Of a DNA stretch of 64,000 nt, positions 1-64,000 are shown one piece after another (within the stretch, counting starts at the first letter, position 1; the number at the start of each line of letters is the position of its first letter). The DNA comes from Lachnospiraceae bacterium (GTDB taxonomy: Bacteria > Bacillota > Clostridia > Lachnospirales > Lachnospiraceae): NCBI GenBank assembly GCA_017938145.1, contig JAGBCB010000013.1:62001-126000 (forward strand). The letters run 5' to 3'. A model generated the notes under the pieces. The model ran no database searches and was not told the DNA's origin. It was given only the letters and a program-made list of their open reading frames with translations. The translations under genes were made by a program, and so were the position numbers.

Positions 1-570
1 GTCCTGCTTGGATGCTACTGCATCAAAGCTGTGGCGGACACCTTCCGGACCGCTATGTACCGCAAAGTGCTTTGCACAAGCCGCTGCCTTTAAGTAGTTT
101 TCATCATGCCCCTGTAAGCCTTGGATAAAACGCACACCCAAACGGGAGGTGAGATACGGGTCTTCACCGAAGGTTTCATGACCGCGGCCCCAACGTGGGT
201 CACGGAAAATGTTAACGTTTGGAGACCAGAAGGTTAAGCCCTTGTAAATGTCGCCATCATCGGAAGCCTGCTGCATATTGAACTTTGCACGGCCCTCTGT
301 GGAAATGGCATCTGCCACTTCTTCTAAAAAGTCTTCATCGAAGGTTGCCGCAAGACCGATAGCCTGAGGAAATACGGTAGCTACACCGGCACGGGCAACG
401 CCGTGAAGCGCCTCGTTCCACCAGTTATACTTTTTGATGCCGAGGCGATCGATGCCCGGTGCCCAGTTTAATGTCTGGCCAACCTTTTCTTCCAGTGTCA
501 TCTGTGCCACCAGCTCTGCGGCACGCTTTCTGAATTCTGCAATTTTCTCTTTGTTCTTTACGATGTCCAT
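1..570 (-). CDS. Glycoside hydrolase family 3 (beta-xylosidase/beta-glucosidase type), C-terminus outside window
   Basis: The first 190 residues of a GH3 enzyme are visible and the frame is open to the left edge. After a cytoplasmic-looking start (no signal peptide) come the family landmarks NWWNEALHGVAR, FPQAIGLAATFD and FRDPRWGRGHETFGEDP, then CAKHFAVHSGPEG, all in the GH3 N-terminal TIM barrel. The nucleophile Asp lies beyond the window. The ATG at 570 follows AGGA at suitable spacing, 39 bases after the xylanase stop, so it is the last visible gene of the xylan operon. Beside two GH10 xylanases, a beta-xylosidase that cleaves xylo-oligosaccharides inside the cell is the likeliest role, but GH3 specificity cannot be read from this part. 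The family is near certain and the substrate inferred. Confidence 0.93.
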   Translation of the reverse strand, partial: MDIVKNKEKIAEFRKRAAELVAQMTLEEKVGQTLNWAPGIDRLGIKKYNWWNEALHGVARAGVATVFPQAIGLAATFDEDFLEEVADAISTEGRAKFNMQQASDDGDIYKGLTFWSPNVNIFRDPRWGRGHETFGEDPYLTSRLGVRFIQGLQGHDENYLKAAACAKHFAVHSGPEGVRHSFDAVASKQD

Positions 571-609
571 ATGAAAATTCCTCGTTCAAATTTTATTATA
601 ATTAAATCA

Positions 610-2634
610 TTAGTTCCAAAGATTGTTCCAAAAATCTTTAATAGACTGCCAGATTCTTCCGAAAAATCCAAGCTCTTCCGGTTCGTCAACTACCGGTGCC
701 TCTGTAGGAACAGGTGTTGCACTTGGAGCAATGGTTGGTTCTGTCGTTGGTTCCGGAGTAGGGGTTGGTGCCTCCGTTGGCTTGATGGTTGGTGTAGGTG
801 TCGGGTTTACCATCTTCTGGAATCTGGATTCATCCGCAAATGCCCAGAATGCCGGCTTTGCCTGATAACCACCGTCAAATAATAACGGATGCTGGATGGA
901 AAGACCGTCTGCGCCGCCACCTACTGTACTTTTATCCTGTAACCAGGAACGGGTATCAATAACGCCCCAGAAAGTCATACCGGAAATATTAATGCCTTCT
1001 GCACGAAGCTTCTGAATCACTTCATAGAAGGAATGATAATAGTCCGCCTGCTTTAAATATTCGTTTTCCAGACCCTTGTCGGTTGGAATAAAGGACTGGC
1101 TGTTCTTTACATCCCACTCGGTAATCTGAATCTGGTCTACGATTTCCGCATAAGTACGTACTGCCTTTTCGAAGTCATTCGCCATCGGGCTGGACATGGT
1201 CTTGTTATGCTCCTGCATACCCATACCGTCAATACGGGTGCCTTCCGCTGCCTTTACGTCACGGAGCAGCTGGGCAATACCTGCGCTCTTCTTTACGCTG
1301 CATTCGTTATAATCGTTGTAATATAAATCAACATCTGCAGGCATATACTTATTGGCAAAACGGAATGCCTGAAGAATAAATTCATTGCTCTGGTATACCT
1401 TCCACCACATGGAATTTTCGTTATCGGAACGGTAGGTGCCGGAGCTGTCGCTGACTGCTTCGTTTACTACGTCCCATGCATAGAACATGCCGGCGTACTT
1501 ACTGTCAGGACCGGTAAAATGCTCTGCCATGGTAGCAATGTACCACTCCAGACGCTTGGACATGGTTTCTGCACTTACCAGTGGCTTTGCCAGACTGTAA
1601 TTTTCGTGGAAGAACCACTCCGGTGTCTGGGAGTGCCATACTAACACGTGACCGCGCACCTTAATGATATCCTTCGGATTCTGACTGTTCCACTTTAAAA
1701 TATAATTGAGACAACGCTCTGCACGGGAGTAATCCAGTACAGGCACCAGTAATTCTTCACCGTTAAAGGTTACGGTTTCGGTTCTTGGATTTGCGGATGC
1801 ATACCCAAACATAGCATCCGGCTTTAATTCATTACCGATGGTAACTGCATTGAAATGCTTTGTAATTAAGCCAAGTTCTTCAATGTCGGACAAGGTATCC
1901 TGGGTAAGACCGGTACCAACAATAAACTCACCGTTTCCGTTAAGCTTTTTATTAACCGCATTCTTTAAGTCTACAATGTTTGTCTGGACAAGCTTTGGCT
2001 TCTGGTCAGGAAGATATAATTCCACGCCGGTAAGGTAATAAGTACCTTTTACGCCGGGACCGCTGCCGTAGCTTTCGCCCTGCTCTAAGAAACGAAGCGC
2101 AAGAACTTCTAGGTTGCCACCGTTCCAGGATGGACTGAAGGTACCGGTAAACTGTGTCCATACACCCGGCTCCAATACCTGACGGGTAGTTCCGCCTACG
2201 CCCTGGCTGTAGCTGTCAGTACCGTTAACTCTCATGTGCGGGGAAATCTCCACCGTACGCTGTGCTTCCGGTGCATCTTTATAATCTTCCGGGTCCAACA
2301 TTACCCAGAAGGAATACTTATACACCGCTCCGTCTTCCACTAAACCTGCCACGTCAAACGCGAAACCGTTATAGTTGGAAGTTCTGTTTGTAATTTTACC
2401 GTAGGTCATGATTTTATCAGGACCGATTGGGGTATCGGAAACCTCGCATGTAACTGTGGCGCCGCCATTGTGGTTGCCGCCGTTCCACACCTCCAAATTG
2501 TTCGGATCATCAAAGTTTCCGTTAACAATTATATTTTCTGCCGCCTGGGTTTCTACCGGTTTACCCGGAACAAATCCGAGGCAGAGTGCAACTGCTAAAA
2601 CTGCCGCTGCAAGCTTTCTAAAAGTTCTTTTCAT
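610..2634 (-). CDS. Secreted GH10 endo-1,4-beta-xylanase with N-terminal carbohydrate-binding module
   Basis: This 674-residue exported xylanase hydrolyses beta-1,4-xylan. A Sec signal peptide covers about residues 1-32 (cut near ETQAA). A CBM22/CBM4_9-like beta-sandwich spans about 33-210 and the GH10 barrel about 222-605. Seen are WHSQTPEWFF, the acid/base in DVVNEAVS (E392) and the nucleophile in QITEWDV (E506). A Pro/Thr linker (about 611-646) follows, then an acidic stretch and a C-terminal amphipathic helix rich in Phe and Trp (about 656-674) that may bind membrane or wall. No sortase motif is seen. It lies between the GH2 and GH3 genes on the same strand. The 127-base gap before it could hold a promoter, but none is clear. 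Confidence 0.96.
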   Translation of the reverse strand: MKRTFRKLAAAVLAVALCLGFVPGKPVETQAAENIIVNGNFDDPNNLEVWNGGNHNGGATVTCEVSDTPIGPDKIMTYGKITNRTSNYNGFAFDVAGLVEDGAVYKYSFWVMLDPEDYKDAPEAQRTVEISPHMRVNGTDSYSQGVGGTTRQVLEPGVWTQFTGTFSPSWNGGNLEVLALRFLEQGESYGSGPGVKGTYYLTGVELYLPDQKPKLVQTNIVDLKNAVNKKLNGNGEFIVGTGLTQDTLSDIEELGLITKHFNAVTIGNELKPDAMFGYASANPRTETVTFNGEELLVPVLDYSRAERCLNYILKWNSQNPKDIIKVRGHVLVWHSQTPEWFFHENYSLAKPLVSAETMSKRLEWYIATMAEHFTGPDSKYAGMFYAWDVVNEAVSDSSGTYRSDNENSMWWKVYQSNEFILQAFRFANKYMPADVDLYYNDYNECSVKKSAGIAQLLRDVKAAEGTRIDGMGMQEHNKTMSSPMANDFEKAVRTYAEIVDQIQITEWDVKNSQSFIPTDKGLENEYLKQADYYHSFYEVIQKLRAEGINISGMTFWGVIDTRSWLQDKSTVGGGADGLSIQHPLLFDGGYQAKPAFWAFADESRFQKMVNPTPTPTIKPTEAPTPTPEPTTEPTIAPSATPVPTEAPVVDEPEELGFFGRIWQSIKDFWNNLWN

Positions 2635-2761
2635 TTTGCTACCTCTCTCTCTGCAAGATACTATTGCAGTACTGTAACATAATAATACCTTAAACCGACA
2701 AAAAACTCTCTCCGACTATTGTGATTCATTTCTCTTTTTTTGCTATTTTGTTCATAACCCT

Positions 2762-5700
2762 TTATTTTGTAAATTGAAACCACTCAAAATCGAAGGCGCT
2801 GCCAGGTAAAAACACAAAAGAAATCTTAGTTTTCCCACTTTTCGGAGCAAGCTCAAATGTCATTTCTTTTGTTTCTTCCGAATAGGTAAACCCTAAAGCT
2901 TCCTGCTCTTTTCTTCCGTCTTCCCATTCGGTAAGCAGACGGATATCATTTACTTCATGGGATGTTTTTCCGCAGATAACCAGCTTCGTCACCGGAGTAT
3001 CTCCAAAATCCATACCCTCAAATACCAAAGTAACGTTATTACCGATACCGCAGACAGCTGTACCTTTGCGTTCAAAGGAGTCTCCGTATACCGCATCCGC
3101 TTCTCCTGCACAAAGCCTTGCATAAGCCTTTTCCTGCTTTGTAAACCGGAAACCCTTCATATGGATTTTGCGGTCCAGTTCCACCGCAAAGGTAGTAATA
3201 CCTTTCAACCGTTTATTTAACTTAAAGGTATCCGGAATATAGGTGTTCCAGACACTCGGCAAAGTATAATCCTTGGTACCGATAATTTTACTGCCCTCTG
3301 CATGCGGGATACCTTCCCAGAAGGTAAACGGCGTATCTCCGCCAAAGGAAAATACCGGAATCTCCACTTCATCGGAGCCGAATTCGCCAAAGTCCAGATT
3401 ATCATAGGCCACCCAGCTGAGACCGTCTCTCTGGGTAGAAATACCACGTTCGTTACCGTTACCGATAAGCCCTCCGGTGGCAGAAAACAGAGAGGCAGAT
3501 AAAAAGTCGTACGGATTTAAATTCCGCACGCCGAGACCCTCTGCCTTGTATTCCAAAACGGAAATCAGGGCATACCCCCTTTGCTTTCCGTTTTTGCACA
3601 TACAACGGACACGGAAGGCGCCGTCGCCCTTTACTTCTATAGTTGCCTCTGTGGAGTTGTCCTTGTCCCATCGGATAGTTGCAAAGGTAGAATCCACACC
3701 GGCATCGTCGGTAACTCTCCAGGTAAGTTCCTGCAAATCCGCATTTTCCGGATAAACCACCGCTTTTACTTTTGTTACGGTACAATCTTCCGTAAGCGTA
3801 GTCGGTCCCTGCGGAACCAGTTCCAGTTTACGGATCGGAACCGTAACAGCCGTCGGTGGATTTTCCCGCAAGCGGTATATATTTTCAAGCGTCGGTACCG
3901 TCTGCCCACTGCCGTTTCCTGTTGTTTCCGGATTCTTTGCTTCTATTACCAATTCTTCTGCAGAAAGTCCTTCCGAGGTTACGGTTACCTTGATTTTTCC
4001 TACTGCACCATTGCTTCGGATTACCGCCAAAAGCTTGCCGCTAAACAGGCACTTGGACTGTGTCTGATACTGGTCGGTATCGGTACTGTCGCCGTTATCA
4101 AGACCTGCCAGCATACCGCTACCGGTTACGTCTACATACACCCGGTTGTTGGCATTTTCCACCGGATTTCCTGCCTCATCCTTCATGGAAATTGTGACAA
4201 AAACCAGATCCTCATCATCTGCCTCTATCACGGTTTTATTCGCAGAAAGACAGATTTTGGCCGCATCTTCGAAGGAATCCTTTGTATCTTCCGCAATGAC
4301 TCTGCCGTTTTCATCATATGCCACCGCATACAATTCTCCCGGCGCATACGGAATCTGCCATTCCCCGGTAAATCTGTCCCCATGCACCGCATCAATCTTC
4401 ACACGCCCCATGGAGGTGCCGTTTACAAACAATTCAATTTCCGGTGCATTGCTGACTACCCTTACATCAATCAGCTGCCCCGGATTAAAGTCCCAATACG
4501 GCATAATATGAATTACCGGCTTTTTACGGTAATCATTCCAGGCTGCCTGGTAGAAATAAAAGGCGTCCTTTTTAAATCCGGCGGTATCCACCATACCGAA
4601 GTAAGAATTTCTGCCATGATACGGGGTCGGTTCTCCCAAATAATCAATTCCGGACCACAAAAACTGTCCCAGGGAATACTCTGTATCCCTGTCTTTGGTA
4701 ATACAAAACTCTATGCTCGGAGCTCCCCAGCTGGTAATACTGTTGCCAAGGCTGGAACACTGCTCATCATCATCGGCCAGAATTTCCTTCTTCATCGGGA
4801 AATGATAGATACCCCGGCTCTGCACAATAGACGAAGTCTCACTGCCGTAAATCATCCAGTCCGGATGGGCAGCATGGTGCTCCTCATACAATTTTTCCGC
4901 ATAGTTATAGCCCATCAGCTTAATAATATCCGCACATTTCTGGGTATTCGGCCAAGGCATAAAATTACTGCCGAGAGTTGCCGGGGCATTGCCCTTCGGG
5001 TCATGCTTTGCCACCAAATCCATAAGCATCCGCAATGTTTCCTGCCCCCGCTCGTCCGCATGGGTATCGAAAATTTCATTGCCGATGGACCACATAATCA
5101 CGCTTGGATGGTTGCGGTCCCTGCGAATCCAGTTTGCCACATCACGGGTTGCCCACTCCTCGAAGAACCGGGCATAATCATACGGGTTTTTTGGCTTTTT
5201 CCAGCAGTCAAAGCTTTCGGACAAAATAAGAATTCCCATTTCGTCAGCCAGTTCCATCAGCTCCACCGCAGGCATATTATGGGCGGTACGGATGGCATTT
5301 GCACCCATGTCCTGCATAATCTCCAATTGACGGCGCAGGGCATTTTTATTCATGGCGCTGCCAAGGCACCCTAAGTCATGATGCAGGCAGACACCGTTTA
5401 ACTTTACCTGTTCTCCGTTTAAGAAAAATCCTTTATCACAAGTATACTTCAGGGTACGGAAGCCGAAGGAAATATTTTCCGTATCCTGCACCTCATCCCA
5501 TTTATCGTTTGTTTTTCTGCTTTCAACATGCAGAAGTTCTGCCTGAAGCTCATATAAATACGGATGACAAAGAGACCATTCCTTCGCGTTTTCCACCACT
5601 AAATCCGTGGCGGCATTTTCCGCAGAAATCACAGCCTCCGCAACCACATTCTTTTCTTTATCAAATATCTGGTAGCTCACCAAATAATCCTTTGCCGATA

Positions 5701-6229
5701 CGCCTTCCGGAAGCACTACCTCTGCGGATATTTCCGCCCGGTATCCACCGTCTGTCTTCTCTGTATGGATATAAATCCCGTCTGCCGCAAAGTAGGCTGC
5801 TTCCTTTTCTATCAGCCATACCGGGCGGTAAATACCTGCACCGGTATACCAGCGGGAATTCGGGCACTGGTGTACCACCTTTACCAAAATTTCGTTTTCT
5901 CCCGGTTTTATGTACGAAGTGATATCCACCTCAAAGGTAGTATAACCGTACTTCCACTCCCCGGCCTGCTGTCCGTTCACGAAAATAGTACAATCCATGT
6001 AAACGCCCTCAAAGCGCAGGAAATAATTTCGCTGCGCTTCAGGGTTTAACTCTATTCTTTTCCGGTACCATCCCACCGAATCCTCATACAGATTCTCCGC
6101 CTGGCCAATCAGCCAGTCATGAGGAACCACCACGTTATAAAACGCATTCTCCTCAAACCGGTCCGGGATAACACCATCTTTTACCGGTAGCTTTTGAAAC
6201 TCCCAATCATACTTTAATCTTTGCTTCAA
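2762..6229 (-). CDS. Large GH2 family glycosidase (beta-galactosidase/beta-glucuronidase type)
   Basis: At 1155 residues with no signal peptide, this is probably an intracellular GH2 exo-glycosidase for side chains or oligosaccharides. The sugar-binding jelly roll is about 1-145, the Ig-like domain about 150-260 and the TIM barrel about 265-570. Catalytic residues are visible in SIGNEIFDTH (acid/base E385) and YGSETSS (nucleophile E464). A DUF4982-like and Ig-like region follows (about 570-760), then a further C-terminal beta-rich extension to 1155, so it is longer than simple GH2 enzymes. The start is TTG at 6229, behind AAGGTGG in the short gap after the lipoprotein xylanase. Specificity is unknown: arabinose, galactose or glucuronic acid decorations of xylan are all possible. 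The operon context supports a xylan side-chain role. Confidence 0.93.
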   Translation of the reverse strand: MKQRLKYDWEFQKLPVKDGVIPDRFEENAFYNVVVPHDWLIGQAENLYEDSVGWYRKRIELNPEAQRNYFLRFEGVYMDCTIFVNGQQAGEWKYGYTTFEVDITSYIKPGENEILVKVVHQCPNSRWYTGAGIYRPVWLIEKEAAYFAADGIYIHTEKTDGGYRAEISAEVVLPEGVSAKDYLVSYQIFDKEKNVVAEAVISAENAATDLVVENAKEWSLCHPYLYELQAELLHVESRKTNDKWDEVQDTENISFGFRTLKYTCDKGFFLNGEQVKLNGVCLHHDLGCLGSAMNKNALRRQLEIMQDMGANAIRTAHNMPAVELMELADEMGILILSESFDCWKKPKNPYDYARFFEEWATRDVANWIRRDRNHPSVIMWSIGNEIFDTHADERGQETLRMLMDLVAKHDPKGNAPATLGSNFMPWPNTQKCADIIKLMGYNYAEKLYEEHHAAHPDWMIYGSETSSIVQSRGIYHFPMKKEILADDDEQCSSLGNSITSWGAPSIEFCITKDRDTEYSLGQFLWSGIDYLGEPTPYHGRNSYFGMVDTAGFKKDAFYFYQAAWNDYRKKPVIHIMPYWDFNPGQLIDVRVVSNAPEIELFVNGTSMGRVKIDAVHGDRFTGEWQIPYAPGELYAVAYDENGRVIAEDTKDSFEDAAKICLSANKTVIEADDEDLVFVTISMKDEAGNPVENANNRVYVDVTGSGMLAGLDNGDSTDTDQYQTQSKCLFSGKLLAVIRSNGAVGKIKVTVTSEGLSAEELVIEAKNPETTGNGSGQTVPTLENIYRLRENPPTAVTVPIRKLELVPQGPTTLTEDCTVTKVKAVVYPENADLQELTWRVTDDAGVDSTFATIRWDKDNSTEATIEVKGDGAFRVRCMCKNGKQRGYALISVLEYKAEGLGVRNLNPYDFLSASLFSATGGLIGNGNERGISTQRDGLSWVAYDNLDFGEFGSDEVEIPVFSFGGDTPFTFWEGIPHAEGSKIIGTKDYTLPSVWNTYIPDTFKLNKRLKGITTFAVELDRKIHMKGFRFTKQEKAYARLCAGEADAVYGDSFERKGTAVCGIGNNVTLVFEGMDFGDTPVTKLVICGKTSHEVNDIRLLTEWEDGRKEQEALGFTYSEETKEMTFELAPKSGKTKISFVFLPGSAFDFEWFQFTK

Positions 6230-6252
6230 ATTTCCACCTTCTTTTTTCAGTT

Positions 6253-7581
6253 TTAGTATTTAATTCCCATGTCATAAAGGGAAGCGATATCATCGCAGCG
6301 TGCAAAGCCACGCAGGGCAATCTTTGCCTCCAGGTTCTTATCAAACAGCAGGCAGCGGCCGTCAAATCCGTTATCATTTGCTCTCCAGGAATGGGCATCG
6401 GTAAAGCCCCATAAAGTTACGGATGTAATTTTTCCGCCCTTAGCCTGGATATCCAGCAGACCATCCATGATGTAACGGTACTTCTTTGCCTGTCTGAGCA
6501 GCAATTCCTTGGTTGGTTCTTCCCCTACCTTGTTATCGGAAATACCAAGATCCAGCTCGGTGAGCTGTAATTCGAAGCCGGCATCCACAAACTTCTGTGC
6601 CGCATTCAGGAAATTCTGCATATAATCATTTGTGCTTAAATGGCTCTGCATACCAATGGCATCCACATAGTCATGAACATCCTTGCCGTGGTCTGCAAAC
6701 ATGGCAGGCAGGTTAGTAAGAACCCGGTCTACCTTGCCGGTCATGCCATAATCGTTGTATACCAGGGTTACGTCCTTCATAGTTTCCGATGCTTCCACAG
6801 CCTCTCTGGTATAAAGGAATGCGTAGTAAATATACTCATGACCCATGGTCTGATACCAGCCGTTGTCAGCATAGTCCGTGGTATTATACTTACCGTTTCC
6901 GTTGAACGCTTCGTTTACAACGTCGATAGCATAAATCAAGCCCGGATGATTCGTGTCGTAATACTCGATTACCTGGAAAATGAAGTTTCTCATACGCATC
7001 TTCATGGTTTCCATGTCAACATAATCCTTGCTGCTGTTATAATCCACACGGAAAAACCAGTCCGGAGTCTGGGCATGCCATACCAGGGTATGATATCTCA
7101 TCTGCATGTTGTTATCCTTGCAGTACTTGATGATGCTCTGGCTGCGTCCGAAATTTGTTGCCACAAAAGCAGGGTCATCCTTTACACCAGCTTTGGATTT
7201 TGCCTGATCCAGAACTGCATCGGTCTTCATCTCGTTTTCACAGGTAACACTGTTGAAATTTGTAGTAACAATATCCTTATATTTTTTTCCGATGGTTACG
7301 GTATTTAAGCATGCGCCGATCTTGAAGTTTTCTGCATAAATGTCCTTTAACGGCGCCACTGTAGGCAGTGGGGTTGGTGTCGGCTTTTCTGTTGGAGTCG
7401 GTTTTACCGTCGGCGTTGGTGTAGCCGTTGGCTCCGGTGTGGCAGTAGGTGCTGTGGTTGCTGTCGGTGCAGCAGTTTCTGTTGGCGTCACCGTTGGCGT
7501 CTCGGTACTCTGCTTACTGCCGCAGGCAGCAAACAGCATCATTCCTGCCAGTAAAATTGTTATTCCCCATTTTTTCATCAC
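6253..7581 (-). CDS. Lipoprotein GH10 endo-1,4-beta-xylanase
   Basis: This 442-residue xylanase should be anchored to the outer face of the membrane. The signal peptide ends in the lipobox LFAAC, giving lipidated Cys20. A Pro/Thr-rich linker runs about 26-77 and lifts the catalytic domain off the membrane. The GH10 barrel fills about 80-435, with YHTLVWHAQTPDWFF, acid/base E224 in DVVNEAFN and nucleophile E342 in LTELDLG. There is no carbohydrate-binding module, unlike the other GH10 enzyme at 610-2634, so the two probably divide labour: the long one on polymer, this one on released chains at the cell surface. It lies 19 bases after the esterase gene and 23 before the GH2 gene, in one operon. 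Confidence 0.96.
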   Translation of the reverse strand: MMKKWGITILLAGMMLFAACGSKQSTETPTVTPTETAAPTATTAPTATPEPTATPTPTVKPTPTEKPTPTPLPTVAPLKDIYAENFKIGACLNTVTIGKKYKDIVTTNFNSVTCENEMKTDAVLDQAKSKAGVKDDPAFVATNFGRSQSIIKYCKDNNMQMRYHTLVWHAQTPDWFFRVDYNSSKDYVDMETMKMRMRNFIFQVIEYYDTNHPGLIYAIDVVNEAFNGNGKYNTTDYADNGWYQTMGHEYIYYAFLYTREAVEASETMKDVTLVYNDYGMTGKVDRVLTNLPAMFADHGKDVHDYVDAIGMQSHLSTNDYMQNFLNAAQKFVDAGFELQLTELDLGISDNKVGEEPTKELLLRQAKKYRYIMDGLLDIQAKGGKITSVTLWGFTDAHSWRANDNGFDGRCLLFDKNLEAKIALRGFARCDDIASLYDMGIKY

Positions 7582-7600
7582 AAAATAATCCTCCCAAAAT

Positions 7601-9307
7601 TTAGTTTAATGTATAGCCGAAGCCTAAAATAGTAAATTTCTTTGCCGCGTCGGTCATACGCACTTCTACCCGGTGCTCTTTTACTTCTTCGCCGGTGTAC
7701 ACAATAACCGCATTACAGTGGTTCCAGCCCACCTCCAGCGGATTAATGGTGCGGGTTACCTCACCGTCCACCAGTACCTCAGCCGTGCCAAAGGAAGGGT
7801 CGCCGCTGTCCTTATAAACAAGCAGTAAATCCTTGCAATTAATGCTCATGGTGAAGTTTTCCGGCTGAGCCGCATCACCGTTGTACATCCAGTGGTCCGG
7901 AAATTCCGGTGTGGTATGGGCATTGGCATCCTGTTCCACGCACTGAAGCATATTGTCAACCGCAGTAAAGGAGCCTGCATTTAATTCTTTCACATGCTTA
8001 CCGGCATCATCCTTACCGAATGCTGTGAGGGCACGGTACCGGTTACCGATAATGCCGTCCTTGGTTAAATCCACATCCTCCGAAGGAGCATCGCCTTCTT
8101 CTGCCAGCTGCCAGAAATAATCCAGACAGTCTGCCATAATCTGATGACCGTCGTTGGACGGATGATATAAATCATAGAAAAACTGACGCTTGGTAATGAC
8201 CGGTGTTTCCTCATAGAAATTCGGAGTTACCGCATTTTTGATACTCACCATCGGAAGATCATAATGGAAACCTACCCTGGACAAATTGTCCTGCAGATTA
8301 TAATCATCCATAAATACGGAAAACAGCAGTACCACCGCCGGATTTCCCGGGCCTTCCATTGCCATCAGGGCAAGACTTTCGTAGCAGACACCGCCTGTTT
8401 CATCTCCTGCATCATTTACCGCAAACTCAATGACTACCACACCCGGTTTCACAGTACCCTGACGAAGTACATCATCTTCATAACGGGTTAAGCCAAGCTC
8501 GGACGGAGTTCCGCCCACGCCTGCCTTAATAAAATGCACATTGCTGCCGTCACCTTTTCCGAAACGCTGTTTAAACATCTCATAGGAACGGTATGCATAG
8601 CTGTTGGTACCAATCGGCTTTGCACCGGCACCCTGGGTAATAGAACCACCGATATAAGCAACGGTTACATCCTCCCCGGCTTTTGCCTTGGCAATGGCAC
8701 GCTTCATACGGAACAGATTACCGGTGTTCATGCAGGAACGGGCAATCATGGTTTTATATTCTTCGGAATCAAACCTTACCGGTGGGTCCGGAATCAGTTC
8801 CGGCACCTCGTAACCATCATTTAAGTAATACGCAATTGTAACTTTTCCGGTAAAATAGGACGGAAATTCAAAGAAGAACGCCGACAATACAGATTCTCCG
8901 TCTACCGCAGGAACATCCTCTACAAAAATTTTGGTTTCTCTGCCGTCACATACAATTTCTGCAGGGAATGCAGAACCCGGTCCTGCCGTTCCTTTGCTCT
9001 GCTGGGCAAAACGGATAGTTTTGGTTCTGTCTTCCTCTTTATCAGCCTTAATGGAAACCCCGATATTATGTACCAGTTTACGGAAGCCGGCGCAGGTCTG
9101 CAGTTCTCTTGCAATTTCCTTATCCAGCTCCGGCAGCAGGTTGGTTACCTTTGCCGCCACTCTGCCTTCCAGATAATTCACGTCGGAAAAACCGCCGTAA
9201 CCGTTAGGTCTTCCCTCGATTGCATCATCCAGCATAATATAAATGACCGAGCGTTTCTTGGTAGGGTCCTTTGGAGCCTTCGGGCCCCTTGCCACATTGT
9301 TTTCCAT
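7601..9307 (-). CDS. Cytoplasmic SGNH/GDSL-type carbohydrate esterase (probable deacetylase of xylo-oligosaccharides)
   Basis: This is a 568-residue SGNH-superfamily hydrolase with no signal peptide. The N-terminal 200 residues are a beta-rich domain I do not recognise. The hydrolase starts with IGGSITQGAGA (nucleophile S222), then GVGGTPSELG for the oxyanion hole, EFAVNDAG (N298) as the block III Asn and YDLYHPSNDGH, in which D379 and H382 complete the triad. The C-terminal part (about 430-568) is another beta-rich module. Within a xylan operon the simplest role is removal of acetyl groups from imported xylo-oligosaccharides; that is inference. It sits 19 bases upstream of the lipoprotein xylanase and 28 after the exported esterase. 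An acyl esterase is well supported, the exact substrate is not. Confidence 0.85.
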   Translation of the reverse strand: MENNVARGPKAPKDPTKKRSVIYIMLDDAIEGRPNGYGGFSDVNYLEGRVAAKVTNLLPELDKEIARELQTCAGFRKLVHNIGVSIKADKEEDRTKTIRFAQQSKGTAGPGSAFPAEIVCDGRETKIFVEDVPAVDGESVLSAFFFEFPSYFTGKVTIAYYLNDGYEVPELIPDPPVRFDSEEYKTMIARSCMNTGNLFRMKRAIAKAKAGEDVTVAYIGGSITQGAGAKPIGTNSYAYRSYEMFKQRFGKGDGSNVHFIKAGVGGTPSELGLTRYEDDVLRQGTVKPGVVVIEFAVNDAGDETGGVCYESLALMAMEGPGNPAVVLLFSVFMDDYNLQDNLSRVGFHYDLPMVSIKNAVTPNFYEETPVITKRQFFYDLYHPSNDGHQIMADCLDYFWQLAEEGDAPSEDVDLTKDGIIGNRYRALTAFGKDDAGKHVKELNAGSFTAVDNMLQCVEQDANAHTTPEFPDHWMYNGDAAQPENFTMSINCKDLLLVYKDSGDPSFGTAEVLVDGEVTRTINPLEVGWNHCNAVIVYTGEEVKEHRVEVRMTDAAKKFTILGFGYTLN

Positions 9308-9335
9308 CCTTACCTTCCTCCAATTTTACTGTTTC

Positions 9336-11228
9336 TTATTCTAAAAACATGTTAAGGTCGATACTGTCCGCCATAGCGCTGTATCCTTCATATGGATGTA
9401 AGCCATCCGCCTTTGTATATTCATATAACAGATTTACCGGATTTGCCGGGTCTGCCAGAACGGTTTCAAAATCAATAATTCCGTCAAAACCGGATTCTTC
9501 GGAACGCATCCAGTCGTTTAACTTGGTTCTTACTTCTTCTGCCTGGGCAGTGTAATAGTCACTTGTACCAAACGGAGTGATTGGTGCTGCATATACCTTA
9601 ATACCGTTGGCATGACACAAATCAACCATCTTCTTATATTCCGGAACAAGCTGGTCGTACTTGGAAGTATCCTTAATCTTACCAATATCGTTTACGCCAA
9701 AGTAAATAACAACATACTTTACTTTATCATGCTCCAGAACGTCTCTGGAAAATCTCTGCTTACCGGATACGGTCGGATAAGCACCCAGTACGGAGTTGGA
9801 ACCAAGGCCTTCGTTTAATACAGAAATATGCTTAGTTTCTTCGTTTGCCTGGATTCTCTTAGCCAGATAGTCAATGTATCTGATATAGCTGTCAGGCTTC
9901 TTACCTAAGTAGCTTGCATCGGTACCGTAACCGTCGGTAATGGAGTCACCGAAAAATACAACCGCAGTACCTTCCGGACAAATAACAGCACAGTCTGCAA
10001 CAAAATACCATGCGGTAGTTTCTCTTGCGCCGATAAAGGTTTCTCTGGAAGTCTGGTCACCCTTCATCTGGTATGTAGTTGCTCTTGCACCTCTGTGACC
10101 GGTAATATTTGTAGTCGGAGCCTTGCCAAAGTACATGGAAATTGCAAGATTCTCCAGACCTTCTACTGCTAAATCAATCGGGTCGGTAAAGATAACCTGA
10201 CCTCTCGGAATAACAAAGGAAGTTTCTCCGTTTACGGTAACTGCCATATCAGTTTCAGGAAGTATGGTAGACATATCCACCTTGGAATTACCATGGCCCT
10301 TACCATCAGCCAAAGCGTCTTTGGACTGCTTAGCCACGTGCATGGATGTTACTTCCACATCACACTCACCATACTGGTTGGAAAGACGTAATCTGATTTG
10401 CGGACCACCTGCTGTCACACGGATAATCTGACGGATGGTAGTACCTTCTAAGGCTAATTTCGGCATAGCACTATCCGTTGCGCCGGATAAATTACACTTT
10501 TCTTCTGTGGTTGCCCATACAGACAGCCAGTCGCCGGAGTCCTGCTTGTCTGCGGTTTTTCTGCTGATTTCCACAATTTCAATGGAGCACAGGGTAACAT
10601 CCTGCAGCTGTACGTCGTAGCTTGCAGCTGCAAACATAATTGCAGTTGCTGTCTGCACTGCCTTCAGGGTAATTGTCGTTTCTACTTCTGCACCGGTATT
10701 TGGTACAGTGATAATTTCTTCGGTACAATTATTAATAGAATCGTCGGTCAGATAAAAACGTACTGCCGCATCATCCGGAGAATTAAACAAAACTTTTACC
10801 TTAATGGTAATGGTCTCGCCGGAATTTACATAGGCAGGAATAGGGAATGCACACTTATCCACAATACCGTACTGATAGCTGATGCTTCCGTCATCATTTT
10901 CCATACCGATGTCCTGACCCCATACAGAAATTCTGTTGGCTAAATCGAGAAAACCTTCTGCCGGAACAGGAGTCGGAGTCGCTGTTGGCTTTGGTGTTGC
11001 TGTCGGCTTTGGTGTTGCTGTGGCCGTTGGCTCAGGAGTTGCTGTTGGTGCCTCCGTTGCTGTCGGCTCAGGTGTTGCTGTAGCTGTCGGCTCTGCAGTC
11101 GGAGCAGTTGTCTGGGTCGGAGCCTGGGTCGGTTCCGGTGTTTTTTCTGTAGTGCCGCAGGCTGTCATGCACAAAGAAACAGCAAGCAGTAAACCAAGTA
11201 ACATGGATTTAACTTTTTTATTGTTCAT
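9336..11228 (-). CDS. Lipoprotein SGNH/GDSL esterase with N-terminal beta-sandwich domain (XynE-like)
   Basis: The ATG at 11228 is preferred over the longer frame from 11309, because it begins MNNKKVKSMLLGLLLAV and leads to a lipobox ending in Cys24 (LCMTAC), with AGGAAGGG upstream. A Pro/Thr linker (about 30-90) is followed by a CBM-like beta domain (about 92-220) and a second beta domain (about 235-410). The SGNH hydrolase has FFGDSITDGYG (S429), GLGSNS, YFGVNDIG (N513) and DGLHPYEG (D608, H611). It should act on acetylated or feruloylated xylan at the cell surface and pairs with the cytoplasmic esterase just downstream. It is the first gene of the xylan cluster as visible. The hydrolase fold is firm and the ester substrate inferred. 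Confidence 0.88.
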   Translation of the reverse strand: MNNKKVKSMLLGLLLAVSLCMTACGTTEKTPEPTQAPTQTTAPTAEPTATATPEPTATEAPTATPEPTATATPKPTATPKPTATPTPVPAEGFLDLANRISVWGQDIGMENDDGSISYQYGIVDKCAFPIPAYVNSGETITIKVKVLFNSPDDAAVRFYLTDDSINNCTEEIITVPNTGAEVETTITLKAVQTATAIMFAAASYDVQLQDVTLCSIEIVEISRKTADKQDSGDWLSVWATTEEKCNLSGATDSAMPKLALEGTTIRQIIRVTAGGPQIRLRLSNQYGECDVEVTSMHVAKQSKDALADGKGHGNSKVDMSTILPETDMAVTVNGETSFVIPRGQVIFTDPIDLAVEGLENLAISMYFGKAPTTNITGHRGARATTYQMKGDQTSRETFIGARETTAWYFVADCAVICPEGTAVVFFGDSITDGYGTDASYLGKKPDSYIRYIDYLAKRIQANEETKHISVLNEGLGSNSVLGAYPTVSGKQRFSRDVLEHDKVKYVVIYFGVNDIGKIKDTSKYDQLVPEYKKMVDLCHANGIKVYAAPITPFGTSDYYTAQAEEVRTKLNDWMRSEESGFDGIIDFETVLADPANPVNLLYEYTKADGLHPYEGYSAMADSIDLNMFLE

Positions 11229-11376
11229 ACGTTGTTTCCATTCCCTTCCTGATATATTTAGTCGAAATAGTCTATCAATGACTTGAAACACCCGTATTAT
11301 ATCATGCAATTTTTGATTTCACTAATCTATGTTTGCTCTATTATCTGTTATCTATTGCTTTTTTGAGCAAAAAAAT

Positions 11377-11399
11377 ACCCGGAGCTCTTTACTCCGGGT
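11377..11399 (-). terminator. Intrinsic terminator overlapping the end of the LTA-synthase-like gene
   Basis: The inverted repeat ACCCGGAG/CTCCGGGT with a 7-base loop, followed on the minus strand by a run of T with a few interruptions, forms a Rho-independent terminator. The stem includes the stop codon and last codons of the upstream gene, an economical arrangement. Confidence 0.85.
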
Positions 11400-13560
11400 A
11401 AAATTCAATTGCTTCTGTTTCACTTAAAATAATGTCATCTGCACCCTGTTGTGCAACCTTAATATAGTATACTCCTGTTTTGCTTTCCGGAAGATTTCTT
11501 GCCGCAAGAAGCCGGTCGGTCAGGAAAATGGTTTCCGCTTCCTCCATATTGATGTAGACTTTACTCCATTCCGTAAAATTTTGTCCCGCCACGTAAAGCA
11601 GCTGTTCCCCTTCCGTAAGCAGGGACTCCCTCACATAAACCTCACTAATATGGATTTCTTCCAGTCCCATCTGCATGTCTGCAGGTTCATATGGATTTTC
11701 TCCTTCAAAAACCTCCCTGTCCCCATACAGCATATCATACATTAAGAGCTGCATGTTTTCCAGGTAATCCTCTTCATCCCTGCGGTAAATATGATACTGC
11801 GGCATAATTCCTTCCTCAATGCCAAGCAGATGCAGAATCCTGGCCGGAAGCTGATAGGACTGTACATCCATATCTTCCGCTATGAGCCCGAAATTACTCC
11901 ACACGACATATTCTGTCTGGAAAGCATTTTGGTTGGTTAAAAGTTCGTCTGACAAACCAAGACTCGGTAAATGGTCACCGTACAGTACAAGCACAATCTT
12001 TTCCTGACAGGAGCTTAAGTTTAACACCAGCTCCTTCAAAAAATCGTCCATTTCTTTCAACTGGTGCACATAATACAGATACTGGTAATAATATTCTCCC
12101 AATTCCTCCGGAAGATGAATTTCCAGCGTAGTTTCCGGAAGTATCGGCTCCTCCGGATATGCCCCATGGCCCTGCACGGAGATGGCATAAATATAGTCCC
12201 GTTCCTTTGTCTTTGCCAGAGTTTTCATAATCTGGCCCACCAGTACCCTGTCCCTTGCCCAGTTCAGTTCATTTACTTCCGCTTTTGCCATATATTCTAT
12301 AGATACATACCGGTCGAAGCCCAGATTTGCAAATACATTATTACGGTTATAAAAGGTACCATCATTATTGTGCATGGCGGCAGCTGAATATCCCAGATGC
12401 TTTAAAATATACGCCATACTTTCACAGGTGTTATTTTTTAACAGTGTTTTATAAGGATATTCTCCCGGTCCGAAAAAGTCCAGATTCATACCGGTAATGC
12501 ATTCAAACTCTGTGTTGGCAGTGCCGGCACCAATGGAAGGCACTTCTAAAAAACCACTGGGATATGTTTCTTTTAAGAATGTGAAAAAAGGTATAGGATC
12601 CTCCGATGCGGAAAAATTCTCAATATTCTTTACATCAAAGAAAGACTCCAGCTGCAGGAAAATAATATTTGGCGTATCCTCTGCAGACACCGGTATATCT
12701 GTTACCTCCGGCATCGGTGTCTGTACCGGTGCCTGCGTTTCCGTTGGTACCGGCTCTTTTGTTATCTGCGGCACTTCTGTCACTGCCGGTGACGGAGGTA
12801 CTGTTACAGGAACAACAGACGGTGACGGTGAAATTGTTACCAGTTCCCTGCCCTCTTCCTCTTCATATTTATTAAGAAAATTGCCCACCGTTTCCTGCGA
12901 ATATCCATCCGGTTTTTCAATTCCCGTATTCAATACACTGTTCATAAAGCAATACGGAAGACCGTTCTCATGAAAGGCCCGGGCAAGATTGCCAAAATTC
13001 CGGTCCAAAAGCCCTACACTCATACCGAACTCGGTTAACGCAAGGCAGAGAAGAATTAACAAACCGCAAAAAGGAATTCCTATTTTGTAGCCGACACTAT
13101 CCATCTTTTTTGCTTTGCGGAACAAAAGAACGCAAAGAATCAGGACAGCAAACACACCTAAAATAATCAAAACAACACCTATCCAGGATAAATACCGGTT
13201 GGCAATTGCCAGGGCGTCTTTTATGAGAGCAAGGTCCACCGCCGTAAACGGGGTTGTCCGGAAGTTCAACAGAACAAAGTCTGTTACACCGATGGCCGTC
13301 CATAAAAGCAGTACTACCGACAACACAAAAATTCTCCGTTTAAATAACAGGCAAACCGATGCCGTTGCCGCAATAATTAAAACATTATAAAAGAACACCA
13401 ACGGTTCTCTGATTAAAAACAAAAATAAATCCACCACCGACTTTCTGGAACAAAGCTCCACAAAGCAAAAGCAAACCAGTGACGGTATATAGCAATAGAA
13501 AAAGAAGGTCTTCCACAGAAATTTCCATTTTGTACGGAATACTTCTAAAAACTCCTTCAT
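11389..13560 (-). CDS. LTA-synthase-family membrane sulfatase/phosphotransferase
   Basis: The start at 13560 (ATG behind AAAGGA) gives 723 residues. About five membrane segments occupy residues 18-185. A Pro/Thr/Ser-rich linker (about 243-292) leads to the extracellular alkaline-phosphatase-fold domain, with metal ligand E305 in FLQLESFFD, nucleophile T347 in GAGTANTEFE and YGDHLPSLG as a C-terminal metal site. The family transfers glycerol-phosphate to glycolipid (LtaS) or modifies other surface polymers. After the catalytic domain come about 80 residues of beta-rich sequence absent from standard LtaS, possibly an IPT/Ig-like module. The Pro/Thr linker between membrane and catalytic parts is also unusual. 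The gene is alone, with its own terminator. LTA synthesis is likely but not proven. Confidence 0.85.
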   Translation of the reverse strand: MKEFLEVFRTKWKFLWKTFFFYCYIPSLVCFCFVELCSRKSVVDLFLFLIREPLVFFYNVLIIAATASVCLLFKRRIFVLSVVLLLWTAIGVTDFVLLNFRTTPFTAVDLALIKDALAIANRYLSWIGVVLIILGVFAVLILCVLLFRKAKKMDSVGYKIGIPFCGLLILLCLALTEFGMSVGLLDRNFGNLARAFHENGLPYCFMNSVLNTGIEKPDGYSQETVGNFLNKYEEEEGRELVTISPSPSVVPVTVPPSPAVTEVPQITKEPVPTETQAPVQTPMPEVTDIPVSAEDTPNIIFLQLESFFDVKNIENFSASEDPIPFFTFLKETYPSGFLEVPSIGAGTANTEFECITGMNLDFFGPGEYPYKTLLKNNTCESMAYILKHLGYSAAAMHNNDGTFYNRNNVFANLGFDRYVSIEYMAKAEVNELNWARDRVLVGQIMKTLAKTKERDYIYAISVQGHGAYPEEPILPETTLEIHLPEELGEYYYQYLYYVHQLKEMDDFLKELVLNLSSCQEKIVLVLYGDHLPSLGLSDELLTNQNAFQTEYVVWSNFGLIAEDMDVQSYQLPARILHLLGIEEGIMPQYHIYRRDEEDYLENMQLLMYDMLYGDREVFEGENPYEPADMQMGLEEIHISEVYVRESLLTEGEQLLYVAGQNFTEWSKVYINMEEAETIFLTDRLLAARNLPESKTGVYYIKVAQQGADDIILSETEAIEFYPE

Positions 13561-13664
13561 ATACTGTATCCTTTCTGAACACACTAAAATGTACACAAGA
13601 AAATATAGCATATTTTCCTGCATAATACAAATAAAATAATCTGAAGATTTCCTTAAGAAGCACC

Positions 13665-13693
13665 TTGACAATTACTTTTCTTCATGCTATACT
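13665..13693 (+). promoter_or_regulatory. Sigma-A type promoter of the metal-resistance operon
   Basis: TTGACA at 13665-13670 and TATACT at 13688-13693 are separated by exactly 17 bases, near-perfect consensus. It lies 64 bases before the HMA gene and directly before a palindrome, so the strong core promoter is probably held off by the repressor coded at the end of the operon. Confidence 0.88.
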
Positions 13694-13703
13694 CGGTTTA
13701 ACA

Positions 13704-13729
13704 ATTAAGCAATCATTTAATCGTTTAAT
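13704..13729. promoter_or_regulatory. Putative ArsR/SmtB-family operator
   Basis: A 26-base imperfect palindrome begins ATTAAGCAATC and ends CGTTTAAT, with about nine of thirteen positions matching between the arms. It sits immediately downstream of the -10 element, over the likely transcription start. ArsR/SmtB repressors bind AT-rich palindromes in this position, and the operon carries such a repressor. The assignment is inference from position and symmetry. Confidence 0.65.
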
Positions 13730-13756
13730 CATAAGCCGAAAACAAGGAGGATTATT

Positions 13757-13978
13757 ATGAAAAAGACATATCTCATCGAAGACCTTTGCTGCGCTAACTG
13801 CGCCAACAAAATTGAAGCCCAGATTAAAGAACTGGACGGCGTCACCTCCGCCAGCTTAAACTTTATTGCCCAGAAGCTTTTTGTGGAATTTGAAAACCGC
13901 ATTGCAGACACCATCACCGCATCCGTAGTAAAAATTGCCACTAAGGTAGAGCCGGATGTTACGGTAGAAGAGGCATAG
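13757..13978 (+). CDS. Small heavy-metal-associated (HMA) domain protein, CopZ-like metallochaperone
   Basis: The 73 residues form a single ferredoxin-like HMA domain with the metal site CCANC (C12 and C15, with an extra C11). It should carry a soft metal ion to the ATPase coded 4 bases downstream. The P-type ATPase itself has no N-terminal HMA domain, so the domain usually fused to such pumps exists here as a separate protein. An AGGAGG site lies well placed before the ATG. The acidic C-terminus (EPDVTVEEA) is compatible with a soluble chaperone. The metal could be Zn, Cd, Cu or Ag; the operon suggests Zn/Cd. Confidence 0.9.
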   Translation: MKKTYLIEDLCCANCANKIEAQIKELDGVTSASLNFIAQKLFVEFENRIADTITASVVKIATKVEPDVTVEEA

Positions 13979-13982
13979 TATT

Positions 13983-15878
13983 ATGACAAAAAAACAGAAA
14001 AAAATGTTGAAGAAAATTCTTACGGCAGCGGCGGTTTTCGCCGTTGCCTGTATCTTTTCTTACCTGCTGCCAAAGTTTCCGTTTCAGCAGTGGATTTCCC
14101 TGGTAATTTTCCTTATTGCTTATATCATTGCCAGCGGTGACGTTATCCGCAAGGCAATTCTCGGCATCAAAAACGGTCAGGTGTTTGACGAAAACTTTTT
14201 AATGTCTCTTGCCACTATCGGCGCTTTCTTTGTGGGCGAATATCCGGAGGGCGTTCTGGTTATGGTATTATACCAAATCGGCGAATTGTTCCAGGCTTAC
14301 GCCGTAGGCAAATCCCGCAAATCCATTTCGTCCCTCATGCAAATCCGTCCGGACAGCGCTAATTTATTAAAAGACGGCGACATTACCGAAGTATCCCCGG
14401 AAAAGGTTGCCGTGGGAGAATACATTTTAGTAAAACCGGGGGAAAAGATTCCGCTTGACGGTATCATTACCGACGGAACTTCTTCCTTAGACACTGCTGC
14501 CCTCACCGGTGAATCCCTTCCAAGAGAAGTTACGTCCGGCGACTTTGCCATCAGCGGATGTATCAATTTACGGGGCACCCTGACCATTCAGGTCACCAAA
14601 GCCTTTGGTGAATCCACCGTATCCAAAATTCTGGATATGGTAGAAAACGCCTCCGCCCGCAAAGCAAAGGCAGAAAACTTTATTTCTAAATTTGCAAGAT
14701 ATTATACCCCGGTGGTGGTTATTCTGGCCGTATTGCTTGCCTTTGTTCCTCCACTCATTTTAGACGGCGGTTTTTCCGATTGGATTTACCGGTCCCTCAA
14801 TTTCCTGGTTGTTTCCTGTCCGTGCGCCCTTGTTATTTCCATCCCGTTAGGATTCTTCGGTGGTATCGGCGGTGCAGCAAAGCAGGGCATTTTGATGAAG
14901 GGCAGCAACTATTTAGAAACCCTGTCAGACACCGATGCCTTTGTGTTTGATAAAACCGGTACCCTGACTAAGGGAAATTTCAAAGTAACCAAGCTGGTTC
15001 CTATGGAAATTTCCGAAACAGAACTGCTCCAAGTTACTGCCCTGGCAGAAAGCCATTCCTCCCACCCGATTGCAGTTTCCATTGTGGAGGAATACAAAAA
15101 CGTCTGCTCCTTCTTAAACGATGCTTCTTCCACTACACTTGTTTCCGACGTGGAAGAACTGGCAGGTTTCGGTGTCCGTGCTGTTGTTGAAGAAAAGGAA
15201 GTTTTTGCAGGAAACCTGCGCTTAATGAAAGAAAAGAACATTACTGTTCCTGAAAACTATACCGAGCTTACTGTCGGCACCGCTGTATATGTGGCAGTGA
15301 ACGGCAAATTTGCCGGCACCGTCTGTGTAGAAGACGAGCTTAAACCGGACAGTGCATCTGCCATTGCAGAACTGAAGAAATCCGGTATCCAAAAACTGGT
15401 TATGCTTACCGGTGATAAAAAAGCAGCCGGTGAAGCAATTGCAAACACCCTCGGTTTAAGCGACGTTCATACCGAACTGCTTCCGGCGGACAAAGTAACC
15501 CATCTGGAAGCATTATTGGAACAGCAGTCCGCAGGCCATTCCTTAGCCTACGTTGGTGACGGCATCAACGATGCACCGGTGCTTGCCCGCGCCGACATCG
15601 GTATTGCCATGGGCGGTCTTGGCTCCGACGCTGCCATCGAAGCAGCCGACATCGTCATCATGACCGACGAACCATCCAAACTGCCTGCTGCCATCCGCAT
15701 CGCTAAAGGCACCATGCGGATTGTGCGTCAGAACATTGTATTTGCCCTTGGCATAAAAGTACTGGTACTGATTTTAAGCGCCCTGGGCTACTCCAACATG
15801 TGGTGGGCAATTTTTGCCGATGTTGGCGTATGCGTACTGGCTGTATTGAATTCCATGCGGGCACTGCGGTTAAAATAA
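13983..15878 (+). CDS. cadA: P1B-type heavy-metal-exporting ATPase (CadA/ZntA type)
   Basis: The 631-residue pump exports divalent soft metals using ATP. Landmarks are the TGES actuator motif (175-178), the intramembrane CPC site (C279-P280-C281) followed by ALVISIPLGFFGG, the phosphorylation site DKTGTLTKG (D323), the SHP motif in the nucleotide domain (SSHPIA) and the hinge GDGINDAP. The CPC context and the last helix with a membrane Asp (IFADVGVCVLAVLNSMRALRLK region) resemble the Zn/Cd/Pb class. It lacks the usual N-terminal metal-binding domain, supplied in trans by the upstream 73-residue protein. The gene overlaps nothing and is followed 18 bases later by the regulator. Confidence 0.94.
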   Translation: MTKKQKKMLKKILTAAAVFAVACIFSYLLPKFPFQQWISLVIFLIAYIIASGDVIRKAILGIKNGQVFDENFLMSLATIGAFFVGEYPEGVLVMVLYQIGELFQAYAVGKSRKSISSLMQIRPDSANLLKDGDITEVSPEKVAVGEYILVKPGEKIPLDGIITDGTSSLDTAALTGESLPREVTSGDFAISGCINLRGTLTIQVTKAFGESTVSKILDMVENASARKAKAENFISKFARYYTPVVVILAVLLAFVPPLILDGGFSDWIYRSLNFLVVSCPCALVISIPLGFFGGIGGAAKQGILMKGSNYLETLSDTDAFVFDKTGTLTKGNFKVTKLVPMEISETELLQVTALAESHSSHPIAVSIVEEYKNVCSFLNDASSTTLVSDVEELAGFGVRAVVEEKEVFAGNLRLMKEKNITVPENYTELTVGTAVYVAVNGKFAGTVCVEDELKPDSASAIAELKKSGIQKLVMLTGDKKAAGEAIANTLGLSDVHTELLPADKVTHLEALLEQQSAGHSLAYVGDGINDAPVLARADIGIAMGGLGSDAAIEAADIVIMTDEPSKLPAAIRIAKGTMRIVRQNIVFALGIKVLVLILSALGYSNMWWAIFADVGVCVLAVLNSMRALRLK

Positions 15879-15896
15879 CAAAGGAGGATAAATAAA

Positions 15897-16250
15897 ATGA
15901 GTGAGCATCTTCACAATCACGGCGGCAACCTGGCAGACCTCATGGCCTCCATCCCGTCAGAGCAGCAGTTTTTCATGGCAGCGGATGTATTTTCCATGCT
16001 TTGTGACAGTACCCGCCTTCGCATTCTCTGGCTCCTGTGTCATACCGAGGAATGCGTCAGCGATATTGCCGCTGCGGTAAATATGAGTTCTCCTGCCGTT
16101 TCACATCATCTACGGAACTTAAAGCAATCCGGGTTAATTACCAGCAGGCGCGAAGGTAAAGAGGTTCTTTATACTTTAGCGAAAACGAAGGAAGCAACCT
16201 TGGTGCATCATATGATTGATGACATTTTTGAGATTAACTGTCCTAGGTAA
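15897..16250 (+). CDS. ArsR/SmtB-family metal-sensing repressor
   Basis: The 117-residue winged-helix protein has the recognition helix SSPAVSHHLRNLKQSG and wing ITSRREGKEVLYTL. The DNA-proximal helix carries two Cys (LLCHTEECV, C48 and C53), like the alpha-3 metal site of CadC. The C-terminal helix has LVHHMIDD, like the alpha-5 Zn site of SmtB/CzrA, and the N-terminus is His-rich (SEHLHNH). It should bind the palindrome at 13704-13729 and release it when Zn or Cd binds, giving negative feedback. It is the last gene of the three-gene operon, preceded by AAGGAGG. The sensed metal is inferred from these ligands. Confidence 0.92.
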   Translation: MSEHLHNHGGNLADLMASIPSEQQFFMAADVFSMLCDSTRLRILWLLCHTEECVSDIAAAVNMSSPAVSHHLRNLKQSGLITSRREGKEVLYTLAKTKEATLVHHMIDDIFEINCPR

Positions 16251-16257
16251 ATTATAA

Positions 16258-16296
16258 GCGGGGTATATGCAGAAAAATCTGTGTCATACACCCCGC
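16258..16296 (+). terminator. Terminator of the metal operon; first unit of a hairpin array
   Basis: The 12-base stem GCGGGGTATATG pairs with CATACACCCCGC with one mismatch and has a nested CAGA/TCTG inner stem. It is followed by a T-rich stretch (TTCTTGCTTTATT), as expected of an intrinsic terminator seven bases after the arsR stop. It is also the first of four regularly spaced hairpins. Confidence 0.75.
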
Positions 16297-16508
16297 TTCT
16301 TGCTTTATTCAATGAACTATTTCTATTCTCCTGGGTATATACATTAAAATTTAAGCTATATACCCTGCATAAAGAGAAATTTCATAGAAAATCTGGATAA
16401 CCCGGGGTATATGCGCTCGCTTTTTTTGTATATACCCATTCTTGAGCCACATTTCATAAAATCTACGTATCTAAAGGGTATTAGGAGCAAGTTTTCCTCT
16501 ATATACCC
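16261..16508. repeat. Tandem array of four GGGTATAT...ATATACCC hairpins, 72-bp period
   Basis: Hairpin left arms (GGGTAT plus) begin at 16261, 16333, 16405 and 16476, spacings of 72, 72 and 71. The right arms (ATACCC or ACACCCC) end about 33 bases later in each unit. The outer stem is conserved while the inner bases change in a paired way: CAGA/TCTG in unit 1, TTAA/TTAA in unit 2 and AGGA/TCCT in unit 4; unit 3 has no clear inner stem. The spacers are only loosely alike (TTTCATA and AAATCT recur in units 2 and 3). No ORF is seen in this 289-base gap between arsR and the convergent foldase gene. Confidence 0.8.
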
Positions 16509-16539
16509 AAACACATCCAAAAGTAAATAAAATCCGGTT

Positions 16540-17571
16540 TTATCCTACTGACTCCATATCAAAATCCAGTGCTCCCCACACTTCTTCGTTTACCTCAATG
16601 TGGGTCATGCTACGCCACTCCTGATATCTGGTCCGGAATTCTTCTTCCTGACGGGTAGCGATGATTTCTTCCTTCTTTTCATGGGTTGCGTCAATATCAA
16701 AATCTCTTACGCAATAGAAAATATAATAGTAGTCGGTTGTTTTGATTACCTCCGACACCTCTCCTGTTTTCAGGGAAAGTACGGTTTTCTCGTACTCTTC
16801 TGGGAAATCCCCTTTGCCGCCGGTTATTTCCAGCATCGTGGAATCTTCCGTATTGGCAGCGGCAAGCTTATAAAAGTCGTCCGTTTCCAGCGCCTTGGTA
16901 CGTAGGCCTTCCACTCTGGCGGTCAATTCTTCCAGTTCCTTACCCTCGTAGGAAACCCGGTTGCCGGAAGCGTCGATTTTAAAATTACGGATGGCAATGG
17001 TCTGAAAACGGTGCTGTGCCGCCTCCTCATCCGGAATGTCCGTATCCACATTTAACGTAGTTACTTCAAAGGTTTTTCTTGCCAGCAAATTATCGGAATA
17101 AATCCGGCGCACAATGTCCGCATTCACACCATGCAACAATAGGTCGGATTCCTTCAGTGTTTCCATATAAGCGTCCGTCTGGGCATCCACCGTCTGCAGT
17201 TCTTCCTCTGAAAGCACAATGCCAAGCTCTGAGGCTCTCTGGCAAACCACCTTAATGTAAATAATCTGCTCCAGAGTCTGTTCTTTCAGCACATCACCCA
17301 TGGTGTTTCCTAAAGCGTCCACCGCATACTTCCAGATATCACTGCCGTAATACTTCTCGTAATCCTGCTGGACAGCATTTAAATACACCATACCTTCCCG
17401 ATAATCCACCTGGGTATCACCGATGCGCAGCATGCTGCCCTCTGTCCAAACGGTTTCCTCTTCTTTTTCTTCGCCCCTGCGGCCGAATATTACTGCTGCC
17501 AGCACTAAAATCACCACAAAAATAATGATTTTCGGCCAGACAGAACTCTTTTTATTTTTTCTGCGACTCAT
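16540..17571 (-). CDS. Membrane-anchored parvulin-type peptidyl-prolyl isomerase/foldase (PrsA/SurA-like)
   Basis: The 343-residue protein has a basic N-terminus and one membrane helix (about 14-30), with the rest outside the cell. A SurA/PrsA-like helical chaperone part (about 45-185) precedes a degenerate rotamase domain (about 186-300), in which GGKGDFPEEYEKTVLSLKTGEVSEVI matches the family's conserved turn. It has no lipobox, so it is anchored by the uncleaved helix rather than by lipid. It should help fold exported enzymes. It lies 21 bases downstream of mfd on the same strand, probably the end of the pth-mfd operon. Confidence 0.82.
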   Translation of the reverse strand: MSRRKNKKSSVWPKIIIFVVILVLAAVIFGRRGEEKEEETVWTEGSMLRIGDTQVDYREGMVYLNAVQQDYEKYYGSDIWKYAVDALGNTMGDVLKEQTLEQIIYIKVVCQRASELGIVLSEEELQTVDAQTDAYMETLKESDLLLHGVNADIVRRIYSDNLLARKTFEVTTLNVDTDIPDEEAAQHRFQTIAIRNFKIDASGNRVSYEGKELEELTARVEGLRTKALETDDFYKLAAANTEDSTMLEITGGKGDFPEEYEKTVLSLKTGEVSEVIKTTDYYYIFYCVRDFDIDATHEKKEEIIATRQEEEFRTRYQEWRSMTHIEVNEEVWGALDFDMESVG

Positions 17572-17592
17572 AATTCTTCCTTTTACTCCTGA

Positions 17593-20500
17593 CTAATTCT
17601 TTTCTTCCAACAGCTGAAGCATATCGGTTAAAAATTCTTTGAGCAGACCAAACATCCAATCCGCCTCTGCCTTTGGGGTCATTGGTTTCTGCTTTCTCGG
17701 CAGGCTGTACACGAAGTACGGATTTGCCTCCAGCACAAACTTCAGATTATTTTTCCGTTGCTCCAAAAATCCCTGCAACAGCTCAGTTTTTAACCGCGCC
17801 TTCGGATACAGCGTCAGCTTGATATCATTTCCCATCTGCTTACATTCGCTGATATATACAGTATGGCACATTGCCTTTAAAAGCGCAATCTGTAAAAGGC
17901 TGTCAAATGCGGTTGGAATATCGCCGTAGCGGTCCACCAGTTCTTCCGACAAATCGTTAAACTCTTCCTCGGAGTAAATACCTGCCACCCGCTTATACAT
18001 ATCGAGCTTGTGCACCTCGTTTCGGATATAGGTAGCCGGAATATAGGCATCCACTTCAAAGTCCATAACGGTTTCAAAGGAGTCCTCTTCCTTCCGCTCG
18101 CCCTTTACATCCAGCACTGCTTCATTTAACATCTTGCAGTACAAATCATAGCCCACTGCTTCCATGTGGCCGCTCTGCTCCGCACCCAGTAAATTTCCGG
18201 CGCCGCGGATTTCCAGGTCACGCATGGCAATTTTAAAGCCGGAGCCCAGCTCCGTGAACTGGCGGATCGCCTGCAGACGCTTTTCTGCCACTTCCTTCAA
18301 CATTTTGTCCCGTTTATACATTAAAAATGCATAGGAGGTACGGTTGGAACGGCCCACACGGCCTCTTAACTGATATAACTGGCTAAGACCCATACGGTCC
18401 GCATCATCAATAATCATGGTGTTGGCATTGGAAATATCCAGGCCCGTTTCAATAATGGTAGTGGAAATGAGCACATCAATTTCGCCGTTGATAAACTCAT
18501 ACATGATTTTTTCCAGCTGCCGCTCACTCATCTGGCCATGGGCATAGGCAATTTCCGCCTCCGGCACCAGACGTGCCACCTGGTTCGCCACTTCTTCAAT
18601 ACCATTTACCCGGTTATACACATAGTAAACCTGACCGCCACGCACCAGCTCACGGTGGATGGCCTCTTTGATGATTTCATCATTATGTTCCATGACAAAG
18701 GTCTGGATCGGCAGACGGTCCACCGGCGGCTCCTCCAGTACCGACATGTCACGGATGCCTGCAAGACTCATATGCAGAGTCCGGGGAATCGGTGTGGCAG
18801 TCAGGGTAAGTACATCGATGTTTTCTCTCATCTGCTTGATTTTTTCTTTGTGGGCAACTCCGAAACGCTGCTCCTCATCCACAATCAACAAGCCAAGATT
18901 TTTAAACTGTACGTCCTTGGAAAGCACCCGGTGGGTACCGATAACAATATCCACCTCGCCCTTGGAAAGCCCCTCCAGCACTGCCTTTTGCTGGGCAGGC
19001 GTACGGAATCTGGACAGCATTCCGATGTTGATTGGGAAATTAAGCATGCGGCTTTTAAAGGTATTATAATGCTGCTGCGCCAAAATGGTGGTCGGCACAA
19101 GCACCACCACCTGCTTGCCGTTTTCCACTGCCTTAAAGGCAGCACGGATGGCAATCTCGGTTTTTCCGTAACCGACATCGCCGCAAATTAAGCGGTCCAT
19201 AATTTTTTTGCTCTGCATATCCCGCTTGGTATCTTCAATGGCCCGTAGCTGGTCTTCTGTTTCCTCGTACGGGAACAATTCCTCAAATTCTCTCTGCCAT
19301 ACCGAGTCTTCGTCAAAGGCAAATCCGTTTTGTTCCTGACGGTGGGCATATAACTGCACCAGTTCCTCTGCCATATCCTTTACCGCAGATTTTACCCTGG
19401 TTTTGGTCCGCTTCCACTCAGTGGAATTCATTTTACTCAGCTTCGGCTTCTTTGCCGCATCTGCACTGGCATACTTCTGGATACGGTCAAGACCTGTGGT
19501 AGGAACATATAACACCCCGCCGTCGCCATATTCGATTTTAATAAAATCTTTGGTAACCTTTTCTACTTCTATCTGTTCAATACCGCGGTAGATTCCAACA
19601 CCCTGGTCTTCATGAACCACGTAATCACCAAAGGAAAGCTCGTTAAAGCTTTGGATTTTCTGACCGCTGTATTCCCTTTTGTGACGCTTTTTCTTCTTTT
19701 CTCCGCCAAAAATATCACTTTCGGAAATCATGACAAACTTAAGGAACGGATACTCAAAGCCACGGCGTAAGTTTCCCTGGATAACCATAATCTCACCGCC
19801 GTTTACGGTACGTTCCTTGTCATCACTGAAAAACGCCGGAAGCTCATATTCTCTTAAATCTTCCGCAAGACGGGCAGCCCTTGTGCCGGAAGCGGTAACC
19901 ACAATGGTGCGGTAACCCTTCTTTTTCCAGGCAGCGAGATCCTTTACCAAAAGCTCAAAATTGGAATTGTACGGACTGACACTCTTTGCCGGAATATCAA
20001 AACGCACCTTTGCCTTACATAAATCAAAGGTATAATCCAGGGTAGACAGCAGCAGGGTTCTGCGCTTTTCCATTCCGCCGAGCAATTCTTTATAATTAAA
20101 AATAACCTCCGCCTGGCTTGGCAAAATATAGCCCTTTTCCAGTCGTCCGGTCATACTTTCCCTAAATTCCAATGCGGTGGTTTCACCTTTTTCTGCAATG
20201 TGGGCAGGTTCATCCAACACAAATAAGGCATCCTCATCAAAATAGTCGAAAAAGGATACCGTATTATCACAAAAAGAAGTTACATAAGAGTCGATGGCCG
20301 CATGTCCCGGGCAGTATTCCAGATTTTCCAGAAAGTCCTCCGTGGTTCTGCGGATGCGCATAGCCTCTTCGTTTTTCATTTGGCCGCGCAATGTTTCTTC
20401 GGTTTTCTTTGCCTCCGCAAGAATATTTTCCCGTCCCTTTTGTAAATCAGCCGCAGAAAAAATATACTCTGCCGCCGGAAAAATCACAATCTCCCGGATA

Positions 20501-21141
20501 CGCTCCACGGTACGCTGGCTTTCCGCATCAAACACACGGATGGTGTCGATTTCATCACCAAACAGTTCGATTCGGACCGGTGCTTCCTCTGTTAAAGGAA
20601 ACACATCTATAATACCGCCGCGGACCGCAAATTCCCCGGGTACTTCCACCTGGGTCTGCCGCTCGTAGCCAAGAGTAACCAAACGCTTAATCAGCGCCTC
20701 CTCTTCCACCATGTCCGCTTCGGACAAATGAAGCATTTTCTTTTTAATTTCATCAAGCGGAAGTAAGCGGTCAATGCCACCGTCAATGCTTGTAATGATG
20801 GTTACCGGTTCCCCGGAAATCAGCTTTTTGAGCGCAAGAAGCCGCTCCTTTACAATGGCATTGCCGTGAATGTCTGCATTGTAAAAGATGATATCTTTGG
20901 ATGGATAGCATACGACACCGGCATCGTACAGCCGATATTCTTCACATAGTTCTCTTGCTTTTAAATCACTGTAGGTGATGATAACACGTACCGGAAAATG
21001 TTCCGATAATCCTGCAATCAGATGGCACTTCTGGGAATCGATACAGCCGGTTACATGCGCCGGTTTACCTCCCTTTAACAGTACCTTTTCCACCTCTTGG
21101 TATTCACTTATCTCCCGTAATGGTTCCAGATACGCTTTCAT
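17593..21141 (-). CDS. mfd: Transcription-repair coupling factor
   Basis: The 1182-residue translocase removes stalled RNA polymerase and recruits UvrA to template-strand lesions. The UvrB-like N-terminal module occupies about 1-330. The RNA-polymerase-interacting CarD-like domain is near 500-575 (GDYVVHEDQGVGIYRGIE). The motor carries GDVGYGKTEIA, VPTTILAQQH, DEEQRFGV, TATPIPRTLHM, IETGLDI and QLRGRVGRS, and the C-terminal TRCF domain ends the protein. Length and order are standard. Its start overlaps the end of pth by 38 bases in another frame, so the two are translationally coupled. Confidence 0.97.
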   Translation of the reverse strand: MKAYLEPLREISEYQEVEKVLLKGGKPAHVTGCIDSQKCHLIAGLSEHFPVRVIITYSDLKARELCEEYRLYDAGVVCYPSKDIIFYNADIHGNAIVKERLLALKKLISGEPVTIITSIDGGIDRLLPLDEIKKKMLHLSEADMVEEEALIKRLVTLGYERQTQVEVPGEFAVRGGIIDVFPLTEEAPVRIELFGDEIDTIRVFDAESQRTVERIREIVIFPAAEYIFSAADLQKGRENILAEAKKTEETLRGQMKNEEAMRIRRTTEDFLENLEYCPGHAAIDSYVTSFCDNTVSFFDYFDEDALFVLDEPAHIAEKGETTALEFRESMTGRLEKGYILPSQAEVIFNYKELLGGMEKRRTLLLSTLDYTFDLCKAKVRFDIPAKSVSPYNSNFELLVKDLAAWKKKGYRTIVVTASGTRAARLAEDLREYELPAFFSDDKERTVNGGEIMVIQGNLRRGFEYPFLKFVMISESDIFGGEKKKKRHKREYSGQKIQSFNELSFGDYVVHEDQGVGIYRGIEQIEVEKVTKDFIKIEYGDGGVLYVPTTGLDRIQKYASADAAKKPKLSKMNSTEWKRTKTRVKSAVKDMAEELVQLYAHRQEQNGFAFDEDSVWQREFEELFPYEETEDQLRAIEDTKRDMQSKKIMDRLICGDVGYGKTEIAIRAAFKAVENGKQVVVLVPTTILAQQHYNTFKSRMLNFPINIGMLSRFRTPAQQKAVLEGLSKGEVDIVIGTHRVLSKDVQFKNLGLLIVDEEQRFGVAHKEKIKQMRENIDVLTLTATPIPRTLHMSLAGIRDMSVLEEPPVDRLPIQTFVMEHNDEIIKEAIHRELVRGGQVYYVYNRVNGIEEVANQVARLVPEAEIAYAHGQMSERQLEKIMYEFINGEIDVLISTTIIETGLDISNANTMIIDDADRMGLSQLYQLRGRVGRSNRTSYAFLMYKRDKMLKEVAEKRLQAIRQFTELGSGFKIAMRDLEIRGAGNLLGAEQSGHMEAVGYDLYCKMLNEAVLDVKGERKEEDSFETVMDFEVDAYIPATYIRNEVHKLDMYKRVAGIYSEEEFNDLSEELVDRYGDIPTAFDSLLQIALLKAMCHTVYISECKQMGNDIKLTLYPKARLKTELLQGFLEQRKNNLKFVLEANPYFVYSLPRKQKPMTPKAEADWMFGLLKEFLTDMLQLLEEKN

Positions 21142-21718
21142 TCTTTTCCTGCTTCTTTTTCTTGTTAAACAAGTTCATGGCAGCGGACAATTCGTCCATA
21201 ACAAACATTTCACAGGCTCTGGCTGCATCTGCCAAGGCTTCCCGCATTAACGGTTCTTCCTCTGCAGAGAAACGGCCAAGCACATAGTCTGCCAAGTCCC
21301 AGCCGGCCGGCTTTTCGCCCACACCAATACGGACTCTGGCAAACTGCTCCGTACCAAGGTGGGCAATAATATTTTTAATGCCGTTATGACCGCCTGCGCT
21401 GCCCTTTTCCCGGACTCTTAGCTGTCCCGGTGCCAGACTGACATCATCATAACAGACAATAATGTCCTCCGGCCCCGCCTTGTAAAAGTCCAGCACATCA
21501 CGGACACTTTCTCCGCTTAAATTCATATATGTCTGAGGCTTCAATAAAATAACCTTTTCGCCTCCGATAATTCCTTTTCCACATAACGCTTTGTGCTTTT
21601 TTTCCGTTACACTGATGCGGTGGTCGTCCGCCAGACGGGTAATAACATCAAAACCGATGTTATGTCTGGTTCCCACATACTGTGCGGTAGGATTACCTAA
21701 ACCGATAATAAACTTCAT
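21104..21718 (-). CDS. pth: Peptidyl-tRNA hydrolase
   Basis: The 204-residue enzyme releases peptides from prematurely dissociated peptidyl-tRNA. GLGNPTAQYVGTRHNIGFD contains the catalytic His19 and N9; KPQTYMNLSG, CYDDVSL, GSAGGHNGIKNI and RVRIGVG follow in the expected order. The C-terminal 15 residues are a lysine/glutamate-rich extension that overlaps the mfd start. Gene order pth-mfd is conserved in Firmicutes. The ATG at 21718 sits behind a GGGTGAAA-type ribosome site. Confidence 0.96.
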   Translation of the reverse strand: MKFIIGLGNPTAQYVGTRHNIGFDVITRLADDHRISVTEKKHKALCGKGIIGGEKVILLKPQTYMNLSGESVRDVLDFYKAGPEDIIVCYDDVSLAPGQLRVREKGSAGGHNGIKNIIAHLGTEQFARVRIGVGEKPAGWDLADYVLGRFSAEEEPLMREALADAARACEMFVMDELSAAMNLFNKKKKQEKNESVSGTITGDK

Positions 21719-21743
21719 ATAATTTCACCCTTTTGGATACTCT

Positions 21744-23246
21744 TTACTTCTTCTTGGAAATTCTTCCGTTACCGTCCTGGTAAACCGCACCGAATTCCGG
21801 TGTAACGCCCTTGTAATAGAACAGTTCAGATAAGGTTACCAATTCATATCCCTCATTCACCAGATATTCCACGAATTTTTCCACAGCGTCAAAACTGTTC
21901 TGATAAATGGAATGCATCAGTACGATGCCGCCCTTCTCTGCATTGGCCATGGAATTAACCAGCCGGTCATAAATGACTTCTGCACCGTCCGACTGCTTCT
22001 TATACTTGTAGTCCAGGCTGTCCATATTCCAGTTTACAATAATCATCGGAACCTCTAAAGCACGCTTTCCTGCGCTTCCGCCCGGGAATCTTACATAATC
22101 CGGAGCATAACCGGTGGATTTTGCAATTGCTAGATTGGTTGCATTAATTTCGGACCAGATTTCCTTATTGCTTGCACTGCCAAAATCCAGGTCGTGGGAA
22201 TAGGTATGGCTACCCACCTCATGACCGGCTGCAAATGCAGTTCCCGGCATATCCGGATACCAGTCATTAATCCGCTGTCCCAGGAAGAAGAACGTGGTTC
22301 TTCCGTTATACTTCTTAAATAATTCAATAATCTGTTTCTCTACCTTTGGATACGGGCCGTCATCAAAGGTGATGGCAATCATCTTTGCATTCGGATCCAG
22401 TTCGCGGATGCCCGGGCCATTCGGGGTTCCGTCCAGATTGTTTTTAAAGAAGGCTTTTGCTTCCTCTAAATCACAGGCATACGTAAATGCCGGATGATTT
22501 GCGGATAAGGTACCCTCGTCAAAGCAGAATACCAGCTGGTCCTTTGTCAGATAAAACTTCTGATAGTCCTCCGCCTGATAGATCTGGTTATAGGATATAA
22601 AATCGTCCCCTGCCTCTTCCGGGAAATTATCCTTTACATATTTCTGCAGACGTTCCTTCACCACCGCGAAGTAGGTATCTTTAATCAAATTGCTTCCGGT
22701 TACCTGCTCTGCCGTATCTAAATTGTATACTACCGGATAAATATCACTTTCCTTCTGGAACACCACGGAGAAATAGATACCGTTGGCAAAGCTTGCATAG
22801 CAAACTTCATCCTCTATACCGAAGATTTCCTCGGCCTGCCAGCGAAGCTGTGCATCTACCACTGCATTACCGGAGAATTCCATAGTTCGCACCGGCGGCA
22901 ATGTAGGCGTCGGTGACGGCGTTGGAGTCGGTGTTCCGGTTGGTGTTGGAGTTGCCGTAGGCGTTGGAGAAAGCATTGGTGTAGGCGACAGTGTTGGTGT
23001 CGGTGTATTAGATGGAACCGGAGTGTTGGTTGGCACCACAATCTCCGTTGGTGACGGAGTCACAATACCCGGCTTTAAAACCTCCTGCACATTGTTTCTG
23101 TTCTTCCACTCCATGAAGTTGTTATACCCCTTCATACGCAGCATATAAATAGCCGCTAAAAGCACTAATAGGATAATCCAGGTAATCAATAATATATAAA
23201 TAGCAACTTTCATTGCTGATTTTCCGCGTTTTTTTGTTCTTCCCAT
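21744..23246 (-). CDS. Membrane-anchored polysaccharide deacetylase (NodB domain)
   Basis: The ATG at 23246 behind AAGGAAAGAGAT is preferred to the ATG at 23279 and gives 500 residues. A short basic N-terminus and one membrane helix (about 12-35) are followed by a Pro/Thr-rich linker (about 60-118). A DUF4163/DUF3298-like domain spans about 125-260 and the NodB catalytic domain about 288-490. The metal-binding and catalytic residues are present: TFDDGP (D295, D296), HTYSH (H347, H351), RFPGG and IVLMHS. It should remove N-acetyl groups from peptidoglycan or another wall glycan, a modification that resists lysozyme. It lies 25 bases upstream of pth. Confidence 0.92.
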
Positions 23247-23407
23247 ATCTCTTTCCTTTACATTTGCATGACCACACATGGCTATACTAAACCCATTTTT
23301 GATTTACTATGTAATGATATACCAAACTCAAATTTTTCTCAAGTGGAAAATCTGTATAAAACTGATAATATTTAGATACCCTGCTTTAGTAAAAAGTTTC
23401 AAATCAA

Positions 23408-23463
23408 TTAAAAAAAGAAAGGACTGCCGCATTTATGATTCTTACATCATAAACGGGCAGTCC
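23408..23463 (-). terminator. Intrinsic terminator after spoVG
   Basis: On the minus strand a long stem (GGACTGCCCG...GGCAGTCC with a second paired segment TTTATGAT/ATCATAAA) is followed by TTTCTTTTTTT. It lies 37 bases after the spoVG stop and ends the glgC-glgD-spoVG unit or spoVG alone. Confidence 0.9.
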
Positions 23464-23499
23464 GTTACTTTAGTTGTTTAGTTTAACCGTGAATTACGG

Positions 23500-23781
23500 T
23501 TATTCGGCACTTTCTAAAGTACCCTCTTCCAGTGCCTTTTCATAGTGGTCCAGAATAGTTTTCTGAATCATGTCTCTGGTTCCGGAATTGATTGGATGAG
23601 CAATATCTCTGTATTCTCCTTCACCTGTCTTGCGACTTGGCATTGCAATGAAAAGTCCCTTATCACCGTCAATCACTTTAATGTCGTGGACTACAAATTC
23701 ATTATCCAGAGTAATGGAAACGACTGCTTTCATCTTTCCTTCTTTTGCTACCTGACGAATTCTGACATCTGTAATCTGCAC
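23500..23781 (-). CDS. spoVG: SpoVG family regulator (RNA/DNA-binding)
   Basis: The 93 residues match SpoVG end to end: [11 protein letters not shown], a [19 protein letters not shown] core, the signature FIAMPSRK and [10 protein letters not shown]. In Firmicutes the protein is a conserved nucleic-acid-binding regulator linked to septation, sporulation and capsule. The start codon is GTG at 23781, with AAAGGGG nine bases upstream. It follows glgD by about 50 bases on the same strand and ends in a strong terminator. Confidence 0.96.
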
Positions 23782-23832
23782 TTGCGTAAACCCCTTTCTC
23801 TCCTATGTGACCCCTACTGTCACATGCTCCTC

Positions 23833-24954
23833 CTACATTTCGTATCTAGCTTCTTTCTCCAGTACAATCTTCACCTTACCAGGCTCACCGATATACTGGG
23901 AGTTTGGTTTGATGGAGTCGCGGCTTTCTACCACGCAGTTTTCGATTACTACGTTGTCGCCGATATGCACATCATTTAAAATGATACTGTTCTTGATGGT
24001 AACGTTGTTGCCAACATAAACCTTCTTAAACAGGATGGAGTTCTCTACGGTTCCGTTTAAAATACATCCACTGGAAATTAAGCTGTTCTTTACACAAGAA
24101 CCAGGATTGTACTTTGCCGGAGGACAGTCATCGATTCTGGAATAAACATCCGGATACTCTTTAAAGAAGTATGTTCTGATATCTTTGTCCAGGAAATCCA
24201 TGTTGGTGCTGTAGTAAGCATCTACTGTGGAGATGTTGCTCCAGTACTCGTCCATTTCATATGCATAAATCTTCTTGTTATCTTTATAGCGGATTAAAAT
24301 ATCCTTTACGAAGTCGTAACGGTCTTCTCTTTCTGCTTCTTCGATGAGTTCGATGAGAAGTCTTCTACGGATAACGTAAATACCTGTAGAAATGGTGTTA
24401 GACTTGGATACTAAAGGCTTTTCTTCGAATTCTGTAATTCTGCCCTCGGAGTCTACATTTACTACACCGAAACGGGTAGCATCTTCTTCCGGATCAAGCA
24501 CTGTGGTAACTACAGTAATATCTGCCTTCTTTTCTACATGCTGCTCCAACACTTTGTTGTAGTCCAGCTTATATACACAGTCACCGTTTGCAATTACTAC
24601 ATATGGCTCATGACTGTTCTTTAAGAAGGTTAAGTTCTGTGCAATGGCATCTGCGGTACCGCGGTACCAGAAACCGTTGTCCTTGGTTACGGTTGGTGTA
24701 AATACAAACAGACCTCCCTGCTTTCTACCGAAGTCCCACCACTTAGAGGAGCTTAAATGCTCATTTAAGGAACGGGAATTGAACTGGGTCAGCACTGCCA
24801 CCTTCTGTACGTGGGAATTGGACATGCTGCTCAGTGCAAAGTCAATGGCACGATAGCTTCCTGCCACCGGCATAGCCGCGATGGCACGCTTATTGGAAAG
24901 CTCCTGCATCTTTAAATTATTACCACCTGCTAAAATAATACCGATTGCTCTCAT
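23833..24954 (-). CDS. glgD: Glucose-1-phosphate adenylyltransferase regulatory-type subunit GlgD
   Basis: This 373-residue GlgC paralogue has a degenerate nucleotide loop: [17 protein letters not shown] replaces the canonical LAGGxGxRL pattern. The later nucleotidyl-transferase motifs ([15 protein letters not shown]) and a left-handed beta-helix C-terminus (about 280-360) are present. In clostridia GlgD forms a hetero-oligomer with GlgC and modulates ADP-glucose synthesis for glycogen storage. Its start codon overlaps the glgC stop by 4 bases (ATGA), so the two are translationally coupled. Confidence 0.95.
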
Positions 24955-26225
24955 CTGCCATCACCTACCTTAATAATATTCTGACCGGATTCTAACAGTC
25001 CGTGTGGATAATCATCAATTGTTGTTCCGCCGGAAATGGCAACGTTCTTACCAACGCGTACTCTGTTTGGAATAATGGAGTTTTCACCGATAGTAACTAA
25101 GCCGCCGTCATAAATGTCAGGCTTCCACTCGTTTGGAACTTCTTCTCCGATGCCCAGCTCACACTCCCAACCGATGACGCAGTTTTCTGCGATAATTGCC
25201 TTATTAACCTTGGTATCATGACCGATTTCAGTACCCTTCATGATGATGGAATCACGGATAACCGCACCTTCGGAAATAACAACACCAGGACCGATAATGG
25301 AATTGTGAACCTCACCGTAAATTTCTGCACCTTCACCGATGATAGAACGTTCTACAACGGCATCTGCAGCAATATACTGTGGTGGGATTACATCTGCTTT
25401 TGTATAAACCTTCCAGAACTCTTCGTATAAATTGAATTCCGGAATGAGGTCGATAAGTTCCATATTGGATTCCCAATAGGAAGATAAGGTACCAACGTCC
25501 TTCCAATAGCCGTTGAACTCATAAGCGAATACTCTGTCGCCTCTCTTGTGGCAATATGGAATGATATGCTTACCAAAGTCACAGCCCGGCTGGTCGGAAA
25601 GAGCAAGCAGAGCTTCGCGCAGTACCTTCCAGGTAAAGATATAAATACCCATGGAAGCTAAGTTGCTGCGAGGATTCTTTGGCTTTTCTTCAAAGTCTAC
25701 GATTCTTCTTGTATCGTCGGTAATTACGATACCGAAACGGTGAGCCTCTTCCATAGGAACCGGAATGGTAGCCATGGTGATGTCGGCCTTGTTAGCCTTG
25801 TGGAAGTCTAACATAACTTCGTAGTCCATTTTATAAATGTGGTCGCCACCGAGAATCAGAACATACTCTGGATTGAACTGCTCCATATACTTTAAGTTCT
25901 GATAAATAGCATTTGCAGTACCGGTGTACCACTCACTGTTAGTACTCTTCTCATATGGAGGAAGAACGGAAACACCACCTACATTTCTATCAAGATCCCA
26001 CGGGATACCGATACCGATATGGGTGTTTAATCTGAGTGGCTGATACTGAGTCAGTACGCCCACGGTGTCTACACCGGAGTTGATACAGTTGCTGAGCGGG
26101 AAGTCGATGATACGATATTTACCGCCAAAGGTTACTGCAGGCTTCGCGATGGAAGATGTTAAAACACCAAGTCGGGAGCCCTGTCCGCCTGCTAAGAGCA
26201 TGGCAATCATTTCTTTTCTAATCAC
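24951..26225 (-). CDS. glgC: Glucose-1-phosphate adenylyltransferase GlgC
   Basis: The 424-residue catalytic subunit makes ADP-glucose from ATP and glucose-1-phosphate, the committed step of glycogen synthesis. [13 protein letters not shown] is the nucleotide loop; [37 protein letters not shown] and FEEKPKNP follow, and the C-terminus is a hexapeptide beta-helix. The start is GTG at 26225, behind GGAGG with a 6-base spacer. It is the first gene of the glgC-glgD pair and diverges from murC. Confidence 0.97.
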
Positions 26226-26430
26226 AATTATCCTCCATTCTTCAAAGCGTAAAACGCTGTATTCTTGTGTTATAAAACGATTATAGCACTAATTTTCGAA
26301 AATGTGAATATTTTTTACAAAAATCTTTTTCATTTTTTCTTTTTTTTATTAATATTTACCAAAGTTTGTCGTTTTGTCGAAAAACTGGTAATTATATATC
26401 AGGCATATGTCCTATATTTTCAAAAGAATC

Positions 26431-26459
26431 TTTTCATTTTCAAAAAAATGTTCTATACT
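26431..26459 (+). promoter_or_regulatory. Probable murC promoter
   Basis: TATACT at 26454-26459 is a good -10 element, with TTTTCA (26431-26436) as a weak -35 at 17 bases. It lies 41 bases before the murC start in the 275-base divergent gap with glgC. The rest of the gap is T-rich and shows no gene or clear riboswitch. Confidence 0.5.
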
Positions 26460-26500
26460 TAATAGTAAATATTACATAAAATAATAAGGAAGTGACTCCT

Positions 26501-27907
26501 ATGTATCAGATTGATTTCAATAAACCCGTACGCATTCATTTCATCGGCATCGGCGGCATCAGTATGAGCGGTCTGGCAAGACTTCTGGCAAGCCGCGGCT
26601 TTACCGTTTCCGGCTCCGACTGGCATGAAAGCGACTTGACAAAAGAACTGGAGGCCCTGGGTATCCGCGTAGCCATCGGACAACGTGCCGAAAATATTAC
26701 AAAAGACATTGATTTAGTGGTCTACACCGCTGCGGTCCACAGTGACAACGAAGAATTCTGCGCCGCACAGGAAGCAAACATTCCGCTTATGCCGCGTTCC
26801 GTACTGCTGGGCCAGATTATGAAGCAGTATCCGCACTCTGTGGGCATTGCCGGCACCCATGGCAAAACCACCACCACATCCATTCTTTCCGTACTTTTAC
26901 TGGCGGGAGAACTGGACCCTACCATCACCGTAGGCGGTGTGCTTGATGTCATCGGCGGTAACCTGCGCATCGGCTCCTCTGACTATTTTGTGGCAGAGGC
27001 ATGTGAATACACTAATACATTCTTATCGTTATATCCGACCGACGTTATCGTATTAAACGTAGAGGAAGACCATCTGGACTTCTTTAAGGACATAAATGAC
27101 ATCCGTGCTTCCTTTGCAAAATATGTGGAACTGGTACCTGCCCACGGTACTGCCTATGTTAACAGTGAAATCGAAGAATATGCCTCCCTGTTTGCAGGTG
27201 CTTCCTGTCAGGTGGCAAGCTACGGAATCTTAGAGGGAGAACTTTCTTCGGAAAACCTGTCCTCCCCATATACCTATGCGGCTGCCAACGTAGTTTATGA
27301 CAACCATGGCTGCGGCTCCTTTGATTTTATTGCGGAGGGCAAATTCCTCGGAAGAGTACAAATGGGTCTCATTGGACGCCACAATGTGAGCAACGCCCTG
27401 CCGGCCATTGCCCTGGCATTAAAGTACGGCGTTTCCATGGAAACCATCATCGGGGCACTGCCGTCCTTCACCGGCACCAGACGCCGTTTCGAATACAAGG
27501 GAACCTTAGGCGGCATCACCATTTACGATGACTACGCCCACCACCCAACCGAAATCAAGGCTACCCTTTCTTCCGCAAAGTGCGGCCAGAAGCGTACCGT
27601 TACCGTATTCCAGCCTCATACCTACACCAGAACCAAGGCCCTGCTTTCCGAATTTGCAGAAGCTCTGGCTTTATCCGATGTGGTTGTGCTGGCAAAAATC
27701 TATGCTGCAAGAGAATTGGATACCCTTGGTGTATCCTCCCAAACCCTGGCAGATGTAATCTCAAAAAAAGGTAAAGAAGTTTACTGTTTTGATACTTTCG
27801 ACGAAATTGAAAACTTTTTATTACAATTTTGCGAAGACGGCGATTTGTTAATAACTATGGGCGCCGGAGATATCGTAAAAGTGGGCGAAAATCTCTTGGG
27901 CCTCTAA
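26501..27907 (+). CDS. murC: UDP-N-acetylmuramate--L-alanine ligase
   Basis: MurC adds L-Ala to UDP-MurNAc with ATP, the first step of the peptidoglycan peptide stem. HFIGIGGISMSGLA is the UDP-substrate loop, GTHGKTTTTS the ATP loop, and EACEY, NVEEDHLDFF and DDYAHHPTEI follow in the family order. The ATG at 26501 is chosen because AAGGA lies 10 bases upstream; the in-frame GTG at 26492 is too close to that site. That gives 468 residues, normal for MurC. The gene stands alone and is followed by a DnaA-box cluster. Confidence 0.97.
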   Translation: MYQIDFNKPVRIHFIGIGGISMSGLARLLASRGFTVSGSDWHESDLTKELEALGIRVAIGQRAENITKDIDLVVYTAAVHSDNEEFCAAQEANIPLMPRSVLLGQIMKQYPHSVGIAGTHGKTTTTSILSVLLLAGELDPTITVGGVLDVIGGNLRIGSSDYFVAEACEYTNTFLSLYPTDVIVLNVEEDHLDFFKDINDIRASFAKYVELVPAHGTAYVNSEIEEYASLFAGASCQVASYGILEGELSSENLSSPYTYAAANVVYDNHGCGSFDFIAEGKFLGRVQMGLIGRHNVSNALPAIALALKYGVSMETIIGALPSFTGTRRRFEYKGTLGGITIYDDYAHHPTEIKATLSSAKCGQKRTVTVFQPHTYTRTKALLSEFAEALALSDVVVLAKIYAARELDTLGVSSQTLADVISKKGKEVYCFDTFDEIENFLLQFCEDGDLLITMGAGDIVKVGENLLGL

Positions 27908-27908
27908 C

Positions 27909-28070
27909 TTATCCACATTATCCACAGCTTGTTTTTCATTTTGTTGAAAACCGGGCTGTGGATTACTTTTTGGAAAGTTAGACATTGGTAGAACCGATAA
28001 AATATCAGTTTTGCCAAAAAACGACATGGTTTGTTTCAACATTTCCACAAAGTTATCCACATTATCCACA
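27909..28070. promoter_or_regulatory. Cluster of DnaA boxes: two tandem doublets
   Basis: Perfect DnaA boxes (TTATCCACA) lie at 27909-27917, 27918-27926, 28053-28061 and 28062-28070. They are arranged as two back-to-back direct doublets 144 bases apart. Near-matches occur at 27957-27965 (TGTGGATTA, reverse) and about 28042-28049 (TTTCCACA). The 286-base gap between murC and the dnaD gene holds no ORF. The cluster could be a DnaA-controlled promoter for the helicase-loader genes or a DnaA-titration site. Confidence 0.85.
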
Positions 28071-28126
28071 AAAACATTCTACCAAATAGGTACGATTTTC
28101 CACCTATTTTCGTTTTTCTAAAAATG

Positions 28127-28135
28127 TGTTATACT
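28127..28135 (+). promoter_or_regulatory. Extended -10 promoter of the dnaD-dnaI operon
   Basis: TGTTATACT is an extended -10 element (TG-N-TATACT) 73 bases before the DnaD-like start; no good -35 is seen. A small hairpin (GCGTCA/TGACGC, 28143-28162) lies in the leader just after the expected start. Placement behind the DnaA boxes suggests DnaA control. Confidence 0.6.
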
Positions 28136-28208
28136 CAGTCTCGCGTCAGTTCAATTTGACGCTCTTTGTGTCTTACCGGGCACAAATCACAGAATGGGAG
28201 TTAGAGTT

Positions 28209-29294
28209 ATGAACACAATTTCACTTAATACCGAACGTAAATACAGTGCTACCGTGGTGCCGAATTTATTTATCGACCGCTATATGCCGTCCGCCAACGG
28301 TTCTTACGTTAAGGTTTATTTATATTTACTGCGTTGCCTTTCCGGCGCATCCCGGCCATTTACCCTGTCCACAGCGGCAGACGCCTTAGACGAAACCGAA
28401 AAGGACATTATCCGCGCCCTTTCCTACTGGGAAAAGAACAACGTCCTTTCCCTTACAAAAGAAGCGGACAGCCTTACCGGCATTACTTTACTGGATTTAA
28501 ATGTAGACCAGAGTTTTCCGCAAAACGACAGCTTTTCCGGCACCGTTATTTCCATTGAGAAATACCGCCGCGAAAACCGTCCGGAAGCCGAAGACCCGTA
28601 CAAGCGTCCGCTCTATACCGAAGAGCGCTTAGAAGAAATCCGCAAGGGTAACGACGTTTCTATGGTTTTAAACGTTATCGAAGTATATTTAGAACGTTTA
28701 CTTACCCCACAGGACGTAAATCTGGTGGCTTATCTGTTTGACAAGCTCCACTTCTCCGCCGACTTAATTCTTCATTTATATGAATATTGCATCGGCAAAA
28801 ACAAAAAGAAGTGGGAGTACATAGAAAAAGTAGCCATCTCCTGGCACCAGGAGGGCATCGATACTGTAGAAAAAGCAAGGGAATACAGCATTCTTTACGA
28901 CACCTGCTTTAATGCCGTAAATAAGGTATTTTCCCTCGGCCGCATGCCAATCGGTCCGGAGCGTGACTTCATCCGCAAATGGAGCTCCTGGAAGATGTCT
29001 CCGGAGCTTATTGAAGAAGCATGCAACCGCACCATCATGAACATCAGCAAACCGGACTTTAAATATGCCGACCGCATTTTAGAAAGCTGGCACACCGCCG
29101 GAGCCTCTACCCTGGCAGAGGTTAAGGCAATTGATGCCACCCACGCTCTGATGAATCCGCGCCCTGCAGGCGAAGGCAACCGTCCTGCTGCACCTATGAC
29201 AAAATCCGCTGTCAGCTATAACAGCTATCCGCAGCGCCAGTATTCCAGCCAGGAATTATCCAATTTAGAAGAAAAATTATTAAAGCAGATGTAA
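28209..29294 (+). CDS. DnaD/DnaB-domain replication initiation protein
   Basis: The ATG at 28209 has GGGAG eight bases upstream; the in-frame ATG at 28194 contains that site and is rejected. The protein has 361 residues. The N-terminal part (about 15-110) looks like a winged helix. Two DnaD/DnaB2 domains follow (about 145-215 and 235-300), the second with the family's YIEKVAISWHQEGIDTVEKA and YADRILESWH patterns. In Firmicutes such proteins remodel origin DNA and help load the replicative helicase together with DnaI. The dnaI-like gene follows after 13 bases, and DnaA boxes precede the pair. Confidence 0.9.
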   Translation: MNTISLNTERKYSATVVPNLFIDRYMPSANGSYVKVYLYLLRCLSGASRPFTLSTAADALDETEKDIIRALSYWEKNNVLSLTKEADSLTGITLLDLNVDQSFPQNDSFSGTVISIEKYRRENRPEAEDPYKRPLYTEERLEEIRKGNDVSMVLNVIEVYLERLLTPQDVNLVAYLFDKLHFSADLILHLYEYCIGKNKKKWEYIEKVAISWHQEGIDTVEKAREYSILYDTCFNAVNKVFSLGRMPIGPERDFIRKWSSWKMSPELIEEACNRTIMNISKPDFKYADRILESWHTAGASTLAEVKAIDATHALMNPRPAGEGNRPAAPMTKSAVSYNSYPQRQYSSQELSNLEEKLLKQM

Positions 29295-29307
29295 GACGGA
29301 GGTACTC

Positions 29308-30297
29308 ATGTCTTTAAAAAATTACCAATATAATGCCATCATGCGGGGCTACGACGAACGTCAGTCTGCCTCCCGGGCAGTTCTTTCCGCCCGTCAAAAA
29401 GAAATCGAGCAAAACCTCCCGGCCTATGCCGCCCTGCAGCAGCAAATCATCGAAAACTCCATGGCGTATGCCAGAGCAGCCCTGCTTGGTGCAGATTCCG
29501 CAGATGCAGAAAAGCTTCGTAAGCAAAACGAAGAATTATCCCAAAAGAAAGAAGCCCTTTTACTGGCACACGGTTATCCGGCGGACTACCTTGCCCCTGT
29601 ATACACCTGCCCCGACTGTAAAGACACCGGCATGATCGGAGAAGAACGCTGCCACTGCTTCAAGCAGGCAGTTGTGGATTTACTCTACGCCCAGTCCGGT
29701 CTGGCTTCTGTATTGGAAGAAGAAAATTTCAACACCTTCTCCTTCGACTACTACAACGACACCGTTACCGACCCAAAAACAAAGCTGACACCACGCCAAA
29801 ACATCCAGCGCATCTATGACACCTGCCAGTCCTTTGTTAAAAATTTCGATACACAGTTTAACAACCTGTTGTTTTACGGCAACTCAGGATTAGGAAAAAC
29901 CTTCCTGTCCCACTGCATTGCGGGGGAACTTCTGGGCACCGCCCATACCGTGTTGTATTTAACCGCTTACGAGCTCTTTGATATTTTAGGCAAAGCCATG
30001 TACCACGACGACGAAGAATTTGCCGCTTCCGGCGAGCACATTTTAGACTGCGACCTGCTGATTATCGACGATTTGGGTACCGAACTTGCCAACGCCTTTA
30101 CCCTGTCCAGACTCAGCCTTTGCATCAACGAGCGGTTCATCAACCGCCGCTCCACCATCATTTCCACCAACTTCGGTGTACAGGAGCTGGCAGACCACTA
30201 CGGCGAGCGCAATTTCTCCCGTATTTTCAGCAGTTATACACCGCTGCGCTTTTTCGGGGAAGATATCCGCATTAAGAAGAAGGTAGAATCTGCCTAA
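29308..30297 (+). CDS. dnaI: DnaI/DnaC-like helicase loader ATPase
   Basis: The 329-residue AAA+ loader has a helical N-terminus, a Cys cluster (CPDCKDTG with C101 and C104, then C115 and C117) typical of the DnaI zinc-binding module, Walker A GNSGLGKT (191-198), Walker B LLIIDDLGTE, sensor STNFGVQELADHYGERNFSRI and an arginine finger region. It should deliver the DnaB-type helicase onto melted DNA. It forms an operon with the upstream DnaD protein. An IstB assignment is possible by fold, but the Zn module and its partner gene favour replication. Confidence 0.92.
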   Translation: MSLKNYQYNAIMRGYDERQSASRAVLSARQKEIEQNLPAYAALQQQIIENSMAYARAALLGADSADAEKLRKQNEELSQKKEALLLAHGYPADYLAPVYTCPDCKDTGMIGEERCHCFKQAVVDLLYAQSGLASVLEEENFNTFSFDYYNDTVTDPKTKLTPRQNIQRIYDTCQSFVKNFDTQFNNLLFYGNSGLGKTFLSHCIAGELLGTAHTVLYLTAYELFDILGKAMYHDDEEFAASGEHILDCDLLIIDDLGTELANAFTLSRLSLCINERFINRRSTIISTNFGVQELADHYGERNFSRIFSSYTPLRFFGEDIRIKKKVESA

Positions 30298-30353
30298 ATT
30301 CAACTGTTTTATTTTACCATTTCGGTCAAAGTGCCGAAACTGAATTTGCCGCC

Positions 30354-30382
30354 TTGACAAACCTCAGTTTCAAAGATATGAT
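30354..30382 (+). promoter_or_regulatory. Promoter of the PRPP synthetase gene
   Basis: TTGACA (30354-30359) and TATGAT (30377-30382) are 17 bases apart, 68 bases before the start. Just upstream, TTTCGG/CCGAAA (30320-30339) forms a small hairpin after dnaI. Confidence 0.75.
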
Positions 30383-30450
30383 AAACACGGTTAGAACGCC
30401 GTTTTTATACACAAACTACAATTAAGAAAAGTATAATGGAGGATAACACC

Positions 30451-31632
30451 ATGCCACAGCAGGAAGACTACTTAGGAACCATTCCGGTAGGAAAGCTCGG
30501 AATCATTGCTCTGGAAAGCTCGAAAGGAATTGCTAAGAAGGTAGACGACTACATCGTTGACTGGAGAGAAGCCCGCAACCACGAGCATACAGAAACCATT
30601 CATTTTAACGAGTACAAAAAAGATTCTTACCTGATTAATTCCACCTGTCCACGTTTCGGTACCGGCGAAGCTAAGGGCGTAATCCGTCAGTCCGTTCGCG
30701 GTGACGACCTGTACATTCTGGTAGACGTTACCAACTACAGCTTAACCTACACCGTTTGCGGTCATGAAAACCACATGTCTCCGGACGACCACTTCGCAGA
30801 CTTAAAGAGAGTTATCGGCGCAGTAAACGGCAAAGCACGCCGTATCACTGTTATCATGCCATTCTTATACGAAAGCAGACAGCACAAGAGAAGCGCAAGA
30901 GAATCCTTAGACTGTGCATTTGCTTTGCAGGAACTGGTAAACATGGGCGTAGACAGCATCATCACTTTTGATGCCCATGACCCACGTGTACAAAACGCTA
31001 TTCCTCTTAAAACATTCGAAAACGTCCTGCCAACCTATCAGTTCATTAAAGCTTTACTCCGCAATGTGCCTGACCTCATTATGGACAACCAGCACATGAT
31101 GGTTATCAGCCCGGACGAAGGTGCTATGGGCCGTGCCGTATACTTCGGTAACATTATGGGTGCCGATGTAGGTATGTTCTACAAGAGACGTGACTACACC
31201 ACCATCGTAAACGGCCGTAACCCAATCGTTGCCCACGAGTTCCTCGGCAGCGACGTAGAAGGCAAGGATGTTATCATTATCGACGATATGATTTCTTCCG
31301 GTGAAAGCATGCTGGATACCGCAAAGGAATTAAAGAAGCGCAAAGCTAAGAGAATTTTCATCTGCTCCACCTTTGGTTTATTCACCAACGGTTTTGCAAA
31401 GTTTGACGCCGCTTACGAAGAAGGCCTCATCGACAAGGTAATCACCACCAACTTAATTTACCAGTCCGAAGAATTATTATCCAGACCTTACTATGTAAGC
31501 GCAGATATGAGCAAGTACATTGCACTTCTTATCGATACTTTAAACCACGATGGTTCCATCAGCAATCTGTTAAATCCATCCGACAGAATCCGCCAGTGTA
31601 TCGAGAAGTACAATAACAAACAGACCATTTAA
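30451..31632 (+). CDS. prs: Ribose-phosphate pyrophosphokinase (PRPP synthetase)
   Basis: The enzyme makes PRPP from ribose-5-phosphate and ATP for nucleotide, His and Trp synthesis. The start is ATG at 30451 with GGAGG 8 bases upstream, giving 393 residues, longer than the usual 310-320 because of an N-terminal extension and inserts. Seen are FDAHDPRVQN, KRRDYTTIVNGRNP (catalytic flexible loop) and VIIIDDMISSGESM (PRPP-binding loop). It is a single-gene unit with its own promoter and ends in a two-way terminator shared with the convergent PBP gene. Confidence 0.92.
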   Translation: MPQQEDYLGTIPVGKLGIIALESSKGIAKKVDDYIVDWREARNHEHTETIHFNEYKKDSYLINSTCPRFGTGEAKGVIRQSVRGDDLYILVDVTNYSLTYTVCGHENHMSPDDHFADLKRVIGAVNGKARRITVIMPFLYESRQHKRSARESLDCAFALQELVNMGVDSIITFDAHDPRVQNAIPLKTFENVLPTYQFIKALLRNVPDLIMDNQHMMVISPDEGAMGRAVYFGNIMGADVGMFYKRRDYTTIVNGRNPIVAHEFLGSDVEGKDVIIIDDMISSGESMLDTAKELKKRKAKRIFICSTFGLFTNGFAKFDAAYEEGLIDKVITTNLIYQSEELLSRPYYVSADMSKYIALLIDTLNHDGSISNLLNPSDRIRQCIEKYNNKQTI

Positions 31633-31640
31633 ATCAAAAA

Positions 31641-31692
31641 AACATATCTCTACACAAACCGTTAGCGATAGCGGGTTTGTAAGAGATATGTT
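31641..31692. terminator. Bidirectional terminator with conserved loop (copy 1)
   Basis: The stem ACATATCTCT...AGAGATATGT continues into ACAAACC/GGGTTTGT, with A-runs on the left and T-runs on the right, so it works on both strands between prs and the convergent PBP gene. On the reverse strand the loop reads CCCGCTATCGCTAACGG, close to the loops of the terminators at 37912 and 39267. Confidence 0.88.
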
Positions 31693-31702
31693 TTTTTATG
31701 CT

Positions 31703-33937
31703 TTACTCCGGGTCCTCGGTCGGGTCGTATTCGTCGTCACGGGGAATGGATGGCGGCGGAGTTACACGGAAGTCATCCGCGGAGCTGCCGGTGCTGCCAG
31801 TAGGAGCGGGAGTCAGGTCTGTGCCAGGAGTAATTGTCGGCTCAGCTCCCGGCATCGGTGTCACATGCGCCTCCGGAATTTCCTCGCCCTGCAAGTCATC
31901 GCCTTCCGGCGTTGGTGCCGGACTTGGCGTTATTGTAATATCCGGCGCAACATAAGTGCCCTGCACCGGTTCATAAGCTTCAAAATCAACCATCGGAAGC
32001 CCTGCGTGAATAGTATCCATGTAGGATTTCCAGATAGAGAGAGGATAAGTGCTGCCGGACAAATCCTCGATTTCCTTCGGGAGGTCGCAGCCTACCCAGA
32101 CCGCGGTGGTGTAGTAGGCAGTGTAACCGACAAACCAGCCGTCCTTGCGGTCGTCGGCAGTGCCGGTTTTTCCGGCGGCAATGGCATTCTCTAAGTTGTT
32201 TTTTCTGGCGGTTCCCACCGTCATAACGCCCTTTAACACATCCGTGGTCATGCGGGCTGCATTCTGCTCATAAATTCTTGTTTTCTTTATGGTATCGCCC
32301 ACCACCTCATGGCCGTCAATGTCCGTAATGCGGAGGATACAGGTTGGATTTCGGAACACGCCGTCATTTTCCAGGGCGGCATAAGCGCCTGCCATTTCCA
32401 GGGCACTAACACCGTAGGTCAGGCCGCCCAGGGATGCGGCAGGAACATAGTCCATGTCCACAATGCGGCGGAATTTCATGCGAAGCAAATAGTCTAAGCC
32501 GGTCTCCGGCGTAAGCTCCGTAAACAGTTTCCATGCCACGGTATTTTTCGACTGCTCCAGTGCCGTCCGCACCGTGATTTCTCCCAGGTAGGAGCCGGAG
32601 TTTTTCGGACCGCCTTCAAATTTGGCATCCAGTACCATGGTGTCCGGAGTAATGCCCCGTTCAAACCAAGGGGCGTAAATAATCAGCGGCTTAATGGAGC
32701 TGCCCGGCTGGCGGAAGCTCTGGTAAGCACGGTTTAAGGTATAGCCCACATACTCCTGCTCTCTGCCGCCCACAATGGCAACCACGTAGCCGGTTTCGTT
32801 ATCAATACATGCCGCAGATGCCTGCAGCTTGTAGGTACCTTCCTCGTTCACTTCCGTAAAGGAAGAAGTGCCCTCATTAACTGCTTCCTGCAAAATGGCC
32901 TGCTTATCCAAATCGATGGAAGTGTAAATGCGGTAACCGCCGGTAAACAGCTTTTGCTGCCAGTAAGAATAAGCAGCATTATAGCGTTCCTCATAAGCTT
33001 CCCGGTCCACCTCACCGGTAAATTCCGTCCGGAAAATAAAGCCGTCTTTTTCCATCAGTGCCCGGATGGCACAATAATATACATAGGTTTCTACATAGTT
33101 GTGGCGGGTTACGCTTGTCTTGCCGAGGACGATTTCCTCAGCCACTGCTGCGTCATGCTCTGCCCGGGTGATTTTGCCGTCCTCCAGCATCTGCCGAAGC
33201 ATTCGGTCCCGGCGCTCCAGAGTCTTATTCATGCGCACCAGCGGGTCGTAAAGGCTCGGGTTATTCGGAATGGCACAGAGGAATATAAGCTCCGACAAAG
33301 ACAAGTCCTTGACACTGCGGCCAAAATAACCGTAAGCCGCCGCCTGGATACCGTAATATCCGTTGCCAAAATAAATGTTGTTCAAATAGTATTCCAGGAT
33401 CTCGTTTTTAGAGTACTTATTCTCCAGCTCCCAGGCAAGAAATACCTCCACCAGCTTTCGCTCGTAGGAAACCTCGTTGGTAAGGTAAATGTTTCTGGCA
33501 AGCTGCTGGGTAATGGTGCTGCCGCCCTGGGTAATCTCACCCCTGTTTTTTACGAGATAGTAAAACGCACGGACGTTGGCCAGCAAATCCACGCCCTGAT
33601 GGGCATAAAACTTCTTATCCTCCGTCACCAGCATCACATCCACAGCCGCCTTCGGAAGCTCCTCGTAGGATAAATAATAGCTGGCCTTTTCCGACCGCAG
33701 GGTCGAAATTTTCTCCCCGTCTGCATCGTACACCACGCTGGTTAAGGCGGATTTAAAATCCTCCTCTGTGGAGGTTGCCGCAATAGCCTGTGCTTTTGCC
33801 CGCAGGGCAAGAACCGGGTCCGCATACTTTTGATATGCCCAGATTCCCGCCACTAAGGCCGCTAAAAGCACCAGAATGATAAGCACCTTAATGCTGTTCC
33901 ATATGAACTTTCCAATTGCACTAAAAAACCGCCTCAT
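31703..33937 (-). CDS. Class A penicillin-binding protein (PBP1A type)
   Basis: From the ATG at 33937 the protein has 744 residues: one membrane helix (about 16-36), a GT51 glycosyltransferase (about 70-260) and a transpeptidase (about 335-650). Catalytic features are E106 in TEDKKFYAHQGVD, QGGSTITQQLARN, E164 in KLVEVFLAWE, S413 in PGSSIKPL, SKN at 463-465 and KTG at 590-592. A long Pro/Thr/Glu-rich C-terminal tail follows (about 675-744), probably extending through the wall. It polymerises and cross-links peptidoglycan. Its start overlaps the end of the YhaN-like gene by 17 bases. The Shine-Dalgarno is only GGGA, so coupling with the upstream gene is likely. Confidence 0.95.
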   Translation of the reverse strand: MRRFFSAIGKFIWNSIKVLIILVLLAALVAGIWAYQKYADPVLALRAKAQAIAATSTEEDFKSALTSVVYDADGEKISTLRSEKASYYLSYEELPKAAVDVMLVTEDKKFYAHQGVDLLANVRAFYYLVKNRGEITQGGSTITQQLARNIYLTNEVSYERKLVEVFLAWELENKYSKNEILEYYLNNIYFGNGYYGIQAAAYGYFGRSVKDLSLSELIFLCAIPNNPSLYDPLVRMNKTLERRDRMLRQMLEDGKITRAEHDAAVAEEIVLGKTSVTRHNYVETYVYYCAIRALMEKDGFIFRTEFTGEVDREAYEERYNAAYSYWQQKLFTGGYRIYTSIDLDKQAILQEAVNEGTSSFTEVNEEGTYKLQASAACIDNETGYVVAIVGGREQEYVGYTLNRAYQSFRQPGSSIKPLIIYAPWFERGITPDTMVLDAKFEGGPKNSGSYLGEITVRTALEQSKNTVAWKLFTELTPETGLDYLLRMKFRRIVDMDYVPAASLGGLTYGVSALEMAGAYAALENDGVFRNPTCILRITDIDGHEVVGDTIKKTRIYEQNAARMTTDVLKGVMTVGTARKNNLENAIAAGKTGTADDRKDGWFVGYTAYYTTAVWVGCDLPKEIEDLSGSTYPLSIWKSYMDTIHAGLPMVDFEAYEPVQGTYVAPDITITPSPAPTPEGDDLQGEEIPEAHVTPMPGAEPTITPGTDLTPAPTGSTGSSADDFRVTPPPSIPRDDEYDPTEDPE

Positions 33938-35498
33938 AGGTAATTCCCATCCGCTTTGCCGCTGCTTCTTCCCGGCCCGTGGAGCTAAGCACCAGCACCT
34001 GTCTTCCGCATTTTTGCAGAGCCAGGATTGCCGACTCCAGACGCTGGTCATCGAAAGCCGCAAAGCTGTCATCTAAAATCATTGTATTTTTCTTTTCCGG
34101 ATCAAACACATCTGCCGCCGCAAACCGGAGCGCCAGATAAAACTGCTCTCCCGTGCCGAAGCTCACATCGGAAATCTCCAGACTTCGTTCTTTGGTAACT
34201 GCCCTTAATTTTAAGTCCTCATCTGCCGTCAGGGTGTCGTAGGAATGGTCCGTAAAGGCCGTTGCATAGCCGGACAAAGCCGCCGCAAACCGGGCCCCAA
34301 ACTCCTCGTACAGCTCGTCGGACAGTTGTTCCAGGGTATCTGCCGCAAGGCTCACCGCCTCTGCCTCCAGCAAAAGATTCTGCTTTTGCAAATTCAGTTC
34401 CTCATAACGCTCCGCAGCAAGCTCGCACTGCTTCAGGCGCTCCTCCAACTGTTCCGCCCGGAACTTCTCCTGTTCCATGGCAGGAAGCAAACTTGTCATT
34501 TCTTCATAGCAGGCCTCCAGCTGCTCATTCTTTAACAGAAGTTCTTCCTCCAGCTCGCTTTTGTATCTGCCTGCTTCTTTTCCTTTTTTAATCAACGGTA
34601 ACCCAATACTGAGCCCACAAACCGCTGCTGCCAGGCCAAGACCGCCAGCCGCCAAAGGCAGCCAAATCCCCGGAAGAAAAAAAGCCATTCCCACCAGACC
34701 TGCACCCAGAGTGCAGAGCAGGGTTAAAAGCCATTCTCCCATATATTTCTTGCGTTCTAAACGCTCGGTTTTTATCCTCTCTTCCGTTGCCTGGGACAAT
34801 ATACCTTTTTTTACTTTAATGGAACCGTCCAGCTCCCGCTGACGCCGCAAACCGGTTTCCATACTGCGCCGGCAAGCTGCAAGCTGCGATTGCAAAGCCT
34901 CCCGGTCTAACATAAGTTCCAGGCACTGTGCCAGTTCCTGCTCCGGCACCTGACGAAGAAGCTCCTTTTTTCTTGCCGCCAGCCAGTCCAGGCTCTTTTG
35001 CAGGTTCAGTCCGCCGCCTCCGCCGTAGGCCAGGTTTGCCAGAAAATCCTTCAGCTCCGTACCAAGAAGCTCCTCTGTGGCACATTCATTGCCCACAAAA
35101 AAGGTATTTGTGTACACTGCCCGGGACTTTAATCCGCACTCCCGAAGGAAGCCAGACACATCCTCTATCTGCCGCCCGCTTTCCAAATCGGTTAGCACCG
35201 CTTCCTTTTCCGTGGTGAGAAAGTTGCGGAACAGGCGGAATTTTTTACCCTCTGCTTCGAATTCCATAACTCCCTGGAAACGCCCGTACTCCCAAGGCTT
35301 TAAGCGGGTGTAATCGTCCTTGCGGGCCTTGATGCCCCGCTCTCTTTCCAGACCGTAAAACATGCTGCGGATAAACATCCGAAGGGTTGTTTTACCGCTT
35401 TCGTTGGCCCCGGTGGCAATGTTCAGTCCCGGGGATAATTTAACTTCTTCCTGATGAAATTTTCCAAAGTCCGAAAGGACCAGCTTGGTAATTTTCAT
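33921..35498 (-). CDS. YhaN/SbcC-like SMC-type ATPase with central membrane hairpin
   Basis: The 525-residue ABC-type ATPase has an N-terminal Walker A (TGANESGKTT), a coiled coil, two hydrophobic segments in the middle (about 252-303), another coiled coil, and a C-terminal signature (SFGTGEQFYLALRFAAAD) with Walker B (NTMILDDSFAAFDD). It resembles B. subtilis YhaN, which works with the YhaO nuclease, rather than full-length SbcC. The zinc hook expected at the coiled-coil tip is replaced by the hydrophobic hairpin, which suggests membrane attachment. The phosphoesterase partner lies 30 bases upstream. The role is inferred: DNA-end processing. Confidence 0.85.
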   Translation of the reverse strand: MKITKLVLSDFGKFHQEEVKLSPGLNIATGANESGKTTLRMFIRSMFYGLERERGIKARKDDYTRLKPWEYGRFQGVMEFEAEGKKFRLFRNFLTTEKEAVLTDLESGRQIEDVSGFLRECGLKSRAVYTNTFFVGNECATEELLGTELKDFLANLAYGGGGGLNLQKSLDWLAARKKELLRQVPEQELAQCLELMLDREALQSQLAACRRSMETGLRRQRELDGSIKVKKGILSQATEERIKTERLERKKYMGEWLLTLLCTLGAGLVGMAFFLPGIWLPLAAGGLGLAAAVCGLSIGLPLIKKGKEAGRYKSELEEELLLKNEQLEACYEEMTSLLPAMEQEKFRAEQLEERLKQCELAAERYEELNLQKQNLLLEAEAVSLAADTLEQLSDELYEEFGARFAAALSGYATAFTDHSYDTLTADEDLKLRAVTKERSLEISDVSFGTGEQFYLALRFAAADVFDPEKKNTMILDDSFAAFDDQRLESAILALQKCGRQVLVLSSTGREEAAAKRMGITYEAVF

Positions 35499-35528
35499 TC
35501 CATTCTCCTTATGTCAATCAACAGGTAA

Positions 35529-36623
35529 CTACCGTTTATCATCCCTTGCAAGTAATGCCTGCAGACCGTACTGCAGTGCCCGATTTTTGAGTGTTTCGTC
35601 TTCCACGCTATCCATGCGGTTAATAAAACGTCCCACCAGATTGTCCTGCTCCTGTTCCCGCCAAAGCTCGACCGGAAAATCCGGCACGGTTTTGTCTGCC
35701 AGTTCCAGTACGTTGGCACCGTACTTGGCAAGCACCGCCGTTATGGATTCCAGGTTCCACACCACCTCTCTCGCTCTGGTGCCGGTCAGGGTAATCAGGT
35801 ACATATGCTGCAAGCCTCTTTCACGCAGCACCCCAAACAGCTCACTGCAAAGGGAAAACTCCGTGGTCTCTGCCGTTACCGGAAAGTCCAGGGGAACATA
35901 TTCTCTTTTGGCGTGGGGAACAAACTCCCAATGTATCTTAGAAGGACCACTGCCCTCCTTCTGTATTTCTCCTAAAATGTAGCCCTTTGCACCGGTTTCC
36001 CCCCGGTTGAGAGGCTCCAAACTTCCGCTGTAGGCAACACGCGGGCTAACCTCAATGCGGTTGTGGATATGACCCAGGGCCACATAATCGAAGCCTGCTC
36101 CCTCCAGCACACCCCGGTGCAGCGGAATACTTTTATCGTTGCATAAAATATTACCGTGGGCCACCAAAATGTTGATGCGGCCCGCATCGGTACTGTGCAA
36201 GGCATCGTAACGTGCCTCCTCTATCTGCCTGGCATCGTAGCTGAGCCCGAACACCTCCGTGTTCAGCTCCGGCAGATACACACTGTCGGTCTGTGGGTCC
36301 ATAAGAAAGGTCACCTGGTCCGGAAAGGTCACGTCATAATAATGGGACGTCGGCAGAAGGCAGTCATGATTGCCCGCACACATCACCACACGGGTGTGGG
36401 TAAGGGTACCAAACAGATAGTCCACCTCTTTTACCTCCCGAAGCAGCGGCTGGCTATGAAATAAGTCACCGGGAAGTAATAATAAGTCTATATTTTCTTT
36501 ATTGCACCGCTCTATGATATCCCGGAACGCATCCCAAAGCTCGCCCTTACGGACTGCTCCCAGAGAAGTACCGCTTTCCGGCTCCGCTCCCAGATGTACA
36601 TCTCCCGCATGTAAAAATTTCAT
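35529..36623 (-). CDS. YhaO/SbcD-like metallophosphoesterase (DNA nuclease)
   Basis: The ATG at 36623 (GGAGGGG with a 4-base spacer) gives 364 residues starting MKFLHAGDVHLG. The calcineurin-type metal motifs follow: GDVH, PGDLFH, AGNHD, VAHG and GHIHN, then a C-terminal cap domain. With the SMC-like ATPase downstream it should form a two-part nuclease complex like SbcCD or YhaNO. It diverges from the HD-GYP gene. Confidence 0.88.
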   Translation of the reverse strand: MKFLHAGDVHLGAEPESGTSLGAVRKGELWDAFRDIIERCNKENIDLLLLPGDLFHSQPLLREVKEVDYLFGTLTHTRVVMCAGNHDCLLPTSHYYDVTFPDQVTFLMDPQTDSVYLPELNTEVFGLSYDARQIEEARYDALHSTDAGRINILVAHGNILCNDKSIPLHRGVLEGAGFDYVALGHIHNRIEVSPRVAYSGSLEPLNRGETGAKGYILGEIQKEGSGPSKIHWEFVPHAKREYVPLDFPVTAETTEFSLCSELFGVLRERGLQHMYLITLTGTRAREVVWNLESITAVLAKYGANVLELADKTVPDFPVELWREQEQDNLVGRFINRMDSVEDETLKNRALQYGLQALLARDDKR

Positions 36624-36819
36624 ACAACCCCTCCGGTCTGAAAAACTGACAACCACAGTATCTTGTTATCTTTATCTTAATTCATTCCCGGAATAAAGTA
36701 AACAGATTTTCGAAAAAAACAACGGAATTCCCTTGCCAAAAGACAAAATATGATATATGATGAAAAGTAGGAAAAAAGTCACAGATTTTAGTTCAGAATA
36801 CCCTTATAGGAGGAACATT

Positions 36820-37908
36820 ATGCTTCCGGTAAATATATCCTTACAACAGGTCAAACAGGGAATGATTACAGCCGACGACGTATTAAGTCCGTCCGGCCAG
36901 CTTATCATTCCCAAAAACACAGCTCTGAATCCGCGTTTAATCTCCAGACTGAAGCTTTATAACGTAAAAATGGTCTGTGTCATTATTACAGAGGATGTTG
37001 CCCAGGAACTCAACGCCAAGGCAGAAAAGAACAAGCCTCTTAATCCTGAAAAAACCACCCAGGAATTTAAAAACTTCAACCGTACCTATCAGGACATGGC
37101 CAATGACTTAGAGGCCTTCTGCAAGGCAGTCATTGAACGTCCTTATGAAAGCCACGACCCGGCACCGATTATCGACCAGATTCTCGACCTGGCCAAAACC
37201 GTTAAAAACACCCTGCACTTAATGAATACACTGCAGCTTTTGCGCGAATACGACGACACCATGTACATCCACTCCATCAGCGTAGCGTTAATTGCCCACA
37301 CCATTGCTTCCCAGCAGGGTATTTCTGAAGAAGACATGCGCAGCCTCATCTTTGCCTGTGCTTTCCACGACATCGGCAAGGTGCAGATTCCGCCGGAAAT
37401 TTTATATAAACCGGGGCGTTTAACCGACGAAGAATTCGCCACCGTAAAAGAGCACGCACAAAAGGGCTACGAAATTTTAAACAAGGCCCGCTTCCCACAG
37501 GAAATCCAGTTGGCAGCCCTTATGCACCACGAACGTTGCGACGGCTCCGGCTATCCATCCGCTCTCACCATGGATAAAATCCCGTTTTTTGCCAGGGTAA
37601 TTGCCATTGCCGACGTTTACGACGCCATGACGGCCCGCCGTTCCTACCGCAAAGAAATCTGCTCCTTCGACGTTATCGAAGAGTTCGAAAACAGCGGTTA
37701 TCAAAAGTATGACGTAACATTGCTGCTAGAGTTCTTAACCAGCATTGCACAGTCCCACTTAAACAACAAAGTGCGTCTGTCCAACTCCCTCATCGGCACC
37801 ATCGTAATGATAAACAAGCACAAGCTGTCCAAGCCGGTAGTAAATATCGACGGAACATTTTTTGACCTCTCTAAACAAAAGGATATTTCGATAATTGAGT
37901 TATTGTAA
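36820..37908 (+). CDS. HD-GYP domain phosphohydrolase (probable c-di-GMP phosphodiesterase)
   Basis: The ATG at 36820, directly behind AGGAGG, gives 362 residues; the in-frame ATG at 36757 has no site. The N-terminal 100 residues are a DUF3391-like part that may sense or scaffold. The HD-GYP domain (about 145-310) has HSISVALIAH, HDIGK (183-187), HH at 236-237 and DGSGYP (241-246), with the GYP-type signature kept. The family hydrolyses cyclic di-GMP or related cyclic dinucleotides. It is transcribed alone and has a large two-way terminator. Confidence 0.9.
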   Translation: MLPVNISLQQVKQGMITADDVLSPSGQLIIPKNTALNPRLISRLKLYNVKMVCVIITEDVAQELNAKAEKNKPLNPEKTTQEFKNFNRTYQDMANDLEAFCKAVIERPYESHDPAPIIDQILDLAKTVKNTLHLMNTLQLLREYDDTMYIHSISVALIAHTIASQQGISEEDMRSLIFACAFHDIGKVQIPPEILYKPGRLTDEEFATVKEHAQKGYEILNKARFPQEIQLAALMHHERCDGSGYPSALTMDKIPFFARVIAIADVYDAMTARRSYRKEICSFDVIEEFENSGYQKYDVTLLLEFLTSIAQSHLNNKVRLSNSLIGTIVMINKHKLSKPVVNIDGTFFDLSKQKDISIIELL

Positions 37909-37911
37909 ATC

Positions 37912-37992
37912 ATGCATAAATAAAAGGCTGGTACCTTCCAGACCCGCTCAGCGCTAACGGTCTTTGAAGGTACCAGCCTTTTATTTATGCAT
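37912..37992. terminator. Large bidirectional terminator with conserved loop (copy 2)
   Basis: An almost perfect palindrome more than 30 bases per arm (ATGCATAAATAAAAGGCTGG and its complement) lies between the convergent HD-GYP and hypothetical genes. The loop reads CCCGCTCAGCGCTAACGG, the same as at 39290-39307 except for one base. Confidence 0.9.
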
Positions 37993-37999
37993 AGCTTGT

Positions 38000-38332
38000 T
38001 TATACACACAATAATGGGGATGTCTGGTTGTCATCCTCCGGCAGGTTGTCCCGGTTCATTAAGTCGTCCAAAATTTCAAGCAGATGTACCGGATACACCT
38101 GATATTTTGCTAAGATATTGGTTATCTGGCGTACCAGATTAAAATTTGGGGAAACGCACTGAATATCCTCTTCGTCCATCAGTCCGCCACGCTTGTCACA
38201 TAATGCGCATCTGATTCCGTATTCATAGAGCTCCGCATCTTCGTAGGCTGTATTTAAGTGCTTGGATACGGTGTAGTATAAAATGTGATGTTCATTCACA
38301 GCGTGAATCATTAGTGCAGCGTCGTTTTTCAT
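38000..38332 (-). CDS. Small protein of unknown function
   Basis: I do not recognise this 110-residue protein. It is acidic, predicted soluble, and has four Cys (two in RCALCDKRGG) but no clear zinc motif. The C-terminal half is helical (NLVRQITNILAKYQVYPVHLLEILDD). The ATG at 38332 is preceded by CAGGGGG. It diverges from the XRE/S24-like regulator and shares the short region with the palindromic operators, so that regulator may control it. It ends at the two-way terminator shared with the HD-GYP gene. Confidence 0.65.
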   Translation of the reverse strand: MKNDAALMIHAVNEHHILYYTVSKHLNTAYEDAELYEYGIRCALCDKRGGLMDEEDIQCVSPNFNLVRQITNILAKYQVYPVHLLEILDDLMNRDNLPEDDNQTSPLLCV

Positions 38333-38363
38333 AAATTTTCCCCCTGAATTAATTTGGTAATTA

Positions 38364-38412
38364 TTGACATGTAAGTTGCTTACATGATATTATGTAAGGG
38401 TAGCCCGCTTAC
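38364..38412 (+). promoter_or_regulatory. Promoter with overlapping palindromic operators for the XRE/S24-like gene
   Basis: TTGACA (38364-38369) and TATTAT (38388-38393) are 18 bases apart. The spacer holds a perfect 19-base palindrome, CATGTAAG-TTG-CTTACATG (38368-38386). A second, looser GTAAG/CTTAC pair (38394-38412) follows the -10. This is a classic repressor arrangement and suggests autoregulation by the downstream HTH protein, possibly also control of the divergent gene. Confidence 0.78.
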
Positions 38413-38514
38413 GAACGGCTGATTTTAAAGGAACCGCCGTCCATAAGCTCCACCCCTGCCTTAAGTAATAAGGACAGTGTAATAATAACACTTCCCCAAT
38501 AAGGAGAAAAGATT

Positions 38515-39273
38515 TTGAAAAACCAAAATCCAAAAATTTTCGAAAAAAACATGGTGGAAAAATCCACCAAGTATATTGATGTTTTCCGTAAGAATATCGA
38601 TATGTTGATGGCTGAATACGATTACACCATTAAGGAAACCGCAGAAATCGCGGATATTTCCTACGACACCCTGAAAACCTTCCTTTACGACAAGGAAGCA
38701 AAGGACTGCCGTCTTTCCACTGCGGTTAAGCTTGCCAAGGCCTTTCACATCAGCATTGACGAGCTGGTGGGCGCCGGCACCTTCAAACCGGAGGGCTTGG
38801 AAGGCATCAAGGCTTACCGTTCCCTGCCGGAAGGCTCCAAGCGCTTTCTGGACTGGCAGGTACGCAACCAGAAATTCATTCACGAACAGCAAAACAATAC
38901 CAAATTTGTTAACGTTATGCTGCCTCTTTGCGCCGGCAACGGCAACATGAAGCAGACCAACGACTACGAGGTACTGGACATCACCCGCCTGGGCGACGAA
39001 CTGACCTACAAGATTTTCCTTGGCATCAAGATTCCGTGCCTGCACTATCTGCCTCACTACACCGAAGGAGATGTGCTCCTTATTGCCAACGACCGCAACG
39101 CCTTAAAGGGCGAAAACACCATCGTTATGTTTAACGATAACATAGCCATCACCAACCGCCTGGTAGAACACGGCGAAGAACACTATTACGGCCTCATGGA
39201 CGGACGGCTCCGCTCCCTGGATCCAAAGCAGTTCCAGGTTGTAGGGTATGTGGCAAAGATACTCAGAGCATAA
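38515..39273 (+). CDS. XRE-family repressor with S24-like C-terminal domain lacking the catalytic dyad
   Basis: The TTG at 38515 follows AAGGAG at good spacing and gives 252 residues; an ATG at 38550 has no site. The HTH lies at about 22-80 (IKETAEIADISYDTLKTFLY). The C-terminal 110 residues resemble the LexA/CI S24 fold: LPHYTEGDVLLIANDRNALKGE and QVVGYVAKILRA. The usual SMEP serine is missing at the position of LPHYTEGD and no obvious Lys partner is seen, so self-cleavage is unlikely. It probably binds the CATGTAAG palindrome at 38368. It could be a phage-derived or mobile-element repressor now serving another role. Confidence 0.8.
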   Translation: MKNQNPKIFEKNMVEKSTKYIDVFRKNIDMLMAEYDYTIKETAEIADISYDTLKTFLYDKEAKDCRLSTAVKLAKAFHISIDELVGAGTFKPEGLEGIKAYRSLPEGSKRFLDWQVRNQKFIHEQQNNTKFVNVMLPLCAGNGNMKQTNDYEVLDITRLGDELTYKIFLGIKIPCLHYLPHYTEGDVLLIANDRNALKGENTIVMFNDNIAITNRLVEHGEEHYYGLMDGRLRSLDPKQFQVVGYVAKILRA

Positions 39274-39329
39274 TAAAAAGCCTTGAAAACCCGCTCAGCG
39301 CTGACGGTTTTCAAGGCTTTTATTATGCT
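39267..39329. terminator. Bidirectional terminator with conserved loop (copy 3)
   Basis: The stem AGCATAATAAAA...TTTTATTATGCT continues into GCCTTGAAAA/TTTTCAAGGC and encloses the loop CCCGCTCAGCGCTGACGG (39290-39307). It lies between the convergent XRE and Rpn-type genes and overlaps the last codon of the former. Confidence 0.9.
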
Positions 39330-39370
39330 TAGTTACGTATGGTTTGTGGGGTGGGGTTATGCGGTACGAG

Positions 39371-40369
39371 TTATGCTAATTGCTTTAATTTTTCTATAAA
39401 TTCAGCTTCACTGATTCCGGAACGCTCTATGCCAACGGACAAATCTAATAAGCCGTCACGGACCAATTGAAGCAGGGTAAGAAGGATTCCTTCCTCGCGA
39501 CCTTCTTCGCGACCTTTTTCCAATCCTGCTAGCCTGCCTTCTTCTAAGCCTTGTTTTTCTGCCTCAGCTCTTACCATTTCCCAAAATTCTTCAAGTCCTT
39601 TGCACACGTTACCAACTCCTTTCTCTAAGTCCTTCTCAATTTCCAGTTTGGCATCTAAGCAAATATTTAGTAAATCGATTGCCTCATTGCTTAAACTTTC
39701 CCATCTTGTTCTTTTTGTTTCAAAAGCATTTGTAAATTTTTTGCCACTGGCTGCAGAATTAATGAACTCTAACAGCGGCCCCAACTCCGTTTCAAACTTA
39801 TTAAAATCCTCAATTTCTTCCGGCACAATCAGATTAAGTTTGTAGTCAGAAACATAATTTAATATGTTCCTGTCACTGACATCCAGCAGTTCATGCAGAC
39901 TTCTTGCACCATCCCAACTACCTGTATTCCAGTAAATGGTTAACGTAATTACCGGAACCAACTTGTCTTCTTTTGCAAACCCGGATAGGAACTCTGCTCC
40001 GGTTACATCTTTTTTCTTCCGATGTTGTTTTGCAACCGCCCCCACCTGGGACGAATAATTTAGTGCATCATAGAGCATATTGCGGACTACCATGGCGTAG
40101 TGGGTGTCATTTTGATTTTCGATACCAATGATAAGATATGTGACACCGTTTGCCGTTTTTACACAACATCCCTTTAATATATCGCGGATTTTTTCCACTG
40201 CCTCTGCGCTTTCGTGTCCTTTAGGCAATGCCAGCTCTGTGACATCCCGCTCTACCAGGTCATCCGGCTTGATTATCTGCTGTCCGTTATACAGAAAAAA
40301 GTTGCAAATATCAGCAAAACGTGCACTGTCCTGCATATACCGCTTAGTAATAATATTTGGTTTCCCCAT
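39371..40369 (-). CDS. Rpn-family (PD-(D/E)XK) recombination-promoting nuclease/transposase-like protein
   Basis: The 332-residue protein begins with a region typical of Rpn/PDDEXK_2 proteins: RFADICNFFLYNGQQIIKPDDL. Then YLIIGIENQND carries the nuclease-core Glu and Gln, and LVPVITLTIYWNTGSWDG is a family signature. The C-terminus is a charged helical tail with GLEEGRLAGLEKGREEG repeats, also typical. Such genes occur in many copies in Lachnospiraceae and are thought to cut DNA and move by recombination. The ATG at 40369 follows an AGGAGG-like site. Confidence 0.85.
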   Translation of the reverse strand: MGKPNIITKRYMQDSARFADICNFFLYNGQQIIKPDDLVERDVTELALPKGHESAEAVEKIRDILKGCCVKTANGVTYLIIGIENQNDTHYAMVVRNMLYDALNYSSQVGAVAKQHRKKKDVTGAEFLSGFAKEDKLVPVITLTIYWNTGSWDGARSLHELLDVSDRNILNYVSDYKLNLIVPEEIEDFNKFETELGPLLEFINSAASGKKFTNAFETKRTRWESLSNEAIDLLNICLDAKLEIEKDLEKGVGNVCKGLEEFWEMVRAEAEKQGLEEGRLAGLEKGREEGREEGILLTLLQLVRDGLLDLSVGIERSGISEAEFIEKLKQLA

Positions 40370-40699
40370 TCAGTTCCTCCTTTGCTTGTTGTTTGCAGGA
40401 GGCTTGAAAACCCCTGCTTTTTTCTTGGAATAAAAGCATGAATTTTCAGAATGATCTAAAGATTTTTAGAATGGTGGCCACCGGTTTCTACAGAAATTAT
40501 GCTTTGAATGTATTATACCATAATAATTGTAACCGGGCAATAAGACGTTTTTTACCTGCGACTTTTCAAAATCCTTTATTTATGCGGGTTGGCAGGTATT
40601 TTAAAGCGATTTTTCAGCCAAAATTTCGGCGTTATGCACAAAAATCAGGGCAAAAAAAGTCAAATGAGCACTACCAAAATGAAAAGTCTTCCGGAACGC

Positions 40700-40858
40700 C
40701 CGTCATTGACGGCCCTGCTACACCAGCCCTGCGGTTGCTATATCATCCACCAGCTAGTCCAGAATGGTCTTTGGACCAACCGTAAGCAGTGGCTTTGGAA
40801 AATTTTCGGTTAACGGATATAAACGGATAGCATAGCCTACCGCTAAAATTAAATAGAG
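40700..40858 (-). pseudogene. Fossil fragment of a sugar-1-phosphate nucleotidyltransferase
   Basis: Reading the minus strand from 40858 gives LYLILAVGYAIRLYPLTE, then NFPKPLLTVGPKTILD, a stop, and LVDDIATAGLV. This is clearly the N-terminal nucleotide loop and following strand of an NTP_transferase enzyme (intact ones read LILAAGYATRLYPLTENFPK). At least three in-frame stops are present and nothing more of the gene is found. The rest of the 40370-41043 gap holds only the promoter and operators of the next gene and short meaningless ORFs. It is a relic of a former sugar-nucleotide gene in this region. Confidence 0.82.
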
Positions 40859-40939
40859 CTGCGTCCGGACTTGAAAATCTGCTTACCAATAAGAAATGTT
40901 GCCCAATGATTACGCAATAAAACCGCACCATGTTTTTCA

Positions 40940-41010
40940 GTATCATTGATACCAAATTCCTGTTGACTTTTTCTTTAAATAGAGTATAATAAAATTAGTA
41001 TCAATGATAC
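40940..41010 (+). promoter_or_regulatory. Promoter bracketed by two identical palindromic operators
   Basis: The core promoter is TTGACT (40963-40968) and TATAAT (40985-40990) with a 16-base spacer. GTATCATTGATAC lies at 40940-40952 and GTATCAATGATAC at 40998-41010; they are exact reverse complements of each other, 58 bases apart. One is upstream of -35, the other over the start site. This is the architecture of an autoregulated antitoxin promoter. Confidence 0.85.
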
Positions 41011-41043
41011 CATCTGCGAGTACAAAAGAAAGGAGTTCATAAT

Positions 41044-42045
41044 ATGAGATGCTTTGAATGTGGAACAAAAAATGAATATGAATTAAAAGAAGTAACTAGA
41101 AAATATGAAGGAGATGGATACTGCTTTGATTTAACTGTTTGTGTGCCATTTTGTAAAGTATGTGGGGCTCCTTTAGTAGATGAAGAAATTGAAGCAACAA
41201 TCGCAAAACAAGCAAACGAAAAAATACGCGAACAACGCAATATCATTACAGTAGAAGAAATCCAAGAACTATTTAGAAAGTATAATGTAAGTCAAAAATA
41301 TTTAAGTAAATTACTAGGTTGGGGAGAAATAACTCTCACCCGTTACATTAGCGGAGGATACACTCCAAACCAACAAAATAGTGAAAAACTAAAATCACTG
41401 CAAGACCCTTATGTTGTAAAAAAAATGATGTTGGATAAAATCGAAGAAACAAATGGTGATATTGAAAAAGAACATGCTTTCCAAAAGTTAAATCAAAGTG
41501 TAAACGAACAAATTGTCAAAATAGAAAATAGTAAAGGTAAAATTTATCAAATTGTTAATTGGTTTCTATCACAAGCCGAAGAAGATAATTGCATAACACA
41601 TCTTGCTTTACAAAAGCTATTATACTTTTCTCAAGGCTGGAATTACGTTTTTAATAATACTTGTTTATTTAATGATGATTGTGAAGCTTGGGTACATGGT
41701 GCCGTATATCGAATTATATTTGACGAATTTAAAAAGTTTAAATTTAATCCTCTACCACAAATGAATAACCGGATTACTCTTTCCCAAGAAGAAATTACAG
41801 TTCTGGAGTTTGTTAAAAAATATTATTTTAATGTATATACCGCTAAAACACTTGAAAAAATATGCCATCTGGAAAAACCATTTATTTTGGCAAGAGAAGG
41901 AGTAGCTCCTGACAAGAATTCCGAAGAACTAATACAAAAAGCCCATATCCAAGCCTATTATCTGGAGATTGCAAAGCAATACAACATATCCTTGCAAAAT
42001 CAAGACAATGTTAAACTATATTTAAATGAGTTATTATATTCCTAA
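41044..42045 (+). CDS. Zn-finger/HTH antitoxin-like protein with C-terminal DUF4065 (Panacea/SocA-like) domain
   Basis: The 333-residue fusion starts with an MqsA/YgiT-type zinc finger (CFECG at 3-7 and CKVCG at 37-41). It continues with an MqsA-like HTH (about 75-125, VSQKYLSKLLGWGEITLTRYISGG) and ends in a DUF4065 domain (about 175-325) with YQIVNWFLSQ, ITHLALQKLLYFSQGW, CEAWVHGAVYRIIFDEF. DUF4065 is the Panacea antitoxin domain that neutralises many unrelated toxins. The paired operators upstream suggest autoregulation through the HTH. No toxin gene is adjacent: a terminator follows directly and an IS66 fossil comes next. It is AT-rich relative to the housekeeping genes, so probably acquired. 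Confidence 0.88.
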   Translation: MRCFECGTKNEYELKEVTRKYEGDGYCFDLTVCVPFCKVCGAPLVDEEIEATIAKQANEKIREQRNIITVEEIQELFRKYNVSQKYLSKLLGWGEITLTRYISGGYTPNQQNSEKLKSLQDPYVVKKMMLDKIEETNGDIEKEHAFQKLNQSVNEQIVKIENSKGKIYQIVNWFLSQAEEDNCITHLALQKLLYFSQGWNYVFNNTCLFNDDCEAWVHGAVYRIIFDEFKKFKFNPLPQMNNRITLSQEEITVLEFVKKYYFNVYTAKTLEKICHLEKPFILAREGVAPDKNSEELIQKAHIQAYYLEIAKQYNISLQNQDNVKLYLNELLYS

Positions 42046-42063
42046 CCGGAACATGCAATAAGT

Positions 42064-42093
42064 ATCGCCCCTATGCTGCGGCATAGGGGCGAT
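42064..42093. terminator. Terminator after the DUF4065 gene
   Basis: The perfect 13-base stem ATCGCCCCTATGC/GCATAGGGGCGAT with a 4-base loop is followed by TTATTTTG. It lies 18 bases after the stop and closes the antitoxin-like gene as a single-gene unit. Confidence 0.88.
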
Positions 42094-42209
42094 TTATTTT
42101 GTACACTACCTCCGAAACGCTCCAGAAAGTCCAAATTTGCATTTTTACACATACACAGGTTTTTTTATGGTGTGCACCAGTGTTTGCGTGGCAATCCAAA
42201 CGATGTAGC

Positions 42210-42562
42210 TTATAAATGCCGACCTATTTCCATCAAATGTGCATACTCTTCATCTGACACCTCTAAACCTCTCACGAATATATCTAATCTGCAAACATAT
42301 TCCGGCCGGTTTATTACGTGCTTCTGTACCCATTCTGTGGAGCGTCTCTGCATAGGATGATAGGTTGAAAAAAATACCATCTGTGCAGACTCCGAATCTT
42401 CCGAAACTTCATTGTAGTACAGTATTACATATCATCTCTTTGATATTTTGTAAGCGCTCAATAGCCGAGTACCTACAAAAAGGGGATGGCATTCTCAGCT
42501 GCATTGTTAGAAAGAGTACACCTGCCATCCGGCAGATAATGCTCCATGTATGCCTTGCTTTG
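42210..42562 (-). pseudogene. IS66-family transposase remnant and decayed flank
   Basis: From 42562 leftwards the minus strand reads QSKAYMEHYLP then DGRCTLSNNAAENAI and stops at 42473. This matches the conserved end of IS66 transposases (DGR-LSNN-AENAIRPF), but the following GRKNWLF is lost. Farther left a 47-codon open frame (42210-42353, beginning MQRRSTEWVQKHV) is of unknown origin and has no ribosome site. The 42046-42564 gap otherwise shows only the terminator at 42064. It is debris of a past insertion. Confidence 0.75.
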
Positions 42563-42564
42563 CA

Positions 42565-42912
42565 TTACTTTTCCTGCATATCCTGCAACGCCTGCATATA
42601 TCCTAACAACCTGTCGCGAGTGCTCTTATTAAACCCACGCATAAGTTCTAAAAATTCATAATCTGCAGATTTTTTGTCCACAATCACGTAATCCAACTGT
42701 GTATATTTTTCTTTTTCCACGCCGGATAGAAGTTCGTAAGGAGTGATATCTAATACATCACAAATAAGCATAATTTTATCTGACGAAGGATTGATTCCTT
42801 TTCTCTTCCAGTCGCTGATAGTACTTTGAGAAATTCCTGTACGTTCAGAAAATTCTTTTTGGGAAATGCCTTTTTCATTTAGCATTGAAAAAATACGTTC
42901 ACTGATAAGCAT
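42565..42912 (-). CDS. XRE-family transcriptional regulator
   Basis: The 115-residue protein has an N-terminal HTH (about 5-62) with SQKEFSERTGISQSTISDWKRKG and LDITPYELLSG, the standard Cro/CI pattern. The C-terminal half is helical (DYEFLELMRGFNKSTRDRLLGYMQ), as in clostridial SinR/ImmR-type regulators. The ATG at 42912 follows AAAGGAG. It is solitary between the IS66 fossil and the GNAT gene, about 90 bases from the latter's end, and its target is not evident. Confidence 0.85.
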   Translation of the reverse strand: MLISERIFSMLNEKGISQKEFSERTGISQSTISDWKRKGINPSSDKIMLICDVLDITPYELLSGVEKEKYTQLDYVIVDKKSADYEFLELMRGFNKSTRDRLLGYMQALQDMQEK

Positions 42913-43003
42913 ATACTATATATGACTCCTTTAGCTTTGTCTGCAATACCTATTCTACGGGGCAACACAAAAAAAGTCAATGCTGTTGCATTTTACCAAA
43001 TCA

Positions 43004-43549
43004 CTAGGCTATTACTATATCATCTACACATTTGTATAACTTGTGACAATTAAACTCACTCTCTTGAACCACCGTATTCATATCATCTTCAAAATCTTCA
43101 TAACCATTTCTTACATGATATAAATGATATCCCTCATTAGTTGAACAAACTGTCACAAATGAAATTCCGGTTTGATTTCTCAAATTTGCAATTCTATCCT
43201 CACAGTCATGCAATAACAAGTCACCCAAATATATTTTATTACTACCATTTTGGGCTACCAATTTTCGTTGAAATGCATTATGTATAGCTAAATAGTTAAT
43301 ACTAATCGATCCACCCATTAACTCATAGATATCTTTACCACCAATAGTGTCAATACGATCAACCCTGCCATTTTCTATATTGTAATAGCCAATGATAAAA
43401 TCTTCCTCATCTGAAAGCATAACATAAGTAATGCCTCGGTTTATATCCAAGGCACTACCATCATGTAAAAAGTTATCAATTATCGCATTCCCGCAAGAAA
43501 AACTATTTGCCAGATTTTCGTATTCTTTAGTATATCGTTTTATATTCAT
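43004..43549 (-). CDS. GNAT-family acetyltransferase, TacT-like candidate toxin
   Basis: The 181-residue protein has the layout of GNAT toxins and relatives: NSFSCGNAIIDNFL at the N-terminus, a YVMLSDEEDFIIGYYNI strand, ISINYLAIHNAFQRK with LGDLLLHDC as a divergent acetyl-CoA loop and helix, and VTVCSTNEGYHLYHVRNGYEDF as the final strand-helix with the catalytic-type Tyr region. The acetyl-CoA loop departs from the usual RxxGxG, so activity is uncertain. It starts 3 bases after the stop of a 57-residue ORF, which suggests a coupled pair in which the small protein is the antitoxin. A non-toxic acetyltransferase is the alternative. Confidence 0.75.
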   Translation of the reverse strand: MNIKRYTKEYENLANSFSCGNAIIDNFLHDGSALDINRGITYVMLSDEEDFIIGYYNIENGRVDRIDTIGGKDIYELMGGSISINYLAIHNAFQRKLVAQNGSNKIYLGDLLLHDCEDRIANLRNQTGISFVTVCSTNEGYHLYHVRNGYEDFEDDMNTVVQESEFNCHKLYKCVDDIVIA

Positions 43550-43552
43550 ATT

Positions 43553-43726
43553 TTACTTTTTTTCCACCTTGCACTGCAACGAACCTGTTTCTTTATCTAC
43601 ACTAAAGGAGAAATTATGAGCATTCATAAAATCAACTCTTTGTTTGTTTTCTGCTGAAGCAGGCGTTCTTTCAAGCTTTTTTCTGGTAACAAAAGGTAAT
43701 GTAGGTTTTACTGCAGACGCATTCAT
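43553..43726 (-). CDS. 57-residue small protein, candidate antitoxin of the GNAT gene
   Basis: A short ORF starts at ATG 43726 behind GAAGGAGAG with six bases of spacing and encodes 57 residues. The N-terminus is basic (KPTLPFVTRKKLERTP) and the C-terminus ends FSVDKETGSLQCKVEKK. It ends 3 bases before the GNAT start, so the two are almost certainly one transcript. It has no ribbon-helix-helix pattern that I can see, unlike the DUF1778 antitoxins of known GNAT toxins. A strong promoter lies 98 bases upstream. The protein family is unknown to me. Confidence 0.72.
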   Translation of the reverse strand: MNASAVKPTLPFVTRKKLERTPASAENKQRVDFMNAHNFSFSVDKETGSLQCKVEKK

Positions 43727-43823
43727 AACATTCTCTCCTTCCTCTTCTAATTCACATATTTATTATACCCTTAACACGCATTTTTGAGTACGCAACAACA
43801 ATCGAACAAACTTTCTGTAATAT

Positions 43824-43852
43824 AGTTTACTACACACTCAACATAATGTCAA
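43824..43852 (-). promoter_or_regulatory. Promoter of the small-ORF/GNAT operon
   Basis: On the minus strand TTGACA (43852-43847) and TAAACT (43829-43824) are 17 bases apart. The promoter begins 13 bases past the stop of the upstream gene at 43865, so the operon has its own promoter. The leader of about 95 bases to the ATG shows no further feature. Confidence 0.75.
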
Positions 43853-43864
43853 CACACCTAGCGT

Positions 43865-44362
43865 TTAATCAGTTGCTTTGCCAGAATGATATTCATACAA
43901 TGCCTTACGTCCCAAATACAAATTCTCTGCATGTTCCTTTATAGGCAAGAAATTAATTATATTTTTTTCGGATATGTCATTTGTATTTTCTTGTTGCACA
44001 AAGGACATGCCATGTACAATAACATCAAAGGGATACAGATATGTTTCCAAAACTTCATGTACTCTTTCTATAACATTACAAACCAGCAATTTTTCTGCTT
44101 CTTTCTTAGTTAAAAATTTCTTTGGTTCCTCTATTGCAACATCGTACATTATATTCTCCAAATTGAGGATATGACAAATTTCTCTGAGTTGTTTTACCTC
44201 TTCCAGACTTATGCCGGACCATTTGGAAATTGACTCATTATCTGTTGTAGAAAAGCCGATACGATTTATTCTGTCGATTTCACTCTTGAGAATATTTAAT
44301 GTCATAATAATTTTTCCGTTTAATCGTTCTCTTTCGATTTGTTGCAAGGTTAACTGATTCAT
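43865..44362 (-). CDS. Hypothetical protein
   Basis: I do not recognise this 165-residue protein. The N-terminal half is helical and may hold an HTH (TTDNESISKWSGISLEEVKQLREICHIL region), and the C-terminal half has a mixed fold (ERVHEVLETYLYPFDVIVHG). It is soluble and AT-rich like its neighbours. The ATG at 44362 is preceded by GGAGA. It has its own unit upstream of the GNAT pair's promoter. The 244 bases between it and the IS21 end contain no gene that I can support. Confidence 0.6.
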   Translation of the reverse strand: MNQLTLQQIERERLNGKIIMTLNILKSEIDRINRIGFSTTDNESISKWSGISLEEVKQLREICHILNLENIMYDVAIEEPKKFLTKKEAEKLLVCNVIERVHEVLETYLYPFDVIVHGMSFVQQENTNDISEKNIINFLPIKEHAENLYLGRKALYEYHSGKATD

Positions 44363-44715
44363 ATGTTCTCCATTAGATATATTCGTGTATTCGGTCTGTT
44401 TCGTATTTTCGTATTTAGTATACCATAGTGGAGCGAAAAGTCAAGTGAAAATATAATGCTTCTAAGACAATCTATAACCACTTTGTCTTTTTACAAATAT
44501 CTAATATCGACTTTCTTTGTTATTTTTTAACTTTCCTAAAAATATGTCTTTTTCTTCATGGATTAAGTCGCCTGCCTATGTTACGTTTGATATATCAAGC
44601 GAAAGGTGTTTGTGCTAATCTAAATTTAGGTCACTTGGCTCATTGAAAATTAGGTCACTCCAAGATCTTTGTGGTATCCTTTATCTATCAAAAGATAAAG
44701 GAGGTCAGGAAAGGA

Positions 44716-46295
44716 GTGATCAATCTGGTCATAAAACAACGTATTATCCTTGCACACATCGATGGAATGAGTAACCGAGCCATTGCAAACATGCTCCATC
44801 TCAGTAAGGATACAGTTAACAAGTATGTTAACGAATACGATGAAAAACGTGATGAATTACTGCGTACTCATCCGGATATGGATGTATCAGAAATCATCCA
44901 GGCTTTTATTGAAAAGCCCACGTATGATACCAGTAATCGTGTTCCATCGAAGGTGACACCGGAACTTCTGGATGCCATCGAGAAATGTTTCCAGCTCAAC
45001 CGTGACAAGCGGCTCATGGGAATGCAGAAGCAAACCATGAAAAAGATTGATATCCATGCATATCTGCAAAAGCAAGGATTTGATGTCAGCTATTCAACGG
45101 TAAAACGTGCCACACAGTATCTGGAAACCAGACATCAGGAAGCATTTATCCGTCAGGAATATATGCCCGGTGAACTGTGTGAGTTTGACTGGGGTACAGT
45201 AAAACTTGACATTGGAAACACCGGTTATCAAAAGTATCAGATGGCTGTCTTTACATCAGCTTACGGAAACTTCCGTTTTGCAAAACTGTATCTGACACAG
45301 GATACCGCCGCTTTTCAGGAATCCCATGCAGATTTCTTTGCATACAGTCATGGTGCATTTCAAACGATGGTATACGATAACATGAAGGTTGCTGTGCGTC
45401 GTTTTGTAGGTCTTACGGAAAAAGAACCTACAGTTGCACTTACGGAACTATCCATTTATTACGGCTTCAAGTACCGCTTTTGTAACATTTGCAGCGGTAA
45501 CGAAAAAGGTCACGTGGAACGGAGCGTAGAATTCGTACGCCGAAAAGCGTTCTCAGGTCCGGAGTGTGATAAATTCAGCACCCTTGCCGAGGCGAATAAA
45601 TATCTGTTCCGGGAATGCATGAAACTTAATGCTCAGCCAATCTATGATGGTTCCATTCCGCTGGAAACATTTGAAACAGAGAAACAGTTTCTGTTTCCGG
45701 CAATGCCTAAGTTTGAAAGCTGCATAAAAAACACCGCCAAGGTGGACAAGTACTCCACCATCCTCGTTGCACGTAATCATTATTCAGTTCCGGATATGCT
45801 CTGGTAGGGAAAGTGGTTGATGTGCGGCTGTACACCGATAAGGTTGTCATATATCACGACGGAACCATCGTGGCACAACACGACAGAGAATACGGGGTGC
45901 AGGAATGGCGGATTGATATTTACCATTATCTTAGAACCCTAAAAAGAAAACCAGGTGCCCTACGTCAAAGCACTGCATTGCTTCAGTCGGACACCATGGT
46001 TAAAAACATTTACGAAAAGTATTATAGCAGAGATACTAAAACTTTTCTAGAGGTTTTAGATGTCATATATGAATACGGGGTATCCACCGTTACTGAAGCC
46101 CTGTGTAAACTTGAAAAGATTTCTCCGCTGGACATGAGTGCGGATAAGGTGGCACTTCTTTGTGCAAAGCGAGAGGAATCGTTGAAACAATCAAATATAA
46201 AAACTGACCGCTTAAGCGAAAAATCAAAAAACACGCTTTCGCAGTACGACCGCCTTCGCATGATACAAAACAGTTCAGAGAGGAAGGTGGTTTAA
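44716..46295 (+). pseudogene. istA: IS21 transposase IstA, split by a frameshift
   Basis: Start GTG at 44716 follows an AGGAGG region. The first part (44716-45807) carries the HTH (MSNRAIANMLHLSKDTVNKYV) and the DDE integrase core (CEFDWGTVKLD, VYDNMKVAV, GNEKGHVERSVEFVRR). It ends in TAG after PDMLW. The second part resumes one frame back at about 45800 (LVGKVVDVRLY) and runs to 46295. A CT dinucleotide duplicated in CTCTGG (about 45798-45801) explains the shift; intact IstA is one ORF of about 500 residues. istB begins at the next base. The transposase is therefore probably inactive. Confidence 0.88.
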
Positions 46296-47060
46296 ATGAA
46301 GGCAAAAATACAACACGAAATCCAAGAATACTGCAGTCTGCTTAAACTAAATGCAATCTGTGAACACTTTGAAGAAGCAATCAAAAGTGCTACAGACTAT
46401 GAAGGATTTCTGCACCAGTTACTCCGTATGGAAGTGGATGCTGAAGAAGAACGTGCTAAAGAGCGCAAAATCAAAGCGGCAAAATTTCCATACAGAAAAT
46501 ATATCGAAGACCTGGAACTGGATCTTCTACCGGAAGCTATGAGAAAACGGCTGCCGGAGTTGTGTTCCCTTGACTTTATCAGGGAAAGTAAAAACATCAT
46601 TATGACCGGGAATCCAGGAACAGGAAAGACACATACTGCTATCGGACTTGGAATCAAAGCCTGTGAGCAGGGATACCGTGTTCTTTACACAACAATTCCT
46701 TACCTGGTAACCGAACTGAAAGAAAGCAACAGCCAGCAAAAACTTCGTTCCTATCAGAAACGGTTTGAGAAATACGACCTGATTATCGCTGACGAATTAG
46801 GCTACATTTCCTTTGACCGTGAAGCCGCTGATTTGCTGTTTACCGTTCTTTCGCTAAGAGCATCCCAGAAATCTACCATCATTACATCAAACCTTACATT
46901 TGAACGATGGGACGAAATCTTTGGCGATGCTGCCATTACAAGTGCAATCGTTGATAGGCTTACATACAAAGCGTATCTGATTGATATGGAAGGTGATTCC
47001 TACCGGCTTCGTGAAACGCTCCGGAGCAACGGAACCGACTTCGAAACAGTAACTAAATAA
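46296..47060 (+). CDS. istB: IS21 helper ATPase IstB
   Basis: The 254-residue AAA+ protein has Walker A in MTGNPGTGKTHTA, Walker B in DLIIADELGYISFD, and the IstB sensor region ITSNLTFERWDEIFGD followed by AIVDRLTYKAYLIDMEGDSYR. It assists target selection by IstA. The ATG directly follows the istA stop, with GGAAGGTGG upstream, as in other IS21 members. The gene appears intact even though istA is not. Confidence 0.95.
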   Translation: MKAKIQHEIQEYCSLLKLNAICEHFEEAIKSATDYEGFLHQLLRMEVDAEEERAKERKIKAAKFPYRKYIEDLELDLLPEAMRKRLPELCSLDFIRESKNIIMTGNPGTGKTHTAIGLGIKACEQGYRVLYTTIPYLVTELKESNSQQKLRSYQKRFEKYDLIIADELGYISFDREAADLLFTVLSLRASQKSTIITSNLTFERWDEIFGDAAITSAIVDRLTYKAYLIDMEGDSYRLRETLRSNGTDFETVTK

Positions 47061-47206
47061 CTTCTGCACCTGTGGCAGCAAAGCTGCAGGTGCAAAGCTT
47101 GGTCCAAAGTGACCTAGTTTTCAATGAGCGTTTGACCTAATTTTCGATTGACAAATACAGATGATATACAGGCAACCAATCTGTTATGATAATTGTCAGA
47201 TTTCTT

Positions 47207-47859
47207 CTATATTCTTTCGTTACACCAAGTTACATTTCTCTTAACAATTTGAGCAGGCACACCTGCAATAACTACGTTACTCTCTTCAATACTCTTTGTA
47301 CATACTGCACCTGTCCCAACTACACTATTTGAAGAAATATGAGTGCCTTTCGTTATACAGACTCTTTGCCCTACCCACACATGATTATCAATATTAACAT
47401 CCTGCGCATGATTAATTCTATGCCCTTCTAGATTCAATACCGAATGTGAATCTCCTGTTCTAATTACAATCTCCGAAGAAAATAAACAAGACTCACCTAT
47501 TTTAATACAAGTTCCTTCCGTGCATGCTAAATGTATTTTTCCACAAAGCGAACTTCTAGCACCTACTTCTATTCTGTTTCCATCTTCCTCAATCCAAAAC
47601 TCTCCGTCTTTAATTGATACAGAATCTCCTATTTCAATTACATTGTTATTACCCTTAATCTTAAACTTGCAATTACGTAATATTGCACCTTCACTAACAA
47701 CAATGGAATTATTTTTTCCCGCACAATGAAATCTACACTTATATAAAGCTGCACCATTACATATAATCTTTGTCCCATGCACTCTAAACACATTAATAAA
47801 CGGTACATATGTTATAATGGGTAAAAGCTTACGCCACCCCCCCCCATTTTTCCAATCAT
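47207..47859 (-). CDS. Hexapeptide-repeat O-acetyltransferase, out of frame by one base at a G9 tract (possible phase-off)
   Basis: The main open frame (47207-47791, from a GTG) codes a left-handed beta-helix acyltransferase with repeats such as CIKIGESCLFSSEI and a catalytic-type His in RINHAQDVNIDNHVWVG. A better start lies upstream: ATG at 47859 behind AGGAGG. From it the frame reads MIGKM then a run of nine G (47837-47845) and stops early. One more G (ten) would give MIGKMGGGWRKLLPIITYV and join the acyltransferase in frame. This suggests phase variation by slipped-strand mispairing. It probably acetylates the nonulosonic acid or surface glycan made by the neighbours. Low-level translation from the internal GTG is possible. 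Confidence 0.8.
47837..47845 (-). repeat. Homopolymeric G9 tract inside a coding region
   Basis: Nine G on the minus strand (nine C on the plus strand), five codons after the best start of the acyltransferase gene. Such runs mutate in length at high rate and are the standard cause of phase variation in surface-glycan genes. A sequencing length error is the simple alternative. Confidence 0.85.
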
Positions 47860-47882
47860 TTCCATTCCTCCTAAAATATTTA

Positions 47883-48923
47883 TTAAACCATTTCCCATGT
47901 AAGAACTGTATCTTCTGGTAAATCCATTTTAACAGTTCTTCCTACTACAATTTCTGTAAACTTTGGAGAAATACCTGTTCCAGGTCTCTTTGGCATCAAA
48001 TCTGTTAGTTCCAATTTTTCTCCCGCCTTTACATCTCTAGTTAAAACCAAAGACCTTCTTGCCTCACGTCTTGGAATTATTTCACAAGGCAACACAGTTT
48101 TTTCATCAGAGCCCAAAACATTATCAATCCATCTGAAATTTGCAATGGCTTTTCTAAAGTCATCTGGATCTCCTGCATGATAATGATCGTTACCCGGTAA
48201 TGATTTGTCTAATGTAAAATGTTTTTCTATAACTTCAGCTCCTAATAAATATGCCGTTGCTAATGTCATCATTGTATCATCTGGTGCAACGTGATCACTA
48301 AATCCCACCCTTACATCTGGAAAGTCTTTTATTAATGTCTGAATAATTCTAAGGTTAGCATCTGCCGGGTCCGTCGGATAAGATAATACACAATGAAATA
48401 AAACAATATCCTTCACACCCGCATTTTTTAGAATTCGAACCGCTTCATCTACTTCAGCTAAATATGAAGCTCCTACCGAAATATAAACTGGTTTACCCTT
48501 TCTTCCAATGTATTCAACAAATGGAAGATTAGACAAATCAGAAGAAGATATTTTGTAAAAATCTACCATTTTTTCTAAATAATCTGCAGATGCATAATCA
48601 AAAGGGGTCGAGGTAAAATCCATACCTTTAGCATGTGTATAATCACATAATTCTTGATATTCTTTTTCTCCAAACCCATCATGCTTTAAAAATAATTCGT
48701 ACTGTGTTTTTGTAGGTTCTTTTGTTGTATCCCAATACGCAGGGGAATTTTTAGATACAATTGTTCCTGCTTTATATGATTGAAACTTCGCACAATCAAT
48801 TCCCGCTTTTGCCGCTTCGTCAATATACATTTTTGCCGCTTCAAGAGGTGTAATACTTAACGATTTTGCTGTATCATAAAAATTTACACCCATCTCTGCA
48901 ATTATATATGGCTTACTCTTCAT
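47883..48923 (-). CDS. NeuB-family nonulosonic acid synthase (sialic/legionaminic/pseudaminic type)
   Basis: The 346-residue enzyme condenses phosphoenolpyruvate with an N-acyl-hexosamine. The TIM barrel (about 1-280) has YIIAEMGVNF, KFQSYKAGTIVSKNSPAYWD, PFDYASADYL, KISSSDLSNLPFVEYIG, LFHCVLSYPT and EKHFTLDKSLPGNDHYHAGDP, the family order. An SAF antifreeze-like domain follows (about 285-346). Whether the product is sialic, legionaminic or pseudaminic acid cannot be read; the PseG-like neighbour favours the latter two. The ATG at 48923 sits behind GGAGG, 15 bases after the neighbour's stop. Confidence 0.93.
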   Translation of the reverse strand: MKSKPYIIAEMGVNFYDTAKSLSITPLEAAKMYIDEAAKAGIDCAKFQSYKAGTIVSKNSPAYWDTTKEPTKTQYELFLKHDGFGEKEYQELCDYTHAKGMDFTSTPFDYASADYLEKMVDFYKISSSDLSNLPFVEYIGRKGKPVYISVGASYLAEVDEAVRILKNAGVKDIVLFHCVLSYPTDPADANLRIIQTLIKDFPDVRVGFSDHVAPDDTMMTLATAYLLGAEVIEKHFTLDKSLPGNDHYHAGDPDDFRKAIANFRWIDNVLGSDEKTVLPCEIIPRREARRSLVLTRDVKAGEKLELTDLMPKRPGTGISPKFTEIVVGRTVKMDLPEDTVLTWEMV

Positions 48924-48938
48924 AATGCAACCTCCAAA

Positions 48939-50324
48939 TTAACTATTAATCAAACCCATAACTCGTTTACGTCCACCTCGAAGATCATGTTCTAAAAGCA
49001 TCTCCTGAAAATGTTGGCGATTCTTTTTTGATAGGTTCAAATACATCTTTAAATTGCTTTCAATAATTTCATCATCCGGATTAAGCCCAATATAAGTGAA
49101 ACCATTTTCATTGCACACAAATCCATGTTTTTCTTCACGCTTATTTTGAGCCATGGCAATAGCCGGAATACCTAAAACTGCTAACTCATATCCCGTACGC
49201 CCCCTAGAAGTAATTCCAATATCACAACTAGACATCAATTCCGGCATATTAGCAACATCATAAAACACGTCGATATGCTCATACTTATTATACTGCAAAA
49301 GTTCCTCAACGTTATGTTTTGCTCTTCCTAATACGACTACAAAATGATACTTTTGATATTCTGGCTTAGCTATCATATTTAAAAGTCTATCAGAATAGTT
49401 TTGAGGGTCCGCACCGCCAAAGGAAATGAAAACCCGTTCCACTTGTTCTCTTATTTCTATTGATTCATAAAACATAAAGGTTTTGCTTGCTATGTAATAC
49501 TTTTCTCCTGCATGTACCTGAGGAAACTCTGTATCATGATATAACGCATTAAAAACCAAGTCCGCTTTAATAATTCCTTCACCATCATCTTCAAAATTAA
49601 TTATTTTGGCTTCTGGTAATACCGAACGCAACCCTATCATATAATCAATAGAAGTTGTTAAAATGTCATTAATGAATATTGTATATTGTTTTTCTTTACA
49701 TACTTTAAAAAGTTCCGCAATACCATTTACCGGAATAAGATTATGCTTTGTATTACCAAACACTTTTACATCTGTCTGATTAGTGTCATAATATATATCC
49801 GGCTTCACAAAAAATTCATCCGCCAATTCCAAAGCTCTATATATATGTCCGATACCTCTTTTATTATTTCCATTTACATAAATTGCAACTTTCTGTTCAC
49901 TCAATGTATCTGCCACACTTCGCAAATCTTCAAAAGTATCTACATCCTGCGCCTCATTTTCTGGCAATTCATATACATCTACTACACTACCAATCCGTGT
50001 ATTTTTTGTAACAATTGATGCACGTGACACGACAAATGCCCCTGTTTCCATGTAACAAGGTGGAAGATATTGACGATTTAAACGTTCTACATAATTTGGC
50101 ACCTTTTTTCCATTTTCCTCTCTCCAAGAAAGATGCGGCGCATTTATTGCAGAAATCAATGTGTCAATATTATTCTCAATTGCATATTCTATCCCCGCAT
50201 CTAAGGTCTGTACCTTTAATGTAGGAGATGTAGGCTGCATGGTCACAATATAATCCCACTCAACCTCTTGTGGTATGGCATCATATATAACAGCATCTAA
50301 GGTAACATCATCACCACATAGACT
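48939..50324 (-). pseudogene. CMP-nonulosonate synthetase (5'-truncated) fused to PseG-like hydrolase domain
   Basis: The C-terminal 310 residues are a PseG/SpsG-type domain (GIGHIYRALELADEF, VFISFGGADPQNY, SRGRTGYELAVLG) that removes UDP from UDP-2,4-diacetamido sugars. The first 115 residues are the back half of a CMP-sialic acid synthetase (IVTMQPTSPTL, PCYMETGAFVVSR, DVDTFEDL). The CTP-binding N-terminus is missing: upstream the frame runs to 50324 (CGDDVTLDAVIYDAI) and hits a stop in the aminotransferase gene. No start or ribosome site is present; the GTG at 50246 is only the first internal candidate. The cytidylyltransferase half is broken; the PseG half could function if translated. 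Confidence 0.8.
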
Positions 50325-51030
50325 TTAACAACTGCAATTTGTGATATATTTCTTCATCATCAATTCCGTCAATGGTTCTCCATGTAAGCGCTCCGCCTTC
50401 GGCGGTTGTAAAATTCTTTACAGCGTGAAAGCTAAAAGAACTAAAGTCAGCCAAGGAGCCTGCCATTACGCCTCCTCTTTCTGCACCAAGAGAATGTGCA
50501 CAGTCAGCATTAATCGATATACGCCCCATCGCCTTCTGTATTTCATTATTAGGTTTGAATAAATTTCTTTTCCTATTTACAATTTCATATAATCTGGCAT
50601 AGTCACATGGTTTGCCTCCCAAATCAATAGGAATAATTACTTTCGTCCTTTCTGTAATTGCCTGCTCAACCTGATCATAATTTATTTCAAAAGACTCTGG
50701 CATACAATCCACGAGAACAATCTTGGCTCCCACATGTGCAATAACGGAGGCAGAGGCAGTATACGTATAGGCGCACGTAATAACTTCATCTCCCGGTCCA
50801 ATACCAAGTACCCTAAGTGCCATCTCAGCACACGCTGTTTGAGAGTTAAGACAAACGCACTTATTAACACCAATCCATTGAGCAAGGTCTTTTTCTAATT
50901 TCTTAGTTCGCGGACCAGTTGTTATCCAACCAGAGCGAAGCGCATCAGCAACTTCTGAAACTTCTAAATCTGTTATATCAGGAGGCGAAAAACCTATGTT
51001 TCTCTTTGTCAAAATACTATTTTTTCTCAT
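50311..51030 (-). pseudogene. DegT/DnrJ/EryC1 sugar aminotransferase, C-terminally truncated
   Basis: 239 residues of a PLP-dependent sugar aminotransferase (LegC/PseC type) are present: GWITTGPRTKKLE, CAYTYTASASVIAHVG, NADCAHSLGAE and the PLP-lysine K205 in SSFSFHAVKNFTTAEGG. Family members are about 380 residues, but this one ends at TGA after HKLQLLKSMW, and the next bases already belong to the truncated CMP-sugar synthetase. The small domain is gone, so activity is doubtful. The ATG at 51030 follows AGAGGG. It would have made the 4-amino sugar of the nonulosonic acid precursor. Confidence 0.87.
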
Positions 51031-51075
51031 CACATATTCCCTCTTATCATTATTTTTCTTAACCTAAGTCTTATC

Positions 51076-51996
51076 TTATTTACTACTTTTAGCTTTTAAT
51101 TGTTCATATGTAATTACTTGAACAGTTTCCCCGCACATATCTGTTTCTTTATCAGCACATATTAATTCCGTCTGAAAATATCCAATAGGTTGATCAGCAG
51201 AGATATCACAGCATGTAACAAGATACTTCTCATCCTGATAAACAACATAGTCAGATAACTTGAAATTGTACTCTATATAAAAAGGTGAATAAAAAATAGT
51301 TCTTAACGGAAACACTTTGCATGACGCAGATGTTTGTTCAACTGACAAAGTACTTTTTTCTGTATCAAAAAAATAATACACCTTTGAATTGTAAACATAT
51401 GCCCACACACCAGATTGCGAGTATTGGCATAGTGCACCCTGATTGATAATTTCGCGTAATTCTCCATCTAATATATCTGGTTCATTAAATGTCAGTGGAT
51501 TATATGTATATATTTCTTTGTCATACAAATATAACCCTGTATCGTATTTGTTTTTGTACATTGTATACTGACTTATATTCCCGATATAATAAAGATAAAT
51601 TTTATAGCACACTTCCTCTTGTAATTTTGACAACTTCACTTCGGCCGTAAAATTTCCTATCTCACCCGAATAATTATTAGCTTCTTTAATTTCTATTTCT
51701 TCTGTATCTCCAAGTTCAACATTTGTGTAATAAACAGAAGTCCCATCCAAAGGCTGAAAAGCCATTTTGATATCAATTTCGCTCAAATCCGATTTAAATA
51801 AGTTCCCTTCAAGTTGTAAATTCTTTTGCAGATTAGTCTTGTCTAAAAAGAGATATAGTGATGTATCTTCTTTCACAATTTCGTTTTCAATCTTTTTATT
51901 CGTAATATCCCTTTTCGCAACAGAATATGCAGCAAACATTATTACCAACGATAAACTTGTTAAAAACAATCGTTTTAAAAATTTCTTTACCTTCAA
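51076..51996 (-). CDS. Membrane-anchored extracellular protein of unknown function
   Basis: The 306-residue protein starts at TTG 51996 behind AAAGGAG. One N-terminal helix (about 8-25) with a basic start anchors it; the rest is beta-rich and outside, with several Tyr-rich strands and paired Cys (CCDIS, LICADKETDMCG). I do not recognise the family. It is 43 bases upstream of the aminotransferase and may be the first gene of the glycan operon, perhaps as a surface polymer partner. It is AT-rich like the rest of this segment. Confidence 0.6.
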   Translation of the reverse strand: MKVKKFLKRLFLTSLSLVIMFAAYSVAKRDITNKKIENEIVKEDTSLYLFLDKTNLQKNLQLEGNLFKSDLSEIDIKMAFQPLDGTSVYYTNVELGDTEEIEIKEANNYSGEIGNFTAEVKLSKLQEEVCYKIYLYYIGNISQYTMYKNKYDTGLYLYDKEIYTYNPLTFNEPDILDGELREIINQGALCQYSQSGVWAYVYNSKVYYFFDTEKSTLSVEQTSASCKVFPLRTIFYSPFYIEYNFKLSDYVVYQDEKYLVTCCDISADQPIGYFQTELICADKETDMCGETVQVITYEQLKAKSSK

Positions 51997-52156
51997 AATA
52001 TTCTCCTTTTCAATTATAAGCTTATTACAATAACTTATCTAATTCATTCCACATCAAATATGGGACTATCATACTACCCCCATTATGTTATACTATATCA
52101 CTTTTTCTTGCATTTGCAAGGGAAACTTTTGGGATTTCGACAAAAATACACAAAAA

Positions 52157-52182
52157 GGCGCCTATGCATCTTCACAGGCGCC
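52157..52182 (-). terminator. Terminator after the RloB-like gene
   Basis: The stem GGCGCCTGTG/CATAGGCGCC with a 6-base loop is followed on the minus strand by TTTTTGTG. It closes the two-gene unit at 52225-54124. Confidence 0.85.
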
Positions 52183-52224
52183 AAACAGCTTATTTAAAGG
52201 ATTTATTATGCCGGAAGCATAATT

Positions 52225-52863
52225 CTATTCCTCAAGTTTATTATTTATATCCTCAATCCAAGAATCCTTGCTGCTCTCCAACATCTGCATATACTTTTTG
52301 AAATTACTGTTGCCTAAAACACTGTCTGACTCCCCCAATTTATCTACACGCTGTCTCATATCCTCATAGTTATCTTTTGTGATATGTTTCATCACTTCTT
52401 TTATCTGGTCGGCCCTTGCTTTATAATTATCCACTCCTGTATGTTCTTTTATAAGAGGGGCATTTACCGGTTTTGCCGGAGACTTAATTATTTCATCTGT
52501 CCAGTGCTTTGAAATTACCTGCATCGTACAGGGATTGCTGAAAATGATTACCACATCTGCAGCAGAATCTAATCCGTGAAACTCATTTATTTTGCGCTTA
52601 ATATCCTCATACTGTTCGTGAGGCTTCTTTTCGGTATCACAAAAAACAAGCACCAATTCATGTGTACTATTTTGGTAACGGTTCTGGTATCTGGCCGGTA
52701 TATTTCCATTGCCACCGGCATTCTCCAGTTCCACCTCGTACAATTCATTCCAAACCTTCAGAGATTTTAGTTTTTCAAGGTATTCGTATTCTTCATTTCC
52801 TTCGCATATAATGCAAATTTTATGCTTATTTGAAATGTTAGGCAGTCTATTCGTCATCCGCAT
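52225..52863 (-). CDS. RloB-like protein (TOPRIM-type nuclease candidate)
   Basis: The 212-residue protein has the RloB family layout: CIICEGNEEYEYLEKLK with the conserved Glu (E21), VLVFCDTEKKP with D76, and VVIIFSNPCTMQVI later, as in TOPRIM-like folds. RloB and its relative AbiLii work with an ABC-type ATPase in phage abortive infection. Its start overlaps the ATPase gene by 17 bases, so the two are translationally coupled. An alternative in-frame ATG at 52857 has slightly better spacing from GGGAGTGG. Nuclease activity is not proven for the family as a whole. Confidence 0.82.
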   Translation of the reverse strand: MRMTNRLPNISNKHKICIICEGNEEYEYLEKLKSLKVWNELYEVELENAGGNGNIPARYQNRYQNSTHELVLVFCDTEKKPHEQYEDIKRKINEFHGLDSAADVVIIFSNPCTMQVISKHWTDEIIKSPAKPVNAPLIKEHTGVDNYKARADQIKEVMKHITKDNYEDMRQRVDKLGESDSVLGNSNFKKYMQMLESSKDSWIEDINNKLEE

Positions 52864-54124
52864 CCACTCCCTTCACATTGCCTTTTATACTCAAAAGAGA
52901 GTGAATCAATTCCGGATCCGGTAGTGCACCAAGAGCCCCTTTTCTATACTTTTCAATAATATCCGTTGTGTCCCGTACTCCTTGTTGCGCTGTAAAATCT
53001 GCTAAAGAATAAACATATACTCCTTCTTCATCCTTGTGCACAAACCAAATCTGTTCTTTTCTAAACATCTTCTTACAATCCATAAGATTGATATCATGTA
53101 CCGTAAAAATCATTTGTGCATTTGTATTCAACTCGTTATTAAACATTGCCACAATAGCTCTTGTCAGCTTAAAATGAATGCTACTATCTAACTCATCAAT
53201 TACAAGAATTCTTCCCTGCTCCAGTGCCTCTATTACATAACTGGCAAGAGCGGCAATCTTTTTAGTTCCGGTAGAATCAAACAACATACTCGGCACCTGC
53301 ACTCCCCGATAGGTGGATGCCAAACGGATGTGGTCCATAATGTTATCCGGGATATTTAACACCTGTTCTTCCGTTCTTAACTGTCCATCTGTTCCCAGAA
53401 AGGTGAGTTTGTCCATGTCCACATATTCAAAGTTGTCCATATACAAATCTGCATTCTTAATAAACTCTACGACCTTATGCTGCCGTTGGTTTTTGTTTTT
53501 CATAAGGTCAATAGTATGTTGCAGCGGAATATTGTTCATGTTAATAACGTCAATTTTCTCTGCTGTTTCACTAAGTATCTGCTTCATTTTTCCCAGATAC
53601 TCAAACTTGGTTGTGTCAACCAAGTAGCACAACAGATTATTTTTTGACATAACCGGAATCATCATCTGCACACTATCATCGATGCAGAAATATTCCTGAT
53701 TTACTGTGTCTTTCTTCAGCCAGCAAACTATTTTTTCATTGCCGTATTGGTCCTTTGTAATCTCGGAAAACTCTTCATAAATAAATTCATGGCTTCCGCA
53801 GCTGTATTTTAAATCAAAGGCATATTTTTTACCGTGAAGCAAAAACGTAATGCCTAGTTCGCTCACATCGCTTCCGGTAAAAATATTAAACATCAACTCA
53901 TTTTTTTTATTTGATAAAATCAATTTAATAGTTCTAATACATTTTACAAGACAAGTTTTTCCTGCGTTATTCGCTCCATAAACTCCTGCTGTTTTCAATA
54001 CATTAAAATTATTTTCCTGATGCACGTTTGATGCAAACTTTTTATTTCTCATATCTGCTTTCATCGAAAAAGCGATTTGTTCATCAAATGCAAAACAATT
54101 TTTTGCCCTAATTTCTATAATCAT
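52847..54124 (-). CDS. AAA_15/AAA_21-type ABC ATPase (RloA/AbiLi-like)
   Basis: The 425-residue ATPase has Walker A VYGANNAGKTCLV (about G50-T57), a lid region, Walker B GRILVIDELDSSIHFKL and the H-loop FTVHDINLMD. It is an OLD/RloA-type ATPase, not a transporter. It precedes and overlaps the RloB-like gene, giving the two-gene arrangement of AbiL and similar to the ATPase plus TOPRIM design of PARIS. The ATG at 54124 follows GGAGGGG. Together they are probably a phage-defence module: the ATPase senses infection and the RloB part acts. This role is inferred from families. Confidence 0.87.
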   Translation of the reverse strand: MIIEIRAKNCFAFDEQIAFSMKADMRNKKFASNVHQENNFNVLKTAGVYGANNAGKTCLVKCIRTIKLILSNKKNELMFNIFTGSDVSELGITFLLHGKKYAFDLKYSCGSHEFIYEEFSEITKDQYGNEKIVCWLKKDTVNQEYFCIDDSVQMMIPVMSKNNLLCYLVDTTKFEYLGKMKQILSETAEKIDVINMNNIPLQHTIDLMKNKNQRQHKVVEFIKNADLYMDNFEYVDMDKLTFLGTDGQLRTEEQVLNIPDNIMDHIRLASTYRGVQVPSMLFDSTGTKKIAALASYVIEALEQGRILVIDELDSSIHFKLTRAIVAMFNNELNTNAQMIFTVHDINLMDCKKMFRKEQIWFVHKDEEGVYVYSLADFTAQQGVRDTTDIIEKYRKGALGALPDPELIHSLLSIKGNVKGVDADDE

Positions 54125-54231
54125 AATTCACCCCTCCGGATATCAATAACCTTTTGTAATTATATATTATAATATATAATTATTTTTTATGCAATATTTT
54201 TTCATAAAAAATAATTTCTTTTTTATACACA

Positions 54232-54257
54232 AAAGCCCCGGATTTCTCCGAGGCTTT
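54232..54257 (-). terminator. Terminator after the manC-fcl-gmd operon
   Basis: AAAGCC(C)CGGA pairs with TCCG(A)GGCTTT across a TTTC-type loop. On the minus strand it is followed by TTTTGTG, 13 bases after the manC stop. Confidence 0.75.
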
Positions 54258-54269
54258 CTGTAAAGGGCA

Positions 54270-55580
54270 TTACCCCTCATATTTAATTTTATCTGCCACA
54301 CTAATTTCCTGTCCCAACTGAACCTCAATAATCTTCAGTTCCATTCTGGCCTGCACCATGTGTTTACTGCCTCTTGGCATTTTCAGCACATCACCGGCCT
54401 TAACCGGAATCTCTTCACCGTCAATGGTGGCAACGCCGTCGCCGGAAGCTACGGTCCAGATTTCGTCACGGTACATATGGCTGTGATAGTTCATCTTGCT
54501 GCCCGGATTCAGGGTTACCATGATGGTCATACTTTCGTCCTGCACGTCCATAACACGGTAGCTTCCCCAGGATTTTTCTGCAAACATAATCTGCTGGTCT
54601 ATGGAATCCACATATGGTTTGATGTAGCTGGACTGGTTTTTATCGGATACCAAAATTCCTTCCGGACTGGCAGAAATCACCACATCCTTTAAGCCCATGC
54701 AAAGCACCGGAACATCCAGTTCGTTTAACACATGGACGTTTTCGCAGGTCTCGTTAAAAATAGCCTTTCCGATGTTTGGTTCTTCCATGGATTCGGTTAA
54801 GGTATTCCAGGTTCCAAGATCCTTCCACTGGCCGTTAAAACGCATTACCTGAATGTTATCTTCGTGTTCTACTACGGCATAGTCAAAGCTGATTTTTCTC
54901 TGCTCTGCATAGCGCTTATACAAGTCCTGATAGTCTTCAAATTCAATCAATTCATGGGCCTTGTTTAACACATAACCAAGCTTGTAAGCAAACACACCAC
55001 CGTTCCAAAGAGCGCCCTGTTCAATATACTTGGCTGCCACTTCTTCTGTTGGCTTTTCTTTAAACTCTTTTACGGTGCTTACCTTGTTCTTATCATTTGG
55101 AATGATGTAGCCGTACTTTGCACTTGGATAGGTTGGTTCCATGCCCATCAGTACCAGGTTAGCGTCGCCCTGTTCTGCTAAAGCCCCCAGCTCTTTTACT
55201 GCTTCGAAATAGTCTTCTTCCACATACGGGTCTACCGGACAAACCACCACGGCTTCGTCCTCGGAAACTCCCATCACATCATGCAGGTATGCAGTTGCCA
55301 GGACAATAGCCGGGAAGGTATCTCTTCTGCATGGTTCCACGCACACACCCACGTCCTTGCCAAGCTGGTTATGAATGGCAGACACCTGGGAACGGGAGGT
55401 AGCAATCGTTACCTTGGCATCGGCATCTACGCTTTTAATCTGGCGGTATACCCGTTGCACCATGGACTCGTAATTACCGTCTTCCTGCTTAAAAATCTTT
55501 ATAAACTGCTTCGAGCGGATATCGTTGGAAAGTGGCCAAAGCCGCTTTCCGGAACCGCCGGATAATAATACAATATTCAT
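54270..55580 (-). CDS. manC: Mannose-1-phosphate guanylyltransferase with C-terminal cupin (ManC type)
   Basis: The 436-residue enzyme makes GDP-mannose. The nucleotidyltransferase part (about 1-330) has VLLSGGSGKRLWPLS, CVEPCRRDTFPAI, FKEKPT and GVFAYKLGY. The C-terminal cupin (about 340-430) with KMNYHSHMYRDEIWTV matches the mannose-6-phosphate isomerase domain of bifunctional ManC enzymes. It is the last gene of the de novo GDP-fucose operon gmd-fcl-manC, read leftwards, 18 bases after fcl. GDP-mannose feeds Gmd. Confidence 0.94.
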   Translation of the reverse strand: MNIVLLSGGSGKRLWPLSNDIRSKQFIKIFKQEDGNYESMVQRVYRQIKSVDADAKVTIATSRSQVSAIHNQLGKDVGVCVEPCRRDTFPAIVLATAYLHDVMGVSEDEAVVVCPVDPYVEEDYFEAVKELGALAEQGDANLVLMGMEPTYPSAKYGYIIPNDKNKVSTVKEFKEKPTEEVAAKYIEQGALWNGGVFAYKLGYVLNKAHELIEFEDYQDLYKRYAEQRKISFDYAVVEHEDNIQVMRFNGQWKDLGTWNTLTESMEEPNIGKAIFNETCENVHVLNELDVPVLCMGLKDVVISASPEGILVSDKNQSSYIKPYVDSIDQQIMFAEKSWGSYRVMDVQDESMTIMVTLNPGSKMNYHSHMYRDEIWTVASGDGVATIDGEEIPVKAGDVLKMPRGSKHMVQARMELKIIEVQLGQEISVADKIKYEG

Positions 55581-55598
55581 TTTATGATTCCCTGCTTT

Positions 55599-56543
55599 CT
55601 AGCGCTCTGCTCTCATCGGATTGTTTAAGAAATCCTCATAAGATAAGCGGATACCGTCTTCCAGTTCGGTCTTGTAGGTCCAGCCAAGGGCTGCGCTCTT
55701 AGACACATCCAGAAGCTTTCTTGGGGTACCGTTTGGCTTTGTGGTATCCCAACGGATTTCGCCGTCGTAACCAACTACCTTTGCTACCAGCTCGGTTAAT
55801 TCCTTGATGGTAAGCTCCTTGCCGGTACCGGCGTTTACGGTTTCATCACCGCTGTAGTTATTCATGAGGAATACGCACAGATTTGCCAGGTCATCTACAT
55901 ATAAGAACTCACGAAGCGGACTGCCGTCACCCCAGCAGGTAACATATGGCAGGTTCTGCTCCTTTGCCTCGTGGAAGCGGCGGATTAAGGCCGGAAGCAC
56001 GTGGCTGTGGGTTGGATGGTAGTTATCATTTGGTCCGTAAAGGTTGGTTGGCATTACGGAAATATAGTCGGTACCGTACTGCTTGTTTAAGAACTCACAG
56101 TACTTTAAGCCGGAAATCTTAGCCAAGGCATATGCCTCGTTGGTCTTTTCCAGTTCGGAAGTAAGCAGGCAGCTTTCCTTCATTGGCTGCGGAGCCATTC
56201 TTGGGTAAATACAGGAAGAGCCTAAGAATTCTAACTTCTTACAGCCGTTCTTCCATGCGGAGTGAATTACGTTCATCTCTAAAATCATGTTTTCGTACAT
56301 GAAGTCAGCCAGGGCGCTGGAGTTAGCAACAATACCGCCTACCTTTGCTGCTGCCAGGAAAACATATTCCGGTTTTTCCTGTTCAAAGAAAGCCTCTACC
56401 TGATCCTGTCTGCACAGGTCAAGCTCTGCGTGGGTGCGGGTAATAATGTTGGTATAACCCTGTCTTTCTAATTCTCTTACAATGGCAGAGCCTACCATAC
56501 CGCGGTGACCTGCCACATAAATTTTTGCGTTCTTTTCCATCAT
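55599..56543 (-). CDS. fcl: GDP-L-fucose synthase
   Basis: The 314-residue short-chain epimerase/reductase converts GDP-4-keto-6-deoxymannose to GDP-L-fucose with [20 protein letters not shown] is the nucleotide loop; [23 protein letters not shown] (Tyr-Lys pair) and [11 protein letters not shown] match the family. It is 12 bases after gmd and 18 before manC in one operon. The product is complete by length. Confidence 0.97.
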
Positions 56544-56555
56544 TGTTTTGTCCTC

Positions 56556-57608
56556 TTACTGCAGTGCCTTCTGTACAGCAGCTTCTCTCTTTGCAAGTTC
56601 TCTGTCGTGTGTCGCCATGATGTTTACTAACTCTTCATAGCTTGTCTTCTGTGGATTCCAGCCAAGTACGGTCTTTGCCTTGGTTGGGTCACCCCAAAGG
56701 TTATCTACGTCGGTTGGACGGAACCAAGCAGGATTTACACAAACAAGCATCTTGCCTGTTGCCACGTCGTAACCCTTTTCATCTATTCCCTGGCCCTCCC
56801 AACGAAGGGTAATGCCGTTTGCCTTGAAGGCTCTTTCTGTGAAGTCTCTTACGGTGTGCTGTTCGCCGGTAGCAATAACAAAATCTTCCGGAACGTCATG
56901 CTGCAGAATCATCCACATACATTCTACGTAGTCCTTGGCATAACCCCAGTCACGTAAGGAGTCCATGTTACCAAGCTCTAAGTGGTCCTGAAGACCTTCT
57001 GCAATACGGCCTGCTGCCAGAGTAATCTTTCTTGTTACGAAGTTTTCACCACGTCTCTCAGATTCATGATTGAACAGAATTCCGTTTACAGCAAACATGC
57101 CGTAAGCTTCTCTGTATTCCTTTGTAATCCAGAAACCATACTGCTTTGCTACTGCATATGGGCTGTATGGGTGGAATGGTGTGGTTTCTCTCTGTGGAAC
57201 TTCTTCTACCTTTCCGTAAAGTTCGGAAGTAGATGCCTGATAAATCTTTGTCTTCTTAGTAAGACCAAGGATACGTACTGCTTCCAGAACACGTAATACG
57301 CCGATAGCGTCTACATCGCCGGAGTACTCCGGAACGTCGAAGGAAACCTGTACGTGGGACTGTGCAGCCAGGTTATAAATTTCATCCGGCTGAACAAGGC
57401 TGATAATACGGATTAAAGAAGAAGAATCGGACAAATCGCCATCGTGTAAGGTAATTGTATTCTTTGCAATTAAGTGGTCGATTCTTGCTGTGTTGGAAAT
57501 GGATGCTCTTCTTGTAATACCGTGCACCTCATAACCCTTTTCTAATAAAAACTCTGCTAAGTAGGAACCATCCTGTCCTGTAATACCTGTAATTAATGCT
57601 TTTTTCAT
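56556..57608 (-). CDS. gmd: GDP-mannose 4,6-dehydratase
   Basis: The 350-residue enzyme turns GDP-mannose into the 4-keto-6-deoxy intermediate. [18 protein letters not shown] is the NAD(P) loop, with [16 protein letters not shown], the catalytic [10 protein letters not shown] (Tyr/Lys) and [16 protein letters not shown] following. It is the first gene of the GDP-fucose operon and diverges from the AraC-type gene, with about 166 bases between the two starts. Its own promoter is not clear in that gap. Confidence 0.97.
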
Positions 57609-57730
57609 GTTTTTTCATCCTTTTCTTGTATAAAATGACACAATATTTTGAAACAGCTTGTATTTTAATAACCAATCTAAAAAAATAACATGGGCAAACT
57701 TGCAAAGTACTAGCATTATATTGGTTTTTC

Positions 57731-57739
57731 TGTTATACT
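57731..57739 (+). promoter_or_regulatory. Extended -10 promoter of the AraC-type gene
   Basis: TGTTATACT is an extended -10 element in the gap between the divergent gmd and AraC-type genes; no consensus -35 is seen, which fits activator control. Confidence 0.55.
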
Positions 57740-57774
57740 GAATGTGATTATTCTTTTTGGAAGGAGGCGCTGTT

Positions 57775-58638
57775 TTGAATTCATCGGTTTATCGCGGAAG
57801 TACGGTATCATCCAACCGTATTCTCTATACCCCTTCCATCTTTGCCAGAACCAATCTTTTGCATCTGCAGGAAACCGGCACGGTAAAGGCAAAGGAGCCC
57901 CATGTCATGCAGCGTGAGCACCTGGCTTCCTATCTGTTTTTCATTGTAAAAGAAGGGGGCGGCACCCTGGAATACGACGGTATCACTTATTCCCTAAATC
58001 AAAACGATTGTGTGTTTATCGACTGTCAGAAAAAGCATTCTCATTGCGCTGATTTAGATAAGTTATGGATATTAAACTGGATACACTTTTACGGGCCAAA
58101 CATGGGCGGTATTTACGACAAATTCAAAGAGCGCAGCGGCAAGCCGGTGTTTCATACCGACCAGCCGGAGCAGTATTTTTCCCTGCTGTCTGAGGTATTT
58201 TTCATTGCCTCTTCAGATAATTACATAAGGGATATGCAGCTCTACGAAAAAATCACGTCCCTTCTGACTCTTCTTATGGAAGACAGCTGGAATCCGGAAG
58301 GGCAGGCAAACATCTCCCGCCAAAAACAAAATGTGCAGGAAGTCAAAGACTATATTGACTCCCATTTTACAGAAAAACTCGCTTTGGATGATTTGGCGGA
58401 ACGCTTTTTCATTAACAAGTTTTATTTAAGTAAAATTTTTAAAGAGCAGTTTGGCACCTCCATCAACTCTTATCTCTTACAGGTAAGGGTTACCCATGCC
58501 AAGCGCCTGCTTCGTTTCTCAGAGCTCTCCATCGAGCAAATCGGTTACGAATGCGGCGTGGGCGACGCCAACTATTTTTCCAGAATGTTTAAGAAAATTG
58601 AAGGCATTTCCCCGGGTGAATACCGGAAGAAATGGTAA
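57775..58638 (+). CDS. AraC-family transcriptional regulator (cupin plus double HTH)
   Basis: The TTG at 57775 is chosen because GGAAGGAGG lies just upstream; the in-frame TTG at 57757 would place that site inside the gene. The 287-residue protein has an N-terminal cupin (about 25-140) and a C-terminal AraC DNA-binding domain with two HTHs (LALDDLAERFFINKFYLSKIFKEQFG and LSIEQIGYECGVGDANYFSRMFKK patterns). It probably senses a sugar and controls fkp, coded 19 bases downstream, and perhaps the divergent GDP-fucose operon. Fucose as the ligand is inferred from context. Confidence 0.9.
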   Translation: MNSSVYRGSTVSSNRILYTPSIFARTNLLHLQETGTVKAKEPHVMQREHLASYLFFIVKEGGGTLEYDGITYSLNQNDCVFIDCQKKHSHCADLDKLWILNWIHFYGPNMGGIYDKFKERSGKPVFHTDQPEQYFSLLSEVFFIASSDNYIRDMQLYEKITSLLTLLMEDSWNPEGQANISRQKQNVQEVKDYIDSHFTEKLALDDLAERFFINKFYLSKIFKEQFGTSINSYLLQVRVTHAKRLLRFSELSIEQIGYECGVGDANYFSRMFKKIEGISPGEYRKKW

Positions 58639-58657
58639 CATACAAAGGAGCAAAATT

Positions 58658-61600
58658 ATGAATATCAAGAAACTGAGAAACCTGTTTTTGAGCCAGAGTT
58701 ACCTGGATACCATCCGGGATTACGAAGAACTTCTGGACAAAGAAAAAAAGACCTGGGACTATGTGGTACTGACCGCTTCCAACGAAGCCCAGGCCCGCAC
58801 CTACCGCAACGAAATTGATGTGCGTCTTGCAGAGGGCACCATTCCTTCCAATTGTAAGTATGTGGTTCTGGCAGACCCTGAGGGCAAACGTGTAGGTTCC
58901 GGCGGTGCCACCCTCAACGTGTTAAAGCACATCGCACTGGATGATTCCGCTTCTGCAGAACCGTTCAAAGACAAGAAAATCCTGGTTATTCACTCCGGCG
59001 GCGACAGCAAACGTGTGCCACAGTACAGCGTCTGTGGCAAGCTGTTTTCCCCGGTTCCGAGAGAAATGGCAAACGGTAAAGCATCCACTTTATTTGATGA
59101 GTTTCTAATTGTCATGGCTTCCGTTTCCCGCCGTATTTCTGAAGGTATGTTAATTCTCTCCGGCGATGTTTTACTGTTATTTAATCCATTACAGCTGGAT
59201 TTACAGTTTAAGGGTGCCGCTGCCATCTCCATAAAAGAAGGTGTAGATGTCGGCAAAGACCACGGCGTATTCTTACGTGGTGAAAACAATTATGTGCAAA
59301 AGTTCCTGCACAAGCAGACCGAAGAAACCCTGCGTGACCTCGGTGCGGTAAATGATGCCGGAAACGTGGATTTAGATACCGGTGCCGTGCTGTTAGACAC
59401 CAATGTTATGAATGACTTATACTCCTTAATTTCCAAGAACGGTGTATATAACGAAGCCGGTTTCCAAACCTTCGTCAACGACCGTGCCCGCATCAGTTTT
59501 TACGGCGATTTTCTGTATCCTTTAGCCGTAGATGCCACCTTAGAGGATTACTATACCCAGGCCCCGGAAGGTGATATGTGTGATGAACTGCTCACCTGCC
59601 GTAAAGCTATCTGGGACAAATTAAGCAAGTACCAGATGAAGGTATTCAGCCTGTCTCCGGCGGAATTTATCCACTTTGGAACCACTACAGAATTATTGCA
59701 GCTGGTGTCCTCCGATGTAGCCAATTACTCCTTTTTAGGATGGACCTCCCACGTTGCTTCCAACATCGAAACCGAAACCGATTATGCTACCAACAGCAGT
59801 GTTGTTTTGGCTTCTGAAATCGGCAAAGGAAGCTATGTTGAAAATTCTTTTGTAACAGATTCCTCTGTTGGTTCCGGCAGCATTGTTTCCGACCTGACCG
59901 TGGTTGGAAAAACCATTCCTTCCGATATTGTTTTACATGGCGTTACTTTGGAAGATGACCGGTTTGTTGTGCGCATTTACGGTGTAAAAGACAACCCGAA
60001 AGCAAGACTTTGCAAGCAGGCAGAATTTCTTGGAAGCTCCGTTAAAGAAGTGTTGGAGCATTATCATATGGACGCTTCTGCCCTTTGGCCGGATAGCGAA
60101 GATTACATGTGGTTTGCAAACCTTTTTATCCCAGCTGCCGATGAGGCTTCTGCCTTGGAACATGCCCTGTTGACCTATCGTATTTTCCGCTTGGAGGCTT
60201 CTGCAGAAGAAGTGGAATTCTGGCTGAATTCCGAGCGTGTCAGCCTCTATTCCAGCTTTAACCACGCAGACCCGGATGCTGTTTGCCAAAAGAAATCCGA
60301 GCTGGCAAAAGCTATTGTGCAGGCACGTTTCCTTGGACGTATCAATGCGGGTAGAAATTATAAGGATGCACTCTCTGTATTTGATGCAGGAGGCATAGAC
60401 GAAGAAATGATTACTTCCCTTGTTGATATTGCAGAGAACTCTAATCTTGCCCTGGAAATCCGCATTTATTATGCTCTTGCAAGATGTCGTCAGATTGATA
60501 AAGAACGTCGCGAATGCTTCATGCAAAAGAGTTTTTCTTCTGTCAGCGATGCCATTTATGACACCACCATGAAGAACATGGGCGACGCTTTTAGTTATCG
60601 CATTCAGACGGATTATGTAAAGGTAGAACTGCCTGTACGCGTGAACTGGGGCGGCGGTTGGACCGATACTCCTCCGCATTGTTTAGAAAAAGGCGGCGTT
60701 GTTTTAAATGCAGCTCTTAAATTAAACGGACTTGCTCCGATTTGGGTAGAAATCAAGAGAATAGACGAAAAGAGAATCAAAGTATCCAGTAGCGATATCG
60801 GTGTAGAAGGCTACATTGATTCCGTGGAAGACTTATTAGATTGCAGTAACCCATATGATTACTTCGCATTACATAAGGCTGCTCTTATTGCCTGCGGACT
60901 AGTTTCCCTGCGCGGAAGCAATCCAACACTGGACGAGTTGTTAACTAATCTTGGTGGCGGTTTTGAACTGTCCACCCAGGTTATCGGAATTCCTAAGGGT
61001 TCCGGCCTTGGCACCAGCAGTATTCTTTCCGCAGCCTGTGTAAAAGCAATTTTCGAGTTCTTTGGCAGAACCGCTTCCGACTCCGAGGTTTACCGTACCG
61101 TCTCCTGCATCGAACAGTTGATGAGTACCGGTGGCGGATGGCAGGATCAGGTTGGCGGCGTTACCAACGGTATTAAATTCATTACCACCAAGCCGGGCAT
61201 CGACCAAAATATTCAGGTGGAATATGTAAATATTTCCGAAGAAACCAAGAAAGAATTGAACGAACGCTTTGCCGTAATCTATACCGGTCAGCGGAGGCTT
61301 GCCCGTAACCTCCTCAGAGACGTTGTAGGCAATTATATCGGCGCAAGACAGGAATCTGTCCATGCATTATCAGAAATGAAGCGTATGGCCGTTCTGATGC
61401 GTTTTGAACTGGAACAGGGCAACGTGGATGGTTTTGCAGAACTGCTGAACAAGCATTGGGAACTTTCCCTGCAGTTGGATGCTGGGGCAACCAACACCTG
61501 TATCGACCACATCTTCCTTGCCTGTGAAGATTACATCGACGGTAAGTTCATCGCCGGTGCCGGCGGTGGCGGTTTCCTGCAGGTTGTGCTTAAGAAGGGC

Positions 61601-61684
61601 ATAACTAAAGATATGTTGAGAGAACGACTGAACTTCGTATTCCAAGGAACCGGAATTGATGTTTGGGATTGTGAGTTGGTGTAA
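58658..61684 (+). CDS. fkp: Bifunctional L-fucokinase / L-fucose-1-phosphate guanylyltransferase
   Basis: The ATG at 58658, behind AAAGGAG, gives 1008 residues (B. fragilis Fkp is about 950). The N-terminal half (about 60-430) is the fucose-1-phosphate guanylyltransferase with VVLADPEGKRVGSGGATLNVL. A beta-helix-like middle follows, and the C-terminal GHMP kinase (about 655-1005) has RVNWGGGWTDTPPH, GIPKGSGLGTSSILSA and IAGAGGGGFLQVV. It salvages free L-fucose to GDP-fucose for surface glycans. Paired with the de novo genes on the other strand, it gives the cell two GDP-fucose sources. Confidence 0.94.
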   Translation: MNIKKLRNLFLSQSYLDTIRDYEELLDKEKKTWDYVVLTASNEAQARTYRNEIDVRLAEGTIPSNCKYVVLADPEGKRVGSGGATLNVLKHIALDDSASAEPFKDKKILVIHSGGDSKRVPQYSVCGKLFSPVPREMANGKASTLFDEFLIVMASVSRRISEGMLILSGDVLLLFNPLQLDLQFKGAAAISIKEGVDVGKDHGVFLRGENNYVQKFLHKQTEETLRDLGAVNDAGNVDLDTGAVLLDTNVMNDLYSLISKNGVYNEAGFQTFVNDRARISFYGDFLYPLAVDATLEDYYTQAPEGDMCDELLTCRKAIWDKLSKYQMKVFSLSPAEFIHFGTTTELLQLVSSDVANYSFLGWTSHVASNIETETDYATNSSVVLASEIGKGSYVENSFVTDSSVGSGSIVSDLTVVGKTIPSDIVLHGVTLEDDRFVVRIYGVKDNPKARLCKQAEFLGSSVKEVLEHYHMDASALWPDSEDYMWFANLFIPAADEASALEHALLTYRIFRLEASAEEVEFWLNSERVSLYSSFNHADPDAVCQKKSELAKAIVQARFLGRINAGRNYKDALSVFDAGGIDEEMITSLVDIAENSNLALEIRIYYALARCRQIDKERRECFMQKSFSSVSDAIYDTTMKNMGDAFSYRIQTDYVKVELPVRVNWGGGWTDTPPHCLEKGGVVLNAALKLNGLAPIWVEIKRIDEKRIKVSSSDIGVEGYIDSVEDLLDCSNPYDYFALHKAALIACGLVSLRGSNPTLDELLTNLGGGFELSTQVIGIPKGSGLGTSSILSAACVKAIFEFFGRTASDSEVYRTVSCIEQLMSTGGGWQDQVGGVTNGIKFITTKPGIDQNIQVEYVNISEETKKELNERFAVIYTGQRRLARNLLRDVVGNYIGARQESVHALSEMKRMAVLMRFELEQGNVDGFAELLNKHWELSLQLDAGATNTCIDHIFLACEDYIDGKFIAGAGGGGFLQVVLKKGITKDMLRERLNFVFQGTGIDVWDCELV

Positions 61685-61698
61685 AATATAGTGCAAAA

Positions 61699-61724
61699 AA
61701 ACCGGAAGGTCTCCCTTCCGGTTT
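61699..61724. terminator. Bidirectional terminator between fkp and capD-like gene
   Basis: AAACCGGAAGG pairs perfectly with CCTTCCGGTTT across a TCTC loop, with A-runs before and T-rich sequence after. It serves both convergent genes. Confidence 0.9.
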
Positions 61725-61743
61725 TACTTTTCTTTATTAACTT

Positions 61744-63621
61744 CTATATCTCCTTCTTATCCACCTTCGGCATCCTATACGTCGGCACAATATCCTTTAC
61801 CATCTCACGTACGCTTCCTGTTTCCTCATACACCGCATCCTTCAGCTCCATCAAAGCATCAAAGAATGCCAGGTCGTCCATCTCAATTGGTCTTGCAACA
61901 GAAATCCGGTTATTCTCTGTCGTCTTTAAGCCTTCCTCTTCCATCAGGCGCTCTTCGTAAAGCTTTTCACCCGGGCGGAGGCCTGTGTACTCAATCATAA
62001 TGTCCTCGTTTGGCACATAACCGGAAAGGCGGATTAAGTTCTTGGCAAGGTCTACAATCTTGACCGGTTCGCCCATGTCAAGCACGAAGATTTCGCCGCC
62101 TTCGGCAAAGGCACCGGCCTCCAGAACCAGGGATACTGCTTCCGGAATGGTCATGAAGTAGCGGATAATGTCAGGGTGGGTTACGGTAACCGGGCCGCCT
62201 TCTTTAATCTGCTTTTTAAAGAGCGGAATAACGGAACCGTTACTGCCCAGTACATTACCAAAGCGCACTGCCACAAACTGGGTCTTGGAGCGGCGGCTGT
62301 AGGCCTGCACAATCATTTCGCAGATACGCTTGCTGGCACCCATGATATTGGTTGGGTTTACCGCCTTATCGGTGGAGATAAGTACAAAGCGCTCTACGCC
62401 GTACTTGTCTGCTGCCTGCACGGTTTTTAACGTACCGAATACGTTGTTCTTGATGGCCTCATTTGGACTGTCTTCCATTAACGGCACATGCTTATGGGCC
62501 GCTGCGTGGAACACCACGTTTGGCAGATAGGTTTCAAAAATTTTGTTGATACGGTTGGTATTTCGAACCGATGCAATTAACACAATCAGGTTCAGCTTTG
62601 GATACTTTCTTAACAGTTCCTGCTGAATCTCATATGCGTTGTTTTCATAAATATCTACAATAATGAGCTTCTTTGGGCCTGCTGCCGCAATCTGACGGCA
62701 AAGCTCGGAACCGATGCTGCCGCCACCGCCGGTAACTAAAACAGTCTGGTCTTTTACAAACTCCGTTACCTTTTTCATGTCTACCTTCACCGGTTCTCTG
62801 CCCAGTAAGTCTTCAATTTCTACATGGCGAAGCTTACTCACTCTCAGCTCGTTATTTACAAACTGGTACATGCCCGGCACCATCCTGATTTCGCAGCCGG
62901 TCTGGTTGCAGATGGTGGCAATATCCGCTGTTTCTTTGCGGGAAACAGACGGCATGGCAATCATAATTTCATCAATTTTGTAGCGGCTTACTGCCTCCGG
63001 AATAAAGTGACGGTCGCCCACAATAGGGTATCCACTGATACTCTTGCCCTTTAAGTCCGGGTTATCATCAATAATACAGCCGATTTCTTTATGTAAGTAC
63101 TGGCTTGTTTTAATTTCGCGGATTAACATGTCTGCCGCAGAGCCGGCGCCCACAATCATGACGCGGGAAAGCTTGCCCCGCTTTTTGTCGTCAAACTTAC
63201 TCTTTACACGGCGGAGAATACGGTAAGAGAATCGGGTACAAACCGTTGCTCCCATCAGTAAGCCAGCATATAAGAACCAGTAGCTGCGTGGCATTTTAAT
63301 TTCTGCCACCCAGAGTCCCAACAGCTGAATTAAGGTTACGGTAACGCCCGCTGTAATAATGCGCTGCAGTTCAAACCAGCTTGCATACTTCCAAATGCTG
63401 CGGTACAGGCCAAACAGCCAGTACACCACCAGCACCATGGCAATGTTTGGCAGCATGGTCTGCCATACATGTTCCAGGTAAATATTATCAATTTTTTGAA
63501 TGGAAAAGTCAAAGCGGATCCACAATGCCATAGTGGATGCTGCCATGACGGAAATAACATCTAATAATACAAAGAAAATTTGACGGAACATCATTTCTTT
63601 GTCCCGAAACCATTTAATCAT
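61744..63621 (-). CDS. CapD/FlaA1-type nucleotide-sugar 4,6-dehydratase, membrane-bound
   Basis: The 625-residue protein has four N-terminal membrane helices (about 12-125), a CoA-binding-like Rossmann region (about 145-265) and a C-terminal extended SDR domain (about 285-560) with VTGGGGSIGSELCRQI and the catalytic-type STDKAVNPTNIMGASKR, in which Asp-Lys replaces the classic Tyr. It belongs to the PglF/WbpM/CapD family, which forms UDP-4-keto-6-deoxy-GlcNAc. That intermediate could start bacillosamine, legionaminic or other surface sugars, in keeping with the nonulosonic acid genes to the left. It is convergent with fkp. Confidence 0.92.
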   Translation of the reverse strand: MIKWFRDKEMMFRQIFFVLLDVISVMAASTMALWIRFDFSIQKIDNIYLEHVWQTMLPNIAMVLVVYWLFGLYRSIWKYASWFELQRIITAGVTVTLIQLLGLWVAEIKMPRSYWFLYAGLLMGATVCTRFSYRILRRVKSKFDDKKRGKLSRVMIVGAGSAADMLIREIKTSQYLHKEIGCIIDDNPDLKGKSISGYPIVGDRHFIPEAVSRYKIDEIMIAMPSVSRKETADIATICNQTGCEIRMVPGMYQFVNNELRVSKLRHVEIEDLLGREPVKVDMKKVTEFVKDQTVLVTGGGGSIGSELCRQIAAAGPKKLIIVDIYENNAYEIQQELLRKYPKLNLIVLIASVRNTNRINKIFETYLPNVVFHAAAHKHVPLMEDSPNEAIKNNVFGTLKTVQAADKYGVERFVLISTDKAVNPTNIMGASKRICEMIVQAYSRRSKTQFVAVRFGNVLGSNGSVIPLFKKQIKEGGPVTVTHPDIIRYFMTIPEAVSLVLEAGAFAEGGEIFVLDMGEPVKIVDLAKNLIRLSGYVPNEDIMIEYTGLRPGEKLYEERLMEEEGLKTTENNRISVARPIEMDDLAFFDALMELKDAVYEETGSVREMVKDIVPTYRMPKVDKKEI

Positions 63622-63761
63622 CGCTTTTCTCCTGTTCCTTTCTGGTACTTTTATCCTATAAAATCACATGCTTTTCGGATTTATCCAATTTATAAATATA
63701 GCACAACGATTTCCATAAAGCAAGTGCCGGGAGCATAAATCGTCATTTTTTTCGAAACTGC

Positions 63762-63795
63762 ACAAAAGGGGACGCAGATTTGCTTCCCCTTTTGT
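63762..63795. terminator. Hairpin terminator near the right edge
   Basis: ACAAAAGGGG and CCCCTTTTGT form a perfect 10-base stem with a 14-base loop. It lies 10 bases past the stop of the partial gene at 63805. The following A/T-run is modest, so it is a probable rather than certain terminator. Confidence 0.65.
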
Positions 63796-63804
63796 ATACC
63801 ATTC

Positions 63805-64000
63805 TTATTTCCTCTCCAAATACCTATCCAACACTCTTAAAAAATTACTACATTTATTTCGTATTTCTTTCACAGTAAGCTTTTCTTCACGCACTCTTTC
63901 AATCCCCCTGCTGCTACGGAACGCTCCTGCTTCTTTTACCTTATGTGAGCTTTCTACCTGCTTTCCAAGAAACACTTCTTCCACATCATGGCAGAACCAG
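63805..64000 (-). CDS. C-terminal end of an unrecognised protein (rest beyond window)
   Basis: An open minus-strand frame runs from the right edge to a stop at 63805 and gives 64 residues, beginning WFCHDVEEVFLGKQVESSHK and ending LRVLDRYLERK. It is charged and helical and I cannot assign a family. Codon use and the terminator-like hairpin after it support a real gene, but a chance ORF is possible. It would be transcribed toward the capD-like gene, which it precedes. Confidence 0.5.
   Translation of the reverse strand, partial: WFCHDVEEVFLGKQVESSHKVKEAGAFRSSRGIERVREEKLTVKEIRNKCSNFLRVLDRYLERK

Follow-up and report, generated by a model that had tools for sequence, protein, structure and literature searches.

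The genome of a Lachnospiraceae bacterium (G000) carries a gene for a putative surface-glycan O-acetyltransferase, assigned from gene context and enzyme relatives, whose start codon is separated from the enzyme frame by a run of nine G. The gene ends a nonulosonate-type sugar cluster within the window, by which we mean the whole 64-kb stretch of DNA analysed here, and the tract sits just past the start of the gene. Such an arrangement raises the question of whether the gene is a switch, a relic or an artefact of assembly. We consider it likely that the G9 tract is a slippage-prone repeat and that the gene is a poly-G contingency gene for surface-glycan O-acetylation that was caught in the OFF state. 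The features on which this reading draws are listed in the table.

Features of the O-acetyltransferase locus, in window positions
Feature	Positions	Strand	Remark
IS21-type element	44614..47148	+	Inverted repeats at both ends; 58 bases from the acetyltransferase stop
194-codon ORF of the enzyme frame	47207..47791	-	GTG is the first ATG, GTG or TTG of the enzyme frame past the tract
Beta-helix O-acetyltransferase frame 3' of the tract	47207..47836	-	Open to the stop; relative-like C-terminus
Recorded-state frame: best start, tract, early stop	47812..47859	-	15 codons and stop
G9 tract, proposed slippage site	47837..47845	-	Read from the sequence
Shine-Dalgarno-like AGGAGG	47867..47872	-	Read from the sequence
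Intact NeuB/PseI-like synthase	47883..48923	-	23 bases upstream of the 47859 start
PseF-PseG-like fusion	48939..50246	-	Lacks about the first hundred cytidylyltransferase positions
DegT/PseC-like aminotransferase	50311..51033	-	Lacks about the last two fifths

According to the initial annotation, translation from the ATG at 47859, behind AGGAGG, runs through nine G to an early stop and leaves the acetyltransferase out of frame. The coordinates proved exact and the frame reading right. Between this ATG and the AGGAGG lie 7 bases. Of two other ATG codons, the one at 47865 has a spacing of just 1 base, and the one at 47847 contributes its G as the first of the nine. Counted from 47859, the tract opens with the last base of the fifth codon, and the peptide read at the recorded length is MIGKMGGGGVSFYPL (15 residues, with the stop ending at 47812). 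The acetyltransferase frame spans 244 open codons, from 47941 to a stop at 47207, without any ATG, GTG or TTG 5' of the tract. Beyond the tract, 209 codons are open, and the C-terminus and the catalytic residues match those of relatives, so that the downstream frame is intact. As in poly-G phase-variable genes, the homopolymer lies near the start and is placed so that a change in its length switches the frame.

Under the proposed mechanism, replication slippage would alter the length of the tract and one length class in three would join the start codon to the enzyme frame. The population would then be a mix of acetylating and non-acetylating cells, the modified structure being a capsule or another surface polysaccharide, and the assembly would have recorded the OFF state, in which the start leads to the 15-residue peptide. 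By analogy with other systems, the benefit might, more speculatively, be escape from sugar-recognising phages, antibodies or lectins. Some enzyme could also be made at the recorded length, if RNA polymerase or the ribosome slips on the G tract or if translation restarts at the GTG at 47791, which comes 20 bases past the early stop; transcriptional slippage at frameshifted poly-A genes has been described in Buchnera (PMC2831843). However, no Shine-Dalgarno-like sequence was seen by eye before this GTG, and the segment between the tract and the GTG aligns loosely with the N-terminal segment of the relatives, so that a start there would probably remove part of the protein. We regard low-level expression of this kind as very improbable.

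The enzyme itself could be placed with some precision. The 194-residue ORF had no Pfam match at 0.001, and its NCBIfam matches, to WbbJ-, maltose- and galactoside-type O-acetyltransferases among others, were all far below the cut-offs. A phmmer comparison with solved structures identified OatWY of Neisseria meningitidis as the best solved relative (E 2.5e-27, residues 20-190), with NeuO of Escherichia coli K1 matching at E 3.8e-24, and the sequence relationship to both extends over the beta-helix domain. The PDB entries matched bear the title 'polysialic acid O-acetyltransferase'; we take 2wlc to be OatWY and 3jqy to be NeuO. Counterparts of the catalytic His and Trp are invariant in nine aligned sequences. 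In the ORF they are His116 and Trp139, which align with His121 and Trp145 of OatWY, and the pocket residue Trp195 of OatWY corresponds to Trp189 (the roles of the OatWY active-site residues are taken from PMC3046976). Met108 and Arg148 of OatWY are replaced by Leu103 and Gln142, respectively, and Arg197 falls just past the end of the alignment, so that the Met108/Arg148/Trp195/Arg197 set (OatWY numbering) shared by NeuO and OatWY is not seen in full in the ORF. Because Met108 and Arg148 are not conserved, we did not place the ORF in the polysialate-specific group. It is a relative of OatWY and NeuO, probably with the same chemistry and possibly acting on a different acceptor.

By itself, the G9 tract proves little. 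The genome (3.24 Mb in 72 contigs, 78% complete) contains ten G runs of at least 7 bases, namely six G7, two G8, one G9 and one G10, whereas an estimate from base composition, using the window GC of 0.44, gives ∼ 126 runs of at least 7 and ∼ 6 of at least 9. Long G runs are thus depleted genome-wide, and the two runs of at least 9 exceed the tail of the genome's own length distribution weakly at best; the number of runs alone hardly exceeds chance. On both strands of the window, the G9 tract is the sole G run above 6. Among the long ORFs of the window, GGG is the rarest glycine codon (6.1% of Gly codons) and Gly-Gly-Gly occurs 8 times in 18,035 codons. The other run of at least 9 in this genome, a G10 on contig C27 (811-820; L001/L066), is found close to the start of an open frame that, from its ORF, is not a recognised sugar gene. 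The case beyond chance rests on the placement of the tract and on the tracts of relatives, which are fewer in the second of the two homologue sets described below.

For the first of these sets we searched 397 genomes of the window's own family, including the window's, and found matches at 0.001 in 307, most of the listed ones being weak and covering only the shared hexapeptide part. The set comprises the 30 loci listed, one per genome and with the window included (L004, L005, L008-L035). G runs of at least 9 inside the gene were present at five of these 30 loci: the window, G101 (G9, 51% identity), G039 (G9, 43%), G316 (G11, 39%) and G176 (G9, 33%). The homologue in G290 has a G7 run, and a close homologue in G027 has no tract at that place. 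Under a Poisson model that was built post hoc, with the data already seen, and that assumes even spread and independence, ∼ 0.036 loci with G9 would be expected against the 5 observed (∼ 5e-10), the expectation being derived from the G9 counts of the 30 genomes (overlapping matches, which are an upper bound on tracts) at 750 bases per gene. On the same basis, 4 loci were observed against 0.035 expected when the window was removed, 3 against 0.019 among the 10 closest relatives, and 2 against 0.008 among the latter without the GC-rich G316.

The tract occupies the fifth codon in the window, different early parts of the gene in G039, G316 and G101, and the middle of the domain in G176. Positions that vary in this way along the protein make it probable that each tract arose independently. 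Three genes (G101, G039 and G176) are in frame at the tract and two (the window and G316) are out of frame, so that both frame states occur among related genes of different genera. In G316, a relative-like N-terminus (MNFLAFVKRYL...) lies in a different frame from the enzyme; reading this tract (L014, the same place as L069) as in frame was rejected, as the N-terminal part is in another frame. Along the 60 kb of the G101 contig that were read, the tract is the sole run of G or C of at least 7. The 3.5-kb locus of G039 (L012/L068, contig C52 near 128615) has a second G9, in frame in another gene, which sits where a weak relative of the same enzyme maps. Four genomes, including G000, represent the window's genus: G001 has a 28% relative with no G run of at least 7 in the locus, and no relatives were found in G002 and G003. 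G101 is the only genome of its genus, and the other three genomes of the genus of G039 have weak relatives only. A scan of genome contigs yielded one distant Bacteroidia relative with a G7 in the matched stretch, which was excluded from the counts.

The second set came from an order-wide search of 392 genomes with a nine-sequence profile, in which 63 genomes matched at 1e-20; 30 loci were listed, 26 of them from genomes absent from the first set. Only one of these 26 new listed loci has a G run of at least 9 in the gene, and this locus (G670) belongs to another family and carries the run in frame near the C-terminus. In-frame G8 runs were seen in G646 and G711, and the G10 at the G674 locus belongs to the next gene. 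None of the 10 new listed loci from the window's family, including a close homologue in G717, has a run of at least 9 in the gene. With both sets pooled, such runs are found at 6 of 56 listed loci. Thus, recurrence is clear in the first set and, at one in 26 in the second, is not general.

Phase variation, which the initial annotation had called probable, remains the best reading, as relatives carry poly-G at varied places and in both frame states. It is only partly supported, because each species is represented by one genome, the second set is weak, the upstream sugar genes are damaged and two active-site residues differ from those of OatWY.

The damage lies immediately upstream. The neuB-like gene and the acetyltransferase are probably in one transcript, given the 23-base gap. 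The match of the fusion ORF to the PseF profile begins only at position 102, and of the 380 positions of the PseC profile the aminotransferase reaches no further than 212. These two truncated ORFs are 64 bases apart and are both cut at a common junction (window 50240-50320, minus strand), which looks like an internal deletion, of ∼ 700-800 bases judging by profile lengths. With these two truncations and an IS21-type element just downstream of the acetyltransferase, the locus may be decaying. The istA gene of this element (44671-46295, plus strand) appears split over two frames near 45807. Inside the sugar locus, at 52225-54124 on the minus strand, an AAA ATPase and its partner match AbiL-type anti-phage genes (AbiLi, E 5.6e-66; AbiLii, E 2.6e-9).

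The acetyltransferase could therefore be a pseudogene of recent origin, at a sugar locus in decay: its tract would have changed length once, and the loss would have become fixed as the pathway no longer works. The truncation of DegT and PseF-PseG, the adjoining IS21-type element, the out-of-frame tract and the 25 of 26 further listed homologues that lack a tract of at least 9 all fit this view. Yet the 209 codons past the tract are open and end as they do in relatives, neuB is intact, and both frame states are represented among the five genes of the first set that carry a tract. Moreover, G000 has a second surface-sugar locus (contig C31, 22001-56000; L086/L087), where a PseG-like gene is accompanied by a full-length DegT frame (410 codons, 56% identical to the damaged one), as well as by NeuB-, cytidylyltransferase- and flippase-like genes recognised by eye from the ORF list. 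As PseG-like, DegT and NeuB-like genes are all present there, the precursors or the activated sugar might still be made. On balance, we consider a pseudogene unlikely. A nonulosonate acceptor lacks support from synteny, because no NeuB match at 1e-8 emerged when 11 window proteins were compared by BLAST with the ORFs of at least 80 codons from 14 regions of 15-20 kb around homologues.

G9 is present in 253 of the 397 family genomes and is distributed very unevenly, with none in 144 genomes and more than 100 overlapping matches in each of G149 (L052), G151, G199, G371 and G372, far above the rest. From the listed G9 places we drew 88 regions in 31 genomes (30 loci listed and 58 fetched), leaving out nine additional places in G149 and five whose contig was short or ended nearby. 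Together with eight earlier tracts, these regions gave 99 distinct tracts, 91 of which constitute the sample. By the rules of a script, 23 of the 91 tracts lie inside a G-sense ORF that runs through them, 20 have a G-sense frame that opens at the tract, 9 are in a C-sense frame and 39 fall in no class, although some of the latter are near the 3' end of a long frame (for example L107, L112, L129 and L130). The addition of L043 and L105 to the frame-opens class, under a slightly different rule, brought it to 22 candidates. By eye, poly-G as a Shine-Dalgarno sequence fits some of the sampled tracts, L057 and L063 among them; this role was rejected for the window tract, which lies past the start.

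A Pfam scan at 1e-4 covered 35 tract-bearing genes (all 23 in-frame ones and 12 of the 22 candidates, the latter by their downstream parts) and five upstream parts. Acyl_transf_3 was found in 5 of the 35. In L042 and L126 the tract splits it into two parts that lie in different frames and match adjacent sections of the profile; in L106 it is split and recognised by the N-terminal part only, and in L128 and L146 the tract is in frame. A GT2 gene (L090, N-terminal part only) and a TupA-type gene (L127, C-terminal part only) also look split, while a GT1 gene (L036) and a hexapeptide transferase (L089) are in frame. As controls we took 40 random regions, located on tract-bearing contigs in 16 of the 31 sampled genomes, which gave 88 proteins. 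No surface-sugar families appeared among the 25 of 165 control families listed, and none of the 88 control proteins was matched by phmmer with ten tract-protein queries, four of them acyltransferases. Acyl_transf_3 in 5 of 35 genes against 0 of 88 controls gives a Fisher probability of 0.0015, or 0.007 if one control is allowed, with the proviso that phmmer is less sensitive than Pfam and that L146 (G258) comes from a genome without controls.

Tracts are also found in ordinary genes (Iso_dh, the 5' region of Hsp70, MacB/FtsX and a histidine kinase), so that poly-G extends beyond surface genes and some tracts are not switches. Among the 47 of 91 tracts with a longest frame of at least 180 codons, 41 are G-sense and 6 C-sense, an excess that is suggestive only, because the use of GGG and CCC codons may differ. 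In L041 (G13) and L111 (G9), N-termini that by eye resemble signal peptides or lipoproteins enter the tract and stop, with a long frame beyond; these are possible switched exported proteins.

Assembly or consensus error is a concern for any such gene, since consensus errors concentrate at homopolymers. The true tract might have another length and the gene might simply be in frame; the read type of G000 is not stated, its assembly, in 72 contigs, is 78% complete, and the out-of-frame relatives are open to the same error. Against this, an unsystematic look at the ORF lists of the window revealed no other homopolymer-associated frame break, the split L042 comes from a genome assembled in one contig (G235), and the G tract here and those of the relatives remain even if the length is different. 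We therefore judge such an error to be quite improbable.

A broader proposal is that Lachnospiraceae randomise surface-polysaccharide O-acylation by poly-G slippage, with two unrelated acyltransferase classes, beta-helix O-acetyltransferases and Acyl_transf_3 membrane enzymes, and some glycosyltransferases having gained G9-G11 repeatedly and independently at varied points of the gene; gut commensals would thereby possess contingency genes akin to those known in Campylobacter and Helicobacter. We see this as an evenly balanced proposition, and the second homologue set does not settle the family-wide pattern. If poly-G switching of O-acylation is common in the family, clonal cells would differ in what they present to phages, antibodies and lectins, and whether such a gene looks like a pseudogene in a reference genome would be a matter of chance.

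Slippage-switched acetylation, poly-G switching and the enzyme class are all known; their use in Lachnospiraceae was not found in the literature searched. In a survey of 99 genomes, poly-A and poly-T were over-represented and poly-G was generally under-represented in prokaryotic genes, with an excess of poly-G of 7 and/or 8 bases in just 9 genomes (PMC2831843). Phase variation in gut Firmicutes has been described via DNA inversion, as in Clostridium difficile, in a 2025 review whose accessible text does not mention Lachnospiraceae, Firmicutes or homopolymeric (PMC11868660). Our literature search, with most subscription journals and bioRxiv outside its scope, yielded no report of homopolymer phase variation in Lachnospiraceae; one paper that joins the relevant terms concerns Campylobacter and the chicken microbiota (PMC6437147).

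A close parallel in enzyme and layout is neuO of E. coli K1, in which slippage in a 5' repeat decides between a full-length and a truncated protein (PMC3046976, PMC13001214). A phase-OFF genotype was reported in 42 of 64 complete K1 genomes with neuO, and NeuO improves survival against K1 phage and neutrophils and worsens it in serum (PMC13001214). Like NeuO, which is encoded by prophage CUS-3, the window enzyme is a left-handed beta-helix acetyltransferase with a proposed slippage repeat at the 5' end of its coding sequence. Unlike the heptanucleotide repeats of neuO, a prophage cargo gene, the repeat here is a mononucleotide G tract in a sugar cluster. The window enzyme shares with OatWY of N. 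meningitidis W/Y the counterparts of His121, Trp145 and Trp195, but differs from both NeuO and OatWY in having Leu and Gln in place of their common Met and Arg (Met108 and Arg148 of OatWY).

The position of the tract recalls inlA and swrA, which also have a frame-shifting homopolymer close to the start codon (PMC2831843). In its nature it resembles that of Campylobacter jejuni cgtB, where a G tract of 8 or 9 toggles a surface-glycan enzyme between full-length and truncated forms (PMC6437147): in cgtB, as in the putative surface-sugar gene of the window, a poly-G tract decides the frame. The two genes differ in that cgtB belongs to another group of organisms, encodes a glycosyltransferase rather than an acetyltransferase, and has been seen to be heterogeneous within populations, whereas the window gene is represented by one assembly.
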